DNA of 59,713 nucleotides, taken from contig CANHIY010000004.1 in assembly GCA_947461175.1 (NCBI GenBank), forward strand, positions 1 through 59,713. The letters are read 5' to 3'. A program made the position numbers and the translations under genes. Positions within the stretch are counted from its first letter, which is position 1; the number at the start of each line of letters is the position of its first letter. The notes under the pieces are model-generated. The model did not search any database, was not told where the DNA came from, and saw only the letters and a program-made list of their open reading frames with translations. The stretch comes from Bacteriovoracaceae bacterium. Lineage in GTDB: Bacteria; Bdellovibrionota; Bacteriovoracia; Bacteriovoracales; Bacteriovoracaceae. Below, one piece after another: positions 1 to 59,713 of the stretch.

Positions 1-1
1 A

Positions 2-862
2 ATCTTTTTCATTATCCTTTTTTCCCTCTCGTTATTTTCTCAAACTGAAAAACTTCAGGAGGAGAAAGAGCTAGAAGCGGTTAACTTTCAGAGCATAAAA
101 AAGATTCTCATGCAGGATGGTCTTTCTGAGGCGGCCAAAAAAAAAGAAAAGGAGCTTGGGATCCTAAAAGAGGAGCAGGCCAAAATTGAAACGCAGAGGT
201 TTTTTTATCCAAGGGAATCAGAACTTTGGGGTTTTTTATCGGATTATTGGATCGTAAAAAACGCCCAATTACTTAATTGGGATTTTGAAAAACCAGATTA
301 CGGACTTGAATCGAGTTTCAGGTCCCTTATGGAACAGATCGGTTTTTATCAAAAAAAATTTAAAATCCTTCTCGTAGATACTCCAAGTCTTGTTCGGGCT
401 GCTCTTCCTGGAGATGATGAATTTACTCTTATCATATCTGTGCCGTTCATAAGACAACTTGATCTTTCCAGACTTGAAATATCCCTTCTTCTTTTTGAAG
501 ATTATGTGAGACTTGAGCAGGGATATTTTAAAAAGAATGTGATGACTGAAAAAATGGCAAAATTAGCTGGAACAAATTTTGAAGGAACTAAGCCAGATGT
601 TCAAATGCTTGAAGAAATTTTAAATAACTATAACTCTCAAATTATGAAAACAGGATATACTTTTCAGCAAATGTTTGAAGTAACTAAAAAAATGGACGCA
701 TATCTTAAGTCAAGCCCAGAAATATGGAATAGCTATTTTCGTTTGCTCAGTAAGATTGATCGTTACATCAAATCCAACAATCAATTCAATGACTACTTAA
801 AACTTTATCCTTCACCTGAAATGCAGGTGAAGTGGCTTAGCCCAGAAGAAAAAGTGCTGTAA
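2..862 (+). CDS. Secreted protein, 5' truncated, possible inactive M48-type peptidase
   Basis: The reading frame is already open at the window edge, so the true start lies upstream; 286 residues are visible. The first 13 visible residues (IFFIILFSLSLFS) are the end of a signal peptide or membrane anchor, followed by a charged helical stretch. Around nt 395-530 the order 'LPG..., hydrophobic strand, then LLLFEDYVRLEQG' resembles the region of M48 metallopeptidases that leads into the HExxH helix. Here the zinc histidines are replaced (FEDYV, nt 494-508), so if the relation is real the protein cannot be a normal zinc protease. The C-terminal third is helical. It abuts the next gene with no gap (stop 860-862, ATG 863), so the two are probably co-translated. 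The family link is inference; without it this is simply an unknown exported protein. Confidence 0.75.
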   Translation: MFFIILFSLSLFSQTEKLQEEKELEAVNFQSIKKILMQDGLSEAAKKKEKELGILKEEQAKIETQRFFYPRESELWGFLSDYWIVKNAQLLNWDFEKPDYGLESSFRSLMEQIGFYQKKFKILLVDTPSLVRAALPGDDEFTLIISVPFIRQLDLSRLEISLLLFEDYVRLEQGYFKKNVMTEKMAKLAGTNFEGTKPDVQMLEEILNNYNSQIMKTGYTFQQMFEVTKKMDAYLKSSPEIWNSYFRLLSKIDRYIKSNNQFNDYLKLYPSPEMQVKWLSPEEKVL

Positions 863-1690
863 ATGTTAGATTCTCAATTATCAAAAAATATACGGTATTA
901 TGGAATCTTTCAGCTTCTTTGTGTAGGAACTTTCATTTTGCTGAGTTCAATAGGGGCTTTTTTTCACTTTTTACTTAACCATGAAATAAGTATCGTTGAG
1001 TCCTGGCTCCATAATAATCATTGGGAAATTATTATTTTATCAAAATTGATTGCACTTTTAATCATGAATAGATGGTTTAAGATTTGCTTATATCAGGTCA
1101 AAAGTCTGAGGCAGCTCTTTAAGGAACTAATACACTGGCCGGATCATAGGGCCATTGTCATCTCAGTTTTTATGCTTATTAGTTATCTATCTCTAGCTGG
1201 AGCTATTCTTACTGGTCCAAATATGACCTACTTGTATTATCATCTGACTTCTTTTGCAGGTTTATTTCTTTTTTTTGGCATAGAGTTTGTCGTGATTGCT
1301 TATCTTAAGGATATCTTTGACCCTCAACACGAAGCTCCTTTTGAAGTTTTAAGTTTCCTCTATGCTCTCTTGTTTATTGTTTCATTTAGACTATGTGTTC
1401 CTGATTATTACGACCTCCTTCCGTATGTTACATTTTGTTTTTTGACACTGATTTTTTTAAGTGGGAAAGAATTTAAGAATTGGAGTAATGTGGTTTGTTT
1501 TTTGGTGTTATTTATTGCCCCGATGGGGTCAATTTTTGGACTTGATCCCATTTGGGGAGATGATTTTTCACCCTTTCCTGTGAAATCGAAACTTGCTTTG
1601 CCTTTTCTAGTGGTTATTTGGGTGATATCTTTTAGCTATTATAAATACCGTAATCAAATTTTATCTGGAGCTCGTAAGCTCTTACGCTGA
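863..1690 (+). CDS. Polytopic membrane protein, unknown
   Basis: 275 residues with about seven or eight hydrophobic segments separated by short loops, the first at residues 15-38. There is no signal peptidase site and no motif that I recognise; the only notable polar features are acidic loops such as DPQHEAPFE and IWGDDFSPFP. The start directly follows the stop of the secreted protein upstream, and tolQ starts 7 bases after its stop, so it probably sits in the same transcript as the Tol genes. A role with the Tol envelope system is only suggested by position. Confidence 0.75.
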   Translation: MLDSQLSKNIRYYGIFQLLCVGTFILLSSIGAFFHFLLNHEISIVESWLHNNHWEIIILSKLIALLIMNRWFKICLYQVKSLRQLFKELIHWPDHRAIVISVFMLISYLSLAGAILTGPNMTYLYYHLTSFAGLFLFFGIEFVVIAYLKDIFDPQHEAPFEVLSFLYALLFIVSFRLCVPDYYDLLPYVTFCFLTLIFLSGKEFKNWSNVVCFLVLFIAPMGSIFGLDPIWGDDFSPFPVKSKLALPFLVVIWVISFSYYKYRNQILSGARKLLR

Positions 1691-1697
1691 GGTCAAC

Positions 1698-2399
1698 ATG
1701 CATGGTTTAAATATCTGGCAAATTCTTTGGGATTCAGGTCTTGTGGTTAAATCTGTTCTCTTGCTTTTATTGTTATCATCCGTCATGTCTTGGACGATTA
1801 TCTGGCAAAAATACAAGGAGTTAAAAATTCTAACGTCCGCCAATGAAAAATTTTTGGATTTTTTCAGGAAAAGTAATTCAATCACTGACATTCATAAAGA
1901 AGCTACTGAAAATCAAGAATCAACTATGAGCCTTATTTTCAAAAAGGGCTTCGAGGAATTGAATAAAACAATAGAAAAATTGAATCAGGCCGGGAAAGGA
2001 AATCTTTCACAACATTTTTCTACTCATGGGTTTCAATCCCTTGAAAGGGCCATGAAAGCTGGTTTTAACTCTGCTAACGAAAAAATGGATTTAAGAGTTT
2101 CACTTTTGGCAACCATCGGATCTATCACACCATTTATTGGTCTCTTTGGAACAGTTTGGGGAATCATTGACGCTTTCTCCGGCCTCTCTCAAGGTGGAGG
2201 AAGTATTGAGGCGGTTGCTCCTGGTATTGCGGAGGCTCTGGTGGCCACAGCAATCGGTCTTGCTGCCGCTATTCCAGCAGTGATTTTTTACAATCTTTTT
2301 AATAATCAAATTTTGCGGATAAATTCACAAATGGAATCTTTCTCGCAGGATTTTTTAAACCTGATAGAACGCACTATTCTTATTAAAAAGGATCAATAG
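1698..2399 (+). CDS. tolQ: TolQ/ExbB-type proton channel subunit
   Basis: 233 residues of the MotA/TolQ/ExbB family: inner-membrane proton channel that with TolR drives TolA using the proton motive force. One N-terminal membrane helix (about 15-35), a long cytoplasmic loop, then two membrane helices in the conserved block containing [13 protein letters not shown] and, further on, [16 protein letters not shown], the usual TolQ signature. Followed after 2 bases by tolR, then a TolA-like protein and tolB, which fixes the assignment as Tol rather than Exb. GAGG lies just upstream of the ATG. Confidence 0.93.
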
Positions 2400-2401
2400 T
2401 A

Positions 2402-2824
2402 ATGGGTATGCAAATGGGTTCTGGAAATAAAAAAGGACCTGTCTCTGAGATTAACGTAACCCCACTTGTTGATGTGATGCTGGTTCTTCTTGTTATCTTC
2501 ATGGTGACGGCACCAATGCTTTTTAGTGGTATTCAATTAAAGTTACCTAAAACCCAAAAAGTCAATAACCTTGGTCTACGTCAAGAGCTTGTGATCCTGT
2601 CAATTACGGAGGCAGAACAATTCTTTCTAGGTAAAGATCCTATAGCTGAAAAGGATTTAGTTCCCTCCATACTAAAAAAATTCAAGGCGAGTCAAACTGA
2701 TGTGGTTTACCTTCGTGCGGATTATAACCTTCGTTATGAGAAGGTCGCAAAGCTTGTGGCTAGTTTAAAAAAAGCAGGTGTAAGCAATATCGCTCTGGTG
2801 ACTGAAGTGGAGAAAAATAAGTAG
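2402..2824 (+). CDS. tolR: TolR/ExbD-type transmembrane protein
   Basis: 140 residues, the usual TolR size. One membrane helix (about 20-42) starting in [16 protein letters not shown]; Asp24 is the conserved proton-carrying acid of this family. The rest is the small periplasmic domain ending in [29 protein letters not shown], split here as the standard ExbD/TolR fold. Its TAG stop overlaps the GTG start of the next gene by one base, indicating translational coupling. Confidence 0.93.
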
Positions 2825-3603
2825 TGGATTTTTACGATCAAAGTTTTTATAAAAATTTTCTCATTTCATTAGGATTACACATCCTCTTGTTTCTTTTAGC
2901 GTTTGCTGGTGGACAAGTTGTTTCCAGGGTTTTTAAGTCAAACGATGTAGAAGTTATTCAATCCTCCGTAAGGGTAGACGTTGTCGGCATGCCTAAGTTT
3001 ACCATTCAGGAGCTTAAACAAGTCAAGGTAGAGGATCCAGTAGAAGGTGCTCCTCAAGTTTCTAAAGCAGTGAAAGAGGATACCAAAGCTGAAGCAGAGG
3101 ACATAGTCAAAAAAGATGATCTCATCCTTCAAGAAGAAGGAAAAAAGAAAGAGTCATTTTTAAACCTCCTTCAGGATTATTCATCAAAAAAAGTTACTTC
3201 TACTTCCCAAAAGAAGAGTGTTAAGAACTCAGAAAATACGAATCATTTAGACTCTTTAGTTATTGAGGGAAACAAACTCTCAAAAGGGTCTTCCTTGGTT
3301 GGAGACTATACAGATGTTCAAAACTCTGAGTTTTCTTCTTATGTTCAAAATATCCCCCAGGTCATAAAGCCGTTTTGGAAGTTACCTAGCTACCTGTTGG
3401 AAAAAAATCTTCGTTGTCGTATAAAAATTTTTCTTTCTATCGAGGGAAAGCTTCTAAAACTTGAGATCCAGGAATCCTCAGGTGTGGCAGAGTTTGATTC
3501 TAGAGCTGAAAGTGCTATCAGAGATTCAACTTTTCCAAAGCCTTCAGAAGAGGTGGGCATGCGCTTAACTCAGTCAGGAATTATTCTCGGATTTCCTATA
3601 TAA
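2824..3603 (+). CDS. tolA: TolA/TonB-like energy transducer
   Basis: 259 residues from a GTG start overlapping the tolR stop by one base. Layout: N-terminal membrane anchor (about 8-30), a long Lys/Glu/Ser-rich periplasmic spacer (about 60-165), and a C-terminal domain (about 175-259) of TonB/TolA type containing IFLSIEGKLLKLEIQESSG and a conserved FPKPSEE. In the Tol complex this protein links the TolQR motor to TolB/Pal at the outer membrane. The spacer is shorter than in E. coli TolA. TonB versus TolA is decided by position between tolR and tolB. Confidence 0.85.
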   Translation: MDFYDQSFYKNFLISLGLHILLFLLAFAGGQVVSRVFKSNDVEVIQSSVRVDVVGMPKFTIQELKQVKVEDPVEGAPQVSKAVKEDTKAEAEDIVKKDDLILQEEGKKKESFLNLLQDYSSKKVTSTSQKKSVKNSENTNHLDSLVIEGNKLSKGSSLVGDYTDVQNSEFSSYVQNIPQVIKPFWKLPSYLLEKNLRCRIKIFLSIEGKLLKLEIQESSGVAEFDSRAESAIRDSTFPKPSEEVGMRLTQSGIILGFPI

Positions 3604-3610
3604 GGATTTT

Positions 3611-4960
3611 ATGAAATTTTTTATTTTAGTTTGTTTAATGGTGTTTCAGATCTCTGTAGGGGCACAGGATGCAATTATTGCTGTCGGAGAGGCTCAGCAA
3701 GATAAAGATAAACTGGTCATTGATGATGCTGAGTTAACGAATAATCTTACAGGAGATCAAAAAAGACTCAGTGCTGAGTTGATTGAAATCATTCGAAATG
3801 ACTTTGTTTTTTATAGGCATAAGTTTAATACCATTGATTATGCCCATAAAGGCAAAAGCTCTTTTACTTTTCCTGATCTTGGCCTTTGGGAATCTTCTGC
3901 CATTAATTTTTTCATCACCTCGCGAATTGAGAACGGTCCCGGCTCGAGCATAGATGCTAGTTTTAAAGTATGGTCAATCATAAAAAAGACTGAAATTTAT
4001 AACGGTAAATTTAAAGTGTCTGGACAAAATCTTAGACAGAGTGCCCATCAAATTGCGGATAATCTCTATAAATCCATTACTGGAAAATCGTCTGTTTTTA
4101 ACTCAAAAATTTTTTTTATTTCAGACCGTACCTCAGAAAAAGACATAGAAAAAGAACTTTATCTCATGGATTTTGACGGCCGGAGAGTCGATAAGTTAAC
4201 CAATTTTAATTCAGTGGTGCTTTCTCCTTCCGTCTCTCCAGATAATTCTAAAGTTATGTTTTCTTTGATAGCGAGTAAAAAAGAAGTCTCAAGATCTAAG
4301 GTTAGGATGATAAAAAATATTGACCTTAAAATGTTGGACCTTCGAACTAAAACTCTTTCTACTATTTCTGATAAACCAGGCATTAATTCAGGGGCCATTT
4401 TTAGTAAAAATCCTGATATTATTTATTTAACTCTTTCTTTTTCTGGGAATGCAGATATTTATGAAATGAATATAAAATCCAGGGAGATGAAAAAAATCAC
4501 GAACCATTATGCTGATGATGTCGATCCCTCCATAACTCAGGCTGGATCCTTTATGGCCTTTTTATCAAATAGGGCGGGCAGGGCCCACATTTACACAATG
4601 GATCCCTCTGATACAGAAAAAAATGTAAAACGAATCTCTTTTGTTGGACAATTCAATGCAACTCCTCGCTTTTCTCCAGATGGAAGAGAAATTGTTTTTA
4701 CCTCTTGGGTAGATAATAGTTTTGACCTTTATCGCGTCGGAGCTGACGGAAATAATTTGGTACGGCTTACAAAGGATTTTGGTTCCAATGAGGAACCTTC
4801 TTATTCTCCGGATGGTGAGTTTATTATTTTTTCATCTAAGAGGGTCTCCGGCGGGGTAGCAACTCAGGACATTTATTTGATGAATAGGGAAGGAGAAATC
4901 CTTGGGCAATTGACTCAGGGATTCGGTCGTTGCCTTACGCCAAGATGGACTAACCTATAG
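3611..4960 (+). CDS. tolB: TolB beta-propeller protein
   Basis: 449 residues. Signal peptide 1-18 ending near ISVGAQ, an N-terminal alpha/beta domain, then a six-bladed propeller of PD40/WD40-like repeats visible as PSVSPDNSKVMF, PSITQAGSFMAFLS, PRFSPDGREIVFTS and PSYSPDGEFIIFSS. Periplasmic partner of TolA and Pal, needed for outer-membrane constriction during division. It follows the TolA-like gene by 7 bases and ends the Tol operon; no pal gene follows, so the peptidoglycan-associated lipoprotein must be encoded elsewhere. Confidence 0.93.
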   Translation: MKFFILVCLMVFQISVGAQDAIIAVGEAQQDKDKLVIDDAELTNNLTGDQKRLSAELIEIIRNDFVFYRHKFNTIDYAHKGKSSFTFPDLGLWESSAINFFITSRIENGPGSSIDASFKVWSIIKKTEIYNGKFKVSGQNLRQSAHQIADNLYKSITGKSSVFNSKIFFISDRTSEKDIEKELYLMDFDGRRVDKLTNFNSVVLSPSVSPDNSKVMFSLIASKKEVSRSKVRMIKNIDLKMLDLRTKTLSTISDKPGINSGAIFSKNPDIIYLTLSFSGNADIYEMNIKSREMKKITNHYADDVDPSITQAGSFMAFLSNRAGRAHIYTMDPSDTEKNVKRISFVGQFNATPRFSPDGREIVFTSWVDNSFDLYRVGADGNNLVRLTKDFGSNEEPSYSPDGEFIIFSSKRVSGGVATQDIYLMNREGEILGQLTQGFGRCLTPRWTNL

Positions 4961-5009
4961 AAATAACAATTAAAACTGAGAAATCTTTAGTCGCCGCATT
5001 AAAATAGTC

Positions 5010-5038
5010 TTGTAAAAAGTTCAGGCAAATTGTAATAT
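5010..5038 (+). promoter_or_regulatory. Putative sigma70-type promoter for the GAF-AAA+ regulator
   Basis: TTGTAA (5010-5015), 17-base spacer, TAATAT (5033-5038), in the only sizeable gap between tolB and the regulator at 5103. Each box matches 4 of 6 consensus positions, so this is a moderate candidate. Confidence 0.35.
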
Positions 5039-5102
5039 ATTCCCAATATCGCACTGTGTAAATTTTTGTCAGTGATGAAATTCAAGTGTAAAGGGGATCA
5101 AC

Positions 5103-6590
5103 ATGAATACAGTTTCTTCTCAAAATGAAATTGCTACTCTTTCAACAGTTTTACTTTCAAATCTTGATGAAGTTGTCTTTTTTTCGAAACTCTCAGGATT
5201 TTTTCAATCGGTTTTTAACGAGTATAAGGTTTTGGGTTATGAAGTCCTCTCCGACGGATCCACAAAACTAATTGCTGAAAATGGTCTGGCACTAGAAGTG
5301 GTTAAAAATTTTGAAAAAGGGCAGGGCCTGTCTGGCTATGTGGCCAGGACGAAGAGGGCCTATTATTCAAATGCAGTTAAGCGAGACCCTATTGCCTCAT
5401 CCAACCACCGAAGTGAATCTGTTGAAGCCGAATTATGTATACCGATTATGGTCCAGTCTTCAGTGATAGGAACATTAAATATTCAATCCACAATGAAAGG
5501 ACGGCATTTCGGTGAAGCTGAAATATCAATTGTTCATGAAGTTCTGGCCCAGCTTGAGTCTCCACTAAGGAATATGCACCTTTACCTAATGGCAAAGAAT
5601 TTAAACCGTGAATTATTGGCCAGGATTGAAGCTAAAGATAAAGAACTTTCTAACCGTCAGGAGATTAAAACAACCAGAGGTCTTGAAGACAATACGCCCA
5701 TGATAGGTGTTTCAAAAAATTTTTTGGAAGTTGTTCAGATGGCGAAAAAAATTGCACCTCAGGATTTTCCTCTCCTCATAGAAGGTTATCATGGTGTTGG
5801 AAAAAAAATACTTGCCCGGAAAATTCATTCTTGGTCAGGCCGTAAAGGAAATGTTGTACTTGCATCATGTTCGGCCATGAACGAATCTCAATTAGATAGA
5901 GAAATTTTCAGCTCTAAAGGGTTGATGATACAGGCAAACGGAGGCACTTTGATTCTCGATGATGTGGGATGCACCACTCCTCACATCCAGACAAAATTAT
6001 TAAGAGTCCTTGTCTCCGGTGAGATGGTTACAATAGATACTGATGAGAAAGTGGCCCTCAATGTAAGATTAATTTCAACATCAAAGAAGCCACTTAAAGA
6101 AATGGTTGAGTCTGGTTCCTTCAAAGAGGATTTGTATTACAGGCTCAATACTGCAGGCTTAAGAATCCCGTCTCTTAAGGAAAGGCATGATGATATTAAA
6201 GTGATGGCAGAGTTCTTTTTAAATTTTGGAAAAACTGAGAAGAAAATCCTCACTTCCGTTGCAGTTGAAAAACTGAATGCTTATCACTGGCCAGGAAATG
6301 CCCATGAGTTAAAAAATGTTATGGAGAGAACTTATATACTCACTGATGGGCAGTATATTGAGGCCAGTCATCTTCCAGAGTTTGCTCAAGAAGTTAAGGT
6401 GGAGAAGGTAGAGGCAAGGCCCGTGTTTCAGGAGTTCACTCTCTTTAATTTGGAAAAGAAGCATATTATTGACACTCTTGATCATTTATCTGGTAATAAG
6501 ACGAGGGCAGCCAAAGCTCTTGGAATCACAGTAAAGACTCTTTACAACAAACTTCACAGTTATGGACTGATTGAGGCACGTGAACAATAA
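5103..6590 (+). CDS. GAF-AAA+-Fis regulator lacking the GAFTGA loop
   Basis: 495 residues with the layout of a sigma54 enhancer-binding protein: GAF sensor about 20-155, AAA+ domain about 195-415, Fis-type helix-turn-helix 455-485 (GNKTRAAKALGITVKTLYNKL). The AAA+ part is altered. Walker A is GYHGVGKK (228-235), Walker B is LILDDVG with Asp where the catalytic Glu normally sits (287), and the stretch that should carry GAFTGA is missing: EIFS (267-270) runs straight into SKGLMIQANGG (271-281). About 13 residues, the whole sigma54-contacting loop, are gone. FKEDLYYRLN (340-349) is kept. By analogy with TyrR-like family members, it probably regulates sigma70-type promoters or acts as a repressor rather than activating sigma54. 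Confidence 0.88.
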   Translation: MNTVSSQNEIATLSTVLLSNLDEVVFFSKLSGFFQSVFNEYKVLGYEVLSDGSTKLIAENGLALEVVKNFEKGQGLSGYVARTKRAYYSNAVKRDPIASSNHRSESVEAELCIPIMVQSSVIGTLNIQSTMKGRHFGEAEISIVHEVLAQLESPLRNMHLYLMAKNLNRELLARIEAKDKELSNRQEIKTTRGLEDNTPMIGVSKNFLEVVQMAKKIAPQDFPLLIEGYHGVGKKILARKIHSWSGRKGNVVLASCSAMNESQLDREIFSSKGLMIQANGGTLILDDVGCTTPHIQTKLLRVLVSGEMVTIDTDEKVALNVRLISTSKKPLKEMVESGSFKEDLYYRLNTAGLRIPSLKERHDDIKVMAEFFLNFGKTEKKILTSVAVEKLNAYHWPGNAHELKNVMERTYILTDGQYIEASHLPEFAQEVKVEKVEARPVFQEFTLFNLEKKHIIDTLDHLSGNKTRAAKALGITVKTLYNKLHSYGLIEAREQ

Positions 6591-6641
6591 GGTTTGAAGA
6601 GTTAAAGAGAAAAAAGTAAAATAAAAAAATCAGGAGTACTT

Positions 6642-6866
6642 ATGTCAAAGAATACAACGACCCCAATTGCACCAAGCGAAGAAAAATCTGCTCCAGTTGC
6701 AGAAGTTATGACCTTAAAGAATTTTCGTTCCAATGGAGATATTGAAAACTTTTATCGTTACATTCATGATAACGGCCTAAGACGTGAAGCTTTCATGATG
6801 ATGGAATATGCCATTTCAAAAGTTGCGAAGGTAAAAAAAGGTAAGAGAGCTAAAACACTTCAGTAA
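6642..6866 (+). CDS. Small basic protein, unknown
   Basis: 74 residues preceded by a good ribosome binding site (AGGAG, spacing 5). Low-complexity N-terminus (Thr/Pro/Ala/Glu), a helical central segment (LKNFRSNGDIENFYRYIHDNG) and a Lys-rich tail ending VKKGKRAKTLQ. A strong intrinsic terminator follows 15 bases later, so it ends a transcription unit. The basic tail would fit nucleic-acid or ribosome binding, but I recognise no family. Confidence 0.7.
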   Translation: MSKNTTTPIAPSEEKSAPVAEVMTLKNFRSNGDIENFYRYIHDNGLRREAFMMMEYAISKVAKVKKGKRAKTLQ

Positions 6867-6880
6867 TAAATTTTTTATGT

Positions 6881-6920
6881 AAAAGCTCCATTACCATGAT
6901 GGGACAGTGGAGCTTTTTTT
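6881..6920 (+). terminator. Intrinsic terminator after the small basic gene
   Basis: AAAAGCTCCA (6881-6890) pairs with TGGAGCTTTT (6908-6917); a run of T follows to 6920. The 17-base loop holds CCATGATGG, which can form a small inner hairpin. It ends only 12 bases before the next start codon at 6933. Confidence 0.85.
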
Positions 6921-6932
6921 ATCAGGTCATAC

Positions 6933-8354
6933 ATGGATGTATCCAAAACAAAAATTGTCTACGATCCTCTTTACGGTTTCATTCACCTCACAAATTTAGA
7001 ATGGGAAATCATCCACACTCCTTTTTATCAACGTTTACGTTGGATAAAACAGTTAGGCTTTACTCTTTACACTTTCCCTGGGGCAGAACATTCGAGGTTT
7101 GGTCATTCCATAGGAGTCATGTTTAACGCCCACAAGATACTTCAAAGATTAGGAAAAGGTGTTCCAGAATCAGACTTATTTAGTGATAAGATTGAATCTC
7201 CACAAAAAGCCTTTCACCAAAGCATCAGACTGGCCGCTCTCCTTCATGACCTGGGAACATTTATGTTTTCCCATACAACAGAGATGGCCTACATCAGGTA
7301 TGGCGAAACAACCCATGATAAAAATGGCAAAGGTCATCCGGATGATCATGAGCATTTAGGGTCATACATTATCAAAAATACAGATTACCCCAGAGGGATT
7401 ACTTATATTTTGAAAAAATACAGAATTGATCCTCAGAAAATTTCAAATTTAGTAAAAGGGATAGATCCTTCCATCCTTGCCAATCAGATTCTTCACTCAG
7501 AGGTGGATTGTGACCGAATGGATTATCTTTTAAGGGATGCTCATTATTCTGGAATTAAGTACGGTACTTATGACAGGGACTACCTCCTTCATCACTTTAG
7601 AGTGGCGAATATTAATGGCCACGATGTGGTTGCGATCGGACATAATGCTCTTCATGCAGTCGAAGATTTTCTTATGGCAAGATTTGCCTGGTATTCTCAA
7701 GTGATAAGGTCAGCTCGTGGTGCAAGATTTGATGCCATTGCTGAAGAAATTTGTTTTTATATGCTAGAGAAAGGAAAAATTTATACTTACTCACAGTTGA
7801 TGGACATGATTTCTAATGACCCTGACCAGTTCTACACCTTTAATGATCAATACTTTTTACAGCAGGTTCACTTAAATTACACTAACGGGTTTTTTGACAA
7901 GAATCCAAGAATCAAGGATCTTGCTCACAGTCTTCTTTTTGAAAAGGCACCCAGAACTGTTAAGTGTGAGGAGTTTAAGCAGAGAATACTTAATCAAGAT
8001 GAGGATCATGTCCTGGATAAAATTTTAAAGCGAGCTGAGGATAAGATTAAAGAGATTAAGGAAATTCTCAGAAAAAAAGGAACGGAACAGGATTGGATCG
8101 TTGAGGATATACCAACAAAGCACATCATTTTTGTAAAATCCCGCAGAAAATTAGTGAAGGGTAAAACCAGTGAAAATCTCCTTCTGGAAAGGGATCCAGT
8201 CAAAATTCTCATGGATAATGGAGATGTCAGGCTTCTGGCAGACATAGAAAATTCTATCATTTCAGGTCTTCAAAATAAGTTTAATTTTGTGCCGAATGTT
8301 TATTGCTCTGATTCTGCTTACGAATTGCTAAAGAGCGAGGGAATCATCTCTTAA
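6933..8354 (+). CDS. HD-domain phosphohydrolase (dNTPase-like, COG1078 type)
   Basis: 473 residues of the YwfO/SAMHD1-related HD family. Metal-binding residues are visible: H in the segment after EHSRFGHSIGV, HD in LAALLHDLGTFMFSH, and the distal D in HSEVDCDRMDYLLRDAHYSG. Family members hydrolyse dNTPs to deoxynucleosides; the exact substrate here cannot be read from sequence. The N-terminal motif YDPLYGFIHL and the long helical C-terminus are typical. The start lies 12 bases downstream of a terminator, leaving no room for a standard promoter in between, so expression needs readthrough or a promoter inside or upstream of the hairpin. Confidence 0.88.
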   Translation: MDVSKTKIVYDPLYGFIHLTNLEWEIIHTPFYQRLRWIKQLGFTLYTFPGAEHSRFGHSIGVMFNAHKILQRLGKGVPESDLFSDKIESPQKAFHQSIRLAALLHDLGTFMFSHTTEMAYIRYGETTHDKNGKGHPDDHEHLGSYIIKNTDYPRGITYILKKYRIDPQKISNLVKGIDPSILANQILHSEVDCDRMDYLLRDAHYSGIKYGTYDRDYLLHHFRVANINGHDVVAIGHNALHAVEDFLMARFAWYSQVIRSARGARFDAIAEEICFYMLEKGKIYTYSQLMDMISNDPDQFYTFNDQYFLQQVHLNYTNGFFDKNPRIKDLAHSLLFEKAPRTVKCEEFKQRILNQDEDHVLDKILKRAEDKIKEIKEILRKKGTEQDWIVEDIPTKHIIFVKSRRKLVKGKTSENLLLERDPVKILMDNGDVRLLADIENSIISGLQNKFNFVPNVYCSDSAYELLKSEGIIS

Positions 8355-8469
8355 ATTCAAGCTTTATTGGCACAATTGACCATGGTTGTCGGATGATGGG
8401 AGGAGTAGTGTGACAAACTTTACTTTTTTACTTTAACCCCGATACAATTTTCGTGTAAAATGGTACATG

Positions 8470-8490
8470 AGTTCCATGATGGAACTTTTT
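8470..8490 (+). terminator. Short intrinsic terminator hairpin ahead of ftsE
   Basis: AGTTCCA (8470-8476), loop TGA, TGGAACT (8480-8486), then TTTT to 8490. It lies 115 bases after the HD gene and 22 bases before the ftsE start, so it can act as terminator for the former or as an attenuator-like leader element for the latter. Its tip CCATGATGG is the same 9-mer found in the loop of the terminator at 6881-6920. Confidence 0.6.
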
Positions 8491-8512
8491 ATTCACTAGG
8501 CAGGTTTCAAGG

Positions 8513-9223
8513 ATGTTAACCGGTCGTCACCCTCAGCAAAGTCGCCCTCGAGCTGGGGTCAATTTACAAAACTATCTTTTCCATCTTGATAATTTATCGT
8601 TGGAGTATGGTGCTGTGAAAGCACTTAAATCCGTTCAACTCACCATTTACCCAGGTGAAATTTTGTTTGTTACAGGTGCATCAGGAGCTGGCAAAACGTC
8701 GTTACTCAGTATTTTAGGGGGGCACCTTGCTCCAACAAGCGGGAAAGTTATCCTACCTCATGAACGAAATTCTAAACATTTTGTTGCAACTGTTTTTCAG
8801 GACCTTCGACTTCTTCAGAAAAAAAGTTGTGAGGACAATTTGTGGCTCTCCTATGATAGTTCAATCTATAATAATAAGAATGAGTTTTACCGGGATATGG
8901 AGGAGCTTTGTCACACTCTAAAGGTAAAAGATCAGTTGAGTCGAAAAATTGAAGATTGCAATGGGGGACTACGTCAGAAAATCGCCATGATAAGAGCACT
9001 TCTCTCCAAACCAACAGCAATACTGGCAGATGAACCTACAAGTTCTCTAGATAAGGAAAGTTCATATCTTTTATTTGAAGTTCTAAATCATTTTAACCAT
9101 AAAAAAGGTTTAACCTTAATCTGGGCCACTCATAACAAGGAACTTATTAAACAGTTTCCAGGAAAGATTGCCCACTTAGAAGGTGGACGTTTAGTTTATT
9201 CGGGACATGCATGTTTTATTTAA
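8513..9223 (+). CDS. ftsE: FtsE-like cell-division ABC ATPase
   Basis: 236 residues, about 25 longer at the N-terminus than typical FtsE. Walker A GASGAGKT, Q-loop FQDLRLL, Walker B AILADEPTSSLD and H-loop WATHN are all intact. The signature motif is NGGLRQK instead of LSGGQ-type. The following gene is FtsX-like and overlaps it by 13 bases, then comes an EnvC-like factor. FtsE powers FtsX, which relays ATP hydrolysis across the inner membrane to activate peptidoglycan hydrolases at the septum. Confidence 0.9.
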   Translation: MLTGRHPQQSRPRAGVNLQNYLFHLDNLSLEYGAVKALKSVQLTIYPGEILFVTGASGAGKTSLLSILGGHLAPTSGKVILPHERNSKHFVATVFQDLRLLQKKSCEDNLWLSYDSSIYNNKNEFYRDMEELCHTLKVKDQLSRKIEDCNGGLRQKIAMIRALLSKPTAILADEPTSSLDKESSYLLFEVLNHFNHKKGLTLIWATHNKELIKQFPGKIAHLEGGRLVYSGHACFI

Positions 9224-10011
9224 AAGAATTTTTAAAATCCTTAGGTGAATCTCCCTTTCGTGGAGCAAGTTTTCTCACCTTTTCATGTCTTCTTTGTTTG
9301 TCATTAACTCACAGACCCTGGATTGGAAAAACTATCCAGAAAATCAGTCCTGAAAAAATGGCCAATCCCTACTTCGTGGCGGTTTTGGATGGTTCGGTTG
9401 ATGTGGTGAGAGTTAAAAATCTATTAGAGAACCTACCAGGTATTATTGCAGTTGATGATAAAGAATCTGACCGCTCAAGGGTTAAAATCAGTCAACTGGT
9501 CAACCAGTTAGGCCAGGACTACGCCTTATCACAAGATCTTATGAATTTTAATTCTCTTAGAGTGATTTTAAGTCACTCCCTATCACACGAGAGCCTGGAT
9601 TTTGTCCGACAACAAGTTATAAAAATGGGAGGAAAGGAACACGTCAGTGCGTCGGATGTTAAATATCCGGAAGTGACCACTCTTATGAAATCTCATCCTT
9701 TTTATGTTTTTCTTTCTAAATCTGGAGATTGGGGAGTTGTTGGTATTCTCGCCGTGCTTTGGATGATTTCTTACTGGTTATGTTATGACGTTTTTCGTTC
9801 CAGATCTTACCTTATTGAAAAATTTCAAAGAAAGAAGTTGGTAGCGGCGAAAAGTATCGCCTCGGGATTAATATTAGCATTTGTGTCTTTTAATGCCTTG
9901 GGCATATGGAATGGGACTCTCAAGTTTTTTGATTCATTGATATTATTAATGATCTTTTCTTCCTTTTGGACTTTTTCTTTAAGGGAATGGAGATGGAAGC
10001 CAGTGTTATGA
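9211..10011 (+). CDS. ftsX: FtsX-like division permease-like protein
   Basis: 266 residues with FtsX topology: one N-terminal membrane segment (about 17-35), a periplasmic domain of about 130 residues, then three membrane segments in the C-terminal 100 residues (from GVVGILAVLWMISYWLCY). Sequence identity to FtsX is low, as usual; the call rests on topology and on lying between ftsE and an EnvC-like gene. It overlaps ftsE by 13 bases and the next start by 4 (ATGA). Confidence 0.85.
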   Translation: MFYLKEFLKSLGESPFRGASFLTFSCLLCLSLTHRPWIGKTIQKISPEKMANPYFVAVLDGSVDVVRVKNLLENLPGIIAVDDKESDRSRVKISQLVNQLGQDYALSQDLMNFNSLRVILSHSLSHESLDFVRQQVIKMGGKEHVSASDVKYPEVTTLMKSHPFYVFLSKSGDWGVVGILAVLWMISYWLCYDVFRSRSYLIEKFQRKKLVAAKSIASGLILAFVSFNALGIWNGTLKFFDSLILLMIFSSFWTFSLREWRWKPVL

Positions 10012-11018
10012 GATTTTGTCTCATCCTAACGATTTTTATTTTTACCCACGTGACGAGTGCAGCAGTAAAGAAATCTGTAGATGATCTCGCAGGTTATCGC
10101 ACTGAAGTCATGCAACTTGGGGCCCGTCTCTCATCTCTTGAAAAAGAAATAAATACTAAAACTAATCTTTATTCATCTAGCCTAGAGCAAATTAAACAAT
10201 TTGAATCTGATGTAAAACTCTATAAAGATGAGCTTATGAAAAAGCAAATTGAAGTCCAGCATGCTCAAAAAGAAAATAAAGAGGTTCTTCAAAGCTATTT
10301 GTTAGAAAGTGAGAATGATTCATCTGAAATTTGGCAAAAAAAAATTCATCTTGAACTGTTAAAGCTTGCCCAAAAAAAATTGGCCACAAAAGATAAGGAA
10401 CTCCATGAACTTAATGGAAAAGTTTCTGAATTTGATGTGAAGTTAGAAGAACTACGTAAAGATGAAGAGCAGTTGTCGGTCATACTTAAAGAGCTTCAGG
10501 ATCGAAAAAAAGTCGTCATGGAATCTTATCTTGCAAAACTAGAAACCAAGAAAAAACTCGAGTCAAAAGTTCAAAATGAGAAGATTCATCAGAAGGTTTC
10601 CAGGATAAAGAAACAACTAAGTGATGCCCCTGTGATTTTAACAAAACCTGATAGAGTTTTTAAAGATCCAGTGAAGGATTATCTGGGATTAACCCCTAGT
10701 CCTAAAGGTGTGACATTCAAATACAATACAATCCAGCCAGTCAGGGCCGTTGGAGATGGTAAGATCGTATTTGCAGGCGACTTGGCTGCTTATGGACAAG
10801 TCGTATTGATTGATCATGGTAACGATTTAAGAACTGTGTTGCTGGGAAGAATGAACGTAAAAGTTAAAAAGAATGATACAGTCAGGGACGGTGAGATTCT
10901 GGCCTATACTCTGAACGATTTAAAAGAGCCTCAAAATCTCTACTTTGAGGTGAGAAAGAAAAATACAGCTCAAAACACTATTTTGTGGTTAGAGCAGAAC
11001 GGAGTGAGTAAAATCTAG
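10008..11018 (+). CDS. envC: EnvC-like coiled-coil protein with degenerate LytM domain
   Basis: I choose the ATG at 10008, which overlaps the ftsX stop (ATGA) and begins a clear signal peptide (MRFCLILTIFIFTHVTSA), over the earlier in-frame ATG at 9966. 336 residues: signal peptide, long coiled coil (about 20-210), then an M23/LytM-fold domain. The LytM zinc residues are gone: the usual HxxxD segment is absent, the YGHL-type strand reads TVLLGRM, and HLHFEV is NLYFEV. As in E. coli EnvC, this should be a non-catalytic activator of cell-wall amidases, switched by FtsEX at the septum. Co-directional with ftsEX upstream and ctp downstream (24 bases). Confidence 0.88.
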   Translation: MRFCLILTIFIFTHVTSAAVKKSVDDLAGYRTEVMQLGARLSSLEKEINTKTNLYSSSLEQIKQFESDVKLYKDELMKKQIEVQHAQKENKEVLQSYLLESENDSSEIWQKKIHLELLKLAQKKLATKDKELHELNGKVSEFDVKLEELRKDEEQLSVILKELQDRKKVVMESYLAKLETKKKLESKVQNEKIHQKVSRIKKQLSDAPVILTKPDRVFKDPVKDYLGLTPSPKGVTFKYNTIQPVRAVGDGKIVFAGDLAAYGQVVLIDHGNDLRTVLLGRMNVKVKKNDTVRDGEILAYTLNDLKEPQNLYFEVRKKNTAQNTILWLEQNGVSKI

Positions 11019-11042
11019 GGGTAGTATTTCCTAGGAGAACTC

Positions 11043-12464
11043 ATGTGTCGTTATGCTTTTTTCCTTGTCCTTTCTTTGGTTTTCTCTCATGACAATTTTG
11101 CCCGAAGTGAACAAAAATCCACTCGTCCTAATTTATCTGAGAACCGCTCTAAATTTGAGCAGCTAGAGTTATTCAATAAAGTGTTACATCTTGTAGAAAC
11201 TCAATACTACCGAGAAGTGAATACGGACAAGCTTATTGAGGGGGCAGTAAAAGGCATGATGGAAACTCTTGATCCCCATTCAGCATTTTTGAATAAAGAT
11301 TTTTTTGAGAAGATGCAAAATGATACTCAAGGTGAATTTGGCGGATTAGGGCTTGAAGTCACTCAAAAGGATGGTGTTATTTATATCGTGACTCCCATCG
11401 ATGATACCCCGGCTTTTCGGGCAGGTATTAGACCCAAAGATAAAATTGTTGAAATTAATCATGAACCTATATTGGGCCTGACACTTGATCAGGTCATAGA
11501 AAAAATGCGAGGTAAGGTAGGTCAAATGATCAAAATTGGAATCATCCGTGAAGGGGTAGAGGGAATTAAAAGTTATTCTTTAAAAAGAGAAATGATCAAA
11601 GTAAAACCTGTTAAGTTTGACCTTCTCCAGGAAAAAATAGCTTACTTGCGTCTTACTCAATTTCAAAAAAGATCTGCGGAATCCATAGAAGAAGCATTAA
11701 AAAAAATGACATCAAAAGCAAAAGGTCAGTCCTTGGGCGGTATCATTTTAGATCTTCGTTCTAATCCCGGCGGACTCCTTGATCAGGCTGTGGATGTTTC
11801 CTCTCTTTTTTTGAAAGAGGGAATTGTGGTGACAACAGAGGCAAGGGATCCGCAAAATAAAGACATCCGTTATGTTAAAAAATCAGGTTTTAAAGATCTT
11901 AAGACTCCTATGGTTGTGCTCATCAACGGGGCTTCAGCTTCCGCATCTGAAATTGTTGCGGGTGCATTACAAGATTATGCCAGAGCTGTCATTATGGGGT
12001 CTTTATCATTTGGTAAAGGATCTGTGCAAACGGTCGCCCAATTGGATAAGGAAACAGGCATTAAACTTACAATTGCCCAATACATGACTCCAAAAAATAG
12101 AAAAATTCAGGCAATAGGAATAAAACCGGATGTTGTAATTGAAGAAATCGGTCAAAGTGATTTTGAAAAGGGTCAAAAAGAGGATCGTTATATCAGGGAA
12201 AAAGATCTACGGGGTCATCTTACAGCAACGATTGAAACTCCTGAGGAGAAAACATTAAGGGAAGAAACAGAGCGCACTGAAAGGGCCAATAGGATCAAAG
12301 AAATCCAATCAAAAGGTTCCTCAGGGGGTAAGGATCTTAACAAAGAAAATTCAGAAGATATTTTTAAAACCTATGATCCGGCCAATGATTACCAAGTCCT
12401 TCAGGCCGTAAGGTATCTTCAGGGATATAAAGTTTTTGAATCTTCAATGAAAACATCGAATTAA
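11043..12464 (+). CDS. ctpA: C-terminal processing protease (S41, CtpA)
   Basis: 473 residues with AGGAGA before the ATG. Signal peptide about 1-20, N-terminal helical domain, PDZ domain (about 98-175, GGLGLEVTQKDGVIYIV and AGIRPKDKIVEIN), then the S41 catalytic core with nucleophile Ser in NGASASASEIVAGAL and the Lys in FGKGSVQT. The C-terminal 90 residues are charged and probably disordered. Periplasmic protease; family members trim or degrade cell-wall hydrolases and lipoproteins. A ctp gene directly after envC is a common arrangement, linking proteolysis to hydrolase control. Confidence 0.95.
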   Translation: MCRYAFFLVLSLVFSHDNFARSEQKSTRPNLSENRSKFEQLELFNKVLHLVETQYYREVNTDKLIEGAVKGMMETLDPHSAFLNKDFFEKMQNDTQGEFGGLGLEVTQKDGVIYIVTPIDDTPAFRAGIRPKDKIVEINHEPILGLTLDQVIEKMRGKVGQMIKIGIIREGVEGIKSYSLKREMIKVKPVKFDLLQEKIAYLRLTQFQKRSAESIEEALKKMTSKAKGQSLGGIILDLRSNPGGLLDQAVDVSSLFLKEGIVVTTEARDPQNKDIRYVKKSGFKDLKTPMVVLINGASASASEIVAGALQDYARAVIMGSLSFGKGSVQTVAQLDKETGIKLTIAQYMTPKNRKIQAIGIKPDVVIEEIGQSDFEKGQKEDRYIREKDLRGHLTATIETPEEKTLREETERTERANRIKEIQSKGSSGGKDLNKENSEDIFKTYDPANDYQVLQAVRYLQGYKVFESSMKTSN

Positions 12465-12467
12465 AAT

Positions 12468-13733
12468 ATGATGGGGATTCATGTTGCCAGCGTTTCAGAT
12501 CTGGTGAGTTCCATTAAGGAATATTTAGAGGAAGAGTTTCATGAAGTCATGGTGCAAGGGGAGGTTACAAATCTTTCACCCTCGAGTGCTGGACATTGGT
12601 ATTTTACTCTCTCGGATGAAAATGCTTCAATTTCATGTGCACTTTTTAAAGGAGATGCATTAAGAAATCCTCTCATCAGGAATCTTAAAAATGGTGATAA
12701 AATAATTTTATCAGGACCTTTGAGTGTTTATCTTAAAAAAGGTTCTTTTCAGATGCTTGTGAGAAGATTAGTTCCTGCTGGTGAGGGACAATTAAAACTT
12801 CAATTTGAAAGATTAAAGGCAAAACTATCTGAAGAAGGTCTCTTTGATCTCCAAAGGAAAAAAAAATTGCCCCTTTTTCCTAAAAGAATTGCCGTCATAA
12901 CGGCAGAACATGGAGCTGCCTTACAAGACTTTATAAATGTTATGAAAAGAAGAACACTTTGGCTTCACCTGGTGATCATTCCTGCTCTGGTACAAGGGGA
13001 GGGAGCTCCAAAGTCACTAATACAGGCCCTTGAAAAAGCAGAAGGACTTAGGGACATTGATGTCATCGTATTGACAAGAGGAGGAGGGAGCTTGGAGGAT
13101 TTGTGGGCCTTCAATGATGAAAACCTCATACGTCGCATTCATCATTGTCCTATTCCCGTGATCTCAGCGGTGGGGCATCAGGTTGATTTTACTCTATGTG
13201 ATTATGTTGCCGATCATCGCTCTGAAACCCCAACAGCAGCAGCAGAAACCTTATCTCAGCCACAAACGGAGCTTCAGGCACGTATGAATTACTGCCAGAC
13301 ACATCTTAAATCCAGTCTGTTTAAAAATCATCAGCATGTACAACTTTTGATGCAAAAGTCTCATCCTAGAGAACTCTTTAACTTAATTCAGAAAAAAATA
13401 TTTGAGGCAGATAAAAGACTAAATCACTTCCGGCTGCTTGAAAGGGCACAGGAGCTTGTTGGACTACCCGAGGCCCATCAATATCTGGATGAAAAACTGG
13501 TGAGCCTTGGATATGTCAAAGATATGAAATTAAAAAATCTTTCTGAAAAACTTTCTGGAATAGGGCATGTCCTCTCAGTTCTTAATCCTTCAAGCGTACT
13601 CGACAGGGGATATACCTTTATACAGCGAAGTGGAATCACTATTTCTTCCCAAGAAGAATTTGAAAAAGTGCCACGAGGTGAAGATTTTGTCATACAATTT
13701 AGAGATGGAAAAGCTCTGGCAATAAAGGGTTAA
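12468..13733 (+). CDS. xseA: Exodeoxyribonuclease VII large subunit
   Basis: 421 residues. N-terminal OB-fold (about 20-100) with GEVTNLSPSSAGHWYFTLSD, catalytic region with KRIAVITAEHGAALQDF and DVIVLTRGGGSLEDLWAFN, DHRSETPTAAAE, then a coiled-coil C-terminus. Single-strand exonuclease that with XseB trims DNA in repair; no xseB is adjacent. Starts 3 bases after the ctp stop at a double ATG. The next gene begins one base after its stop. Confidence 0.96.
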   Translation: MMGIHVASVSDLVSSIKEYLEEEFHEVMVQGEVTNLSPSSAGHWYFTLSDENASISCALFKGDALRNPLIRNLKNGDKIILSGPLSVYLKKGSFQMLVRRLVPAGEGQLKLQFERLKAKLSEEGLFDLQRKKKLPLFPKRIAVITAEHGAALQDFINVMKRRTLWLHLVIIPALVQGEGAPKSLIQALEKAEGLRDIDVIVLTRGGGSLEDLWAFNDENLIRRIHHCPIPVISAVGHQVDFTLCDYVADHRSETPTAAAETLSQPQTELQARMNYCQTHLKSSLFKNHQHVQLLMQKSHPRELFNLIQKKIFEADKRLNHFRLLERAQELVGLPEAHQYLDEKLVSLGYVKDMKLKNLSEKLSGIGHVLSVLNPSSVLDRGYTFIQRSGITISSQEEFEKVPRGEDFVIQFRDGKALAIKG

Positions 13734-13734
13734 T

Positions 13735-14568
13735 ATGAACTTAATGATTTTTATTTTAATGATTTCAATCAATGTTTTTGCTAATACTCCTATTTCTAAA
13801 GAGATGACAATACGGCCAGGAGATGTTCGATGGTTAGAACTTGAACTAACTGGCAATGACATTAAATTGTACTGTAAAAATAATCCGATAAAAGTAAATA
13901 AGGAAAACAACAAACTTCAAGCTGCTATTGTTGAGACCTATTTTTCTGATTTGACTCCCTTTACATGTGAGTTTAAAGAACGGGATCAAGTACTGGCCTC
14001 TATTCTTTTCAAAGTTGAAAAGAGAGTCTTCCTTGAGGAAAAGCTCAAAGTAAATCCAAAAACAATCAAATTATCGCCCAAAGATCAGGAAAGGGCGGAC
14101 AAGGAGCAGGTGATTCTCAATAAGATATACGCGTCCTCATTCAGTAATATTCTTTTTAATGGTTCATTTCGCGGACCGATGAATAGCACCGTAACGAGTG
14201 TGTATGGAACACGAAGAGTTTATAACGGTCAAAAGAAAGGTCAACACCTGGGTATTGATTACCGAGCTGCGGTTGGTGAGAAAGTACCCACCACCAACTC
14301 CGGAAGAGTCGTTTTCTCAGGGGATTTGTTTTATACGGGTTGGACAGTGATTATTGATCATGGGTTAGATATTTTTTCTGTCTATGGTCACCTATCTAAA
14401 ACACTTGTTCAGACAGGGCAGTTGGTAGAAAGAGGAGAACTTATTGGATTATCCGGTAACACTGGAAGAACATCTGGTCCTCATCTTCATTGGGGAGTGA
14501 AGGTTCAGGGACACTACATAGATGGTTTTGTTTTAATTGATGAAACGAAGAAATACTTTAACGAATGA
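13735..14568 (+). CDS. Secreted M23 (LytM) endopeptidase, catalytic residues intact
   Basis: 277 residues: signal peptide 1-16 (MNLMIFILMISINVFA), a beta-rich N-terminal domain, then an M23 domain with all zinc and catalytic motifs: HLGIDYRA, DIFSVYGHL and GPHLHWGV. This should be an active D,D- or glycyl-type peptidoglycan endopeptidase in the periplasm, unlike the degenerate LytM protein at 10008. Its stop overlaps the next start (ATGA), so it is translationally coupled to a kinase-like protein. Confidence 0.92.
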   Translation: MNLMIFILMISINVFANTPISKEMTIRPGDVRWLELELTGNDIKLYCKNNPIKVNKENNKLQAAIVETYFSDLTPFTCEFKERDQVLASILFKVEKRVFLEEKLKVNPKTIKLSPKDQERADKEQVILNKIYASSFSNILFNGSFRGPMNSTVTSVYGTRRVYNGQKKGQHLGIDYRAAVGEKVPTTNSGRVVFSGDLFYTGWTVIIDHGLDIFSVYGHLSKTLVQTGQLVERGELIGLSGNTGRTSGPHLHWGVKVQGHYIDGFVLIDETKKYFNE

Positions 14569-16253
14569 TAAACCAGTATTCTCATTTTATAAAATTCAGC
14601 ATCGATGCTCAACTCTCGATGCATACAAAAAAGAATATAGAAAATGTCATAGCTTCGTTAAAAGAAACTCATTCAAACGATAATCGACAGTCGTTAAAAA
14701 ACCTTGATAAATTTCATGTTCATTTTTTAGCATGGAATAACTTAGGTGCCTCTTTAGTGTCTGCAGATTTTAAGATCTTGATTCAAAGTAAAAATCAGGA
14801 ACTTTTTAAATCTCTCGACAAGATAGATTTTTCATCGGTAGATGCTATTTTAGATGAAGAATTAGAACTTAAACAATTGGAATATCTTCTTGAGCCGGCC
14901 CTCTTGAGATTTGTAAAATCCAGAAAGGAAATTTACACGAAGCTGGGTTTAAGAAATCTTAAAAGAATTGAGACCACCGTAAAAAATATGTTTAGAAAAC
15001 AACATGAGTCAGTTTTTTCTTCTGACTTTCTTTTATCCTATGCTCAATCCTTAGTTGATTTGGAAAAAGACCTCATCCAGACTGAGGATCTAAGTAAATT
15101 AGAAAAAATACTAAAACATTTTTTAAAATTAAATACTGAAAACTCTAGATTTCGTCTCATTTCTACCAAAAACTTATGTGAGGTTCTTCATCCTGATGAA
15201 TTTATAATTCTTCCCTGCTACAGGGGAGAATTTATTGGTTTTGAGATGGGTTGGGAACAGCATGATTCAATGCAGTTGGTGAAAGGATTGTTTTTTCTTA
15301 ATACACTCACGAATTTTTTTCTGACTCAGCATGATTCAGTAGATCCATTTTTTGATGAGTCACTATGGGAGGAAATACTTGATGCCATACCGTTTCCCAT
15401 GGCCTTGCTTTCAGGGGATGCTGAATTACTGCAACATAATTCTTCTTTCGCAAAACTGGGATTCCCACCATCCGATTGTCTTAATTTACGGTTGCGTGAG
15501 AAAGTTCTTATTAACAACATTCCCTATAATATTTTTAGAAAAGAAGTTCAACATCTGGATCAACCTAAGATATTATTTGTTTTTTTTACGGAAAGCTTTT
15601 TCTTAAAGAGTGAAGGGAATCTCACTCCTACAGGACAAGAACTTGGTATTATTAGTTCAAGTATAGCACACGAGTTAAATAATCCCATAGCTGGAATACA
15701 GGCGGCAATAGCTGTTTTACTTTTAGAAAATAATCTTGCGGAAGAGTCAAAACAAACGCTAGCTGAAATGAAAAGTGGCGCTCAAAGATGCAAACAACTG
15801 ATTGAAACATTTCTTGGCTTTTCGAGGGTGAATCCTTCAAATACGATACCTCTTGAGACACCACAAAGCACAATCGATATTTGCTACCAGCAGGCGCAAA
15901 ATCTTCTTAGATTCAGGTCTGTTGAAAGTGGCATAAGATTTAACTTTGATTCAATCAAACATGCTGATTTTCGGCACAAAATTAACCCTAGCCTATTAAC
16001 AATGACTTTTTATTTAATTCTAAGTGAATTGATGACTTTATATTCACATCAATTACTCGTTGAGAACAAGAATCAAATCGAAAAAGTCATACGTGGAGAA
16101 ATCGTGGAGTCTTTTCAGGAGATACAGATACAGCTTCATGAGCTCAACATTTCTAGTCTATCGATCTCCAAATTAATTCAAAATCTTTTGAATATCGAAA
16201 ATTTTGTTTTACAGGTATCTCATTATTCACTTCGGTTTATTTATAATCCTTGA
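14565..16253 (+). CDS. PAS-HisKA kinase-like protein without a recognisable ATPase domain
   Basis: 562 residues, no membrane helix. N-terminal 260 residues are helical and unrecognised; about 265-345 is PAS-like (ILDAIPFPMALLSGDAELL); HisKA dimerisation domain about 358-425 with H-box SSSIAHELNNPIAG, phosphoacceptor His369. The C-terminal 130 residues should be the HATPase domain but show no N-box Asn, no DxGxG and no GxGxG: the N-box position reads TFYLILSELMTLYSHQLL. It may receive or pass phosphate with a partner kinase, or act as a scaffold. The 4-base overlap with the M23 peptidase gene suggests a shared role in envelope remodelling. Confidence 0.82.
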   Translation: MINQYSHFIKFSIDAQLSMHTKKNIENVIASLKETHSNDNRQSLKNLDKFHVHFLAWNNLGASLVSADFKILIQSKNQELFKSLDKIDFSSVDAILDEELELKQLEYLLEPALLRFVKSRKEIYTKLGLRNLKRIETTVKNMFRKQHESVFSSDFLLSYAQSLVDLEKDLIQTEDLSKLEKILKHFLKLNTENSRFRLISTKNLCEVLHPDEFIILPCYRGEFIGFEMGWEQHDSMQLVKGLFFLNTLTNFFLTQHDSVDPFFDESLWEEILDAIPFPMALLSGDAELLQHNSSFAKLGFPPSDCLNLRLREKVLINNIPYNIFRKEVQHLDQPKILFVFFTESFFLKSEGNLTPTGQELGIISSSIAHELNNPIAGIQAAIAVLLLENNLAEESKQTLAEMKSGAQRCKQLIETFLGFSRVNPSNTIPLETPQSTIDICYQQAQNLLRFRSVESGIRFNFDSIKHADFRHKINPSLLTMTFYLILSELMTLYSHQLLVENKNQIEKVIRGEIVESFQEIQIQLHELNISSLSISKLIQNLLNIENFVLQVSHYSLRFIYNP

Positions 16254-16282
16254 AATCCTAAATTTGAGACATGCAAATATCT

Positions 16283-17599
16283 CTATAGATGTTTTTCTGG
16301 GAATTTATATTTATCAGCTTCTTCCAGGGATAATCTGTCAATTTTGTCCCAATAAGTTCTACGATCATCCTTGATGTCGGAGATCTTTAAAGTTAAGTAG
16401 GTTTTGGGATCTTGGTTTAATGACCTATTAAATAAACTAAGAAATATTTCTTTGATGTCGTTTTGGATGAATGATTTTTTCTTTCCTTTTTGTTGAATTT
16501 CAAATCGGTTGATTTGACCTATTAGAAACTGATGTAGTTTTTTCTTATGGGATGGAAATTTGAAAACAAGATGAGAATAGGGAGAAAAATTAAGAAAGCT
16601 ATAAACGATGAATTGTCCGTTAATAAGATGAGGTGTGATCACAAAATCATGTTCATCTAGTGGATTTGTAACATCCTCTATGACATGTTTTTTTTGTAGG
16701 TATTCAATTGTTTTCTTCCTATATTTTTCTGGGATTTTATTAAAATTAGTGTTTAAAAAGAAAAGTCCTTCAATAAATGGTCCGCACAATCTGATGTGAA
16801 TTTGCTCCCAACGAAATTCTTCAAGATAGATTTTCATGTCCTTAATTTCTTCTCTCGGTGATTTGATAGGAAGTATTGTGAGGATGACACCGTTGTCGCC
16901 TTTGATCGTAACAATGCAAGGGATATCAATGTTAACCATGCTATCTAGAACTTTTTGTACGCCCTCTGAGTGGTCGATGATAGTCCTGTCGAGTTCAAAT
17001 TTATTTCTAGGGTAATAAAGTTGATTTATTTTACGAATGTTCTTTAATTCAAATATTTCCATGTATTTCAGAAGCAGCATTCCAGTCGCTCTCGCATCCT
17101 CAATCGCTCTATGGGCCTGGGAGTGGGGGATGTTGAAAATGGTCGACATGTAATTAAGATTTGAACTCATGATGTCTGGAATCATGTACTTTGTCATGAT
17201 ATTCGTACAAATTACTTTATTCTCTAATACCGGACGTTGTAGTTTTTTTAAAACTCCGTTAAGAAAAGGAATGTCAAAGGAGGTGTTGTGAGCGACTAGA
17301 ATCGAATCACCAATAAATTGTAAAATTTCATCAATAACTTCTTCAATCGTGGGAGAGTGCTCCACATCAGATTTTCTAATTCCAGTAAGTTTTTGAACAA
17401 AATCAGGGATTTCTTTCTGAGGATTGATTAAGAAGGAGCGTTCTTCAGTAATTTTTCTTTTCTCAATTTTAACCATCCCAATTTCAATTATTTTTTCCGT
17501 CTCTGGGTTGCCTCCGGTGGTTTCAAGGTCCACAACACAAAACGTGAGAGACTCTAATAATTCTTGTGAATTTTCAAATATTTTTTCTTTCTGTGACAT
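16283..17599 (-). CDS. DnaQ-like DEDDh 3'-5' exonuclease with C-terminal extension
   Basis: 438 residues. Residues 18-185 form a DnaQ/PolC-type exonuclease: Asp24 and Glu26 in VVDLETTGG, Asp in LVAHNTSFDIPFL, and His/Asp in HRAIEDARAT. The remaining 250 residues (KFELDRTIIDHSEGVQK onward) match nothing I recognise. A single-domain proofreading subunit would be about 200-240 residues, so this is an extended form. It lies 52 bases downstream of cdd on the same strand and could share its transcript, placing a DNA-degrading enzyme next to nucleoside catabolism. Confidence 0.88.
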   Translation of the reverse strand: MSQKEKIFENSQELLESLTFCVVDLETTGGNPETEKIIEIGMVKIEKRKITEERSFLINPQKEIPDFVQKLTGIRKSDVEHSPTIEEVIDEILQFIGDSILVAHNTSFDIPFLNGVLKKLQRPVLENKVICTNIMTKYMIPDIMSSNLNYMSTIFNIPHSQAHRAIEDARATGMLLLKYMEIFELKNIRKINQLYYPRNKFELDRTIIDHSEGVQKVLDSMVNIDIPCIVTIKGDNGVILTILPIKSPREEIKDMKIYLEEFRWEQIHIRLCGPFIEGLFFLNTNFNKIPEKYRKKTIEYLQKKHVIEDVTNPLDEHDFVITPHLINGQFIVYSFLNFSPYSHLVFKFPSHKKKLHQFLIGQINRFEIQQKGKKKSFIQNDIKEIFLSLFNRSLNQDPKTYLTLKISDIKDDRRTYWDKIDRLSLEEADKYKFPEKHL

Positions 17600-17650
17600 C
17601 TTTTTAAATGGAACATTCGCTCCATCCCTTTTATTGATACTGTTTTTAAA

Positions 17651-18037
17651 TTACTCCATATGTCTTGGAGTGAAGGCATTTGTCAGCATATCCTTGAGTT
17701 TTTTGGTTGTCTCAGCTCCTTTATGATCAGCAAAGGTGATGAGAAGTTCTCCATCCGAAAATTCAGTCATCACCTGAAGACACATTCCACAAGGAGGCCA
17801 TCCATCGTGAGTATAGACATAAATCTCACTAAGTTCTCTGTGTCCTTCAGATACGGCTTTCCATATGGCGACTCTCTCGGCGCAGACGGTTCCACCGAAA
17901 CTGGCATTTTCAACATTACAGCCTGAAAAGATATGACCGTCCTTAGTCTTCAGCGCAGATCCAACCTTCGCTTTTGAATAAGGTGAATAAGATTTTTCAG
18001 ATGCCTCTTTAGCGAAAATTCTTAATTCATTTTTCAT
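17651..18037 (-). CDS. cdd: Cytidine deaminase
   Basis: 128 residues, the small homotetrameric type as in Bacillus. Zinc site visible as Cys52-Ala-Glu54 in GGTVCAERVAI and Cys83/Cys86 in WPPCGMCLQ; Glu54 is the proton shuttle. Converts (deoxy)cytidine to (deoxy)uridine in pyrimidine salvage. Overlaps the 3' end of punA by 11 bases, so it is in the salvage operon deoA-punA-cdd. Confidence 0.95.
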   Translation of the reverse strand: MKNELRIFAKEASEKSYSPYSKAKVGSALKTKDGHIFSGCNVENASFGGTVCAERVAIWKAVSEGHRELSEIYVYTHDGWPPCGMCLQVMTEFSDGELLITFADHKGAETTKKLKDMLTNAFTPRHME

Positions 18038-18866
18038 GAATTTTTCCCGTTCTTTTTAATTCACTTATAGTTTCAGATAAAATAGTTGCAAATCCAATCA
18101 TGGCCTTTTCTGCCACTTTTTTTACATCACCATGATTGAGCTTTTCTTCCTTTATACCAGCAGCGTAATTTGTTACACAGGCAACGGCTGCCACTTTTAA
18201 CCCCAGATGGGCTGCTGCTATCACTTCTGGGACGGTACTCATCCCAACCAGGTCAGCTCCTAAAGTCCGGAGCATTTTAATCTCTGCTGGAGTTTCATAA
18301 CTTGGTCCTAGTACGGAGCAATAGACTCCTGTTTTTAGATTAATTTGGTGATGACCTGCAACTTCATGAATGAGCTCCCGAAGTTCCTTGTCATAGGCAT
18401 TACTCATATCTGGAAAACGTGGGCCTAATTCTGAAATATTGTGTCCAACGAGCGGGTTTTTCCCTGTTAAATTGATATGATCAGATATTGTGACCAAATC
18501 TCCTGGGTGGAAATGGGTGTTTATTCCACCTGAGGCATTAGTGAGAAAAAGAAACTTAATCCCAAGGCAGCCTAAAGTGCGGACCGGGTGAATAATTTCT
18601 TCCATAGGATACCCTTCATAAGGATGAATTCGCCCAGAGAGTGCCGCCACAGTTACTCCATAAACTTCACCTACTATCAGTGCTCCTGAGTGACCTTCAA
18701 CGGAGGTTTTTTTAAAAAAAGGGATGTCATCATAGGGAATGATGATCTTATTTTTTATTTCATCAACATAGATACCTAAGCCAGATCCTAGGACAATTCC
18801 CACCTGAGGCATATGAGATAATTTAGATTTGATGTAATCAGCAGAACTTTTGATTTTTTCTAACAT
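18027..18866 (-). CDS. punA: Purine-nucleoside phosphorylase (trimeric type)
   Basis: 279 residues of the trimeric PNP family. Motifs: VLGSGLGIYVDEI (phosphate site), GHSGALIVGEV, RIHPYEGYP, FLTNASGGIN, GPSYETPAEI and CVTNYAAG; the Asn in the last motif is typical of guanosine/inosine-specific enzymes. Splits purine (deoxy)nucleosides with phosphate into base and (deoxy)ribose 1-phosphate. AGGA precedes the ATG. It follows deoA by 11 bases. Confidence 0.95.
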   Translation of the reverse strand: MLEKIKSSADYIKSKLSHMPQVGIVLGSGLGIYVDEIKNKIIIPYDDIPFFKKTSVEGHSGALIVGEVYGVTVAALSGRIHPYEGYPMEEIIHPVRTLGCLGIKFLFLTNASGGINTHFHPGDLVTISDHINLTGKNPLVGHNISELGPRFPDMSNAYDKELRELIHEVAGHHQINLKTGVYCSVLGPSYETPAEIKMLRTLGADLVGMSTVPEVIAAAHLGLKVAAVACVTNYAAGIKEEKLNHGDVKKVAEKAMIGFATILSETISELKRTGKIHEK

Positions 18867-18877
18867 GAATTTTTTCC

Positions 18878-20197
18878 TTAACTCAATTTATCAATTATAA
18901 TTTTTGGGTGTTTGATTTTTTTTGTCGTAGTTTTGATCACATCTTTTAAAAATCTTTCTTTTACAAATTGAGCAATCTGATTTTGATGAGCATGATGAAT
19001 AATGGTCACAATCGGTTCTCCTTTTTTAACAAAGTCCCCGATCTTTTGATGAAAACTAAAACCGACACCATGATCAATGATGTCTGATTTGGATTTTCTC
19101 CCACCTCCGAGTTCTATCAACAAAAGTCCTATCAATGAATTATCAAACATTTCAATAAAGCCTGACTTTTTTGCCCTGACGATAGTCTTTTCTAAGGCCA
19201 TGGGAAGGAGAGTATAGTCTTCAACGACTCGAACATCCCCACCTTGAGAGAGGATGAGTTTTTTAAATTCTTCCAGTGCTTTTCCAGATTTTAACATAAG
19301 CTCGGCTTTCTTTCTTGCCTTAAGAAAAGTTGTTTCAACTCCCGCAAGATGAATCATGTGTGCGGCCAATTCTAGGGAAAGGTTTGTAAGGTCTTCTGGT
19401 CCACGCCCTTTTAAAGTTTCTATACTTTCAACAATTTCATTCGAATGACCAACCTCCCGCCCAAGAGGTTGGTTCATATCAGTGATTAGTGCCACAGCCT
19501 TTTTTTTAAATCTTCTGGCCGTTGTGATGAGACTTTTACCAAGATTTCTTGCATCTTTGGTTGTTCTCATGAACGCACCCGTTCCCGTTTTTATATCAAA
19601 AACCATTCCATTAGCGCCCTCTGCAAGTTTCTTGCTCATAATAGAGGCAGTAATTAATGGAATGGAGTCAATGGTGGCGGTAACATCTCTAAGGGCATAG
19701 ATCAGTTTGTCTGCGGGAGCGATTTCTGGTGTTTGTCCGATTAAAACAATTTTTTCTTTGTGTAATTTCTTGGCAAATTCCTTCAAGCTCAAGGTGGTTT
19801 GAAAGCCGGCGATAGCTTCAATTTTATCAATTGTTCCTCCCGTGTGACCTAAGCCTCTTCCGGCCATCATAGGAACCTTGACTCCAGCCGCACTAGCAAT
19901 GGGGGCCAGAATAAATGAAGCTTTGTCTCCAATTCCACCGGTAGAGTGCTTATCAATAATATTACGCTCTGGAAAAATAAGTCGTTCCCCGGAGTGTAAC
20001 ATGGCATCTGTCAGAGCAGAGGTTTCAGAGAGATCCATGCCCTTGATAAACATGGCCATCAACATAGCTGACATTTGATAATCAGGTATTTTATTTTCAG
20101 TGTAATTTTTTATAAACCAATTAATCTCCTGAGAGGTTAATTTCTTTCCATTTTTTTTTTTATCGATCAAACTATAAACCTGGAATTCATTTTTCAT
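18878..20197 (-). CDS. deoA: Thymidine/pyrimidine-nucleoside phosphorylase
   Basis: 439 residues from the ATG at 20197 (an in-frame ATG three codons earlier at 20206 has no ribosome binding site, while GAGG sits just upstream of 20197). Signature DKHSTGGIGDKASFILAP followed by PMMAGRGLGHTGGTIDKIE identifies the glycosyltransferase family 3 nucleoside phosphorylases. N-terminal helical domain, central alpha/beta domain and C-terminal PYNP domain are complete. Thymidine versus general pyrimidine specificity is not resolved here. First gene of deoA-punA-cdd. Confidence 0.95.
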   Translation of the reverse strand: MKNEFQVYSLIDKKKNGKKLTSQEINWFIKNYTENKIPDYQMSAMLMAMFIKGMDLSETSALTDAMLHSGERLIFPERNIIDKHSTGGIGDKASFILAPIASAAGVKVPMMAGRGLGHTGGTIDKIEAIAGFQTTLSLKEFAKKLHKEKIVLIGQTPEIAPADKLIYALRDVTATIDSIPLITASIMSKKLAEGANGMVFDIKTGTGAFMRTTKDARNLGKSLITTARRFKKKAVALITDMNQPLGREVGHSNEIVESIETLKGRGPEDLTNLSLELAAHMIHLAGVETTFLKARKKAELMLKSGKALEEFKKLILSQGGDVRVVEDYTLLPMALEKTIVRAKKSGFIEMFDNSLIGLLLIELGGGRKSKSDIIDHGVGFSFHQKIGDFVKKGEPIVTIIHHAHQNQIAQFVKERFLKDVIKTTTKKIKHPKIIIDKLS

Positions 20198-20222
20198 AAT
20201 CCTCATTTTTCACACAACTTAT

Positions 20223-20251
20223 TTGCAAACATTGAAGAAGGGATTTATCAT
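20223..20251 (+). promoter_or_regulatory. Putative promoter for the small secreted gene at 20299
   Basis: TTGCAA (20223-20228), 17-base spacer, TATCAT (20246-20251; 5 of 6 consensus). Its -10 box occupies nearly the same bases as the -10 of the opposing deoA promoter. Confidence 0.45.
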
Positions 20252-20276
20252 AATCTTAACCTCTCCCCCTTGGCAA
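20247..20276 (-). promoter_or_regulatory. Putative promoter of the deoA-punA-cdd operon
   Basis: Read on the minus strand: TTGCCA (20276-20271, 5 of 6), 18-base spacer, TATGAT (20252-20247, 5 of 6). Transcription would begin near 20240, about 40 bases before the deoA start. This is among the best sigma70-type matches in the window. Confidence 0.55.
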
Positions 20277-20298
20277 TTTTACTCCTGAGGACCTGGAT

Positions 20299-20724
20299 AT
20301 GAAGAAAATTCTCTTAACTTTTTTGTTACTAACTCTTGCCTGTGCTAATTTGGGTATAAATTCTTCCTGGGCACAAGAAGGTACAGGTGATCAGAATAGT
20401 GAAGATGTGCTTAAAAAAACTCAGGAGGATATTATGCTGGTGGGTGCTTCAGGTGTCGTAGGGGCAGTGCTTGGTTTATCTACACTTTCTTTCGTTGAGA
20501 CTCCTTCTCGTCATATTTATAATATTTGGACAGGAGCAGCCTTAGGGATTATCGCAGGTGTCATTTATGTTGCCTATAACAGCGCACAAAGGGGATCTGA
20601 AGACTTACAATCTTCTTTGGAATTTAATTCCAGTGAACGTTTGGCCTGGCATCACGAAAAAACAACTATTTCCTCTTTCCCTAAAAACCAGCTAGGTACG
20701 CAATTTTTTCAATTAAGTTTTTAG
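20299..20724 (+). CDS. Small exported membrane-associated protein, unknown
   Basis: 141 residues, GAGGA upstream. Signal peptide 1-26 ending at SSWAQ, an acidic segment, then two hydrophobic helices (about 50-68 and 78-95) rich in Gly and Ala, and a polar C-terminal tail. No enzyme motif. It lies between the divergent deoA promoter and nupC, which has its own promoter, so function in nucleoside uptake is only a positional guess. Confidence 0.75.
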   Translation: MKKILLTFLLLTLACANLGINSSWAQEGTGDQNSEDVLKKTQEDIMLVGASGVVGAVLGLSTLSFVETPSRHIYNIWTGAALGIIAGVIYVAYNSAQRGSEDLQSSLEFNSSERLAWHHEKTTISSFPKNQLGTQFFQLSF

Positions 20725-20738
20725 CCAAAGACTTTCTC

Positions 20739-20767
20739 TTGCGCTAGGTTTCGGCTCTGGGTATAAC
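20739..20767 (+). promoter_or_regulatory. Putative nupC promoter
   Basis: TTGCGC (20739-20744), 17-base spacer, TATAAC (20762-20767), 40 bases before the nupC ATG at 20807. Confidence 0.5.
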
Positions 20768-20806
20768 TCATTTAAGTTAAAATTAATTTTACAATTAGGA
20801 TGAATC

Positions 20807-22024
20807 ATGGATCGTCTAATTTCTTTTATTGGCCTCTTGGTCATGATCGGGATTGCTTATTTATTGAGTGAAAAGAAAAAGGCGATTCAGTGGCGCACAG
20901 TAATTACAGGAGTTCTTCTTCAAATTGTTTTTGGTCTTTTGATTCTTAAAACAAATGTTGGAAGAAATGTTTTTGATTCTATCGGTAAAGGCTTTAATGC
21001 CCTGTTAGGCTACACTGGAGAAGGAGCCAAATTTCTTTTTGGTAACCTTGCTACACCTTCTGATAGCCTTGGTTTTATCTTTGCAACCATGGTCCTTCCC
21101 ACCATTATTTTCATGAGTGCTCTTATGTCAGTTCTCTATCACATAGGGTTTATGCAAAAAATTGTGGAGATTGTGGCAAGGGTCATGATGTGGGCGATGA
21201 AAACCTCTGGGGCCGAATCATTGGCCGCCGCCGCTAACATCTTTGTGGGACAAACTGAGGCTCCTCTGGTGATTAAGCCTTTCGTAGGGAAAATGACCAA
21301 ATCAGAACTTATGTGCCTTATGACTGGGGGAATGGCCACAGTTGCCGGTGGTGTTCTTGCCGCTTATGTGGGATTTGGGATAGATGCTGGGCACTTACTT
21401 GCGGCATCGGTCATGTCTGCGCCAGCTGCCCTGGTTTGTGCCAAGCTTATGGTTCCAGAGACTGAAGAATCCGTCACAGCGGGAGTTGTGAAAGTGGATC
21501 TTCCAAAAATTTCGGCGAATGTTGTAGATGCAGCTGCCACTGGAGCTTCCGATGGACTTAAGCTTGCAGTTAATGTTGCCGCAATGCTCTTGGCATTTAT
21601 TGCACTCATTGCTTTACTCAACGGTCTTTTATCTGGAGTTGGTAACCTCTTTGGTTTCCCAAACTTAACTTTTGAACTCTTGATGGGCTACTTGAATGCG
21701 CCGGTGGCCTGGTTACTGGGAGTTCCCTGGGAAGATTGTTTAAAGGTGGGCTCAATTCTTGGGAAAAAACTAGTTCTCAATGAATTCGTTGGCTATTTAG
21801 ATCTTATTGCTGCAAAGGATCAGATCTCTGAACGTGCCATGATCATCTCAACTTATGCATTGTGTGGTTTTTCTAATTTTTCTTCCATTGCTATTCAACT
21901 TGGTGGAATTGGGACCATGGCACCAGAAAAAAGACCAGTTCTTGCCGCCTATGGGATGAAGTCGCTTATTGGTGGTACTCTTGCTTGCTACATGACAGCA
22001 TGTATTGCCGGACTTTTTATTTGA
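20807..22024 (+). CDS. nupC: Concentrative nucleoside transporter NupC
   Basis: 405 residues of the CNT family, with about ten hydrophobic segments. Substrate-site signatures are present: GQTEAPLVIKPF (first half) and NEFVGYLDL (second half). Inner-membrane symporter importing nucleosides with H+ or Na+. It diverges from the nucleoside phosphorylase operon, so import and breakdown are encoded side by side. Confidence 0.95.
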   Translation: MDRLISFIGLLVMIGIAYLLSEKKKAIQWRTVITGVLLQIVFGLLILKTNVGRNVFDSIGKGFNALLGYTGEGAKFLFGNLATPSDSLGFIFATMVLPTIIFMSALMSVLYHIGFMQKIVEIVARVMMWAMKTSGAESLAAAANIFVGQTEAPLVIKPFVGKMTKSELMCLMTGGMATVAGGVLAAYVGFGIDAGHLLAASVMSAPAALVCAKLMVPETEESVTAGVVKVDLPKISANVVDAAATGASDGLKLAVNVAAMLLAFIALIALLNGLLSGVGNLFGFPNLTFELLMGYLNAPVAWLLGVPWEDCLKVGSILGKKLVLNEFVGYLDLIAAKDQISERAMIISTYALCGFSNFSSIAIQLGGIGTMAPEKRPVLAAYGMKSLIGGTLACYMTACIAGLFI

Positions 22025-22032
22025 TCTAAAAC

Positions 22033-22084
22033 AATGTATCCTGACCAAGAATACAATTAAAAGTTTTTAAAGTTAGGATACATT
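22033..22084 (+). promoter_or_regulatory. Stem over the rng ribosome binding site
   Basis: AATGTATCCTGAC (22033-22045) pairs with GTTAGGATACATT (22072-22084): 13 consecutive pairs including one G-T, with a 26-base loop. The 3' arm contains the AGGA ribosome binding site of rng and ends one base before its ATG at 22086. In RNA this would hide the translation start, suggesting translational control, possibly by RNase cleavage of the stem. Confidence 0.6.
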
Positions 22085-22085
22085 C

Positions 22086-23663
22086 ATGGCGAAAGAATTA
22101 GTGGTGAACCAGACTCACAGCGAGTCTCGTATTGCCCTTATTGAGAATGGGGAGATGCTAGATTTCCTCATAGAAAGACAATCAACCAAAAATGAATCGG
22201 CCCCAATCGTTGGTAATATTTACCTCGGAAGAGTCCTGAGAGTTCTTCCTGGTATGCAGTCTGCCTTTGTTGATATTGGACAAGAGAGGGCGGCTTTTCT
22301 TTACGTTGACGATGCTTACCTTCCTACTATGGAGGAGCAGCGTGAAATGCAAAGTAGGATTGAAATGGCCGAATCTTCTACCAAAAGGTTAGGAGAAATT
22401 ATCCCTGATGAATTTTCAACTCTGACAGAAACCGTGGATATGAAATACCGGCCAGATGTGAAAATTCAGGATTTTCTCAAAGAGGGGGATGAAATTGTGG
22501 TTCAGATCGCAAAAGAACCCATCTCCACGAAAGGTCCCAGAGTAACAAGACACATTACCCTCGCTGGTCGGCATATCGTTTACATGCCTTTTATTGAGCA
22601 TATTGGGGTCTCAAGAAGAATTGAATCAGAGGAAGAAAGAAAGCGCTTAAAAGATATTTTGGATTCGATAAGACCTGAGGGAGTTGGTGTCATTGCAAGA
22701 ACAGTGGCGGAAGGACAAAGTTATAAGGTTCTTAAGAGTGATTATAATAACCTAGTGAAGATCTGGAAAGATGTTCAAAAAAAGATGGAAAAAGCCAAGG
22801 CTCCTCTTGAACTTCACCAGGATCTCTCTTTTATTCAGCGCTCTCTTAGAGACATCATGGATGAGGACGTAGATAACATTGTAGCTGACTCTAAATCCAG
22901 CGTGAAACAGATTGAAAAATTTATTCAAAGATTTATTCCTCATCATAAAGCGAAAATTAAGTTTTATGAGAGCGAGATTCCTATTTTTGAACATTACGGA
23001 ATAGATATCGAAATTGAACGTGCCTTGTCGAATCAGGTTTTTTTAAAGTCAGGTGGATCAATCAATATTGACCAGACCGAGGCCCTTGTTTCTATTGATG
23101 TGAACACTGGAAAATTTGTTGGCAAAAAGACTCTTGAAGAAACAATTCTGAAAACTAACCTCGAAGCCGTTAAAGAAATCTCTTATCAACTTCGTCTAAG
23201 AAACTGCGGTGGAATCATTATCATTGATTTTATTGATATGGAGAAGGAAGAACATAGGGTCCAGGTTTATCAGGCCCTACTAGAAGCTTTAAAAAAGGAC
23301 AGGTCTAAAACTAATGTCCTCCCCATATCGGGCCTGGGTTTAGTCGAAATGACGAGAAAGAGGACACGGGATACCCTCATCAGAACAATGTGCGAGCCTT
23401 GCCCGTACTGTGAAGGAATCGGAAGGATAAAATCAGTAGAAACTGTTAGCTTTGAGGTGATTAGAGAAGTTCAGAAAATGATGAAACGCACTCAAGCCCA
23501 AAAAATTACCATATTTGCTCATCCTGAAGTTTGTGCCAAACTTTCTTCAGAGGATTTTGGCATCATTGAGGCCCTGGAGGAGACACACAATAAAACTTTA
23601 CTGGTCAGGGCCGACAATAACTATCACTCTGAACAGTATGAAATTTATGCTCCTGAATCTTAA
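22086..23663 (+). CDS. rng: Ribonuclease E/G family endoribonuclease
   Basis: 525 residues, the size of RNase G (no long C-terminal scaffold as in RNase E). S1 domain about 35-150 with an insertion, then the catalytic core: Asp in LVSIDVNTGKFVGKK and Asp in GGIIIIDFIDMEKEEHR are the metal ligands, and CEPCPYCEGIG is the zinc-link. Processes rRNA precursors and starts mRNA decay. Its own leader carries a stem over the ribosome binding site, and E. coli RNase E is known to control its own mRNA through its leader. Confidence 0.95.
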   Translation: MAKELVVNQTHSESRIALIENGEMLDFLIERQSTKNESAPIVGNIYLGRVLRVLPGMQSAFVDIGQERAAFLYVDDAYLPTMEEQREMQSRIEMAESSTKRLGEIIPDEFSTLTETVDMKYRPDVKIQDFLKEGDEIVVQIAKEPISTKGPRVTRHITLAGRHIVYMPFIEHIGVSRRIESEEERKRLKDILDSIRPEGVGVIARTVAEGQSYKVLKSDYNNLVKIWKDVQKKMEKAKAPLELHQDLSFIQRSLRDIMDEDVDNIVADSKSSVKQIEKFIQRFIPHHKAKIKFYESEIPIFEHYGIDIEIERALSNQVFLKSGGSINIDQTEALVSIDVNTGKFVGKKTLEETILKTNLEAVKEISYQLRLRNCGGIIIIDFIDMEKEEHRVQVYQALLEALKKDRSKTNVLPISGLGLVEMTRKRTRDTLIRTMCEPCPYCEGIGRIKSVETVSFEVIREVQKMMKRTQAQKITIFAHPEVCAKLSSEDFGIIEALEETHNKTLLVRADNNYHSEQYEIYAPES

Positions 23664-23669
23664 ATTGTT

Positions 23670-24929
23670 ATGTTTAAAAAGCTTAATCTTCAGGAAAAAA
23701 TATTTTTAATTTTCACCTTTGTTCTTGGTCTTTTCCTATCTATTGTTTACTTATCTAACCAAGTCATCGTCCAGGACAGTGTTCAGCTTTTGGAAAGGGG
23801 ATACCTTTTCTCTCAAGGCTATCTTTTCCCTTTTGGGCCACGCTCCACCAATACAAACTATGTTTACGGGCCTTTCATCTCAGTCTTTGTAGGACTTTTT
23901 CTTAAACTCTATCAGCATCCCCTTTCACCACTGATGGGTATTTTAGTCCTACATGTTGGAAGTTTTTTTCTTCTTCTAAGAACAACTTTTTTAACTAAAA
24001 ATCTTCAATCTTTTCTTGTCTTTATTTTTCTTTTCTGGGCAACTCCTTGGAGGGCGAGTGAGGTTTTTCTTTGGAATCCAGCCTTTCTTTTTCCGCTCTC
24101 GGCTCTATGGCTTTATGGTTTAGATTGTTGCCTCAGAAATAAATCATTTTTAGGTACTTTTTTAATGGTGATATCAATTGCCATAAATTTTCAAATTCAT
24201 AATTCATTTTTATTTCTGGCGGTCCTATCACTCATTCTAGTTTTCACAAAAACCATGAGGGTAAATTATCTTGCCGTTTTTCTGGGAGCTTTGGTTGGGA
24301 TTCTTCTCCTGCTACCAACAGTTTATGTTTTTCTAAAGCATCCTGAAATACTTCAGCAAAACCAGAAGAAAGCTCCACTTTTCCACAATCTCATCCAGGG
24401 AGGTGAGGCGCTGAAAGGTCTTCTTTACTGGTTCAGGTATCCCTCCCTCTATTTTGGTGCAACTACTTTTCAGTTGCCAAAACTCATTTGGAATATGGCA
24501 AATTTTCAACAAAAGGTCTGGTTCATTTTGAAGTGGTCCATGGCCCTCCTGAGCTTAGTGGTTGTGATAGTCGCTAACTTCAAATTTTTTCGCTCAATGA
24601 ATCCTTCTTTTTTAAAAAGGCTCACTTTATACGCCTTAGGCTCCTTACTTTTTGTTTCATGCCTATCACCGGTACCATTTAATTTTTGGCACCTTTACCT
24701 CATTTTTCCCTTTTCTCTAATTCCTTTGTCTGAATACTTATCCCATCGTAAAAAGTTTATTCCAATCCTCTTAGCCATTTCTTTTTATAATATTCTTTAC
24801 TCTGTCATCACTTCTAGCCGAAGTTATAAACATGATGCCACTAGCTCTCAAATGAACTCCTTCGATAAAATCAGGAACCACTATCCAGAGATTGAAAAAA
24901 AATACGTTAAATATTCCTTGAAACTATAG
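23670..24929 (+). CDS. Polytopic membrane protein, GT-C glycosyltransferase-like
   Basis: 419 residues with about ten to eleven membrane segments. The first periplasmic loop after helix 1 has an acidic residue in the position typical of GT-C enzymes (NQVIVQDSVQLLERGYLF), and the loop carries GPRSTNTNYVYGP. GT-C enzymes transfer sugars from lipid carriers on the outer face of the membrane. The assignment rests on topology and this loop, not on a firm family match. It starts 6 bases after rng stops. Confidence 0.6.
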   Translation: MFKKLNLQEKIFLIFTFVLGLFLSIVYLSNQVIVQDSVQLLERGYLFSQGYLFPFGPRSTNTNYVYGPFISVFVGLFLKLYQHPLSPLMGILVLHVGSFFLLLRTTFLTKNLQSFLVFIFLFWATPWRASEVFLWNPAFLFPLSALWLYGLDCCLRNKSFLGTFLMVISIAINFQIHNSFLFLAVLSLILVFTKTMRVNYLAVFLGALVGILLLLPTVYVFLKHPEILQQNQKKAPLFHNLIQGGEALKGLLYWFRYPSLYFGATTFQLPKLIWNMANFQQKVWFILKWSMALLSLVVVIVANFKFFRSMNPSFLKRLTLYALGSLLFVSCLSPVPFNFWHLYLIFPFSLIPLSEYLSHRKKFIPILLAISFYNILYSVITSSRSYKHDATSSQMNSFDKIRNHYPEIEKKYVKYSLKL

Positions 24930-25033
24930 AGATATCAATTGTTTGCGGTTCTTTTTGAGAGAAAAATAAAATTTTGGACGCTTTGTGGTAAGTGTGCTAG
25001 GTTTCAGTGGACATTTTTTATATATTTCATCTC

Positions 25034-25058
25034 GCTCATGGCAATGTTGTCCATGGGC
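25034..25058 (+). promoter_or_regulatory. Leader hairpin before the S6-S18 gene
   Basis: GCTCATGG (25034-25041) pairs with CCATGGGC (25051-25058), 8 pairs with one G-T, loop of 9, ending 23 bases before the start at 25082. In several bacteria the S6:S18 complex binds an rpsF leader hairpin to repress its operon; the known CCG-bulge motif is not evident here, so function is inferred from position only. Confidence 0.35.
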
Positions 25059-25081
25059 TTAATTATAATCCAGGAGGAAAT

Positions 25082-25693
25082 ATGATCTACGAAACGGCCT
25101 TTGTCGTTCGCCCTGATGCATCTGAAGAAGTTGTGTCATCCATCAAGAACTCCCTAACCGAAACTTTTAAAGAGTTTGGTGCTGAAGTTCTTGTTAATGA
25201 TTCATGGGGAGTAAAAACGTTTGCTCAGCCCACTGAATCTGGCCTAAAAAAAGGCGCTTATCATTATTTCATGTATAAAGGTGCAGGTAACCTGAATGCA
25301 GAAATTGAGCGTAAATTCCGCATTAACGAAAATCTTGTTCGTCATCTCATCATTAAGTTAGGTGAAGATAATAAACAAGCAGAAATCGTTAAAAACTACA
25401 AAAATCCTAACCACACTCAAGCGGCTCAGATTGACGATGAATTTGGTGGTGGAGAGGATAAAGACAAGAAGATGCACTCTAAAAGAAAGTCTTGTTGGTT
25501 TTCTGCGAAGAAAACATCTCCAGACTGGAAAGATCCAAAATCTTATTCTTGGCTTGTGAATGAATTTGGAAAAATTTCACCTTCTCGTATTACTGGTCTG
25601 ACACCGACTTTTCAGCGTCGTGCAAACGAAGCGATTAAGCGTGGTCGTAACATGCTTCTTATTAGCTACCAGTCTAACGAAACAGCTCGCTAA
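25082..25693 (+). CDS. rpsF-rpsR: Fused 30S ribosomal proteins bS6 and bS18
   Basis: 203 residues from the ATG at 25082, which has AGGAGG with ideal spacing; an upstream in-frame GTG (25007) adds 25 unrelated residues and is rejected. Residues 1-97 are bS6 (MIYETAFVVRPDASEE, KKGAYHYFMY, ERKFRINENLVRHLI). Residues 98-130 are an acidic and Gly-rich linker. Residues 132-200 are bS18 (KRKSCWFSAKK, GKISPSRITGL, FQRRANEAIKRGR). No stop codon separates them. S6 and S18 are direct neighbours on the 30S platform, so a tethered pair is sterically plausible. An internal ATG at 25472 could also start a separate S18, with only a distant ribosome binding site (GGAGAGG, 14 bases upstream). Confidence 0.93.
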   Translation: MIYETAFVVRPDASEEVVSSIKNSLTETFKEFGAEVLVNDSWGVKTFAQPTESGLKKGAYHYFMYKGAGNLNAEIERKFRINENLVRHLIIKLGEDNKQAEIVKNYKNPNHTQAAQIDDEFGGGEDKDKKMHSKRKSCWFSAKKTSPDWKDPKSYSWLVNEFGKISPSRITGLTPTFQRRANEAIKRGRNMLLISYQSNETAR

Positions 25694-25714
25694 TTTTTGG
25701 AGAAATTAAAAGGT

Positions 25715-26695
25715 ATGAATTCTGAAGTGATGCAAACTCCACAACTCTCCCTAGGTCGTTTGTTCCTTTTAGGAGCAAGTTCTTTGGTGTTGTGTATTAG
25801 TTTCATCATGTCAATCTTTGCCCCCTTTCCTCTGGCCTTAGCTGTGATTATGTACGGCCGAACCAAAGGTTATCTGATTGGTTTGTCAGGGCTCATTACG
25901 AGTTTTATTCTGGCCAATTTGATTTACGGGGACCTCACGTTGTTTGGATTTTATTTTTGTGTGTTGATTTTTGGGTTTGGAATAGCTGAAATAGTTATTC
26001 GTGGTTTTACTCCTGTTAAGGCGATGGTCGTTTTTGGGATATCCTTTATCCTCATTCTGTCTGGTTCATTAGCTGGAGTCCTTAAATCTTTAAATCTCTC
26101 GCCTAAGAATTTCATTCTTCAACAACTACAGTTAAGTGCGGATAAAATTGCTGAGCAAAAGAAAATTGTTGAAATGAGTGGAGATCAAAATTCCCTGGAA
26201 GTTCTTCAATTACTTGACCGGCCTGATTTACTGGCAGATCAATTATTGGAACTTTTCCCAAGTTACTTTTTTATGGGAGTTTTCATCATGCTTTGGTTTA
26301 ACATGTTTCTGGTATTAAAAAGCAGAAGGCTTTTGTTTTCCGGTCAGGATTATCCCTTTTCAGAGAAAGATCTTTTGAATTTCAAAGTGCCTTTTGGTTT
26401 TGTAGCCATCTTAGTCATCGGATTAGTGTTTGCAGTTTGGGGAGAGGAACTAGGGTCAGTGTTTTACGAGAAAATAGGATTTACACTCATCAGGTGCCTT
26501 GGACTTTTTTATTTTTTCCAGGGTTTTGGTGTCTTTAGTGACTTACTCAATTTCGTAGGCATTGCCGGTTTTTTTCGTTCTCTGATTGTTATGGTCACTA
26601 TCTTTATGGCGAGTTATCTGATTGCAGCTGCAGGGTTATTTGATAATTGGTTTGATTTTAGAAAGTATTTTGTAAAGCGTACAACGAAAGACTAA
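25715..26695 (+). CDS. DUF2232-type membrane protein
   Basis: 326 residues from ATG 25715 (GGAG 12 bases upstream; an in-frame TTG at 25697 has no binding site). About eight membrane segments with a cytoplasmic or periplasmic helical insert between helices 4 and 5. Position between rpsR and rplI, and topology, match the DUF2232/YybS family found in this operon in many bacteria. Function is unknown. Confidence 0.8.
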   Translation: MNSEVMQTPQLSLGRLFLLGASSLVLCISFIMSIFAPFPLALAVIMYGRTKGYLIGLSGLITSFILANLIYGDLTLFGFYFCVLIFGFGIAEIVIRGFTPVKAMVVFGISFILILSGSLAGVLKSLNLSPKNFILQQLQLSADKIAEQKKIVEMSGDQNSLEVLQLLDRPDLLADQLLELFPSYFFMGVFIMLWFNMFLVLKSRRLLFSGQDYPFSEKDLLNFKVPFGFVAILVIGLVFAVWGEELGSVFYEKIGFTLIRCLGLFYFFQGFGVFSDLLNFVGIAGFFRSLIVMVTIFMASYLIAAAGLFDNWFDFRKYFVKRTTKD

Positions 26696-26709
26696 TTTAG
26701 GAGAAAAAT

Positions 26710-27282
26710 ATGAAAGTCATCCTTACTGAAAAAGTTAAGGCATTAGGAACAATCGGAGAGATTGTTAATGTTACGGCCGGTTTCGCCCGGAACTTCCTAT
26801 TTCCGAAAAAACTTGCCATCCTAGCTGATGAAAAGAATTCAAATGTTTTAAAGGATAAGCAAAAAGCCTTAGCAAAGAAAATTGCTGTTGAGAAAAATGC
26901 AGCTGAGGCCCTTAAGAAAAAGCTTGATGGACTCACAGTAGAACTTATTAAAAAAGTTGGTGCAAACGGTCGACTTTTTGGTGCTGTTACCTCTCAGGAA
27001 ATTTCAAAAGAGCTAGAGAAGCAGGGAGTTCACATCGAAAGACGTCTTATCCAGGTTGATAGTTCAATCAAATCCTTAGGGACTTACGACGTTAAGGCTA
27101 AAATTTTTAATGACGTAATTGCTACTTTTAAGCTCAAAGTTGCTATTGACGCAGCTATGGCCGAGGAACTTAAAAAACAACAAGCCGAAGCTCAAAAGCG
27201 AAATGCTGAAAAGAAAGCTAAAGCTGAGGCTGCCAAGGCCCAGGCCGAAGCTGACGCTATGGCCACTCAAACAGAAGAGTAA
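26710..27282 (+). CDS. rplI: 50S ribosomal protein bL9 with long charged tail
   Basis: 190 residues. The N-terminal RNA-binding domain carries the L9 signature (GTIGEIVNVTAGFARNFLFPKK), joined by the long central helix to the C-terminal domain (about 75-148). The last 40 residues (KKQQAEAQKRNAEKKAKAEA and on) are an Ala/Lys/Glu-rich helix-like extension absent from the 149-residue E. coli protein. AGGAG precedes the ATG and an intrinsic terminator follows. Confidence 0.96.
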   Translation: MKVILTEKVKALGTIGEIVNVTAGFARNFLFPKKLAILADEKNSNVLKDKQKALAKKIAVEKNAAEALKKKLDGLTVELIKKVGANGRLFGAVTSQEISKELEKQGVHIERRLIQVDSSIKSLGTYDVKAKIFNDVIATFKLKVAIDAAMAEELKKQQAEAQKRNAEKKAKAEAAKAQAEADAMATQTEE

Positions 27283-27291
27283 TTCTTATTT

Positions 27292-27322
27292 AGGGGAGGG
27301 ATTATTCCTTCCCCTCTTTTTT
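27292..27322 (+). terminator. Intrinsic terminator after rplI
   Basis: AGGGGAGGG (27292-27300), loop ATTATT, CCTTCCCCT (27307-27315), 9 pairs with one G-T, then CTTTTTT. It ends the rpsF-rpsR/DUF2232/rplI transcript. Confidence 0.9.
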
Positions 27323-27376
27323 GTACCTAACTTCTTTTAACATTTCTCACATTGTCCTACCTCGACTTTCTGCACA

Positions 27377-27385
27377 TGGTATAAA
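27377..27385 (+). promoter_or_regulatory. Putative extended -10 promoter of dnaB
   Basis: TGG-TATAAA (27377-27385) fits an extended -10 (TGn plus 5 of 6). No good -35 at standard spacing. It lies between the rplI terminator and the dnaB start, so some promoter is needed here. Confidence 0.4.
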
Positions 27386-27424
27386 GTCACCCTAATTAGA
27401 AAAATTTGATTGGAGAGACTTGTA

Positions 27425-28768
27425 ATGGCACAAGAGAATCGTAATGAATTACCCCATGATATAGGAGCGGAAAAAGCTCTTCTAGGTTGTCTTCTCATTG
27501 ATAACTCAAGTTTTGATGAGGTCTCAGATGTGAATCTTGAGGCCCAGGATTTTTATCATCCTCAGTATGGGATTATCTATCAGGCTATTAAAGACCTTTT
27601 CATGGATGGCATGCCATTTGATATCGTAACTGTTGCAAGTAAGCTCAGTGATCACGGCAAACTTGAAAGGATAGGTGGGCAAACAACTTTAATTACAATT
27701 TGTGATGAAGTCGGGTCTGCCGCCAACGTTGAATACTATGCTCGTCTAATAAAGGAAAAAAGTATGCTCCGTGAGGTCGTCAGGACGGCCACGAGAGTTG
27801 TTCAAAGTGGAACAAATTTTTCTGGAGATGTTGGTGATTTTCTTCAGGAAGTAGAGGCGAGTTTTTTTAAACTAACCGCTCAAACCAAAAATAATAAAAT
27901 GATCCCCTTAAAGCAAGCTCTCTATGAAAACCTCAAAGAACTTGAAAAGCCTGCAAGGGCCAAGGGTGAAATCATGGGGATTTCAACTGGCTTTCAGTCT
28001 ATCGATAGACAGCTTTTAGGTCTTCAACCCGGTCAGCTTGTGTTGATTGCCGCACGTCCTGGTATGGGAAAAACTGCTCTTGCACTTAATTGGGCCGTGG
28101 CTGCTGCCAAACAAACAAATATGGCCGTTGCCGTATTTTCCTATGAGATGATGTACGCTGAGCTTTCTATGCGACTTCTTGCCAGTGAGGCCTGTATTGA
28201 TGGAAGAAAGTTAAAAACTAAGGAATTTAACGAACTGGATTTGAGATCTATTTCAAATGCTGTTCAAAAACTTTCTAATTTAAAACTTTTTATTAACGAC
28301 TCTGGCTCAACTAACCTCATGGACATCAGGTCGTATTGTAGAAAACTTAAGGCCGAGCAAGGGCTTGCTATGATCATAGTGGATTATCTACAGATTATGC
28401 CCATGCATGTGAAAAAACAAAACCGTGAACAAGAAATTGCAGAACTTTCACGGGGATTTAAAATGCTCGCCAATGAACTAGAGATTCCAGTTGTGGCCCT
28501 CTCTCAGCTTAACCGTACGGCCGCTTCAAGAACTGACAGAAGACCACAGCTTCAGGATCTTCGTGAATCGGGCTCTCTAGAACAAGATGCCAACATCGTA
28601 TGCCTCATTCACCGGGAAGAATATTATGACACTCAAACCCCGAAGAAAGGGATTGCAGAAATTATTGTGGCCAAAAACCGTAACGGTGAACCTGGGACTA
28701 TTGAGCTTTCCTGGATTGGTTCACAAACAAAGTTTGCCGATCTTGCACCTCAAGTGAAGGCCGAGTAG
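27425..28768 (+). CDS. dnaB: Replicative DNA helicase
   Basis: 447 residues from ATG 27425, which has GGAG 9 bases upstream (the earlier TTG at 27410 lacks one). N-terminal helical domain (IGAEKALLGCLLID, FYHPQYGIIYQAI), then the RecA-like helicase domain with Walker A ARPGMGKTAL, IIVDYLQIM and the DnaB motif QLNRTAASRTDRRPQLQDLR. Hexameric helicase unwinding DNA at the replication fork. The order rpsF-rpsR-rplI-dnaB is conserved across bacteria. Confidence 0.97.
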   Translation: MAQENRNELPHDIGAEKALLGCLLIDNSSFDEVSDVNLEAQDFYHPQYGIIYQAIKDLFMDGMPFDIVTVASKLSDHGKLERIGGQTTLITICDEVGSAANVEYYARLIKEKSMLREVVRTATRVVQSGTNFSGDVGDFLQEVEASFFKLTAQTKNNKMIPLKQALYENLKELEKPARAKGEIMGISTGFQSIDRQLLGLQPGQLVLIAARPGMGKTALALNWAVAAAKQTNMAVAVFSYEMMYAELSMRLLASEACIDGRKLKTKEFNELDLRSISNAVQKLSNLKLFINDSGSTNLMDIRSYCRKLKAEQGLAMIIVDYLQIMPMHVKKQNREQEIAELSRGFKMLANELEIPVVALSQLNRTAASRTDRRPQLQDLRESGSLEQDANIVCLIHREEYYDTQTPKKGIAEIIVAKNRNGEPGTIELSWIGSQTKFADLAPQVKAE

Positions 28769-28771
28769 AAG

Positions 28772-29932
28772 ATGATATTTTCCAGATTTAAGTGGAAAGA
28801 TTCATCCTACTTAGAACTTAAAAACCCTTTAAAGGCTTTTATTTATTACCGCTCCATGAGGTTGAATCTTCTGACGGGGTTCCCTGAAACTTATCCTTTT
28901 GAATTTTTTTTAAACCGCCTTCAAAACATCACCATGCAGGAGCGCTTTCACCGCCCAACAGTTTTTCACTTTTATTATGAACTGGGTCTCATCTTAATGG
29001 GACTTGGACATGCGGTGGATGAAGATACACCACTGGCCATAGAAATTGAGTATCAAGAAAAAAGAATTCACGACAAACCCAAAACTAAAATAAAAAATAT
29101 TCCTCTAAAATCTCTGGAAAGGCCTTCTTGGGGAGAATATAAAGTGGCCTTTAGTCAGATTCAGGAACACCTACTTGCCGGTAACTGCTATCAGGTTAAT
29201 CTGACCTTTCCCTATGATTTTGAATGCCAGGACTTAATGGATCCCCGTGATATCTGTGACTTCTTTTTTTCAAGAAATCAATTAAGTGCCTATGCCCATG
29301 CAACTTTTCTCGGTGATGAGATGATTCTGAGTAATTCACCGGAATGTTTGCTCCAGTACTCTAATAACAAAATAACCACCATGCCTATTAAGGGCACTAT
29401 GAGGACTGGAAAAAACTGGAAAGATGACTGGGAAACAATGAAAAAAAGCATTAAAGAGGAAGGGGAGCTCAACATGATCACCGACCTTTTAAGAAATGAC
29501 TTAAACCGACTTCAGTTCCCCGAAGCAAAGGTTTTGAAAAAAAAGGCTCCTTTAATTGTTCCTGGGCTTCTCCATCAATGTTCTGTTATTTCTGTGTCTC
29601 TCAAAGAGGCCTTAACATTTCAGAAAACTCTAGAGTGTCTTTTTCCAGGCGGTAGTGTAACGGGAGCACCCAAGAAAAGGGTTATGGAGATCATCCTGGA
29701 AATTGAGAGGTACCAAAGAGGCATCTATTGTGGCTCAACTCTTTTGTGTGATGAGGAAAAGAAGCTTGCGAGCATTAATATCAGGACGGCCCAGCTTTCA
29801 GTGGGGGATAAACTATGGAGGTATGGGGCAGGCGGGGGAGTCACTCTTCTTTCCAGACCAGTTTCAGAATTTCAAGAAATGGAATCCAAGGTTTATAGTT
29901 TTCTAACATTACTTAAAGTACCAGGCTATTAG
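28772..29932 (+). CDS. pabB: Aminodeoxychorismate synthase component I-like
   Basis: 386 residues of the chorismate-binding family, shorter than E. coli PabB (453) because the N-terminal domain is reduced. Conserved blocks: CYQVNLTFPY, TMPIKGTMRTG (the PIKGT motif of PabB), MITDLLRNDLNR and FPGGSVTGAPKKRVMEII. Makes 4-amino-4-deoxychorismate for folate with a glutamine amidotransferase partner. No pabA or pabC is next to it. Starts 3 bases after dnaB. Confidence 0.88.
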   Translation: MIFSRFKWKDSSYLELKNPLKAFIYYRSMRLNLLTGFPETYPFEFFLNRLQNITMQERFHRPTVFHFYYELGLILMGLGHAVDEDTPLAIEIEYQEKRIHDKPKTKIKNIPLKSLERPSWGEYKVAFSQIQEHLLAGNCYQVNLTFPYDFECQDLMDPRDICDFFFSRNQLSAYAHATFLGDEMILSNSPECLLQYSNNKITTMPIKGTMRTGKNWKDDWETMKKSIKEEGELNMITDLLRNDLNRLQFPEAKVLKKKAPLIVPGLLHQCSVISVSLKEALTFQKTLECLFPGGSVTGAPKKRVMEIILEIERYQRGIYCGSTLLCDEEKKLASINIRTAQLSVGDKLWRYGAGGGVTLLSRPVSEFQEMESKVYSFLTLLKVPGY

Positions 29933-30018
29933 AGGCCAGAAATCTATTAATCTTAAATAGTTAAGGATGACTTCCAGAGATAAAGACTAACAAAAACTTA
30001 CATTTAGAATCCCTTAGG

Positions 30019-30048
30019 TTGACTTCTTTTTTACTTGAAAGGTACGCT
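30019..30048 (+). promoter_or_regulatory. Putative promoter of the 68-residue gene
   Basis: TTGACT (30019-30024, 5 of 6), 18-base spacer, TACGCT (30043-30048, 3 of 6). The gene starts at 30102. Confidence 0.4.
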
Positions 30049-30101
30049 TTGATGCATATGCGCTAAATGGATTTAGCGAGATTAAGTTCAAGGAGTTCAG
30101 A

Positions 30102-30308
30102 ATGTCAGACAGTCAAATTGGTCTTTGCGCGGAAGGTAAAAATACCGTTAGTTTAGAAACCCTCTCTAAAATGACCGGGTTTCCTGTGGAGTTAATTAAA
30201 GAAGAATTATTCAATGGTTCCTCCTCAGAACAGGTCTGTCTTGAAACTTTAAGGGCGGCTATGCTTTCCTATATAGACTCAACCCTTCTTATGAAAGACG
30301 AGGCTTAA
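30102..30308 (+). CDS. Small protein, unknown
   Basis: 68 residues with a strong ribosome binding site (AAGGAG, spacing 7) and its own promoter candidate. The sequence SLETLSKMTGFPVELIKEELF looks like a short helix-turn-helix-type helical pair, followed by a helical C-terminus with two Cys (one at the start, GLCAEG; one in QVCLETLR). It lies just before the sigma28-type promoter of motAB. No family recognised. Confidence 0.7.
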   Translation: MSDSQIGLCAEGKNTVSLETLSKMTGFPVELIKEELFNGSSSEQVCLETLRAAMLSYIDSTLLMKDEA

Positions 30309-30357
30309 GGCCGGAGAAAAGAGTTTCCGACCTGACAAATCAGCTAAAATCAAAGAT

Positions 30358-30384
30358 TTAAGTCTCTTTGAGAAATTCCGATAA
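30358..30384 (+). promoter_or_regulatory. Sigma28 (FliA)-type promoter of motAB
   Basis: TTAAGTCT (30358-30365; 6 of 8 to TAAAGTTT), exactly 11 bases, then TCCGATAA (30377-30384; 7 of 8 to GCCGATAA). It lies 35 bases upstream of the motA ATG. This spacing and match are very close to the enterobacterial FliA consensus. Confidence 0.8.
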
Positions 30385-30418
30385 CTCATTCATACAACTT
30401 CTTTTTGTTGGGTGAATT

Positions 30419-31183
30419 ATGGATATTTCAACAGTCGCAGGTTTGGTCCTTGCAGGAATTGCCATCATCGGATCCATCCTTTATGGATCTCCTCTTTCAA
30501 TCTTTATCGATATTCCTTCCGTGTTTTGTGTTATCGGAGGAGTTATTGCAGCGACACTAATTAAGTGGCCCATGGAGTATGTAAGTGCCTTGGCCTCGAT
30601 TTTTATGAAATCTATTTTCAATTCAACGCCTGACGCAAAATCCATGATCGCAGAAATTCAAAAGTTAGCTGAAACGGCCCGTAAAGAGTCTGTCTTTGCT
30701 CTTGAGAAGGTGCCTATTGAAGATAAATTTTTAAAGAAAGCCGTAACCCTTGCTGCTGATAACCGTCCACCGGAAGTGATTACCTCCATTCTCTCCCTTG
30801 AAATTGCGGCGATGGAAGACCGTCACTCAAAAGGTGTGGATATTCTTGAGGGTATGGGAGCCGATGGTCCAGCCTTTGGAATGATTGGGACTCTGATTGG
30901 TCTCGTTCAAATGCTTCAGAACATGTCAGATCCTTCGGCCATCGGGCCTGCCATGGCCGTTGCCCTCCTTACAACTTTTTATGGATCAGTTATTGCAAAC
31001 GTGATGACTATTCCCGTAGCTGCTAAATTAAAGATGCGCTCTAAGCAGGAATCCACCAAAATGAACATCATTGTGGCAGGAGTTTTAGGGATTGTTGCAG
31101 GGGAGAACCCACGGGTGATCAGAGAAAAGCTAGATTCATTTCTTCCTCCAAAAGATCGAGTGGTCGAGGAAAAGAAGGAGTAG
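30419..31183 (+). CDS. motA: Flagellar stator protein MotA (PomA-like)
   Basis: 254 residues with four membrane segments: two near the N-terminus (about 5-22 and 33-48), two after the cytoplasmic domain (about 150-170 and 180-200). GPAFGMIGTLIGLVQML and LLTTFYGSVIANV are the channel helices. The cytoplasmic loop carries ARKESVFALEK, with the charged residues that contact FliG. The size and sequence are closer to PomA-type than to E. coli MotA (295). Forms the ion-conducting stator with MotB; a sigma28-type promoter precedes it. Confidence 0.95.
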   Translation: MDISTVAGLVLAGIAIIGSILYGSPLSIFIDIPSVFCVIGGVIAATLIKWPMEYVSALASIFMKSIFNSTPDAKSMIAEIQKLAETARKESVFALEKVPIEDKFLKKAVTLAADNRPPEVITSILSLEIAAMEDRHSKGVDILEGMGADGPAFGMIGTLIGLVQMLQNMSDPSAIGPAMAVALLTTFYGSVIANVMTIPVAAKLKMRSKQESTKMNIIVAGVLGIVAGENPRVIREKLDSFLPPKDRVVEEKKE

Positions 31184-31186
31184 ATT

Positions 31187-31981
31187 ATGGCCGACGCTCC
31201 TAAGTGCCCTCCCTGTAAACCTGGTGCACCTGGATGGCTAGCTACGTTTTCAGATTTGTGTACCTTACTTTTGACGTTTTTCGTGTTGCTCTTATCATTT
31301 GCAAAAACAGAGACGGCAAAATATGAGGCAGCTGTGGGGTCTCTACGGAGTGCCTTTGGGGGGAACGTCTTAAAGCCTGGTGAGGTCATGAGGCCAGGGA
31401 AATCACCTAATGATGCACCTACAATGATTGATTCTGAAAATCCTCCTAAGCCTTTTCCGGTTGAATTTCTCACCGCTGAGGGACTTCTTGATAAACATGA
31501 AGTGAACCGGGAATCTGATGCTCAATTAAATCAACTCAAAAAAATGTTATCAGAAAGTGAGCTAGCAGAGTCGGCCAACGTTTATGAAATGCCTGAATCC
31601 ATCATGGTGAGGATGAAAGATAAAATTCATTTTCTTAAAGGTTCTGTGGAAATTGAGGACATGAATGTACAAGTGGTAGATAGGATTATAAAAATGTTAC
31701 GAGAAAATGATTGGAATATTATTATTGAAGGGCATGCTGAGGCCGGCGAGGTCTCAGGTAGAACAGGGGGGGATGCTTATGCACTTTCCAGTGCCAGGGC
31801 CCTCGCTATTTCAAAGTCCCTCATCCAAAGAGGAGTCGCCTCAAACAGAGTAACCATCGTTTTTTATGGAGACTCTAGGCCCCAGGAAAAACTGAATAAG
31901 CTTATTAATGACCGAAGAGTTGAATTTGTCTTAAAGAAGTCAGATCTAAGAGTTGAGGGTCGTAAAGTTGAGGCTCAGTAA
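31187..31981 (+). CDS. motB: Flagellar stator protein MotB (PomB-like)
   Basis: 264 residues. Single membrane helix about 18-40 with the ion-binding Asp23 in WLATFSDLCTLLLTFFVLLL, a plug and linker region, then an OmpA-like peptidoglycan-binding domain (about 120-255) with IIIEGHAEAGE and LSSARALAISKSLIQRGV. The N-terminal CPPCKPGAPGW resembles the Pro/Cys-rich start of PomB. Whether it uses H+ or Na+ cannot be read reliably from these residues. Starts 3 bases after motA. Confidence 0.95.
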   Translation: MADAPKCPPCKPGAPGWLATFSDLCTLLLTFFVLLLSFAKTETAKYEAAVGSLRSAFGGNVLKPGEVMRPGKSPNDAPTMIDSENPPKPFPVEFLTAEGLLDKHEVNRESDAQLNQLKKMLSESELAESANVYEMPESIMVRMKDKIHFLKGSVEIEDMNVQVVDRIIKMLRENDWNIIIEGHAEAGEVSGRTGGDAYALSSARALAISKSLIQRGVASNRVTIVFYGDSRPQEKLNKLINDRRVEFVLKKSDLRVEGRKVEAQ

Positions 31982-32886
31982 TGTTCAAAACGGTAGAGTT
32001 TTGTTGGGTTTGTGAGGAGCACTCACTTGAAGAGGCTTTGAAAAAAACTTTAGGATGTTCCGGGCAACAGATTAAAAAATATTTCTCCTCAAGAGAACAG
32101 GAAAGACCTGTGAAGTTCAGGGATGTCATCAGTCTTCCCTTAAACTTGGTAAACCATCTAAAAATTAATCCAACCTACGAGGGACCTGAAGTAAAAATTT
32201 TACTTGAAAATAGCGATTTTATTGTGACTCATAAACCTCCTAGGGTTCACTGTCATCCACATAGCTATGAAGATAAAGATACGATTTTAAATTTTTTAGT
32301 CACAAAGAAGAAATGGGACGTCTTAAATATCAATACTAAAAATTATGACCGATCTCTTTTATACCGACTGGACTACGAAACTTCAGGAGTCCTTCTATTA
32401 GCAAGAAATGAAGAAAACTTTAAATTGATGAGAGATAATTTTTCACACCTGATGAAAAAAAAGTTCTATTGGGCCATTGTTGAAGGTGATTTTGACAAGG
32501 AAGGAAAATGGACTCATTTTTTCAGGTCCACAGGGCCAAAAGGTGTTAAACAAAAAGTTTCGGATCAGGCCATAGAATTTAGTCATGAAGGCACTCTTTC
32601 AGTTCTAAAAGTCATGTGCATCAGGAATAAATCACTTGTTTTAGTTCATCTTAAAACAGGTCTTCGACATCAAATCAGAGCACAATTATCTTTTCTTGGG
32701 TTTCCGATATTAGGGGATGAATTGTATGGTGGTCGTCAAGCGGAGAGGCTTTTTCTCCATGCACTTCGCTATGAAACCAGTGAAATTTATGAAGATCCTA
32801 ATGCAGAATTATTTTCCCTCTTCTTTGACTTGAACCGTGCTTTGGAGGTGAGTCATGATATGTTCGGGCGTCTCCAGAGTGGATAG
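31981..32886 (+). CDS. RluA-family pseudouridine synthase
   Basis: 301 residues. Short S4-like N-terminal part, then the catalytic fold with YRLDYETSGVLLLAR at 128-142; catalytic Asp131 is kept but the normally invariant His of HRLD is Tyr128. LKTGLRHQIRAQLSFLGFPILGDELYGG is the second conserved block (shown in parts: TGLRHQIR and GDELYGG). Modifies uridines in rRNA or tRNA; the target is unknown. Its ATG overlaps the motB stop by one base, so it is co-transcribed with the stator genes. Its 3' end overlaps a gene on the other strand by 78 bases. Confidence 0.88.
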   Translation: MFKTVEFCWVCEEHSLEEALKKTLGCSGQQIKKYFSSREQERPVKFRDVISLPLNLVNHLKINPTYEGPEVKILLENSDFIVTHKPPRVHCHPHSYEDKDTILNFLVTKKKWDVLNINTKNYDRSLLYRLDYETSGVLLLARNEENFKLMRDNFSHLMKKKFYWAIVEGDFDKEGKWTHFFRSTGPKGVKQKVSDQAIEFSHEGTLSVLKVMCIRNKSLVLVHLKTGLRHQIRAQLSFLGFPILGDELYGGRQAERLFLHALRYETSEIYEDPNAELFSLFFDLNRALEVSHDMFGRLQSG

Positions 32887-33291
32887 TTTAACCAGAAATT
32901 TTCCTTCAGTAACTGCATTGATGGTCATTTTGGGATGTATCAGTTTAAACCTCACAAAAAAAACTTTCTCCAATATATCACTGTGAGAATTACGGGCCAC
33001 AAAAGTCATGTGATTAACCAATTGTCGGTAAAGAAGTGACTTTAAATTGGAAGCGCGCTTTGGGACAGTAATTTCTTTAATCTCAACAGCCAGGTTATTT
33101 CCTTCACAATAAGCTTTCCAGTTCTCTGGTATTTGTTTATTAAGTCTAATAATCAAAGCGTTACATGTGGTGGCCATAAGCTTTTGATTATGAAAAATGC
33201 CCCACTTTCTGTCCTGGGACACCTGATAAACAAATAATATGAACATCAGAAGACCAACACCAAGTACTGGTTTTTTCATGAGGTATTGCAT
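32809..33291 (-). CDS. Membrane-anchored small protein, unknown
   Basis: 160 residues: N-terminal membrane anchor about 6-24 (GVGLLMFILFVYQV), then a soluble alpha/beta region, presumably periplasmic. Two candidate starts (33291 and, four codons in, 33279); neither has a well-spaced binding site, AAGGG lying directly against the first. It converges on, and overlaps by 78 bases, the pseudouridine synthase gene. No family recognised; the long clean signal-anchor plus domain supports a real gene. Confidence 0.6.
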   Translation of the reverse strand: MQYLMKKPVLGVGLLMFILFVYQVSQDRKWGIFHNQKLMATTCNALIIRLNKQIPENWKAYCEGNNLAVEIKEITVPKRASNLKSLLYRQLVNHMTFVARNSHSDILEKVFFVRFKLIHPKMTINAVTEGKFLVKLSTLETPEHIMTHLQSTVQVKEEGK

Positions 33292-33326
33292 CCCTTTATT
33301 ATCATCTTTCTCCCAATTTTTTGCAC

Positions 33327-33354
33327 TAAAGAGTTGGTATTAAAAAACCGATAA
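33327..33354 (+). promoter_or_regulatory. Sigma28-like promoter before the WYL regulator
   Basis: TAAAGAGT (33327-33334), 12 bases, ACCGATAA (33347-33354; 7 of 8 to GCCGATAA). Spacing is one base longer than the consensus 11. It lies 19 bases before the ATG at 33374. Confidence 0.5.
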
Positions 33355-33373
33355 GGGTTGTCAGGAATAGAAT

Positions 33374-34303
33374 ATGAAAAAAACCGTTAGTTCAGACATG
33401 TTGAAATGGCTCATTCAGCTTGGAGAGAGGCAGGGATCCATAAAATTAAATAAACTGGCAGAAGAAATGAACATGGCCCCGGATGAGGCCCTCTCGTTTA
33501 TCAGACAAATTTTTCCTGTGGGAGTTGGGATTGAGGTTTATTATCGCAATCATGAGTACTGGATAGACTTTAGAAATGAGTGCTCTCAATATAATTTGTC
33601 CCTTTCCCTCACTGAATGGATCCATCTTCATCAGATTATTTTTTCGAGTGATTTCATTAAATCACCCGTCATTCAAGACTTAAGGAAAAAGATAGCTGAA
33701 GAAGGTCCATTAAAGAGAGTGACGGATCTTTTAAGTCAACTAGATGTATGGGATGTCCAGGATGCACACAATCTTATCCGTAGAGATTTGGAAGAAAGTA
33801 TTCAGCACTCCTGCCTTTTAAGGTTAAGAAAAAAATCAGGCAAGTTTTGTCATATTTATCCTTGGAAAATGATTCATCTTGAGGGATGTCTTTCCCTGGT
33901 AGCAGAGGATTCCCATGATCATTGTCTTATGGTGATCCAGATCAGAGACATTGAACTAATAGAGATTTTAGAAAAAAATTCTCTTTCTAAAAAAGTTTCA
34001 ACCTTCGAAATTGAGGAGTTTATATCTGCCATCAGGTCAATGAGTGAAAAAGAAACCCGCTTAATTCTTAAAATCCATCAGTCAGAAGGAATTAATCTTT
34101 TTCCTGAAAACCATTTCCTTGGAAAACCCTGTATGGTAACGAATCCTAATGGAGATCTCATTTGGGCGGCCTACGTTGAGCCCTGTGAATCATTATTTGA
34201 GTGGATCCTTAACATGGGAAAACGTGTTGAAATATTGGATCCTTTGAAATTTAAGGAAGAATACCTCGTATATTGTGAGGAAAAAATTAAAAAAATAGCA
34301 TAG
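33374..34303 (+). CDS. WYL-domain transcriptional regulator
   Basis: 309 residues. N-terminal winged-helix-like region (about 5-75), central WYL domain (about 145-205) recognisable by the pattern RLRKKSGKFCHIYPWKMIHLE followed by GCLSLVAEDSHD and a basic-to-acidic strand, here split as YPWKMIHLEGCLSLVAED. The C-terminal extension (SLFEWILNMGKRVEILDP) matches the WCX region of these regulators. WYL proteins sense nucleic-acid or nucleotide ligands and control transcription. It heads a run of genes to 36739. Confidence 0.78.
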   Translation: MKKTVSSDMLKWLIQLGERQGSIKLNKLAEEMNMAPDEALSFIRQIFPVGVGIEVYYRNHEYWIDFRNECSQYNLSLSLTEWIHLHQIIFSSDFIKSPVIQDLRKKIAEEGPLKRVTDLLSQLDVWDVQDAHNLIRRDLEESIQHSCLLRLRKKSGKFCHIYPWKMIHLEGCLSLVAEDSHDHCLMVIQIRDIELIEILEKNSLSKKVSTFEIEEFISAIRSMSEKETRLILKIHQSEGINLFPENHFLGKPCMVTNPNGDLIWAAYVEPCESLFEWILNMGKRVEILDPLKFKEEYLVYCEEKIKKIA

Positions 34304-34309
34304 AATCCA

Positions 34310-34326
34310 GGGCATGAAAAATGCCC
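34310..34326 (+). promoter_or_regulatory. Hairpin containing the yciB-like start codon
   Basis: GGGCAT (34310-34315), loop GAAAA, ATGCCC (34321-34326): a perfect 6-pair stem with the ATG at 34314 in its 5' arm. No T-run follows, so it is not a terminator; it could limit translation of the gene. Confidence 0.4.
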
Positions 34327-34874
34327 AAAAACCCTACTTCCTTCTCTCTTTTTTTCCCGCTCTTGCATACTGGTACCTGGAAACTTACTACACTCTTGAA
34401 GTCGCTCTGATTGGAGGTATCGTCCTCTCTATCATAGAGATGTTCCTTGAGAAGAGGTTTACCGGGCATGTCCATTTGATTTCAAAACTTAACCTGACAC
34501 TGATCTTGATCCTAGGTGGAGTTTCTCTCATGGCTAAAGAAGGAATCTTCTTTAAGCTCCAGCCAACATTGACAGGTCTTTTTCTTTCCTCTTTTTTGAT
34601 TTTTAAAAAAATGAAAAATCAATCTCTACTTCTTGAAATGATGAAAGAAATGAATCAAAAAGTACTCTTCCCTGAAGAATTTTTTCACAAGATGGAGTGG
34701 CATTTGAGCCTGTTTTTTCTTAGCTTTTCATTTTTTATGGCCTGGGTTGCCTTATATAAAAGCACTGCAACTTGGCTTTTTTGGAAGACGGGAGGTTTTT
34801 ACATGGCCTTTGGGGGATTTCTTATTGTTGAAATGTTCTACATCATGAAGTTCTTCAGGAGGTTAAAGAAATGA
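34314..34874 (+). CDS. YciB/IspZ-type septation membrane protein
   Basis: 186 residues with five membrane segments. The family pattern is visible as FFPALAYWYLETYYTLEVAL, then ILILGGVSLMAKEGIFFKL and QPTLTGLFL. YciB proteins contact division and elongation machinery in the inner membrane. The homology is partial, so the name is a family call only. Its 3' end overlaps the next gene by 4 bases. Confidence 0.72.
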   Translation: MKNAQKPYFLLSFFPALAYWYLETYYTLEVALIGGIVLSIIEMFLEKRFTGHVHLISKLNLTLILILGGVSLMAKEGIFFKLQPTLTGLFLSSFLIFKKMKNQSLLLEMMKEMNQKVLFPEEFFHKMEWHLSLFFLSFSFFMAWVALYKSTATWLFWKTGGFYMAFGGFLIVEMFYIMKFFRRLKK

Positions 34875-35425
34875 GGATTTGCATTTTTTGTGGTGCTAAC
34901 TCTAGCCTGGATCCTAGGGTCGATGAGGAAGTTAAGTTTCTCATGAATTTTTTTGCCGATCATGGAGTTGAATTAATTTATGGAGGTGCCGGCATTGGCA
35001 TCATGGGTTCTCTGGCCACGGAACTTATCATCAAAAATGGTAAGGTTACGGGAGTTATTCCTCAGCAACTGATGAAAAAGGAAATTGCTCACGGAGGATT
35101 GACTCAATTACATGTTGTAAAAGATATGCATGAGCGGAAAAAAATGATGTATGACCTTTCGGATGCATTTTTAATCTTTCCCGGAGGATTTGGCACTTTA
35201 GATGAGCTTTTTGAAATACTTACCTGGAAACAACTTGGAATCCACAACAAGCCTATAGGTATTTTTAATATAGGGAATTACTACGATCATTTACTGAAAT
35301 TTTTGGATCACTCTGTTGAAAAAGGACTCGTAAGGCCTCAGGATAGGTCCCTTCTTTTTGATTCATCAGAATGGAGTGGGATTTGGGATTATTTTAAAAA
35401 CCATCCATCTCTGAAAGAAGTTTGA
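34871..35425 (+). CDS. LOG-family nucleotide phosphoribohydrolase
   Basis: 184 residues of the TIGR00730/LOG family: Rossmann-like fold with IYGGAGIGIMGSLA near the N-terminus and the signature FPGGFGTLDELFE. R/K in HERKKMM completes the active site. Members release the base from cytokinin-type or other nucleoside monophosphates. Overlaps the upstream gene by 4 bases; the following gene starts one base after its stop. Confidence 0.92.
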   Translation: MRICIFCGANSSLDPRVDEEVKFLMNFFADHGVELIYGGAGIGIMGSLATELIIKNGKVTGVIPQQLMKKEIAHGGLTQLHVVKDMHERKKMMYDLSDAFLIFPGGFGTLDELFEILTWKQLGIHNKPIGIFNIGNYYDHLLKFLDHSVEKGLVRPQDRSLLFDSSEWSGIWDYFKNHPSLKEV

Positions 35426-35426
35426 T

Positions 35427-36140
35427 ATGAATTTTTGGAGGAGATTTTTTAAAAAATCAAAGGAATACTTTCTCGAATTTACATTAGCGAATACTAACTG
35501 GAGAGTAGTCACATGGAATTTTGACTTCGATCTTAGTCAGGGCAGACAATGGTCAGTGGAAACTCATGGTGATCATACCATGCTAATCAGATGGACATTA
35601 GAAGAACATCCTTTAGTTGAATTTATTAAAAATAAAAAATTAGTCCAAAAAGAGAAATTAAAAGTTGACTCTAGTTCCTTAAAAGAACTCATGAATATAG
35701 CTCTTCACTCAACCATTCAACATGGTCTTGAAGTTAACAAAAGTTTTATGCTTATTCCTGTTAGTGGGGCAACTTCCCTTGATATACAAAATGAGGCCAG
35801 GGCCTTGCAGTGGATTCAGGCCAGTTTTGGAACACTACTAAGGTCTTTGGATGGATTTCAAACTAACAAAGATTTGATTTTAACAGGAGCTTTTTTTTCT
35901 GGAAAAGAGCCCCAAACACAGGAGAGTGTCTTAAGGGTGATTGCTTTTAATCTAGATATTTTTTACTATTTTCGGCCCGACCATACACTACATATTGTCA
36001 TTTTTGATGATAAAAACCATGGACATGGAACCACTAAAAATCCCAGCTTTCAGCAAATTATCAAAGTTACAAAACCTCAATTTTATGATGAGATAATTAA
36101 GCTCATCAACAAAATTGCCAAAGTCGGAGAAATCGTTTGA
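35427..36140 (+). CDS. Unknown cytoplasmic protein
   Basis: 237 residues, no signal peptide or membrane segment. Aromatic-rich N-terminus (NFWRRFFKKSKEYFLEF), a middle region containing MLIPVSGATSLDIQNEARAL and a C-terminal region with TLHIVIFDDKNHGHGTTKN. The pattern is conserved-looking but matches no family I can name. Coupled to both neighbours: starts one base after the LOG stop and its own stop overlaps the next TTG start. Confidence 0.72.
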   Translation: MNFWRRFFKKSKEYFLEFTLANTNWRVVTWNFDFDLSQGRQWSVETHGDHTMLIRWTLEEHPLVEFIKNKKLVQKEKLKVDSSSLKELMNIALHSTIQHGLEVNKSFMLIPVSGATSLDIQNEARALQWIQASFGTLLRSLDGFQTNKDLILTGAFFSGKEPQTQESVLRVIAFNLDIFYYFRPDHTLHIVIFDDKNHGHGTTKNPSFQQIIKVTKPQFYDEIIKLINKIAKVGEIV

Positions 36141-36739
36141 TAGGGTTCTTTTTACTTGTGATTATTTATTTCGCTTTTTCTCTGGGGCTCCCCTGGCATA
36201 AGATTCCATCGACTGTATCTTTCTCCTATGTTTTTGATCTTTTATTTGCCTTAAGTGTTTCATTTTTTTTCCAACTTCAGTGGAGGTTCAAATGGCACTT
36301 CTCCAAACAAAGCTTCAAGCTCATGACCGAAGTCTTTTCCTTAGCACTTTTTTCTGTGCTGGCCATTTGGTTTCTGGATATTGAGACACCGTTTCGTCTG
36401 TTGTCTGACCTAGAATGGCATTTACTCTTCTTTGCTCCCATTCTTGAAGAACTGGTTTTTCGTCAAACCTTCCAGCGTTTTCTCATTAATCAGTTGGGTG
36501 GGAAATATGTGACAAGTATGCTCGTGGCCAGTGTTTTTGCCTTCTCCCATCTCGTAGGACTTCAGGTCCTACCAGTTGAATATGTACCATTTATTGGCTT
36601 TCAGGTCTTTTATACCTTCACTTTGGGAGTCATTTGCGGACAGGCCATGCTGAGGTTTCACTCTATCTTTGCCCCCATTCTTCTACATTTTATATTTAAC
36701 CTGACCTTCTATATTGCCCTTCAACTCGAAATTATTTAA
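36137..36739 (+). CDS. CPBP-family intramembrane protease
   Basis: 200 residues from a TTG start overlapping the previous stop (TTGA). About six membrane segments. Catalytic signature of the CAAX-like CPBP family: Glu-Glu and Arg in APILEELVFRQTFQRFL, the second motif FAFSHL and the third HFIFNL. These are inner-membrane proteases or protease-like chaperones, often of unknown target. Confidence 0.88.
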   Translation: MIGFFLLVIIYFAFSLGLPWHKIPSTVSFSYVFDLLFALSVSFFFQLQWRFKWHFSKQSFKLMTEVFSLALFSVLAIWFLDIETPFRLLSDLEWHLLFFAPILEELVFRQTFQRFLINQLGGKYVTSMLVASVFAFSHLVGLQVLPVEYVPFIGFQVFYTFTLGVICGQAMLRFHSIFAPILLHFIFNLTFYIALQLEII

Positions 36740-36747
36740 GACCCTCC

Positions 36748-36776
36748 TTTACTAAATTTTCTGTCATTGCTATATT
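36748..36776 (+). promoter_or_regulatory. Putative miaB promoter
   Basis: TTTACT (36748-36753), 17-base spacer, TATATT (36771-36776, 5 of 6), 46 bases before the ATG at 36823. Confidence 0.5.
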
Positions 36777-36822
36777 GCGCCAAAACGCATCCCGGTCTAA
36801 GACCTATGTTTTGAGGACAAAT

Positions 36823-38244
36823 ATGGAACACAACTTAGGAAACTCTTCTCTGAAGGTAGGGGATATGGAATTCCCACCCCGTAAAGTATGGATGAAAACT
36901 TACGGTTGCCAGATGAATTATCACGACACTGAAAGAATCATGTCTCATCTTTCAGAGCTTAATTTTACTAAGACTGACCAACAATCTGATGCAGATTTGG
37001 TGATTTTTAATACTTGTGCAGTAAGGGATCTGGCGAATCAAAAATTCTACTCACATTTAGGTGAAACGAAGAAATTAAAGAACATTTCAAGCACCAGTTC
37101 TCTTGGTGAGCTTAAAAAAAATGTGATTGTGGCCGCCGGAGGTTGTATTGCTCAAACAGAGGGGAAGGAACTTATCTCCAAATACAAACAGCTAGATTTT
37201 GCCTTTGGTACAGACGTTATAGATAACATTGGGGAGATGGTTTACCGGGCCTATGCCGGTGAGAAAAAATTTTCTGTGACCTCTTGGGATAAATCCGAAA
37301 ACTATTCGATTGAGACCAAGATCACTCAAGGTTCACCCATGGCCTTTGTGAACATTATAAAAGGGTGTGACAAATTCTGCTCCTATTGTATTGTTCCCTT
37401 TACCCGTGGGAGGGAAAAAAGCCGAAGACTTGAGGAAGTGGTTAAAGATGTAAAACGTCTGGTGGAATACTCAGGAGTCCAGGAAGTTATGCTATTGGGT
37501 CAGAATGTAAACTCATTTGGTAAAGAGAATGGGGAATCCTTGGCTCAACTTATTATGGAGCTAGATAGAATTGAAGGGCTCCAGCGCCTAAGATACACGA
37601 CTTCTCACCCATATGATGTGACTGATGATTTGGTGGAGGCCCATAAGAGTGCTAAAAAACTTGCCAATCATTTGCACCTCCCTGTCCAGTCAGGTTCAAA
37701 CACTGTGCTTCAAAGGATGCTCAGAGAATATACAATTGAGCATTACCTTGGTCTTATTGAAAAAATGAGGAAGGCAAATCCAGAGATGATCATTTCAACT
37801 GACATCATCGCTGGCTTTCCCAATGAAACAGAGGAAGAACACGAGGCAACTTTAAAGCTTTTAGATGATGCTCAATTCGATTTCATTTATGCTTACGCCT
37901 ATTCTTCCAGAAAAGGAACGAAAGCGTCTCGTATGAATGACGTTTTAAATGATGATATTAGAGGAAGGCGTCTTCGTGAGATCCAGGAAAAACAACTGAA
38001 GATCCAGGCCAATATACGTCAACAAATGGTTGGTAAAACTTACCGGATTTTGGTGGAAGAAAAAGGTCTTTCAAAAGGAGTTTTGAAATGGACCGGAAGA
38101 ACTTCCTGTTCTCGCTTGGTGCACTTTGAACCTCCCGTTGCAGACCAGGATTTTCAGTGGCACTGGGTAGATGTTGAAATCTTGTCGGCCACCGCACTTT
38201 CAACTCAAGGAAAAATAATAAAAGATCACGGTAAAACATTGTGA
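36823..38244 (+). CDS. miaB: tRNA methylthiotransferase MiaB
   Basis: 473 residues from ATG 36823, which has GAGGA 5 bases upstream; an in-frame TTG at 36775 lies inside the promoter and is rejected. N-terminal UPF0004 domain with cluster Cys in KTYGCQMN, FNTCAVRDLA and AAGGCIAQ; radical-SAM motif CDKFCSYC followed by IVPFTRGREKSR; C-terminal TRAM domain (about 405-470). Adds the methylthio group to i6A37 of tRNAs reading UNN codons. The next gene's GTG overlaps its stop. Confidence 0.96.
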   Translation: MEHNLGNSSLKVGDMEFPPRKVWMKTYGCQMNYHDTERIMSHLSELNFTKTDQQSDADLVIFNTCAVRDLANQKFYSHLGETKKLKNISSTSSLGELKKNVIVAAGGCIAQTEGKELISKYKQLDFAFGTDVIDNIGEMVYRAYAGEKKFSVTSWDKSENYSIETKITQGSPMAFVNIIKGCDKFCSYCIVPFTRGREKSRRLEEVVKDVKRLVEYSGVQEVMLLGQNVNSFGKENGESLAQLIMELDRIEGLQRLRYTTSHPYDVTDDLVEAHKSAKKLANHLHLPVQSGSNTVLQRMLREYTIEHYLGLIEKMRKANPEMIISTDIIAGFPNETEEEHEATLKLLDDAQFDFIYAYAYSSRKGTKASRMNDVLNDDIRGRRLREIQEKQLKIQANIRQQMVGKTYRILVEEKGLSKGVLKWTGRTSCSRLVHFEPPVADQDFQWHWVDVEILSATALSTQGKIIKDHGKTL

Positions 38245-38597
38245 AACCAATTTGGTTTATTTTTGCCTGGGTAAGCTTTCTATTTGGAGTTGTTGGAGCC
38301 TTTATTCCGATTCTTCCGACGACACCCTTTCTGATTTTGTCGGCCTTTTTGTTTTCAAAATCTTCTCCTCGATTCCACAAATGGTTACTTGATTTACCTT
38401 TGGCTGGTGAGGGGATTAGGGATTGGAACCAAAATAAAGTGATTCGCCCCAAGGCCAAGATGTTATGTACAACAATGATCTCACTTTCTCTCATCCTCAT
38501 TCATAGGAACAGCTCCATTCCATTCATCATTAAATGGTCCGTGAGTCTTGTATTGATTTCTGTTTGTCTTTTCGTGGTGACTAGAAAAAGTAAATAA
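38241..38597 (+). CDS. DUF454 (YbaN-type) small membrane protein
   Basis: 118 residues from GTG 38241, overlapping the miaB stop by 4 bases. Family pattern: GAFIPILPTTPFLILSAFLF near the N-terminus, FHKWLLDLPLAGEGIRDWN, then two C-terminal membrane helices. Inner-membrane protein of unknown function. Confidence 0.9.
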   Translation: MKPIWFIFAWVSFLFGVVGAFIPILPTTPFLILSAFLFSKSSPRFHKWLLDLPLAGEGIRDWNQNKVIRPKAKMLCTTMISLSLILIHRNSSIPFIIKWSVSLVLISVCLFVVTRKSK

Positions 38598-38636
38598 GCA
38601 CTTCGTTTTATCCTGAAATAGGATAAAATTTTAATT

Positions 38637-39716
38637 ATGATTTTCCGTATTTTTTTACCTTTAATTCTTTTTTCTAGTTGTACCATGGTAAGTTATTTAA
38701 CTGAGCAGGGGCTAGAGCAGGTTAAGCTTCAGCTCAATGGTCGTCATAATGATGAATTTCTGAATGATCCGGGTGTCTCTGAGGAGATGAAGAGGAAGGT
38801 CTTGCTGATAGGTGAGTATAAAAAGTTTTTTTATCACTACTTTGGACGAAAACCTACAAACATATATGATAAAATCACCATCCTTCCAAACAAAGCGGTA
38901 ACTTATCTGGTTATTGCAAGTCCTCATACTAAAATTAGTGCCCATGAATTTAATTTTCCTCTCATGGGGAGTTTTCCTTATATTGGTTTTTTTAATAAAA
39001 GTTCCGCCCAATCCTTTGCTCAGTCTTTGTCGGAGGATCAAAATCTCGTCACCTACATCCGTCCTGTTTATGCTTATTCTACTCTGGGGTATTTTGAAGA
39101 CAGGATTCTTTCATCTTTTTTTCACTATGATGACGTTGAATTAGCGGAACTGATTTTTCATGAACTATTCCATACTATTTTCTTCATAAAGGATGAGGTT
39201 GATGTCAATGAGAACCTTGCGAATCTTTTTGGAAAGGCCTTGTTAAGAGAATTTTTTAAAGAAAGAAATGAACTTAAATTATTTCTTGAAAATGAAGCTA
39301 AAAAAGAAAAATTATCCTCACGCGTGGTTGAACTTATTGGTATTCTAAAAGATGAATTTTCTAAACTTGGAGGGTTTATTACGGATAAGAAGGCCGACAT
39401 CATGACCAAAAGGTTTGTGACGGAGGTTTTCATTCCTGACTTAACTTCTTTTTGTCATTCCTTGATGCTCCCAGAGGAAGATTGTGACATTAAGGAAGAG
39501 TGGAACCAGGCCTCATTTGCAGCATTCCTTACCTATGAAGAAGACCAAGATTTTTTAAAAAATCTTCAGGAAGGTTTGAAGTTAAACTTGAAAGATTATC
39601 TTGTTTGGTTACAAAAAGAATATGATTCTTTTAAAGAACAGTCTAAAGTAAAAACATTCTCTGATTACTTGAAAAATAAGCTAAGGCTACAAAATGCGAC
39701 ACATCTTACTGATTGA
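38637..39716 (+). CDS. Lipoprotein, predicted aminopeptidase (COG4324 type)
   Basis: 359 residues. Lipobox LILFSSC at 10-16 marks it for lipid attachment. The pattern FNFPLMGSFPYIGFF and YSTLGYFEDRILSSFF, then a zinc motif in LIFHELFHTIFFI (HExxH form) and a downstream Glu in VNENLANLFG, match the predicted aminopeptidase family PF10023. Acts in the periplasm if lipidated. Ribosome binding site is weak. The 3' end overlaps gshB by 23 bases. Confidence 0.85.
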   Translation: MIFRIFLPLILFSSCTMVSYLTEQGLEQVKLQLNGRHNDEFLNDPGVSEEMKRKVLLIGEYKKFFYHYFGRKPTNIYDKITILPNKAVTYLVIASPHTKISAHEFNFPLMGSFPYIGFFNKSSAQSFAQSLSEDQNLVTYIRPVYAYSTLGYFEDRILSSFFHYDDVELAELIFHELFHTIFFIKDEVDVNENLANLFGKALLREFFKERNELKLFLENEAKKEKLSSRVVELIGILKDEFSKLGGFITDKKADIMTKRFVTEVFIPDLTSFCHSLMLPEEDCDIKEEWNQASFAAFLTYEEDQDFLKNLQEGLKLNLKDYLVWLQKEYDSFKEQSKVKTFSDYLKNKLRLQNATHLTD

Positions 39717-40641
39717 TCCTTTGTCGAATTTAAACATTAAAAAAGACTCCTCTCTCATGCTCGCCTTATCCATGAAAAATAAAGGAATTGAAACTTATAT
39801 TTTTTTTGAGAAGGATTTTTCCATCCACAATCTAGGAGTTCAAAAGATCAGGGTTCATAGCTTCGAGGGAGCCTTTAGGGATGATGAGATCTATCTTGCG
39901 AGCTTTAAGACGACTGGAGAAAAAGTTATTGAGCTCAATTCATCAGATGTTTTACACATGAGGCTTGACCCTCCTTTTGATTCCAGATATTTGAGGATCC
40001 TGTGGATGCTTGATCACTTGGTTAGGATGGGTATTAAGGTGATGAATGACCCAAGAGGCATCATGATTTTTAATGAAAAACTTTATGCTTACAGATCTCA
40101 AGGCGCAACTCCAAGTTTTGTAGGACAAAATCTCAATTTAGCACGTCAATTTGTGGAACACCTCCATCCTAAACCACAGGATCTTATTTTAAAACCAATG
40201 GATCTTTATAGTGGACTAGGGGTGGAGAAATATTCTGTGAATAATTGGGAAAAAAGATTTGAAGAAAAAGTTATTGAGCTTCAAGGACCGGTGATTGTTC
40301 AGCCTTTCTTAGAGGCCGTGACTTCTGGGGAAATCCGCTCTGTTTTTTTTAAAGGTAGAGAGCTGGGAACTATTCTTAAAACGCCAAAAGACGGAGAGTT
40401 TCTTTCAAATATTGCTCAAGGGGCAACTTTTCATGCTGAGGAGCTCATTTCAAAAACTAGAGCTCAGTGTGAGGCGATAGTCAAAGAGTTGCAACAATTT
40501 GGTGTTGATTGGGTCGCCTTTGATATCCTGGGTGATTCTGTTCAGGAAGTTAATATCACTTGTCCTGGTCTTTTGGTTGAGGTGAGTTTTGCCCTTCAAA
40601 AGAACCTGGCCAACCAAATTATTGACTTGATGATGGATTAA
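39694..40641 (+). CDS. gshB: Glutathione synthetase
   Basis: 315 residues, ATP-grasp fold. Recognisable blocks: HMRLDPPFDSRYL, VMNDPRGIMIFNEKLYAY, LILKPMDLYSGLGVEKY, and EVNITCPGLLVEVS near the end (usual NVTSPTGLREI region, here diverged). Joins gamma-glutamylcysteine and glycine. gshA is not in this window. AAGG 7 bases before the ATG. Confidence 0.9.
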   Translation: MRHILLIDPLSNLNIKKDSSLMLALSMKNKGIETYIFFEKDFSIHNLGVQKIRVHSFEGAFRDDEIYLASFKTTGEKVIELNSSDVLHMRLDPPFDSRYLRILWMLDHLVRMGIKVMNDPRGIMIFNEKLYAYRSQGATPSFVGQNLNLARQFVEHLHPKPQDLILKPMDLYSGLGVEKYSVNNWEKRFEEKVIELQGPVIVQPFLEAVTSGEIRSVFFKGRELGTILKTPKDGEFLSNIAQGATFHAEELISKTRAQCEAIVKELQQFGVDWVAFDILGDSVQEVNITCPGLLVEVSFALQKNLANQIIDLMMD

Positions 40642-41618
40642 TCAAAAGTTTTTGTTCCATCTGCCGCCACCTCGATATCCATAGTCCAGCAGTCCATAGA
40701 TCTTACGTCAGAAAATACATTTGAGTTTTTAAATCCGTAAAGATGATAATCGTTTGGAAATACACCCTGGTTGCCCCGGACAGATTGGACAATGAGGTAA
40801 ATCCCGTTGGGATAGGTCGATGCATAACTGGAAAGATCTATTGCCTGAGTGCAAGAGTTGACGTTTACATTAAAGTTTCCAATCGGTTCCGTTTGAGTGG
40901 TGCCATCTGCCTTTGTTCCTACCAAAGATACAGAGAATTGAAGCTTGGTGTAGCCAGCAATACTCGACATTTTTGTATAGCTAGGTATGTAGCAGTAAGG
41001 AGAGCTTTGGGTATTTTCAGGTTGAGTCCTTGGCTTAAACCTAACTTTCAGCACAGAATCTGTCTGAAATAGTGTTTTTGCACTGGCAACACTTTTTAAG
41101 ATGGAGGATGTATTTAAGTACTGGGATGCAATAGGGGATGCGGGACTGTAAAAAGTTTTACCTTGAATGCCCACTGAGGCTTTTCGAGTTTCAAAAGGAG
41201 CAAAGTTAATTCCCGTTGGGGCATAGGTAGTGGAGCAGTTTTCTGCTGGCTCTCCGCCTGGGTATTGAACCCCCCAGTTTTGATAAATGGGATTAGATGA
41301 AACGTTTGTATAAGGGTTAGTGATGACATTTGGTCCACCACTTGAACAAGACGTGTGAGAGGGGTAGTTTTGGCAAAAACCCGGACACCCTTGGGTTTGC
41401 CAGTAAGACTGCTGACTTTGGTAACAGATATTTACAGTGCCGGTTGTTCCACCGGAGTTTGTTCCACCTTGAGTTGTTCCATAGGAGTTGTATCCAGGAC
41501 ATCCAGGTATCCAATAATTGTTCCCAATGCAGTTACTTGATGAACTTTTATTTTTTTTCTCCTGGCATGAACTCATTAAGAGGAGTGAGAAAATAAAAAT
41601 AAAAGGAATGTATTTCAT
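40638..41618 (-). CDS. Cys-rich lipoprotein, unknown
   Basis: 326 residues. Lipobox LLLMSSC at 12-18. The next 100 residues are Gly/Ser/Thr/Asn-rich with paired Cys and a twice-used element: NNYWIPGCPGYN and QSYWQTQGCPGFC. The C-terminal 200 residues are beta-rich with further Cys (SPYCYIP, VNSCTQA, MDCWTMD), suggesting a disulphide-stabilised surface domain. It converges on gshB with a 4-base overlap of the stops. Family unknown; a secreted surface or adhesin-like role is only a guess. Confidence 0.8.
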   Translation of the reverse strand: MKYIPFIFIFSLLLMSSCQEKKNKSSSSNCIGNNYWIPGCPGYNSYGTTQGGTNSGGTTGTVNICYQSQQSYWQTQGCPGFCQNYPSHTSCSSGGPNVITNPYTNVSSNPIYQNWGVQYPGGEPAENCSTTYAPTGINFAPFETRKASVGIQGKTFYSPASPIASQYLNTSSILKSVASAKTLFQTDSVLKVRFKPRTQPENTQSSPYCYIPSYTKMSSIAGYTKLQFSVSLVGTKADGTTQTEPIGNFNVNVNSCTQAIDLSSYASTYPNGIYLIVQSVRGNQGVFPNDYHLYGFKNSNVFSDVRSMDCWTMDIEVAADGTKTFD

Positions 41619-41782
41619 AAGTTTAATCCTTATTCCGTAACACCTTTCGGCAATTCTTCTGCTTTACTTGATAGAAGTTTTATTGAGTACTCTTAACTTA
41701 TTGAAATTATGAAAAAGTCTGACAGGATTTAAAAGATTTAAGTGTCTTTTCGAATTTTTATTTAGATGGCTAAATAGTATGT

Positions 41783-42265
41783 ATGAAAAGAAAAGATTTC
41801 TATCAACTTGTGGCCCCGCTTTCAGAAAAACTCTACAGGCATGCTTATACATTGATTCCAGATGATCTACAGGCAGAACAGTTGGTGGTGGATGGCCTTA
41901 ATGCCTATTTGTTGAGAGAAAGAAAAAAAATCTTACTTAAGGAAGTAAATTTAGAAGATAAAAAAGAGGTGACCCTCCAGAGGAGGTATCATTTCAAAGG
42001 GATTCTTCGAAATATATGCGATATCGGAATCCGTCGTTCGGTTCACTTTCTCGAACAGATGAAGGATATGAGGCCTCATGGGTATCATTCATTTTATTCT
42101 CTCGAACCTAAAGTTCGTTTTACTATGAGTCTTCGCTTTGATGCTAAGTTCACGGTGGAGGAGATTGAAGATATTATTCAACTTCCTCGTTATGAAGTTA
42201 TTGAGAAGTTACATAATGGACGTTTTCTTCTTGCCACTGACCTAAATCCTGGAAGCTCCCTATGA
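41783..42265 (+). CDS. Divergent ECF sigma factor-like protein
   Basis: 160 residues. N-terminal 45 residues fit sigma region 2 (LYRHAYTLIPDDLQAEQLVVD, shown up to the acidic pair), and residues about 105-150 fit region 4 with a helix-turn-helix (FTVEEIEDIIQLPRYEVIEKL). The two are joined by a basic linker. No good ribosome binding site precedes the ATG. The next gene overlaps by 4 bases and looks like an anti-sigma domain, which supports the reading. Could instead be a sigma-like protein that no longer binds core polymerase. Confidence 0.62.
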   Translation: MKRKDFYQLVAPLSEKLYRHAYTLIPDDLQAEQLVVDGLNAYLLRERKKILLKEVNLEDKKEVTLQRRYHFKGILRNICDIGIRRSVHFLEQMKDMRPHGYHSFYSLEPKVRFTMSLRFDAKFTVEEIEDIIQLPRYEVIEKLHNGRFLLATDLNPGSSL

Positions 42266-42582
42266 TGCTCGAAAAGAATTTTGATGATAAAACATTTGAA
42301 AAAAAAATCATCCCATATCTGGATGGATCACTTTCAATTGAGGAAACCTCTGAGTTTCAAGCTTTTATTTCTACTCATCCAGAGTTTGAAAAAAAAATTA
42401 AAGCGAAAGAACTGGAGATTGAAAATTTTAAAAAAATGATTCCTGCTGCTGTCATCTCAAAAGAGACTCTCGAATCGATACAGACCGAAATGCGAGTTTC
42501 CATCTTTAATCTTTTAAGTGAAGAGCCCAAAAGCTTTTTTGATCATTGGAGGATAAAATGGGAAGATTGGAGAAGCCGTTAG
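42262..42582 (+). CDS. Small anti-sigma-like protein without membrane anchor
   Basis: 106 residues. The N-terminal segment KIIPYLDGSLSIEETSEFQAF has the helical pattern of anti-sigma domains, but the zinc ligands HxxxCxxC are absent. There is no membrane helix, so if it binds the sigma-like protein encoded just upstream it does so in the cytoplasm. Starts 4 bases inside the upstream gene. The stop overlaps the end of the convergent TonB-like gene by 4 bases. Confidence 0.6.
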   Translation: MMLEKNFDDKTFEKKIIPYLDGSLSIEETSEFQAFISTHPEFEKKIKAKELEIENFKKMIPAAVISKETLESIQTEMRVSIFNLLSEEPKSFFDHWRIKWEDWRSR

Positions 42583-43418
42583 CCATTTAAAATTTCAAGA
42601 GTGTAGTACATTGAAAATTCATTTTTCTTTTCCCATAACGCCTTAGGCGGATTATGAAGCTGATCAATTCCTTTTACTATTTCTTCGAATAAGTCCTGGA
42701 TTTCATTGATTTTAGTCCATCTTACCATTTTAATTTGTATGATGTTCCCCTCTGAATCATAAGTAACTCTTGCAGTCATTGTTATTCTAGATTGGGAGGG
42801 AACCTTGTAGTGGGGGTGAGTTCTTTGGAACGTATTAAGATTTTTGAGAATAGAGTTTACATAATTTATCGCCACTCTCTTTTGAAAACCGTAAAACATT
42901 AATTCGTATTCATTTAATTGATCGGGTGCAACCCCCTCTGGAACTTCAATGCTCACTATGGCATCGTTAATCTTTTGGGAGCTTTGGATCATATCAGAGA
43001 GAGCAAGGCCTCCTGATGGGAAGGACTTAGAGTAATTTCTAAACTCCTTACTCTTGAGACTTATGGCGCTAATTTCCTTCACGGATTGTGAAGGCTTCAC
43101 CTCTGGTCTTGTTCCCGCACGTGGCCGAGGTAAGTCCATGTCCAGTGATAAGTCTTTAAAACTAACTTGGCTTTTTTTCGATCTTGCACCTGCTTCCATG
43201 ATACTGTTTGAAGTTTGAATGTTTGGGTGCTCACTTTTGGCAGTTTTAACTCGTCTGATCTTGAGTAAAGAAGGAGTATAATGATTTGGTAAAAATGAAG
43301 AAAGACTGAAAAGTGGAGTGCCTTTAGAAAGCATAAAAAAAATATGCACTACCAGCACCGTAAAAAAAATTACAGAAAAATTAATTCTTATCTTTAATTG
43401 AATATTTTCAACCGACAT
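42579..43418 (-). CDS. TonB-like membrane protein
   Basis: 279 residues from ATG 43418, which has GGAG 9 bases upstream (an earlier ATG at 43439 does not). Membrane anchor about 15-33 (SVIFFTVLVVHIFFML), a basic and Pro-containing spacer (about 50-120), and a C-terminal TonB-like domain (about 190-279) with RITMTARVTYDSEGNIIQI and LHNPPKALWEKK. Resembles an energy transducer that would need an ExbBD/TolQR-type motor; none is adjacent. The only motor genes seen are at 1698-2824. Confidence 0.68.
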   Translation of the reverse strand: MSVENIQLKIRINFSVIFFTVLVVHIFFMLSKGTPLFSLSSFLPNHYTPSLLKIRRVKTAKSEHPNIQTSNSIMEAGARSKKSQVSFKDLSLDMDLPRPRAGTRPEVKPSQSVKEISAISLKSKEFRNYSKSFPSGGLALSDMIQSSQKINDAIVSIEVPEGVAPDQLNEYELMFYGFQKRVAINYVNSILKNLNTFQRTHPHYKVPSQSRITMTARVTYDSEGNIIQIKMVRWTKINEIQDLFEEIVKGIDQLHNPPKALWEKKNEFSMYYTLEILNG

Positions 43419-43425
43419 GGGTCGG
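43412..43425 (-). promoter_or_regulatory. Hairpin around the TonB-like start codon
   Basis: CCGAC (43412-43416), loop ATGG, GTCGG (43421-43425): a perfect 5-pair stem in which the start codon (complement of 43416-43418) lies. The ribosome binding site lies just outside it. Confidence 0.35.
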
Positions 43426-43612
43426 ACTCCTTTACTCAACTACATCATAGCATCTTGTACCCATAAGAATCAAACAAAGTCATAGAATGAGCAAGATAAT
43501 ACCAATTGAAAGAAATAGTCGGTCAAATTTTCCAAACTTGACTCAAGTCTTAGGGAAAAGAGAGAATATCATTGTGCCCTAACCATTGTTACAACAAGGA
43601 TGTTACGTAACT

Positions 43613-44959
43613 ATGAAAAAATTACTCGGTCTTTCTTCATCGAAAATGTGTTTAATCTCTGGGCTTTCTTTGCTGGTAACTTTGGCTTCCTTTTGGCACC
43701 TTCGGTTAAATCAGGGACAAATCGATAGATTGAATTCCCTCGGTCAAGGCGTTAACACCTGCTTTAATAGAATTTCTCAAACTTTTACTGCTTTAATGAT
43801 TAAAGAGATAAAGTCACCCTATTTAAACCGAAGTTTTATGGCAGTTTCAGATGAGTGTTTGAATGAAACCACAAAAGCAGTCTCACCTTTTAAAAATGAC
43901 CTTGGTAAAGGTTACCAGCTACTAAATCAATTGATTTCCGAAGTGAACTGGTTTCATGAAATTGTTGTTAAAATTCATGCTCCCTTAGTTGCCCAGCAAG
44001 CGACTCATCCTCCCATGACTCTGCTAACAGATCGTTTCAGTAAAATGGAAAATTTTAAAATTGATCTTATGGATGAATTAGAAATTTCCATGACTAAACT
44101 TAAAAGCGTTCAAAGAAATGACGAGTACCTTATTGCTCTCAGCCTGATTATATTTGTTCTTGCCCTAAGCCTAATCTCGCTTCAGGATCATCATAGAATC
44201 CAAGCAATTAAGAAGATTGAAGACAATGCAGTTCATTTACTAAGGTCAGGGAAACATAGTACCGGAGCAGTGGTGGATCAATTAATTGATAATGCCTTAT
44301 CTACTCAAAATTTAAAAATTACCGCACAAGTTTTCAGAGATTACCATGGTCAGTTGCTCGAAAATCTGGCAATGAAGCAAAAATCTCCATTGAGTCAGAG
44401 CATCTCAAAAATCATTCCTGAAGATGAACCAGAGGTTGAAGAAATCTATGGAACTCAGTTTAAATCATCTCTGAAAGAAGTCCTCATTTCAGTACAGAAT
44501 AATCAGCCTCAAGATTTAATTATGGCGAGCGAAGTGAGGGATGTGCATTTAAATGTTGCCTTTGAAGTTCTTGAGCAAGTCTTGAGTTCCTCTCTTAATC
44601 AGCTTGCTTCAAGAAGAACAGGGAGTAAGAAGATTTTAATCAGTAATCAGGTTCACACTGATAAATCGATTATTAATATTTTCCTTGGAGATACCATATT
44701 CAATGCCACTGAGCTTAATTTTTCACAGGGGCAAGTTGATAAAAACTCAGAACCGATAGACATGAATCTCATTATTTTGAAGGAAATCGTAAGAGATTCA
44801 GGGATTCAGTGGCATCTTGAAAACAAGTTAGATAGAAATGGCAAAATAGTTGGTGCTAATATCAAACTCAATGTGAAAAGAGTTCCCAAGGAAAAGTCTA
44901 AGCTAATTTCACTAACTAAAGGTAAAAAAAGAGATATTGCAAAAGATCTCATGAATTAG
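43613..44959 (+). CDS. Membrane sensor-like protein with kinase-ATPase-like C-terminus
   Basis: 448 residues from ATG 43613; an in-frame TTG at 43586 adds nine residues. Two membrane helices (about 11-29 and 169-188) flank a periplasmic helical domain of about 135 residues, the layout of a sensor kinase. The cytoplasmic part has no H-box with a phosphoacceptor His. Residues about 310-430 have the length and secondary-structure order of a HATPase domain (LNVAFEVLEQVLSSSLNQLA in the N-box position), but Asn, DxGxG and GxGxG are not evident. Probably a signalling protein that no longer phosphorylates. Converges with dtd, stops overlapping by 4. Confidence 0.68.
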   Translation: MKKLLGLSSSKMCLISGLSLLVTLASFWHLRLNQGQIDRLNSLGQGVNTCFNRISQTFTALMIKEIKSPYLNRSFMAVSDECLNETTKAVSPFKNDLGKGYQLLNQLISEVNWFHEIVVKIHAPLVAQQATHPPMTLLTDRFSKMENFKIDLMDELEISMTKLKSVQRNDEYLIALSLIIFVLALSLISLQDHHRIQAIKKIEDNAVHLLRSGKHSTGAVVDQLIDNALSTQNLKITAQVFRDYHGQLLENLAMKQKSPLSQSISKIIPEDEPEVEEIYGTQFKSSLKEVLISVQNNQPQDLIMASEVRDVHLNVAFEVLEQVLSSSLNQLASRRTGSKKILISNQVHTDKSIINIFLGDTIFNATELNFSQGQVDKNSEPIDMNLIILKEIVRDSGIQWHLENKLDRNGKIVGANIKLNVKRVPKEKSKLISLTKGKKRDIAKDLMN

Positions 44960-45393
44960 AATTGAAGAAAAAAAGTTACAGGACCATCATTAATAAGTTT
45001 TACCTGCATCATTGAACCGAACTTTCCTTCTTTAACAGTGAGTCCTTTATTCCTAAGTTCTCTGTTAAACAGAGCATATTTAAGGCGTGCCTCTTGTGGG
45101 GGCATGGATTTTTCAAAACTCGGTCGGTGTCCACCTGAGCCATCCCAACTAAGTGTAAACTGACTGACAGATAAAATTTCTCCTTTGATAGCGTGAATAT
45201 CTATATTCATCTTTCCTTCACTGTCATCAAAGATCCTCAGTTTTGAAATTTTTTCCACTGCCTTATTTAGTGCTTCATCCTTATCTCCATTTTCAAAACA
45301 AATCAGAAGCAATAGGCCATGGGCAATAGAGCCCACGATTTCTGAATCCACAGAGACACAAGCTTCCTTCACGCGCTGAACGATGATTTTCAC
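44956..45393 (-). CDS. dtd: D-aminoacyl-tRNA deacylase
   Basis: 145 residues, the standard Dtd length. Signatures: LSVSQFTLSWDGSGGHRPSF (SQFTL) and LINDGPVTFFLQF (the NxGPVT motif), plus MKIIVQRV at the N-terminus. Cuts D-amino acids and glycine from mischarged tRNA. The GTG start overlaps the stop of the upstream 961-residue gene (GTGA), so its translation depends at least in part on that gene. Confidence 0.95.
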   Translation of the reverse strand: MKIIVQRVKEACVSVDSEIVGSIAHGLLLLICFENGDKDEALNKAVEKISKLRIFDDSEGKMNIDIHAIKGEILSVSQFTLSWDGSGGHRPSFEKSMPPQEARLKYALFNRELRNKGLTVKEGKFGSMMQVKLINDGPVTFFLQF

Positions 45394-48275
45394 TGCTTTC
45401 TACCCTGAAGAACCTGAATTCTCATTGCATGATCTAAGGTCTTCTGAACCTCTTCTAGTAGTTCTTCATAGATAATTCTGAGATCCTTCGTTGTCTCTAT
45501 GACTTCTTTTAAATCTGAAATTTTTGGCACATAGAGAGCCCTTAAAATTTTTGAAACAGGGACGTCACAGGCCTCAGAAAGGAGCAATTGAATAAATTGT
45601 AAAAGAGAATCCTCGGCATGTAGTCTTAAGATAATTTTATTTTCACTTATCATTTCAAGTGAGGAGAGTCTTAAATCACTTTTTTGAATAACTTTTATTT
45701 GGCAATCGGTTAAAGGGAGATGGATGTCTGAGGCAACTGACCCATCAACAAACTCAATAAAAATATCTTCGTTCTGAGGATAGATTGGAAATGTTTGTTT
45801 CATCAAAAGCTTTGCCTGAACAACTGGACTCATGAAGCTCATTTTTTGTCCGAGTTTTACTTCATTCATTTTCCATATCAAGGTTTTTAAAGTTCTTTCA
45901 AAATTTGATAATAAAGAAAGAATTTCACAGGCATAACGAGGCAATAAATCTTTTAAAATTTGATCAATATGTATGAAAGAACGTTGAAGATCTTGAGTTG
46001 AAGAATTAAGAAGTTGTTCTTCATTAAGTTCAAGGATTTTAAAACCAGAACGAATGTGACTTGGCAGAGGCTCGGTCTCAGTAAGAAATTTTGGTACTAA
46101 AAATTTACTCAGGCTACCTTTTACCAATTGAACACCACCATTGAAGGTTAGGTTCATGAGTTGTTTACCAACTGGTGTTTCAAAATAATTTCTTAGAAGA
46201 TTGGGATTAAGACCTGGGATCTTTGGAAGTAGTTGAAAATAACTACATAAAGTTGCTCCGTAATCAGAATAAATGGATCGGAAAGTATCCATAGGATGAA
46301 GCTCTAAACGCACTTCCTCATGTCTGAAATCAACAACCAGAAAGTATAAGACATCACTTTTAAGCCCTAAATTGAGAGGGTTTTTAATGGGAAACTTATC
46401 CTCCGTATGGAGAGATCGGATTTCAAAAATGGTGTCCAAAGGAACGCAACTTGAAAGAAGGCTCTTAAAGTAAGAGGGGTGTGTAATTCGTGTAGAATCC
46501 TCATTCGTCGAATGAATAAGCATTCCATTAACAATGGCCTCCTGGAAATATTCCACTCTGAAAGTATCAGGGAAGTCAAGGTGTCCCATGGCCGGTGCTT
46601 CGGAGAGGTTTGCAAGATAAAAAGTTCGAAGATGATCGGCCACAGAGGAAAATTGTTGAAAATTTACAAGTTCAGCAGAAAATCTGAAATAAGAACAAAG
46701 TTGTTTTTCAGAAAGATTTGTTGATTGTTTCCTGAAAATATAGATGTAGGATCCCAGTTCTCCTTTACCTTTCATATTTTCAAAATCAAATATCGCTTCA
46801 GTCTTAAGTTCTTTTAAAAGTGGTCCTAAACGTTCTCTTAATGAAGGAACGAATAATTTTTTTGAAGAAAGGACAAAGAGATATCCATTTGGCTTGAGGT
46901 ATTTGACCTGTTCCAAAATCTGAGTCATTAAAAAATGCTGAGGATTATTTTTAGGAAACTGACAAAGATTCAGCACGACTCGGTCATAGGTAGATGAAAA
47001 AAAAGGATTATCATCTAGTAGTAAGCCTTGGCGAACAGGGCTATTTTTTCTATTCCTAAAGTGACCACTCATGATTTTACAGATGTATTCAATAGGTCTT
47101 TCAGTTCGATAGATGGATTTTTTTGCTAAAAATGTTAAAAACTGAAGCTCATTGCAGATTTTAGTAAAAGTTCCTGAAACAAATTCGACACCTTTAAAAT
47201 CCGGACACAATAATTCATCCCATCGAAAATCAATATTATTTTCCTGGGCAAGCCAATGGGACAATGACAGAGATTCAAGATAATCTCCAAAATATTTGCA
47301 GCTTATAATTTTTTCAGTATCAACATTTGAGTTAGGAATTAACCCAGCTTCGAGTGTTTCAATCCACAAAGGGAAATTTATCTGAAGAGAGTTTAAAAAT
47401 AGTCCCATTGATAAATGAGAAAGTGCATGGGAGTAGATTTTATTTTGATCTTGGGAGATCTGAGTTCTGTGAGACAGGTGTTTGGTAATTTCAGAGATCT
47501 CAAGTTCCCTTGACACAGAAAAAAGTTCCCTCATTGCTTCCTGCATACCTTCGTGAGGACGGTACCAACTATAGAGGTTTGTTTCGAGAGCACTACTTTT
47601 AAGTTCCGTATGGCTTCCAGTTTTAAAGATTTGAGACAGAAAAGCAGTAGGGTACAGAAGTGCCTTATGGGAAAGTTCAATTCCACATTTATCTATTAAG
47701 GAAGCGATGAAGCGGAGTTTTAAAAAGGTGATGGTTGCCACTCTATTACAGTAGATGTCGATAAATTCGGACAGGTTATTGTCTTGATTAAGTTTATCAA
47801 TGTCGAGAGCATTCCAAAAACTTCCAAGATCTGAAAGGTCTTCAAAATTAAGTCCTAAAGTTTCGGCAAAGGAGAGGAACTCATTATAAAGACCTTGTTT
47901 GATCGTTTTGGGAAAATCTTTCGTTCTTAGAAGTTCATTTTTGATATCGAGTTGAATCTTTGTCATCAAACGCTCAAATTTCAGGATGTTCATGGAAGGA
48001 AGTGAGTCCCCCTTCCACCCTGGAACAAAGCAATCAATGGGAGAAAACTTGCTCCCCAAAACTTGAGGTAATTTTGGTGTTTTATTCTGATAAATAAATT
48101 TAGGGAAACGCTGATGTGACCGCTGACTTTTTGTATAATCGGATAAATTATTTTTTTCAGACGGATAAGAAACTGAGTCGGTAAAATATTGACCAAAAGA
48201 AGTCGTGGTTGATTCATGAACTGAATCAATATCTTTTTGAAACCACTGTGAGGCCAAGAAACTTTTCTTACTCAA
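45390..48275 (-). CDS. Degenerate N6-adenine methyltransferase-like protein with target-recognition-like region
   Basis: 961 residues, no signal peptide or membrane helix. Residues about 355-520 follow the order of a gamma-class N6-adenine methyltransferase: a motif I-like segment (CPDFKGVEFVSGTFTKIC), YDRVVLNLCQFP at 430-441 where NPP(Y/F) is expected, then HFLMTQILEQVKYLKPNGYL, VLSSKKLFVPSLRERLGPLL and a final strand LGSYIYIFRK. The catalytic NPPF is NLCQF, so methylation is unlikely. Residues about 600-735 resemble a type I/IIG specificity domain (YFETPVGKQLMNLTFNGG, then LVKGSLSKFLVPKF), and the helical C-terminus may be the second half-repeat. Neither a restriction nuclease motif nor partner genes are seen. 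Translationally coupled to dtd downstream. The fold assignment is inference; the reading frame itself is certain. Confidence 0.72.
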   Translation of the reverse strand: MSKKSFLASQWFQKDIDSVHESTTTSFGQYFTDSVSYPSEKNNLSDYTKSQRSHQRFPKFIYQNKTPKLPQVLGSKFSPIDCFVPGWKGDSLPSMNILKFERLMTKIQLDIKNELLRTKDFPKTIKQGLYNEFLSFAETLGLNFEDLSDLGSFWNALDIDKLNQDNNLSEFIDIYCNRVATITFLKLRFIASLIDKCGIELSHKALLYPTAFLSQIFKTGSHTELKSSALETNLYSWYRPHEGMQEAMRELFSVSRELEISEITKHLSHRTQISQDQNKIYSHALSHLSMGLFLNSLQINFPLWIETLEAGLIPNSNVDTEKIISCKYFGDYLESLSLSHWLAQENNIDFRWDELLCPDFKGVEFVSGTFTKICNELQFLTFLAKKSIYRTERPIEYICKIMSGHFRNRKNSPVRQGLLLDDNPFFSSTYDRVVLNLCQFPKNNPQHFLMTQILEQVKYLKPNGYLFVLSSKKLFVPSLRERLGPLLKELKTEAIFDFENMKGKGELGSYIYIFRKQSTNLSEKQLCSYFRFSAELVNFQQFSSVADHLRTFYLANLSEAPAMGHLDFPDTFRVEYFQEAIVNGMLIHSTNEDSTRITHPSYFKSLLSSCVPLDTIFEIRSLHTEDKFPIKNPLNLGLKSDVLYFLVVDFRHEEVRLELHPMDTFRSIYSDYGATLCSYFQLLPKIPGLNPNLLRNYFETPVGKQLMNLTFNGGVQLVKGSLSKFLVPKFLTETEPLPSHIRSGFKILELNEEQLLNSSTQDLQRSFIHIDQILKDLLPRYACEILSLLSNFERTLKTLIWKMNEVKLGQKMSFMSPVVQAKLLMKQTFPIYPQNEDIFIEFVDGSVASDIHLPLTDCQIKVIQKSDLRLSSLEMISENKIILRLHAEDSLLQFIQLLLSEACDVPVSKILRALYVPKISDLKEVIETTKDLRIIYEELLEEVQKTLDHAMRIQVLQGRKQ

Positions 48276-48470
48276 TTGGTCGAGCCTTCTGCGTTAGTAG
48301 TCGAAACTACTGAAATAACTATTAAATATGGAGGGAATTAGTTTCACTTATCCCTCTTCTCTTGTCATGAGAAATGATCGAAAAATGTCATATAAAGTTT
48401 TTTTTGCATGATGCCGAAAAGTTCATTGTTGTGATTTTAAATAAATTAGATTTGAGAGGGGAGTTTTTTT

Positions 48471-48938
48471 ATGGACCAGAGCTTCAATGACCAGGAACTT
48501 TCAGACATTATGAAAGAAATAGAAGCCTTGGAAGAGGATTTTGAAGCCTCCACTGAGAGTGATCCTGGCACAGCGCTAGAAGAGTTGGCACAACTAGAGG
48601 AGGGAGGTAAAACCCCCGAGACCCCAGTTAGCTTGCTTACAATGGAAACGTTGAAACCAGAAAACAGCTCAATGAAAAAAAATTTTTCTGAAAAAAAGAC
48701 TGATGATGTGAAAGTATCTAATCCCACATTTGTGGCGCCGGCATCATCCTTATCTGCCTCTTCTACTGCCATAAAATTCAAGGTATCAGGTAATTTATCT
48801 CTTGATCTGGAGCTAGAAATGGGGGAGCAAGTAGTATCCTTAAAAGTTTCTGAATCAGGGCTCAGCATTGAGATGGATGGGGGAGTGAAATTTACAATTC
48901 CCAATCAAATTAAGGCAGGTCATAAAAAGGCCGGCTGA
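48471..48938 (+). CDS. Acidic protein, unknown
   Basis: 155 residues with GGGGAG 7 bases before the ATG. N-terminal half very acidic and helical (DIMKEIEALEEDFEAS, ALEELAQLEEGG), a Ser/Thr/Lys linker, then a compact beta-rich C-terminal domain (IKFKVSGNLSLDLELEMGEQ, VSLKVSESGLSIEMDGGVKF). No family recognised. It lies directly before rsmD (3 bases), and diverges from the 961-residue gene. Confidence 0.75.
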   Translation: MDQSFNDQELSDIMKEIEALEEDFEASTESDPGTALEELAQLEEGGKTPETPVSLLTMETLKPENSSMKKNFSEKKTDDVKVSNPTFVAPASSLSASSTAIKFKVSGNLSLDLELEMGEQVVSLKVSESGLSIEMDGGVKFTIPNQIKAGHKKAG

Positions 48939-48941
48939 TCC

Positions 48942-49523
48942 ATGTCTGTAAAAATTTTGGGAGGAAGTGCGCGAGGATTCACCTTGCTTACGCCAAAAAC
49001 TTTTTCAACCCGACCGACATCTGTTCTTGTGAGGAGAAAAATCTTTGATTGGCGGCAAAGGATGGATGAATTTATTTTTCTCGATGTTTTTGCCGGTTCA
49101 GGCTCAATGGGGTTTGAGGCCCTTTCCAGAGGTGCTGAAAAAATTTTTTTAAACGATTCCAACAAATCAGCGTTTTTAACATTAAGAGATAATAAATTAA
49201 GAATTGAGAAAGCATTCTCGTTACCTACCTCTAACATCCAACTGTCAAATATGGATGCTAAAATTTGGGTTACAAGAGAGCTAAACTCTAATCTGAACAA
49301 CTCATCAAATGCTGTCCTTTACATTGATCCACCCTATGAACAGCATAAACTTTATGATGAGATGATAGTAGCTTTAAAGGATAAAAAATTCAATGGAGAG
49401 GTATGGTTAGAGTCTGATAAACTCAAAGGTCCACATTTGAAGGATCTCGTCGGAGCATTCTCTTCAGTTATTAAAATTGTGGAACAGGGGGATCATTTTG
49501 TGATCCTGGGAAAATTAGTATAA
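48942..49523 (+). CDS. rsmD: 16S rRNA (guanine-N2)-methyltransferase RsmD
   Basis: 193 residues. SAM site FLDVFAGSGSMGFEALSRGA, catalytic motif YIDPPYEQHKLYDE, and N-terminal VKILGGSARGFTL with RPTSVLVRRKIFDW. Methylates G966 of 16S rRNA. The pairing rsmD-coaD is very common and is kept here. Confidence 0.95.
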   Translation: MSVKILGGSARGFTLLTPKTFSTRPTSVLVRRKIFDWRQRMDEFIFLDVFAGSGSMGFEALSRGAEKIFLNDSNKSAFLTLRDNKLRIEKAFSLPTSNIQLSNMDAKIWVTRELNSNLNNSSNAVLYIDPPYEQHKLYDEMIVALKDKKFNGEVWLESDKLKGPHLKDLVGAFSSVIKIVEQGDHFVILGKLV

Positions 49524-49559
49524 GATAATTTAAGACTCATTAAGGCCAAAGGATGAATC

Positions 49560-50042
49560 TTGGAAAAGAAACGTGCACTATACGCAGGAACATTTGATCC
49601 CTTTACAAATGGTCATCTGGACATCGTTCAAAGGGCGATAAAAATATTCGATGAGATCATCGTTCTTGTCGCAGTTTCTCCTACAAAAAAACCTTTTATG
49701 TCCACAGAACAAAGAGTGAATGTTCTGAACAAGCTATTTGCTCATGAGCCTAAAGTTAAAGTGGATAGTTGGTCTGGTTTAATTGTAGAATATGCCCGAC
49801 AAAATAAAATTGCTTCCATTGTAAGAGGTTTAAGACCCACCGGCGATTTTGAAATCGAATTTCAGATGGCCTCCATGAACCGTAAAATCAATCCTGATTG
49901 TGATACCGTATTCTTAATGACGAGTGAAAAACTTTACTACATTTCTAGTTCATTAGTTAAAGAAGTCTATCAACATCATGGGGACATTACGAGTTTTATA
50001 CCTCCCTTGGTACATGAAGAGTTAAAAAAGATTAAGGATTAG
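49560..50042 (+). CDS. coaD: Phosphopantetheine adenylyltransferase
   Basis: 160 residues from a TTG start (the nearby ATG at 49553 is out of frame). Nucleotidyltransferase motifs ALYAGTFDPFTNGHLDIV and YISSSLVKEVYQHHGD, plus IVRGLRPTGDFEIEFQMA. Fourth step of coenzyme A synthesis. GGA lies 7 bases before the TTG. Confidence 0.96.
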   Translation: MEKKRALYAGTFDPFTNGHLDIVQRAIKIFDEIIVLVAVSPTKKPFMSTEQRVNVLNKLFAHEPKVKVDSWSGLIVEYARQNKIASIVRGLRPTGDFEIEFQMASMNRKINPDCDTVFLMTSEKLYYISSSLVKEVYQHHGDITSFIPPLVHEELKKIKD

Positions 50043-50052
50043 GAACCAACAT

Positions 50053-51267
50053 ATGCTCATAAGTTCTCGGGTTAAAGGAATTCAAGATAGCATTACGATG
50101 AAGCTTAATGAAAAATCTCTGCTCCTATCTGAGGAAGGAAAGGTCCTCTATAATTTATCCGGTGGCCAGCTTCCCATCAAACCTTCAGTTGAGTTTATAG
50201 AAAAGATACATCACCAGTTAAATTTTTTAAAAAGTTATCAGTATTCACCTTCCGGAGGATTCCCAGCACTTCGTAAAAAACTTTTATCCTATTTTTCCTC
50301 GTCCAGAAGACTACCTGAGGAACTCTTTGAGACAAGTTCGGACGTTATTGTTAGTAATGGTTCAAAACATTCTATTTATAATGCCTTGGGTTCTTTAATT
50401 GATCCCGGGGATGAAGTTATTTTACTTGCCCCCTACTGGGTTTCCTATCCTGAAATGATTAAATTCTGGGGAGGAGTGCCAGTTGTGGTAAAATCAAATG
50501 TGTATGATGCCTTTGTTCCTGCAATTGATGACATCAGAAAATCTATCTCACCCTCAACAAAGGTGATTATCGTTAACAGCCCCAATAACCCTTCTGGAGT
50601 TCATTATTCTGAAACCTGGATGAGGGAATTTGCTTTATTACTTCAAGATTACCCTGATCTCATTGTTATTTCAGACGAGGTTTATTCCGATTTAAGCTAC
50701 TTTGATCCAAAGCCCAGTTACTTTTACCAATTTGATCACTCCCTGTTAAAGAGAACTGTTGTCGTACAGGCCATATCTAAAACTCTGGCGGCCACAGGTT
50801 TAAGACTTGGGTGGGTGATTGCTCCCATTGAAATAACGACTGCTATGTCCAGCATTCAGGGGCAGACAACTTCAGGAGCAAATTCACTTATCCAAAGATC
50901 TTTAATTGATTTTGATTTTTCTCACATCGAGGGATTCTTAACTCCAGTAAAGAATCACTTAAGGATGAATGCAGAGATACTGCGTGAGAAGTTTCGAGAA
51001 GCAAATATTGGACATTGTTGGTACCAAAGCACTTCAGCATTCTATTTTATGATAGATTTTTCCCGCACCCCTATGTTTAAGCGTTTTGAGGATTCAAAAG
51101 ATTATTCCTACCTAATTGCAGATGAACTGCTTGAGAAGGAGGGAATTATTCTGGTGCCAGGGACTGATTTTGGCATACCTAATACCGCTAGGATCTCACT
51201 TGTCATTGAAGAAGTTCCCTTCAGAGAGGCTGTAACTAAAATTATCAAGTATGCTCATCAGGTTTAA
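50053..51267 (+). CDS. Class I PLP aminotransferase (aspartate aminotransferase-like)
   Basis: 404 residues, AGGAA 7 bases before the ATG. Fold type I aminotransferase: SGGQLPIKPS at the N-terminus, YSPSGGFPALRKKL, NSPNNPSGVHYSE, SDEVYSDL, and the PLP lysine in VQAISKTLAATGLRLGW. The C-terminal domain has the conserved Arg in ARISLV. Substrate not resolved beyond aspartate/aromatic type. Eleven bases after coaD. Confidence 0.92.
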   Translation: MLISSRVKGIQDSITMKLNEKSLLLSEEGKVLYNLSGGQLPIKPSVEFIEKIHHQLNFLKSYQYSPSGGFPALRKKLLSYFSSSRRLPEELFETSSDVIVSNGSKHSIYNALGSLIDPGDEVILLAPYWVSYPEMIKFWGGVPVVVKSNVYDAFVPAIDDIRKSISPSTKVIIVNSPNNPSGVHYSETWMREFALLLQDYPDLIVISDEVYSDLSYFDPKPSYFYQFDHSLLKRTVVVQAISKTLAATGLRLGWVIAPIEITTAMSSIQGQTTSGANSLIQRSLIDFDFSHIEGFLTPVKNHLRMNAEILREKFREANIGHCWYQSTSAFYFMIDFSRTPMFKRFEDSKDYSYLIADELLEKEGIILVPGTDFGIPNTARISLVIEEVPFREAVTKIIKYAHQV

Positions 51268-51294
51268 AATCGATTGCATTAATCCTCTTAAGTT

Positions 51295-51309
51295 TCATTT
51301 TGAAAATGA
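51295..51309. other. 15-base palindrome
   Basis: TCATTTT-G-AAAATGA, perfect arms of 7. It sits between the aminotransferase stop and the promoter-like element at 51355. No T-run follows, so not a standard terminator; possible operator. Confidence 0.35.
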
Positions 51310-51354
51310 TCTCGGCAAATATTCTCACTCATCCTTATTTTTTTCTTCCTGACC

Positions 51355-51360
51355 TATAAT
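51355..51360 (+). promoter_or_regulatory. Perfect -10 box upstream of the lipoprotein gene
   Basis: TATAAT, 66 bases before the GTG at 51427. No matching -35 at standard spacing. Confidence 0.4.
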
Positions 51361-51426
51361 ATACCCATCACACTTATATTTTAAGGGTTGAAGTAAGTGC
51401 GATGGAAATGGTTAAGAGGAAGATTT

Positions 51427-52368
51427 GTGAAATTATTCAATATTTTAGTTATTTTCATCCTTGTCATTGGTTGTGGAAAAAAGAACTCTCAGCTAACCAG
51501 TGAAGCGATTGATGTTGCACTAACCCATCTGTCAAAAGAAGAATGTGATGAGGCCCTGAAAGTTTTACTAAAGCTAGATGGAGAAGAAGAGAACCCCATT
51601 TACATACAAGTCCTGGCCAGTGCTTATGCTTGCAAGGCAGACTACAAAGAGATCAATTTTCTAGAGGATGATCTTATCACTCTCACCACCACATCTGCCG
51701 TTACGATCATGACCTCCTTGACTAAAATGACCATGTCTTCTCAAACGGAGGCAGATTCTGATGATTATGTTTCAATCTTAAAGGGCATCAATACTCTTTT
51801 GGGAGCCACATATGGTACCCCTGGACAACTTGCCAGAAATCAAAAGTTTGGTATCCGGCGTGCTTCCTATCTTGGCATTCAAGCCCTTCTTCTTCAGCTC
51901 GTTAATCTTGGAAAGTTTCTTCATTTCTATGGAAATGTAAATAATACCGGTTCAAAGGGTCAGGGAGGAAATACAAACACTTGTTTTCTGAATTACACCC
52001 ATTTTGATGCAACCATTCTAATAAATGCTGGCTTAGGTGGAATCTGCAATACCACTAATGATGGTCACCCAGACCTTGATCTTAGTAGTTCAGATGGTAA
52101 ACGCAGGGCCTGTGAGGGAGTAGTATTAGTTGCAAACATTATAGATATCATCGATAACCTGGAATTAGGGGAGAACAACGACTTAAAAGTGCTGGAAGAT
52201 TTTTCTGAAGAAATTAATATTTTCCTAGATATCGCTGAACAAGATGGATTGGGTCAGTTTGTGACTATGACTTCTCAGAGTGACTGTGAAACTGCTTTGA
52301 ATTCAGCTTCAAACCTGGATGATCTCCAAACTTACTTTGTACTGATTTTTGAAAAAGGGCTTCAATGA
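51427..52368 (+). CDS. TPR-like lipoprotein, unknown
   Basis: 313 residues from GTG 51427, which has AAGAGGA 6 bases upstream and begins a clear lipoprotein signal (KLFNILVIFILVIGCGKK, lipobox VIGC); an upstream GTG at 51397 is rejected. N-terminal region has a TPR-like helical pair (KEECDEALKVLLKLDGEEEN). The middle has Asn/Gly-rich loops (NVNNTGSKGQGGNTNTC) and three Cys. The next gene overlaps by 4 bases and encodes a predicted beta-barrel, so the two probably act at the outer membrane together. Confidence 0.8.
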   Translation: MKLFNILVIFILVIGCGKKNSQLTSEAIDVALTHLSKEECDEALKVLLKLDGEEENPIYIQVLASAYACKADYKEINFLEDDLITLTTTSAVTIMTSLTKMTMSSQTEADSDDYVSILKGINTLLGATYGTPGQLARNQKFGIRRASYLGIQALLLQLVNLGKFLHFYGNVNNTGSKGQGGNTNTCFLNYTHFDATILINAGLGGICNTTNDGHPDLDLSSSDGKRRACEGVVLVANIIDIIDNLELGENNDLKVLEDFSEEINIFLDIAEQDGLGQFVTMTSQSDCETALNSASNLDDLQTYFVLIFEKGLQ

Positions 52369-53480
52369 TTTGGATGCCTATCTTACTTTTTATATTTGAA
52401 ATGAGTGCTTTTGCATTCGACTATCCTTATACCATTCGCTCTCCTGAAGGTCTTTTAATGGGAGATGCTTACACTGGTGTGAACGCTGATGAATTTACCA
52501 TGTTTTATAATCCTGCTACTTTGGGGCGGCATAAAAAAGATTTCACTTTCTATCCCTTTAATCCACAACTAAGTGGAACAAATGTTCTCAATGATGTTCA
52601 GAGACTTAAAGAGTTTCAGGACGGTCAGATTGATGCTTCAGAGGTTCTTATGGATTATCCTATCCATGCTTCGTCGGGTATTGCTCCTGGATTTAAATTA
52701 TTTAATGTGGGAGTTTCTTTTTTTGCATCAGAAAACTATGATCTTCTTTTAAGAAATCCCGCTCATCCAATGCTTGATTTAGATCTTCATTCAGACAAAG
52801 GAATTATTCTTGGAACTGCAATTCCTCTGGGAAAATCAAGACTCAACCGGCAATCTCAAAGTGGTTCACAAACATCCTTGGGAGTAAGCTATAAGTATGT
52901 AGAAAGAACCGGCGTGAGGGAGACAGTTGCATTACTGAGTCCTGAAATCACCGAGGCCCTAAGTAAAGATGGACTCAAATATATTCTAGACTCAATTGAT
53001 CGGGTTAAGAGTATGGGCCATGGTTTTGACGCCGGCTTTGAGCATGTTGTAAAAAAAGGAAGCTCTCAGTTTGTCATGGGTCTTTCTGCCCTAAACATTG
53101 GAGGAATAGAGTTCAAAGAGGAGAGTCACCCAGAGGAAATCCAGGTATCAGATGTGAGGTCTCAGATGAATTTGGGTCTTGCTTACGGGCAGAATTTTAA
53201 TTTCTTTCATTATATTCTCTCTGCAGATGTGAGGGGGCTTAATGAAGAAACAGATTTTGGGAAACGTTTAAGAATGGGGCTTCAGTTTGGGTTTCCAGCA
53301 CTAAAATTCATGGCAGGACTTAATAGCGGGTACTATAGTTATGGTCTTACTTTGGATTTATTTTTTATGAAGCTTACAACTGGACTTTATGGAGTTGAAA
53401 TTGGAACCCATTACAAACAAATTGAAAGTAACCGATTTCTTATCTACTTATCCTTATTTGACTTTTCATTCGATGCCTAA
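52365..53480 (+). CDS. Predicted outer-membrane beta-barrel protein
   Basis: 371 residues. Signal peptide 1-17 (IWMPILLFIFEMSAFA). The start of the mature protein, RSPEGLLMGDAYTGV, followed by EFTMFYNPATLG, is typical of the FadL/OMPP1 and PorV-like families, and the remainder alternates hydrophobic strands (LGVSYKYVER, FVMGLSALNIGG, LRMGLQFGF). Its substrate is unknown. Paired with the lipoprotein upstream through an ATGA overlap. Confidence 0.82.
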   Translation: MIWMPILLFIFEMSAFAFDYPYTIRSPEGLLMGDAYTGVNADEFTMFYNPATLGRHKKDFTFYPFNPQLSGTNVLNDVQRLKEFQDGQIDASEVLMDYPIHASSGIAPGFKLFNVGVSFFASENYDLLLRNPAHPMLDLDLHSDKGIILGTAIPLGKSRLNRQSQSGSQTSLGVSYKYVERTGVRETVALLSPEITEALSKDGLKYILDSIDRVKSMGHGFDAGFEHVVKKGSSQFVMGLSALNIGGIEFKEESHPEEIQVSDVRSQMNLGLAYGQNFNFFHYILSADVRGLNEETDFGKRLRMGLQFGFPALKFMAGLNSGYYSYGLTLDLFFMKLTTGLYGVEIGTHYKQIESNRFLIYLSLFDFSFDA

Positions 53481-53528
53481 TTTTCTATCCTAAACTCAGA
53501 ACTTACCACCACGGACTGGAGGATTATT

Positions 53529-54848
53529 TTGAATAAAACGTTCATTCTGGATACTAATGTCCTTTTACTTGATCCCCTTGCCATAAACAAATTTGGTTCT
53601 CATAACAAAGTTTTTATACCACTCACAGTCATAGAAGAATTAGATAAATTTAAGAAGGACCAAAATGAAAATGGTCGCAATGCACGTTATTTTTCAAGGT
53701 TAATTGATGGATTCAGAAGTGAAGGTTCACTTTTTAAAGGCATCAAATTAGAAAATGACGGAATCTTGCAAGTCAGTGTGACCAAAGAATACAAGGGGCC
53801 AGCAGGGGCGGGGCTTAAGCTCGACTTAAATGACAATATTATTCTTGCTTCAGCCTTAAATCTTAAAGAGGCAGGAGAAAATGTCATTCTTATTACTAAG
53901 GACATTAACCTCCGGATAAAATCTGATGCGGTCAATATACATGCAGAGGATTATGAAACAACAGATGTTACTGTGGATGAACTTTATTCTGGTCAAAGAC
54001 AGGTGCAGTTTGATCTTGAAAAAATTGAAGAGTTTGAAAAAGATCGATTCCTACGTCTTGGGCCAGGAGATATACCCGGGATTTATCCTAATGAGTACCT
54101 TATCCTTGTGGACAAAAATAACCCCTTTAAAAAAGTTTTGGGGCGTTTTCATTTTAAAAAAGGTGGGATTGTTCCGCTCATTAAGCCTAAAGAAGGAGTT
54201 TGGGGGATTCATCCCAAAAATATTGAGCAGCAGTTTGCCCTGGACGCTCTCCTGAATAATGAAATTAATCTGGTTTCTTTAGTAGGGAAGGCCGGTACAG
54301 GGAAAACGCTTTTAGCGATAGCAGCAGGTCTTGAATGTGCTATTACTAAGCAAAACTATTCAAGAGTTCTGGTGTCTCGTCCAATCGTTCCTATGGGACG
54401 TGACCTGGGCTTCTTACCAGGAGACATAAATGAAAAGCTTGGTCCCTGGATGCAGCCCATATTTGATAATATTGATTTTCTTTTTGGAAATCAAAGAGCA
54501 AGAAATGAGATGACAACCTGGGATGAGTTAATTAATCAAGGGCTTCTTCATGTAGAGCCCTTAACTTATATCAGGGGGCGCTCACTTCCTCAGCAGTTTA
54601 TGATTGTTGATGAATCTCAGAATCTAACTCCTCATGAAATTAAAACCATCATCACACGAGCGGGAGAAGGTACAAAAATAGTTCTCACGGGGGATTCAGA
54701 GCAGATTGATAATCCTTACTTAGATTCACTGAATAATGGTCTGGTTTACACCATAGATAAATTAAAGGGTGAAGAAATAGTCGCCCATGTTAAGCTTCAG
54801 GTAGGGGAGCGATCACCACTTTCTGAGATTGCTTCAAAATTATTATGA
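53529..54848 (+). CDS. PIN-PhoH fusion ATPase (YlaK/PhoH2 type)
   Basis: 439 residues from a TTG start with GGAGGA 5 bases upstream. PIN RNase domain about 1-140 (TFILDTNVLLLD with Asp8, VIEELDKFK, DLNDNIILASAL, VILITKDINLRIK), then a PhoH helicase/ATPase domain from about 235: Walker A GKAGTGKTLL, Walker B MIVDESQNLTPHE and LTGDSEQIDNPYLD. PhoH2-type proteins act on RNA. The last codons overlap the PilZ gene. Confidence 0.93.
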   Translation: MNKTFILDTNVLLLDPLAINKFGSHNKVFIPLTVIEELDKFKKDQNENGRNARYFSRLIDGFRSEGSLFKGIKLENDGILQVSVTKEYKGPAGAGLKLDLNDNIILASALNLKEAGENVILITKDINLRIKSDAVNIHAEDYETTDVTVDELYSGQRQVQFDLEKIEEFEKDRFLRLGPGDIPGIYPNEYLILVDKNNPFKKVLGRFHFKKGGIVPLIKPKEGVWGIHPKNIEQQFALDALLNNEINLVSLVGKAGTGKTLLAIAAGLECAITKQNYSRVLVSRPIVPMGRDLGFLPGDINEKLGPWMQPIFDNIDFLFGNQRARNEMTTWDELINQGLLHVEPLTYIRGRSLPQQFMIVDESQNLTPHEIKTIITRAGEGTKIVLTGDSEQIDNPYLDSLNNGLVYTIDKLKGEEIVAHVKLQVGERSPLSEIASKLL

Positions 54849-55414
54849 TAAAAAAAAATTATCAACGCAGGCATCTCAGGGCCCCATTCAAAGAGCCTAT
54901 ACTCTATGCAGATGGTGCTCATGTGCATGTTGCAACAGGTTTAAACATTTCAGAAGGTGGGCTTTTACTGGATAGGTTACCTAATTTCCCCGATAGTGAT
55001 GAAGTTCCTCTGATGTTTTGTGTTCCGAAGTTGCCCTTATTTAAAGATCATAGCCTGCTTCAAATGCAAGGTTTTTCCAAAGATGAGCTCACTTACAACG
55101 TCGTCAGAGTGAAGGCGAGGATGGTGAGAAGAGAGCAGCTGTCTCAGAGCTTAGACAATTTGTTTCGTTCCCGTTTTGGGCTTGAGTTTATTCGAATCAC
55201 TGCAACTGATCAAAAACATATTGATAACTTTATTGTCTCTTTTTGTGCAAATTTAGTTCACCTCCAGACTCTCATCGACTCCTTTAATAAAGATGAAGAA
55301 ACAAGGCTACGGGTTAGGATGCTTGCTTTGATCTTAGGTTACTCATCCACAGAAAAAATTGCCCACTTAAGAAATTTGGTCGTTGAGGATTACAGAAATC
55401 TTCAGTGGCTCTGA
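54845..55414 (+). CDS. PilZ-domain protein (c-di-GMP receptor)
   Basis: 189 residues. PilZ motifs RRHLRAPF (RxxxR) and NISEGGLLL ((D/N)xSxxG) indicate c-di-GMP binding near the N-terminus. The rest has a longer middle part (QMQGFSKDELTYNVVRVKAR) and a helical C-terminal tail not part of a minimal PilZ. Cytoplasmic. ATGA overlap with the PIN-PhoH gene. Confidence 0.9.
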   Translation: MIKKNYQRRHLRAPFKEPILYADGAHVHVATGLNISEGGLLLDRLPNFPDSDEVPLMFCVPKLPLFKDHSLLQMQGFSKDELTYNVVRVKARMVRREQLSQSLDNLFRSRFGLEFIRITATDQKHIDNFIVSFCANLVHLQTLIDSFNKDEETRLRVRMLALILGYSSTEKIAHLRNLVVEDYRNLQWL

Positions 55415-55461
55415 GTAAATTTTTGATCAGCTCTATTAAGGATAAATTTAGACCTAACCAT

Positions 55462-55490
55462 TTGATTGAATTTGTTCAATTAACTAAGAT
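55462..55490 (+). promoter_or_regulatory. Putative promoter of the hybrid kinase
   Basis: TTGATT (55462-55467), 17-base spacer, TAAGAT (55485-55490). The spacer holds a dyad ATTGAA-TTTG-TTCAAT starting inside the -35 box. Confidence 0.38.
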
Positions 55491-55529
55491 CCTTTCGTTT
55501 TGAACTTTCACACGATCAAATAGGTCCCC

Positions 55530-57107
55530 ATGCCCTATAGTCATCGAACTCTAAAAATCATTATTATTGAAGATGTCCGAAGCGACTATAGAAGTCTCAT
55601 ATCTGAGCTTGAGAGAGTTAATGGAAAGGTTCATATTCAGCAAGTTAAAAATTTAATTGACCTTAAAAACCAGCTTATAAATCATTCTTGGGACTTGATT
55701 GTCTCAGATTTTAACCTAAATGCTTTTACGGCTTTGGAAGCATTGCAGATAACTCAATCAGAAAATCCTGACGTACCTTTTGTCTTAATGTCCAAGGGGT
55801 TGGGTGAAGAGGTTGTTGCAGATATGATCAAAGCGGGGGTTGAGGACGTAGTGCTTTGGAATCGGTTGGAAAGACTTCATCCTATTGTGAAAAGAATTAT
55901 TAAAGCTCAGGATAGAAAAGCTCATGAAGCAAAAGTTGTGAAAATTGCTAATGAAGCCTTTGCAGCAAAGGAGCAAATGCTTGCAATTGTATCTCATGAT
56001 ATAAAAAATCCCATCAGTGCCATTCAACTAGAGGCTCAAATGCTCTTAAAGGCATCAGAAAGGAATTTAGACACTTCTACTTTTAAAGAAGAAGTTCAAA
56101 TACAAGCCCAGAGAATACTAAAAACAACAGAGCACATGAAGTTTCTTATTTCAGACTTATTGGATAAAAACAAATCGGAAAATTGTCTTGGACAACTAAC
56201 GAAGCATTCGACCTCATTGAACAGACTTATTCATGATGTTGTTGAAAATCTCAGGCCTCTTTTCATCGAAAAGGGAATTAAAATAAAAACTAAAATTCCT
56301 GATGGGATTTTTATTCTTATGGATAGAAATAAAATATTTCAAGTCATCTCTAATCTTTTAAGTAACGCGATAAAATTCTCTCCAGAAAATGAATCTATTC
56401 TCATCGAACTTTTGGAAAATCAAGAAGAATATATTTTTATGATTCAAGATTCTGGACCAGGCTTGAGTGATAAGGCCATCTCAAAGGTTTTTGAAAAGTA
56501 TTGGACCGGAGAGGCAGGAAATCAAAACGGAACTGGTCTGGGACTTTTTATATGTAAAACTATTGTGGAGGCACACCAGGGTAGAATTTGTGCTGAAAAT
56601 TGTAAAAGTGGTGGTGCTACTTTTAAATTTACGTTGCCCAGAAATGCTCCAGAAACAAATCTTCTTTCTCATCATCCTTCTTTGAAATTACCCCGGTTGA
56701 CTAAATTTAAAGTCAGCAACAAAAAGATTTGCATCATTGATGATGATAATGATTTAAGGGAGGTTATTCATTGGATCCTTATGAAGGAAGGATACTCAAT
56801 CATCTCGTTTAGTTCCCCAAAAGATGCCCTCAGAGTTTTTAGTGAAGAAAAACAAGGGCCTGATCTTTTAATCGTGGATTATCATTTGCAAGAAATGAAT
56901 GGTTATGAATTTCTCAAAAGAAAAGATACATCAAAAAATTTGAGTCATTGTCCTTCGATTCTCATAACCGCGGAATCTGAGGAATTTTTTAAAAAAAATC
57001 CAGCACATTTGTCTGACAGAATAATCAAAAAACCCATAGATATTGAGAGGCTTCTCAAAGAAGTGAATGATCTTCTCTATCCACCAGATTTAAACCCTGA
57101 AATTTAA
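55530..57107 (+). CDS. REC-histidine kinase-REC hybrid
   Basis: 525 residues, cytoplasmic. REC1 about 8-125 with Asp60 (LIVSDFNL); the usual conserved Lys near 110 is absent (EDVVLWNRLE). HisKA about 140-215, His156 in LAIVSHDIKNPIS. HATPase about 230-372, complete: N-box VISNLLSNAIKFSPENE, DSGPGLS, GTGLGLFICKTIVEAHQG. REC2 about 398-520 with Asp450 (LLIVDYHL), Thr480 and Lys501 (IIKKPIDIE). Phosphate should pass from His156 to Asp450; REC1 is probably a regulatory receiver with unusual chemistry. No cognate DNA-binding regulator is adjacent. Confidence 0.92.
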   Translation: MPYSHRTLKIIIIEDVRSDYRSLISELERVNGKVHIQQVKNLIDLKNQLINHSWDLIVSDFNLNAFTALEALQITQSENPDVPFVLMSKGLGEEVVADMIKAGVEDVVLWNRLERLHPIVKRIIKAQDRKAHEAKVVKIANEAFAAKEQMLAIVSHDIKNPISAIQLEAQMLLKASERNLDTSTFKEEVQIQAQRILKTTEHMKFLISDLLDKNKSENCLGQLTKHSTSLNRLIHDVVENLRPLFIEKGIKIKTKIPDGIFILMDRNKIFQVISNLLSNAIKFSPENESILIELLENQEEYIFMIQDSGPGLSDKAISKVFEKYWTGEAGNQNGTGLGLFICKTIVEAHQGRICAENCKSGGATFKFTLPRNAPETNLLSHHPSLKLPRLTKFKVSNKKICIIDDDNDLREVIHWILMKEGYSIISFSSPKDALRVFSEEKQGPDLLIVDYHLQEMNGYEFLKRKDTSKNLSHCPSILITAESEEFFKKNPAHLSDRIIKKPIDIERLLKEVNDLLYPPDLNPEI

Positions 57108-57144
57108 AGTCCGAGGGATGGGAAATATTCAGGTTTAACCTCTT

Positions 57145-57660
57145 TTAATGACCCCTTTTAGTGGGAACCATGGACCTTAAAATCCATGCATTCTTTTCGT
57201 GCTTTTGCATCCTCTGAACGATTAAATCTATTGTAACATCATCTTCTGCTTCGTCACAAATGTTCACAATCTCTCTGGCAGTCGTAACAATTGTTTCATT
57301 CCCTGACACCAGGTTATAAATCATTTCTTCAGCAGAGGGGATTCCGGAGTCTTCTTTTATTGAGGTCATTTTATGAAAGAGTGAAAATGAGGCCGGAGCA
57401 AATTCTCCTAAGGCCCTGATCCTCTCAGCAATTTGATCAATCGCTGACGAAAGATCTAGGTATTGGGTTTCAAAAATTTGATGAAGTGACTGAAACATAT
57501 TTCCAGTAACATTCCAGTGATAATTCTGGGTTTTAAGATATAAGAGATAGGAATCGGCGAGAAGTTTTGATAAACCTTTGCAAACTTGTTTTCTCTCTTT
57601 TTCACTAATACCAATGTTTAAGGGATGCTGCTGAAATTCAGCTTCGATTTTGTTTGGCAT
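57145..57660 (-). CDS. dps: Dps-family ferritin-like protection protein
   Basis: 171 residues from ATG 57660 with GGAGG 5 bases upstream (the in-frame ATG at 57681 is not preceded by a binding site). Dps fold with ferroxidase and subunit-interface residues in LKTQNYHWNVTG, FQSLHQIFETQYLDL and SAIDQIAERIRALGEF. Stores iron and shields DNA in stress. A 19-base dyad lies directly upstream. Confidence 0.94.
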   Translation of the reverse strand: MPNKIEAEFQQHPLNIGISEKERKQVCKGLSKLLADSYLLYLKTQNYHWNVTGNMFQSLHQIFETQYLDLSSAIDQIAERIRALGEFAPASFSLFHKMTSIKEDSGIPSAEEMIYNLVSGNETIVTTAREIVNICDEAEDDVTIDLIVQRMQKHEKNAWILRSMVPTKRGH

Positions 57661-57679
57661 TTGATCCTCCTTTTCTGTC

Positions 57680-57698
57680 AATCGGATGTTATCCGATT
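57680..57698. promoter_or_regulatory. Dyad upstream of dps, probable operator
   Basis: AATCGGAT-GTT-ATCCGATT, perfect 8-base arms, beginning 20 bases upstream of the dps ATG. It would overlap the -10 region or the start of the transcript. Hairpin in the leader is the alternative reading. Confidence 0.5.
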
Positions 57699-57754
57699 TG
57701 AAAGGAGCAAAAACGAGGCCATTCCAAGAGATGAAATTAACAAAAGACTTTGGT

Positions 57755-58021
57755 CTAAAGTTTTTTAAAAGTTTCTCTCGCCATGCTTTCGATTTTATTT
57801 TTTATTGGACCTTGTGCCCGAGAGGTGATTTCTTTCAAAATGAGCCGTGCTTTGGAATAAAAATCTTTACTGTAAGACTCTCCTGAAAATTCTTCTAGTA
57901 GTGCATTCACTTCAACTTCAAGTTGAATGTTGCTTAATGTTTTTAAATAACGGCCATAAGAATGTTCGCACTTTTTGAGTTCCTTATTTCCCTTGAACTC
58001 TTCTAAGTTAATTATTTTCAT
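57755..58021 (-). CDS. Small helical protein, unknown
   Basis: 88 residues with GAGGAA just before the ATG. Fully helical composition: EEFKGNKELKKCEHSYGRYL, then LEVEVNALLEEFSG and a basic end. One Cys. It lies upstream of dps on the same strand and could share a transcript, though the dyad at 57680 lies between. A shorter ORF on the other strand is not credible in comparison. Confidence 0.72.
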   Translation of the reverse strand: MKIINLEEFKGNKELKKCEHSYGRYLKTLSNIQLEVEVNALLEEFSGESYSKDFYSKARLILKEITSRAQGPIKNKIESMARETFKKL

Positions 58022-58254
58022 CTATTCCTCACAATTTCTCAAATGATGAAGCATCCAGGTTTCATCTTTAGGCCCTACTTTAGGTATCCTCACCTTCTAT
58101 ATAAATCTCTTTATTTTAAATAGCCTCAGTGAATATTCTTCTTAGACGATTGTAAAGATTACTATATTGATGAGATGGGTATGAAGTGGAAGAGGGATGA
58201 TGAATAATTTACCCGGTTAACATTTGACTGTTCTTTTACGATTTGCAGCAAATG
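58022..58254. other. Non-coding gap between small protein and peroxiredoxin genes
   Basis: About 230 bases with no convincing ORF. It contains the palindrome ATTTGC-A-GCAAAT (58241-58253) right next to the long stem at 58255. The promoter of the small protein (minus strand) must be here but I cannot pick a clear one. Confidence 0.5.
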
Positions 58255-58291
58255 AATCCTCAGTGAAGTGGATTATACTTCACTGAGGATT
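58255..58291 (-). terminator. Long stem after the peroxiredoxin gene
   Basis: AATCCTCAGTGAAGT (58255-58269), 7-base loop, ACTTCACTGAGGATT (58277-58291): 15 perfect pairs, 5 bases after the peroxiredoxin stop. No T-run on either strand, so it is either a non-standard terminator or a 3'-end stabiliser. Confidence 0.6.
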
Positions 58292-58296
58292 GGCAT

Positions 58297-58881
58297 TTAA
58301 GCGTTTTTCTTAAACCAAGATTTTGAGCCTTGAGGGTCTGGCTTCATAGTGTCAGCACCTTTTTTCCAATTGGCAGGGCATACTTCCCCAGACTTCGCCG
58401 TATGCTGATAAGCTTCTACTAAGCGAAGAGTCTCCTCAACACTTCTTCCAACAGAGAGGTTGTTAATAGTTGAGTGTTGGATAATGTCTTTGTCGTCAAT
58501 AATGAATAGACCTCTCAAGGCCACGCTGTCATTGACAAGAACTTCATAGTCTCGGGCAATTTTTTTATCAAGGTCTGCAATAATTGGGAATTTAACTTCA
58601 CCAAGCCCACCCTCGTTTCTCGGCTGTTTGGTCCAGGCAAGATGAGAGAAAAAAGAATCCACTGAACAAGAGATAAGTTCGCAATTCATCGCTTTGAACT
58701 TTTCAGCTGCATCTGAGTAAGCAATAATTTCTGTAGGACATACAAAAGTGAAGTCCAAGGGATAGAAAAAGAGGACCTTCCACTTGCCTTTGTAGTCATC
58801 AAGAGAGATTGTTTTGTTTTCACCGTTAACAAGGGCATCGGCCTTGAAGTGAGGTGCAGGATTACCGACTAAACGTGCCAT
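58297..58881 (-). CDS. Typical 2-Cys peroxiredoxin (AhpC/Prx1 type)
   Basis: 194 residues. Peroxidatic Cys48 in [11 protein letters not shown], resolving Cys168 in SGEVCPANW, and the usual C-terminal extension with a YF-like end replaced by SWFKK. Reduces H2O2 and organic peroxides using thioredoxin or AhpF. AGGAG 6 bases before the ATG; two overlapping palindromes upstream suggest redox-dependent control. Near dps, forming an oxidative-stress pair. Confidence 0.95.
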
Positions 58882-58901
58882 TAGGAACTCCTTTAAAAAA
58901 A

Positions 58902-58924
58902 GGTTATAACCAATTTCGAAATTG
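58902..58924 (-). promoter_or_regulatory. Overlapping palindromes at the peroxiredoxin promoter
   Basis: GGTTATAACC (58902-58911) and CAATTTCGAAATTG (58911-58924) are both perfect and share one base. On the minus strand the first supplies a -10-like TATAAC (58908-58903), 22 bases before the start codon; there is no good -35, so an activator-dependent promoter is possible. Confidence 0.45.
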
Positions 58925-59047
58925 AAACATGGACCTGAAAAATCTAGTCTTAAGTGCTAAATAATTCAAGACTTGTTGTTTCTTTCTCAGTATTTTGGCC
59001 ATGTATGCCTATCTTTTTTCTAATTAGTGTTAGGAGTAAATTTAATC

Positions 59048-59074
59048 TCAAGAAATAAATGGAATCTCCGATAA
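59048..59074 (+). promoter_or_regulatory. Weak sigma28-like promoter before clpP
   Basis: TCAAGAAA (59048-59055; 4 of 8), 11 bases, TCCGATAA (59067-59074; 7 of 8), 41 bases before the clpP ATG. The -10 part is identical to that of motA; the -35 part is poor. Confidence 0.3.
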
Positions 59075-59115
59075 GGTTGAATAATTTAATCAATCTTTAA
59101 AGTAAAAGGAATAAA

Positions 59116-59713
59116 ATGGAATCACCTAAGGGCTATATCCCAAATCCCATCGTTATTGAGCAAACTGCCAGAGGGGAGAGGCAGTATGATATTTATTCTC
59201 GTTTGCTCCTTGATAGGATTATTTTTTTAGGTACGGAAGTTAACGATACAGTCGCCAATCTTCTGGTGGCCCAAATGCTCTTTCTCGAACAATCAGATCC
59301 CGAAGCTCCTATCCATTTTTATATCAATTCACCCGGGGGATCTGTTTATGCAGGCCTAGGTATTTACGATATCATGCAGCATGTGACTTGCCCTGTGTAC
59401 ACCTATTGTGTAGGCCTAGCCGCCTCCATGGGGTCACTTTTGTTGCAAGCCGGAGAAGCAGGTCACCGTTATTCACTTCCTCACTCTAGGATTATGATTC
59501 ATCAACCACTGGGTGGTGCTAGAGGGCAAGCTACCGATATTGAAATTCAGGCCAGGGAAATATTAGACCTCAAAAAACAGCTCAATAATATTTATGTCAA
59601 ACATACTGGAAGGGCATATGATGAAGTTGAAAGGGCCTGTGATAGAGATAATTATTTAAATCCTGAAAAGGCCAAAGATTTTGGACTGATTGATAATATC
59701 ATTGTTCCTAAGG
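59116..59713 (+). CDS. clpP: ATP-dependent Clp protease proteolytic subunit, 3' truncated
   Basis: 199 residues visible; the frame is still open at the window end. AGGA 5 bases before the ATG. Catalytic triad: Ser104 in [11 protein letters not shown], His129 in [11 protein letters not shown], Asp178 in [16 protein letters not shown]. Also [18 protein letters not shown] and [13 protein letters not shown]. Peptidase chamber partner of ClpX/ClpA. Only the last few residues should be missing. Unlike many organisms, tig is not upstream; clpX may follow outside the window. Confidence 0.95.

Follow-up and report, generated by a model that had tools for sequence, protein, structure and literature searches.

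Ribosomal proteins bS6 and bS18 are encoded as one polypeptide across the family Bacteriovoracaceae

We found that ribosomal proteins bS6 and bS18 are encoded by one gene, as one polypeptide, and that this fusion is a trait of the whole family Bacteriovoracaceae. The window, by which we mean the entire stretch of 59,713 nucleotides that was analysed (contig CANHIY010000004.1 of a Bacteriovoracaceae bacterium), encodes it at positions 25082-25693 of the forward strand. The first-pass annotation had described the gene in the window; its conservation in the family and its coincidence with loss of the zinc ribbon were absent from that description. In 65 Bacteriovoracaceae genomes, spread over dozens of genera, we verified that a single frame contains the two domains. 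The fusion probably works as a single S6-S18 chain in the 30S subunit, either uncleaved or independently of cleavage, represses itself through its leader, and was formed in place. In this mechanism, bS6 and bS18 would be held in one polypeptide by a flexible acidic linker, and the 30S platform would receive S6 and S18 already paired within one molecule, cleavage being absent or unneeded.

The gene consists of a single stop-free frame of 203 codons, which translates into 203 amino acids. The bS6 part (25082-25369, forward strand, residues 1-96) was matched by PF01250 at residues 3-92 (E-value 3.2e-19). The match covered positions 2-90 of the 90 of the profile and scored 69.4 bits, for a curated cut-off of 27. 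The NCBIfam equivalog of S6, TIGR00166, was also passed (54.8 vs a cut-off of 42.9). The bS18 part (25475-25690, forward strand), which is of the zinc-free (C-) type, was matched by PF01084 at residues 144-194 (9e-14), over positions 2-52 of 52, with 51.8 bits for a curated cut-off of 21. It passed the S18 equivalog TIGR00165 as well (53.6 vs 38.75). Between the two lies the linker (25373-25471, forward strand, residues 98-130), which is followed by Met131 (25472-25474, forward strand). The two domains are complete, in a single frame and above the cut-offs, and the first-pass annotation was right to read them as one polypeptide; its coordinates, its linker of about 33 residues and its placement of Met131 at 25472 all match ours. 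It is reasonable to think, as it did, that a covalent pair fixes the stoichiometry of S6 and S18.

Structure prediction was consistent with these assignments for S6. The predicted model has the ferredoxin-like fold of S6, and its top matches in Foldseek were S6 chains (2j5a, 4.3e-09, TMt 0.79). Two AlphaFold runs were confident for S6 and weak for S18 (pLDDT about 30-69 at residues 111-203). Among the best 60 of 124 structure matches, no solved chain contained both domains. A strong Shine-Dalgarno sequence, CCAGGAGGAAAT, is found 5' of position 25082. We rejected a GTG at 25007 as the start of a longer frame, since the extra codons would merely run through the leader, and it is 25082 that has the strong Shine-Dalgarno.

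The genomic neighbourhood and the unfused relatives suggest how the linker originated. The order RNase E/G, S6, S18, DUF2232, L9, DnaB is common to the fused and unfused members of the family. In the window, the fusion is followed by a DUF2232 (YybS-like) membrane protein (25697-26695, forward strand; PF09991, 1.5e-21), a downstream neighbour kept across the family, and then by rplI, encoding bL9 (26710-27282, forward strand; PF03948/PF01281), which is also a conserved downstream neighbour. The interval between RNase E/G and S6-S18 contains a hydrophobic ORF of 419 amino acids (23670-24929, forward strand) with no Pfam match. In five unfused members S18 has its own Shine-Dalgarno and starts about 40-55 residues 5' of the core. 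This extension is acidic or charged and ends in DKDRRMFSRKKSCWF or a similar sequence. The fused linker ends in DKDKKMHSKRKSCWF, which is of the same type, and begins as a continuation of the S6 tail (KNYK.P); in the window, the tail KNYKNPNH is followed by an acidic/Gly stretch. The matching tail and end sequences indicate that the linker combines the tail of S6 with the N-terminal extension of S18, and that Met131 is an internal methionine of this extension, not an old start codon. The fusion would have arisen in place, when the stop between the adjacent rpsF and rpsR was lost, and the acidic N-terminal extension of the family's S18 would have become the linker.

The fusion might instead be a precursor, in which a protease cuts the linker to deliver ordinary separate S6 and S18 to the ribosome. 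The linker would be an easy protease target, as it is variable, acidic and predicted to be disordered (pLDDT about 30-45), and there are basic stretches (DKDKK, DRRRFSRRK) 5' of S18. Yet we saw no cleavage motif conserved among the linkers. Across the 65 fused genomes S6 residue 93 and the S18 Cys stay 38-54 residues apart in spite of high sequence change, as expected of a tether, and retention in the entire family would bring a precursor no obvious benefit beyond stoichiometry. We consider this explanation unlikely. Incorporation in the ribosome without cleavage and regulation by the fusion of its own synthesis are both inferred.

A less probable alternative is that free S18 is also produced, beside the fusion, by internal initiation at Met131, as the first-pass annotation had suggested. 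An ATG occupies this position in the window and in the genomes closest to it, and in the window it is preceded, at a distance of 14 nt, by GGAGAGG. But this spacing is too long, and the pairing with the 16S tail, which is about -10 kcal/mol at the real start, is weak 5' of Met131 in most relatives. The equivalent of Met131 is also internal in the unfused S18 (RMF/RMV), and it is missing from lineage A and from several fusions of lineage B, the two lineages of fused genomes. Furthermore, from S6 residue 93 up to the first S18 Cys, 26 of the 65 fused genomes contain no ATG, GTG or TTG. In these genomes S18 can therefore be made only via the fusion, barring an unusual codon or a start inside the core. 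Internal initiation at 25472 is disfavoured by these results, to the point that we regard it as very improbable, and the best reading of Met131 is that of a plain internal residue.

We scanned 84,980 species genomes with the fusion protein and detected 37 loci, whose titles were those of Bacteriovoracaceae or of broader groups. Complete fusions accounted for 35 of them (46-97% identity), and the other two were S6 starts truncated by the end of a contig. Within the family, S18 was matched in 118 of 129 genomes, with an open frame of about 200 residues or more in 110 of the 118. The eight shorter frames were either cut by a contig end (G110, with a fused-type linker in its remaining frame, and G120) or unfused (G020, G059, G060, G061, G065 and G072). 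In the sample of other families of the phylum, to which the absence of the fusion outside Bacteriovoracaceae applies, no frame exceeded 155 residues among the S18 matches listed, a length that leaves no room for both proteins. In the Bdellovibrio-type outgroup G133 (L191) S18 adjoins L28 and L24, not S6; it is devoid of zinc ligands, and its C-terminus (ISPVPFEI) differs.

Exactly one match to S6 and one to S18 were found in the genome of the window, both at 25082-25693. The separate genes elsewhere that the first-pass annotation had named as contrary evidence were looked for and are absent from this assembly, which is about 90% complete and split into 211 contigs. A single S6 was likewise found in all of 20 fused genomes, the window's included, and the other 19 are mostly 97-100% complete. 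An alignment of relatives had also been proposed as a check: none of the 65 fused genomes has a stop in the linker. Across the 35 independent contigs linker length differs by whole codons only, and the fusion is present on the near-closed chromosomes of G104 (one contig) and G043 (two contigs). The same frame in all these contigs and chromosomes excludes chance or base-calling error, and a missed stop or frameshift, which the fragmented assembly of the window's genome might suggest, is refuted by the identical frame in the 65 verified genomes, some of them near-closed.

The fused genes share a conserved leader. In the window, the trinucleotide CUC (25031-25033, forward strand), complementary to the GAG of the Shine-Dalgarno, makes the 5' strand of a stem, H1, and directly precedes a hairpin, H2 (25034-25058, forward strand; GCUCAUGG / CCAUGGGC, 8 pairs, 9-nt loop). 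A conserved CC followed by the AGGAGG Shine-Dalgarno lies at 25070-25077 (forward strand), and the GAG at 25074-25076 is the 3' strand of H1, which has about 3 pairs only. The motif CCAGGAGG, or a near variant, was found 5' of nearly every fused gene. The general layout is CUC, a hairpin opening with G-C/C-G, an unpaired A/U-rich stretch, and CC(A/G)GGAGG. CUC is present in nearly all fused leaders and only rarely gives way to CUU, CCU or CCC. Since MAFFT alignments of the leaders misplace the hairpin, we measured stems with a script that starts from the anchors. The mean stem of 58 fused leaders was 7.9 pairs, vs 4.0 in shuffles, taking the longest stem per leader and scoring the shuffled control likewise, with a chosen anchor. 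Stem positions 5-8 covary: a single position may show as many as six of the standard pair types among these leaders. Two or three leaders fit poorly (G058, G070, G030/G031). Among unfused members, a comparable hairpin and the CC are present in G065 and G072, and the CC motif is missing from the leaders of G020, G059, G060 and G061.

In Escherichia coli, S6:S18 represses its own translation through the rpsF leader (PMC4647458; PMC10931766), where a Shine-Dalgarno stem and a hairpin are accompanied by conserved cytosines bound by Lys60 and Arg63 of S18 (PMC4647458). The CC of the fused leaders corresponds to these cytosines. The corresponding residues of the fusion, K186 and R189, are the same in all 29 fusions that we aligned. 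Rfam gave no family for the leader: its RpsF_leader model RF02893 matched neither the window leader (E up to 10) nor those of 12 related loci (E up to 5); the E. coli leader, used as a control, scored 110 bits. Lacking such a match, the leader is proposed to work like an rpsF leader, not to be a member of that family, and its architecture makes it a candidate S6:S18-binding leader of the rpsF type. The unassembled fusion would bind the hairpin leader that immediately precedes its start codon. Its S18 part would touch the conserved CC and stabilise the CUC:GAG pairing, which masks the Shine-Dalgarno; an excess of protein would thereby stop translation. The first-pass idea of autoregulation appears strengthened by the conserved hairpin and the invariant Lys and Arg.

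To place the fusion in the history of the family, we used a tree of rpoB, rpoC, SecA, DnaB, L9 and DUF2232. The fused lineage A had a support of 100%, and the unfused G065 was sister to the fused lineage B with 99%; several deep nodes had 38-66%. Under a simple model, and with several long branches, topology tests rejected the monophyly of the fused genomes alone (AU test, p 9e-5, or 0.005 when G072 was added). The monophyly of fused genomes, G065 and G072 together was fully compatible with the data (p 0.5). A smaller matrix agreed, with fused-only monophyly at p 0.0025. Hence the fusion occurred at least twice, or once with one reversal. A single fusion followed by a split in G065 implies that zinc ligands were kept there and lost in both lineage A and lineage B. 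Earlier trees, of DnaB and L9 or of rpoB, RNase G, DUF2232, L9 and DnaB, left the deep branches unresolved. AlaRS was dropped as a marker because its profile scores split widely into two groups inside lineage A. In the family, the two distinct score classes of this alanyl-tRNA synthetase (E about 1e-150 in loci L284-L288 vs 1e-190 in L265-L283) suggest replacement or paralogy. Two SecA-like genes were found in each of G060 and G061 (L308, L311, L318), from an unfused lineage with large genomes.

The genome G072 deserves separate mention. On its contig C61 (L101, L124), S6 and S18 are in-frame and split by one TAA, after a fused-type leader. No ATG, GTG or TTG precedes the S18 core, and this S18 is zinc-free. 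The plainest reading is that the gene is fused and was misassembled; a recent split or readthrough are the alternatives.

The fused S18s have lost their zinc ribbon. In the window, the ligand positions are occupied by C, S, T and F instead of C, C, C and H, the first Cys alone being kept. None of the 65 fused S18s has the four ligands of C+ forms (CxxC...CxxH): at least ligands two and three are gone. Those of lineage A usually keep Cys1 and His4, with two ligands lost, and those of lineage B, which includes the window, have kept Cys1 only, with one exception, so that usually three ligands are lost. The complete CCCH set is found in five of the six unfused S18s of the family, the sixth being the zinc-free G072. 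We tentatively suggest that covalent S6-S18 could be a standing 30S component of nearly the whole family, that it could have arisen more than once, each time with loss of the S18 zinc ribbon, and that the tether may replace the zinc site. The coincidence of zinc loss and fusion, of which we found no description in the literature searched, involves few independent events and may be due to chance.

The fusion is a natural obligate S6:S18 heterodimer, and as such tests whether the dimer suffices for assembly of the 30S platform and for autoregulation. A family with fused and unfused, zinc and zinc-free forms is also a natural experiment on the loss of zinc sites in ribosomal proteins. Annotation and marker-gene work are affected, given that the S6 and S18 models match one gene in Bacteriovoracaceae. 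Covalent fusions of two ribosomal proteins from different genes are, to our knowledge, rare. We found no published S6-S18 fusion in the literature searched, which takes in few subscription journals, and such fused proteins may already be present in databases.

Assembly and autoregulation both involve S6 and S18 as a heterodimer (PMC4647458; PMC10931766). The locus resembles the E. coli operon rpsF-priB-rpsR-rplI, with the same two protein families in the same order and L9 downstream. However, the E. coli operon encodes two chains with priB between them, whereas the family has one chain, with DUF2232 between S18 and L9. The leader has the architecture of RpsF_leader RF02893, i.e., a Shine-Dalgarno in a stem, a hairpin, and unpaired cytosines conserved ahead of rpsF, but its H1 is short, the third base of CCG is usually A, and the model gives it no score. 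Zinc-free (C-) variants of zinc-ribbon ribosomal proteins, S18 included, are well known, as stated where PMC3087516 cites Makarova et al. The fused S18s are similar to these variants in having lost at least two of the four ligands, in a family that also has C+ forms. They differ in that there is no pair of C+ and C- paralogues, and in that loss and fusion to S6 go together at a single locus. The separate parts of this system were thus already known; what is new, as far as we found, is the covalent, family-wide union of S6 and S18.
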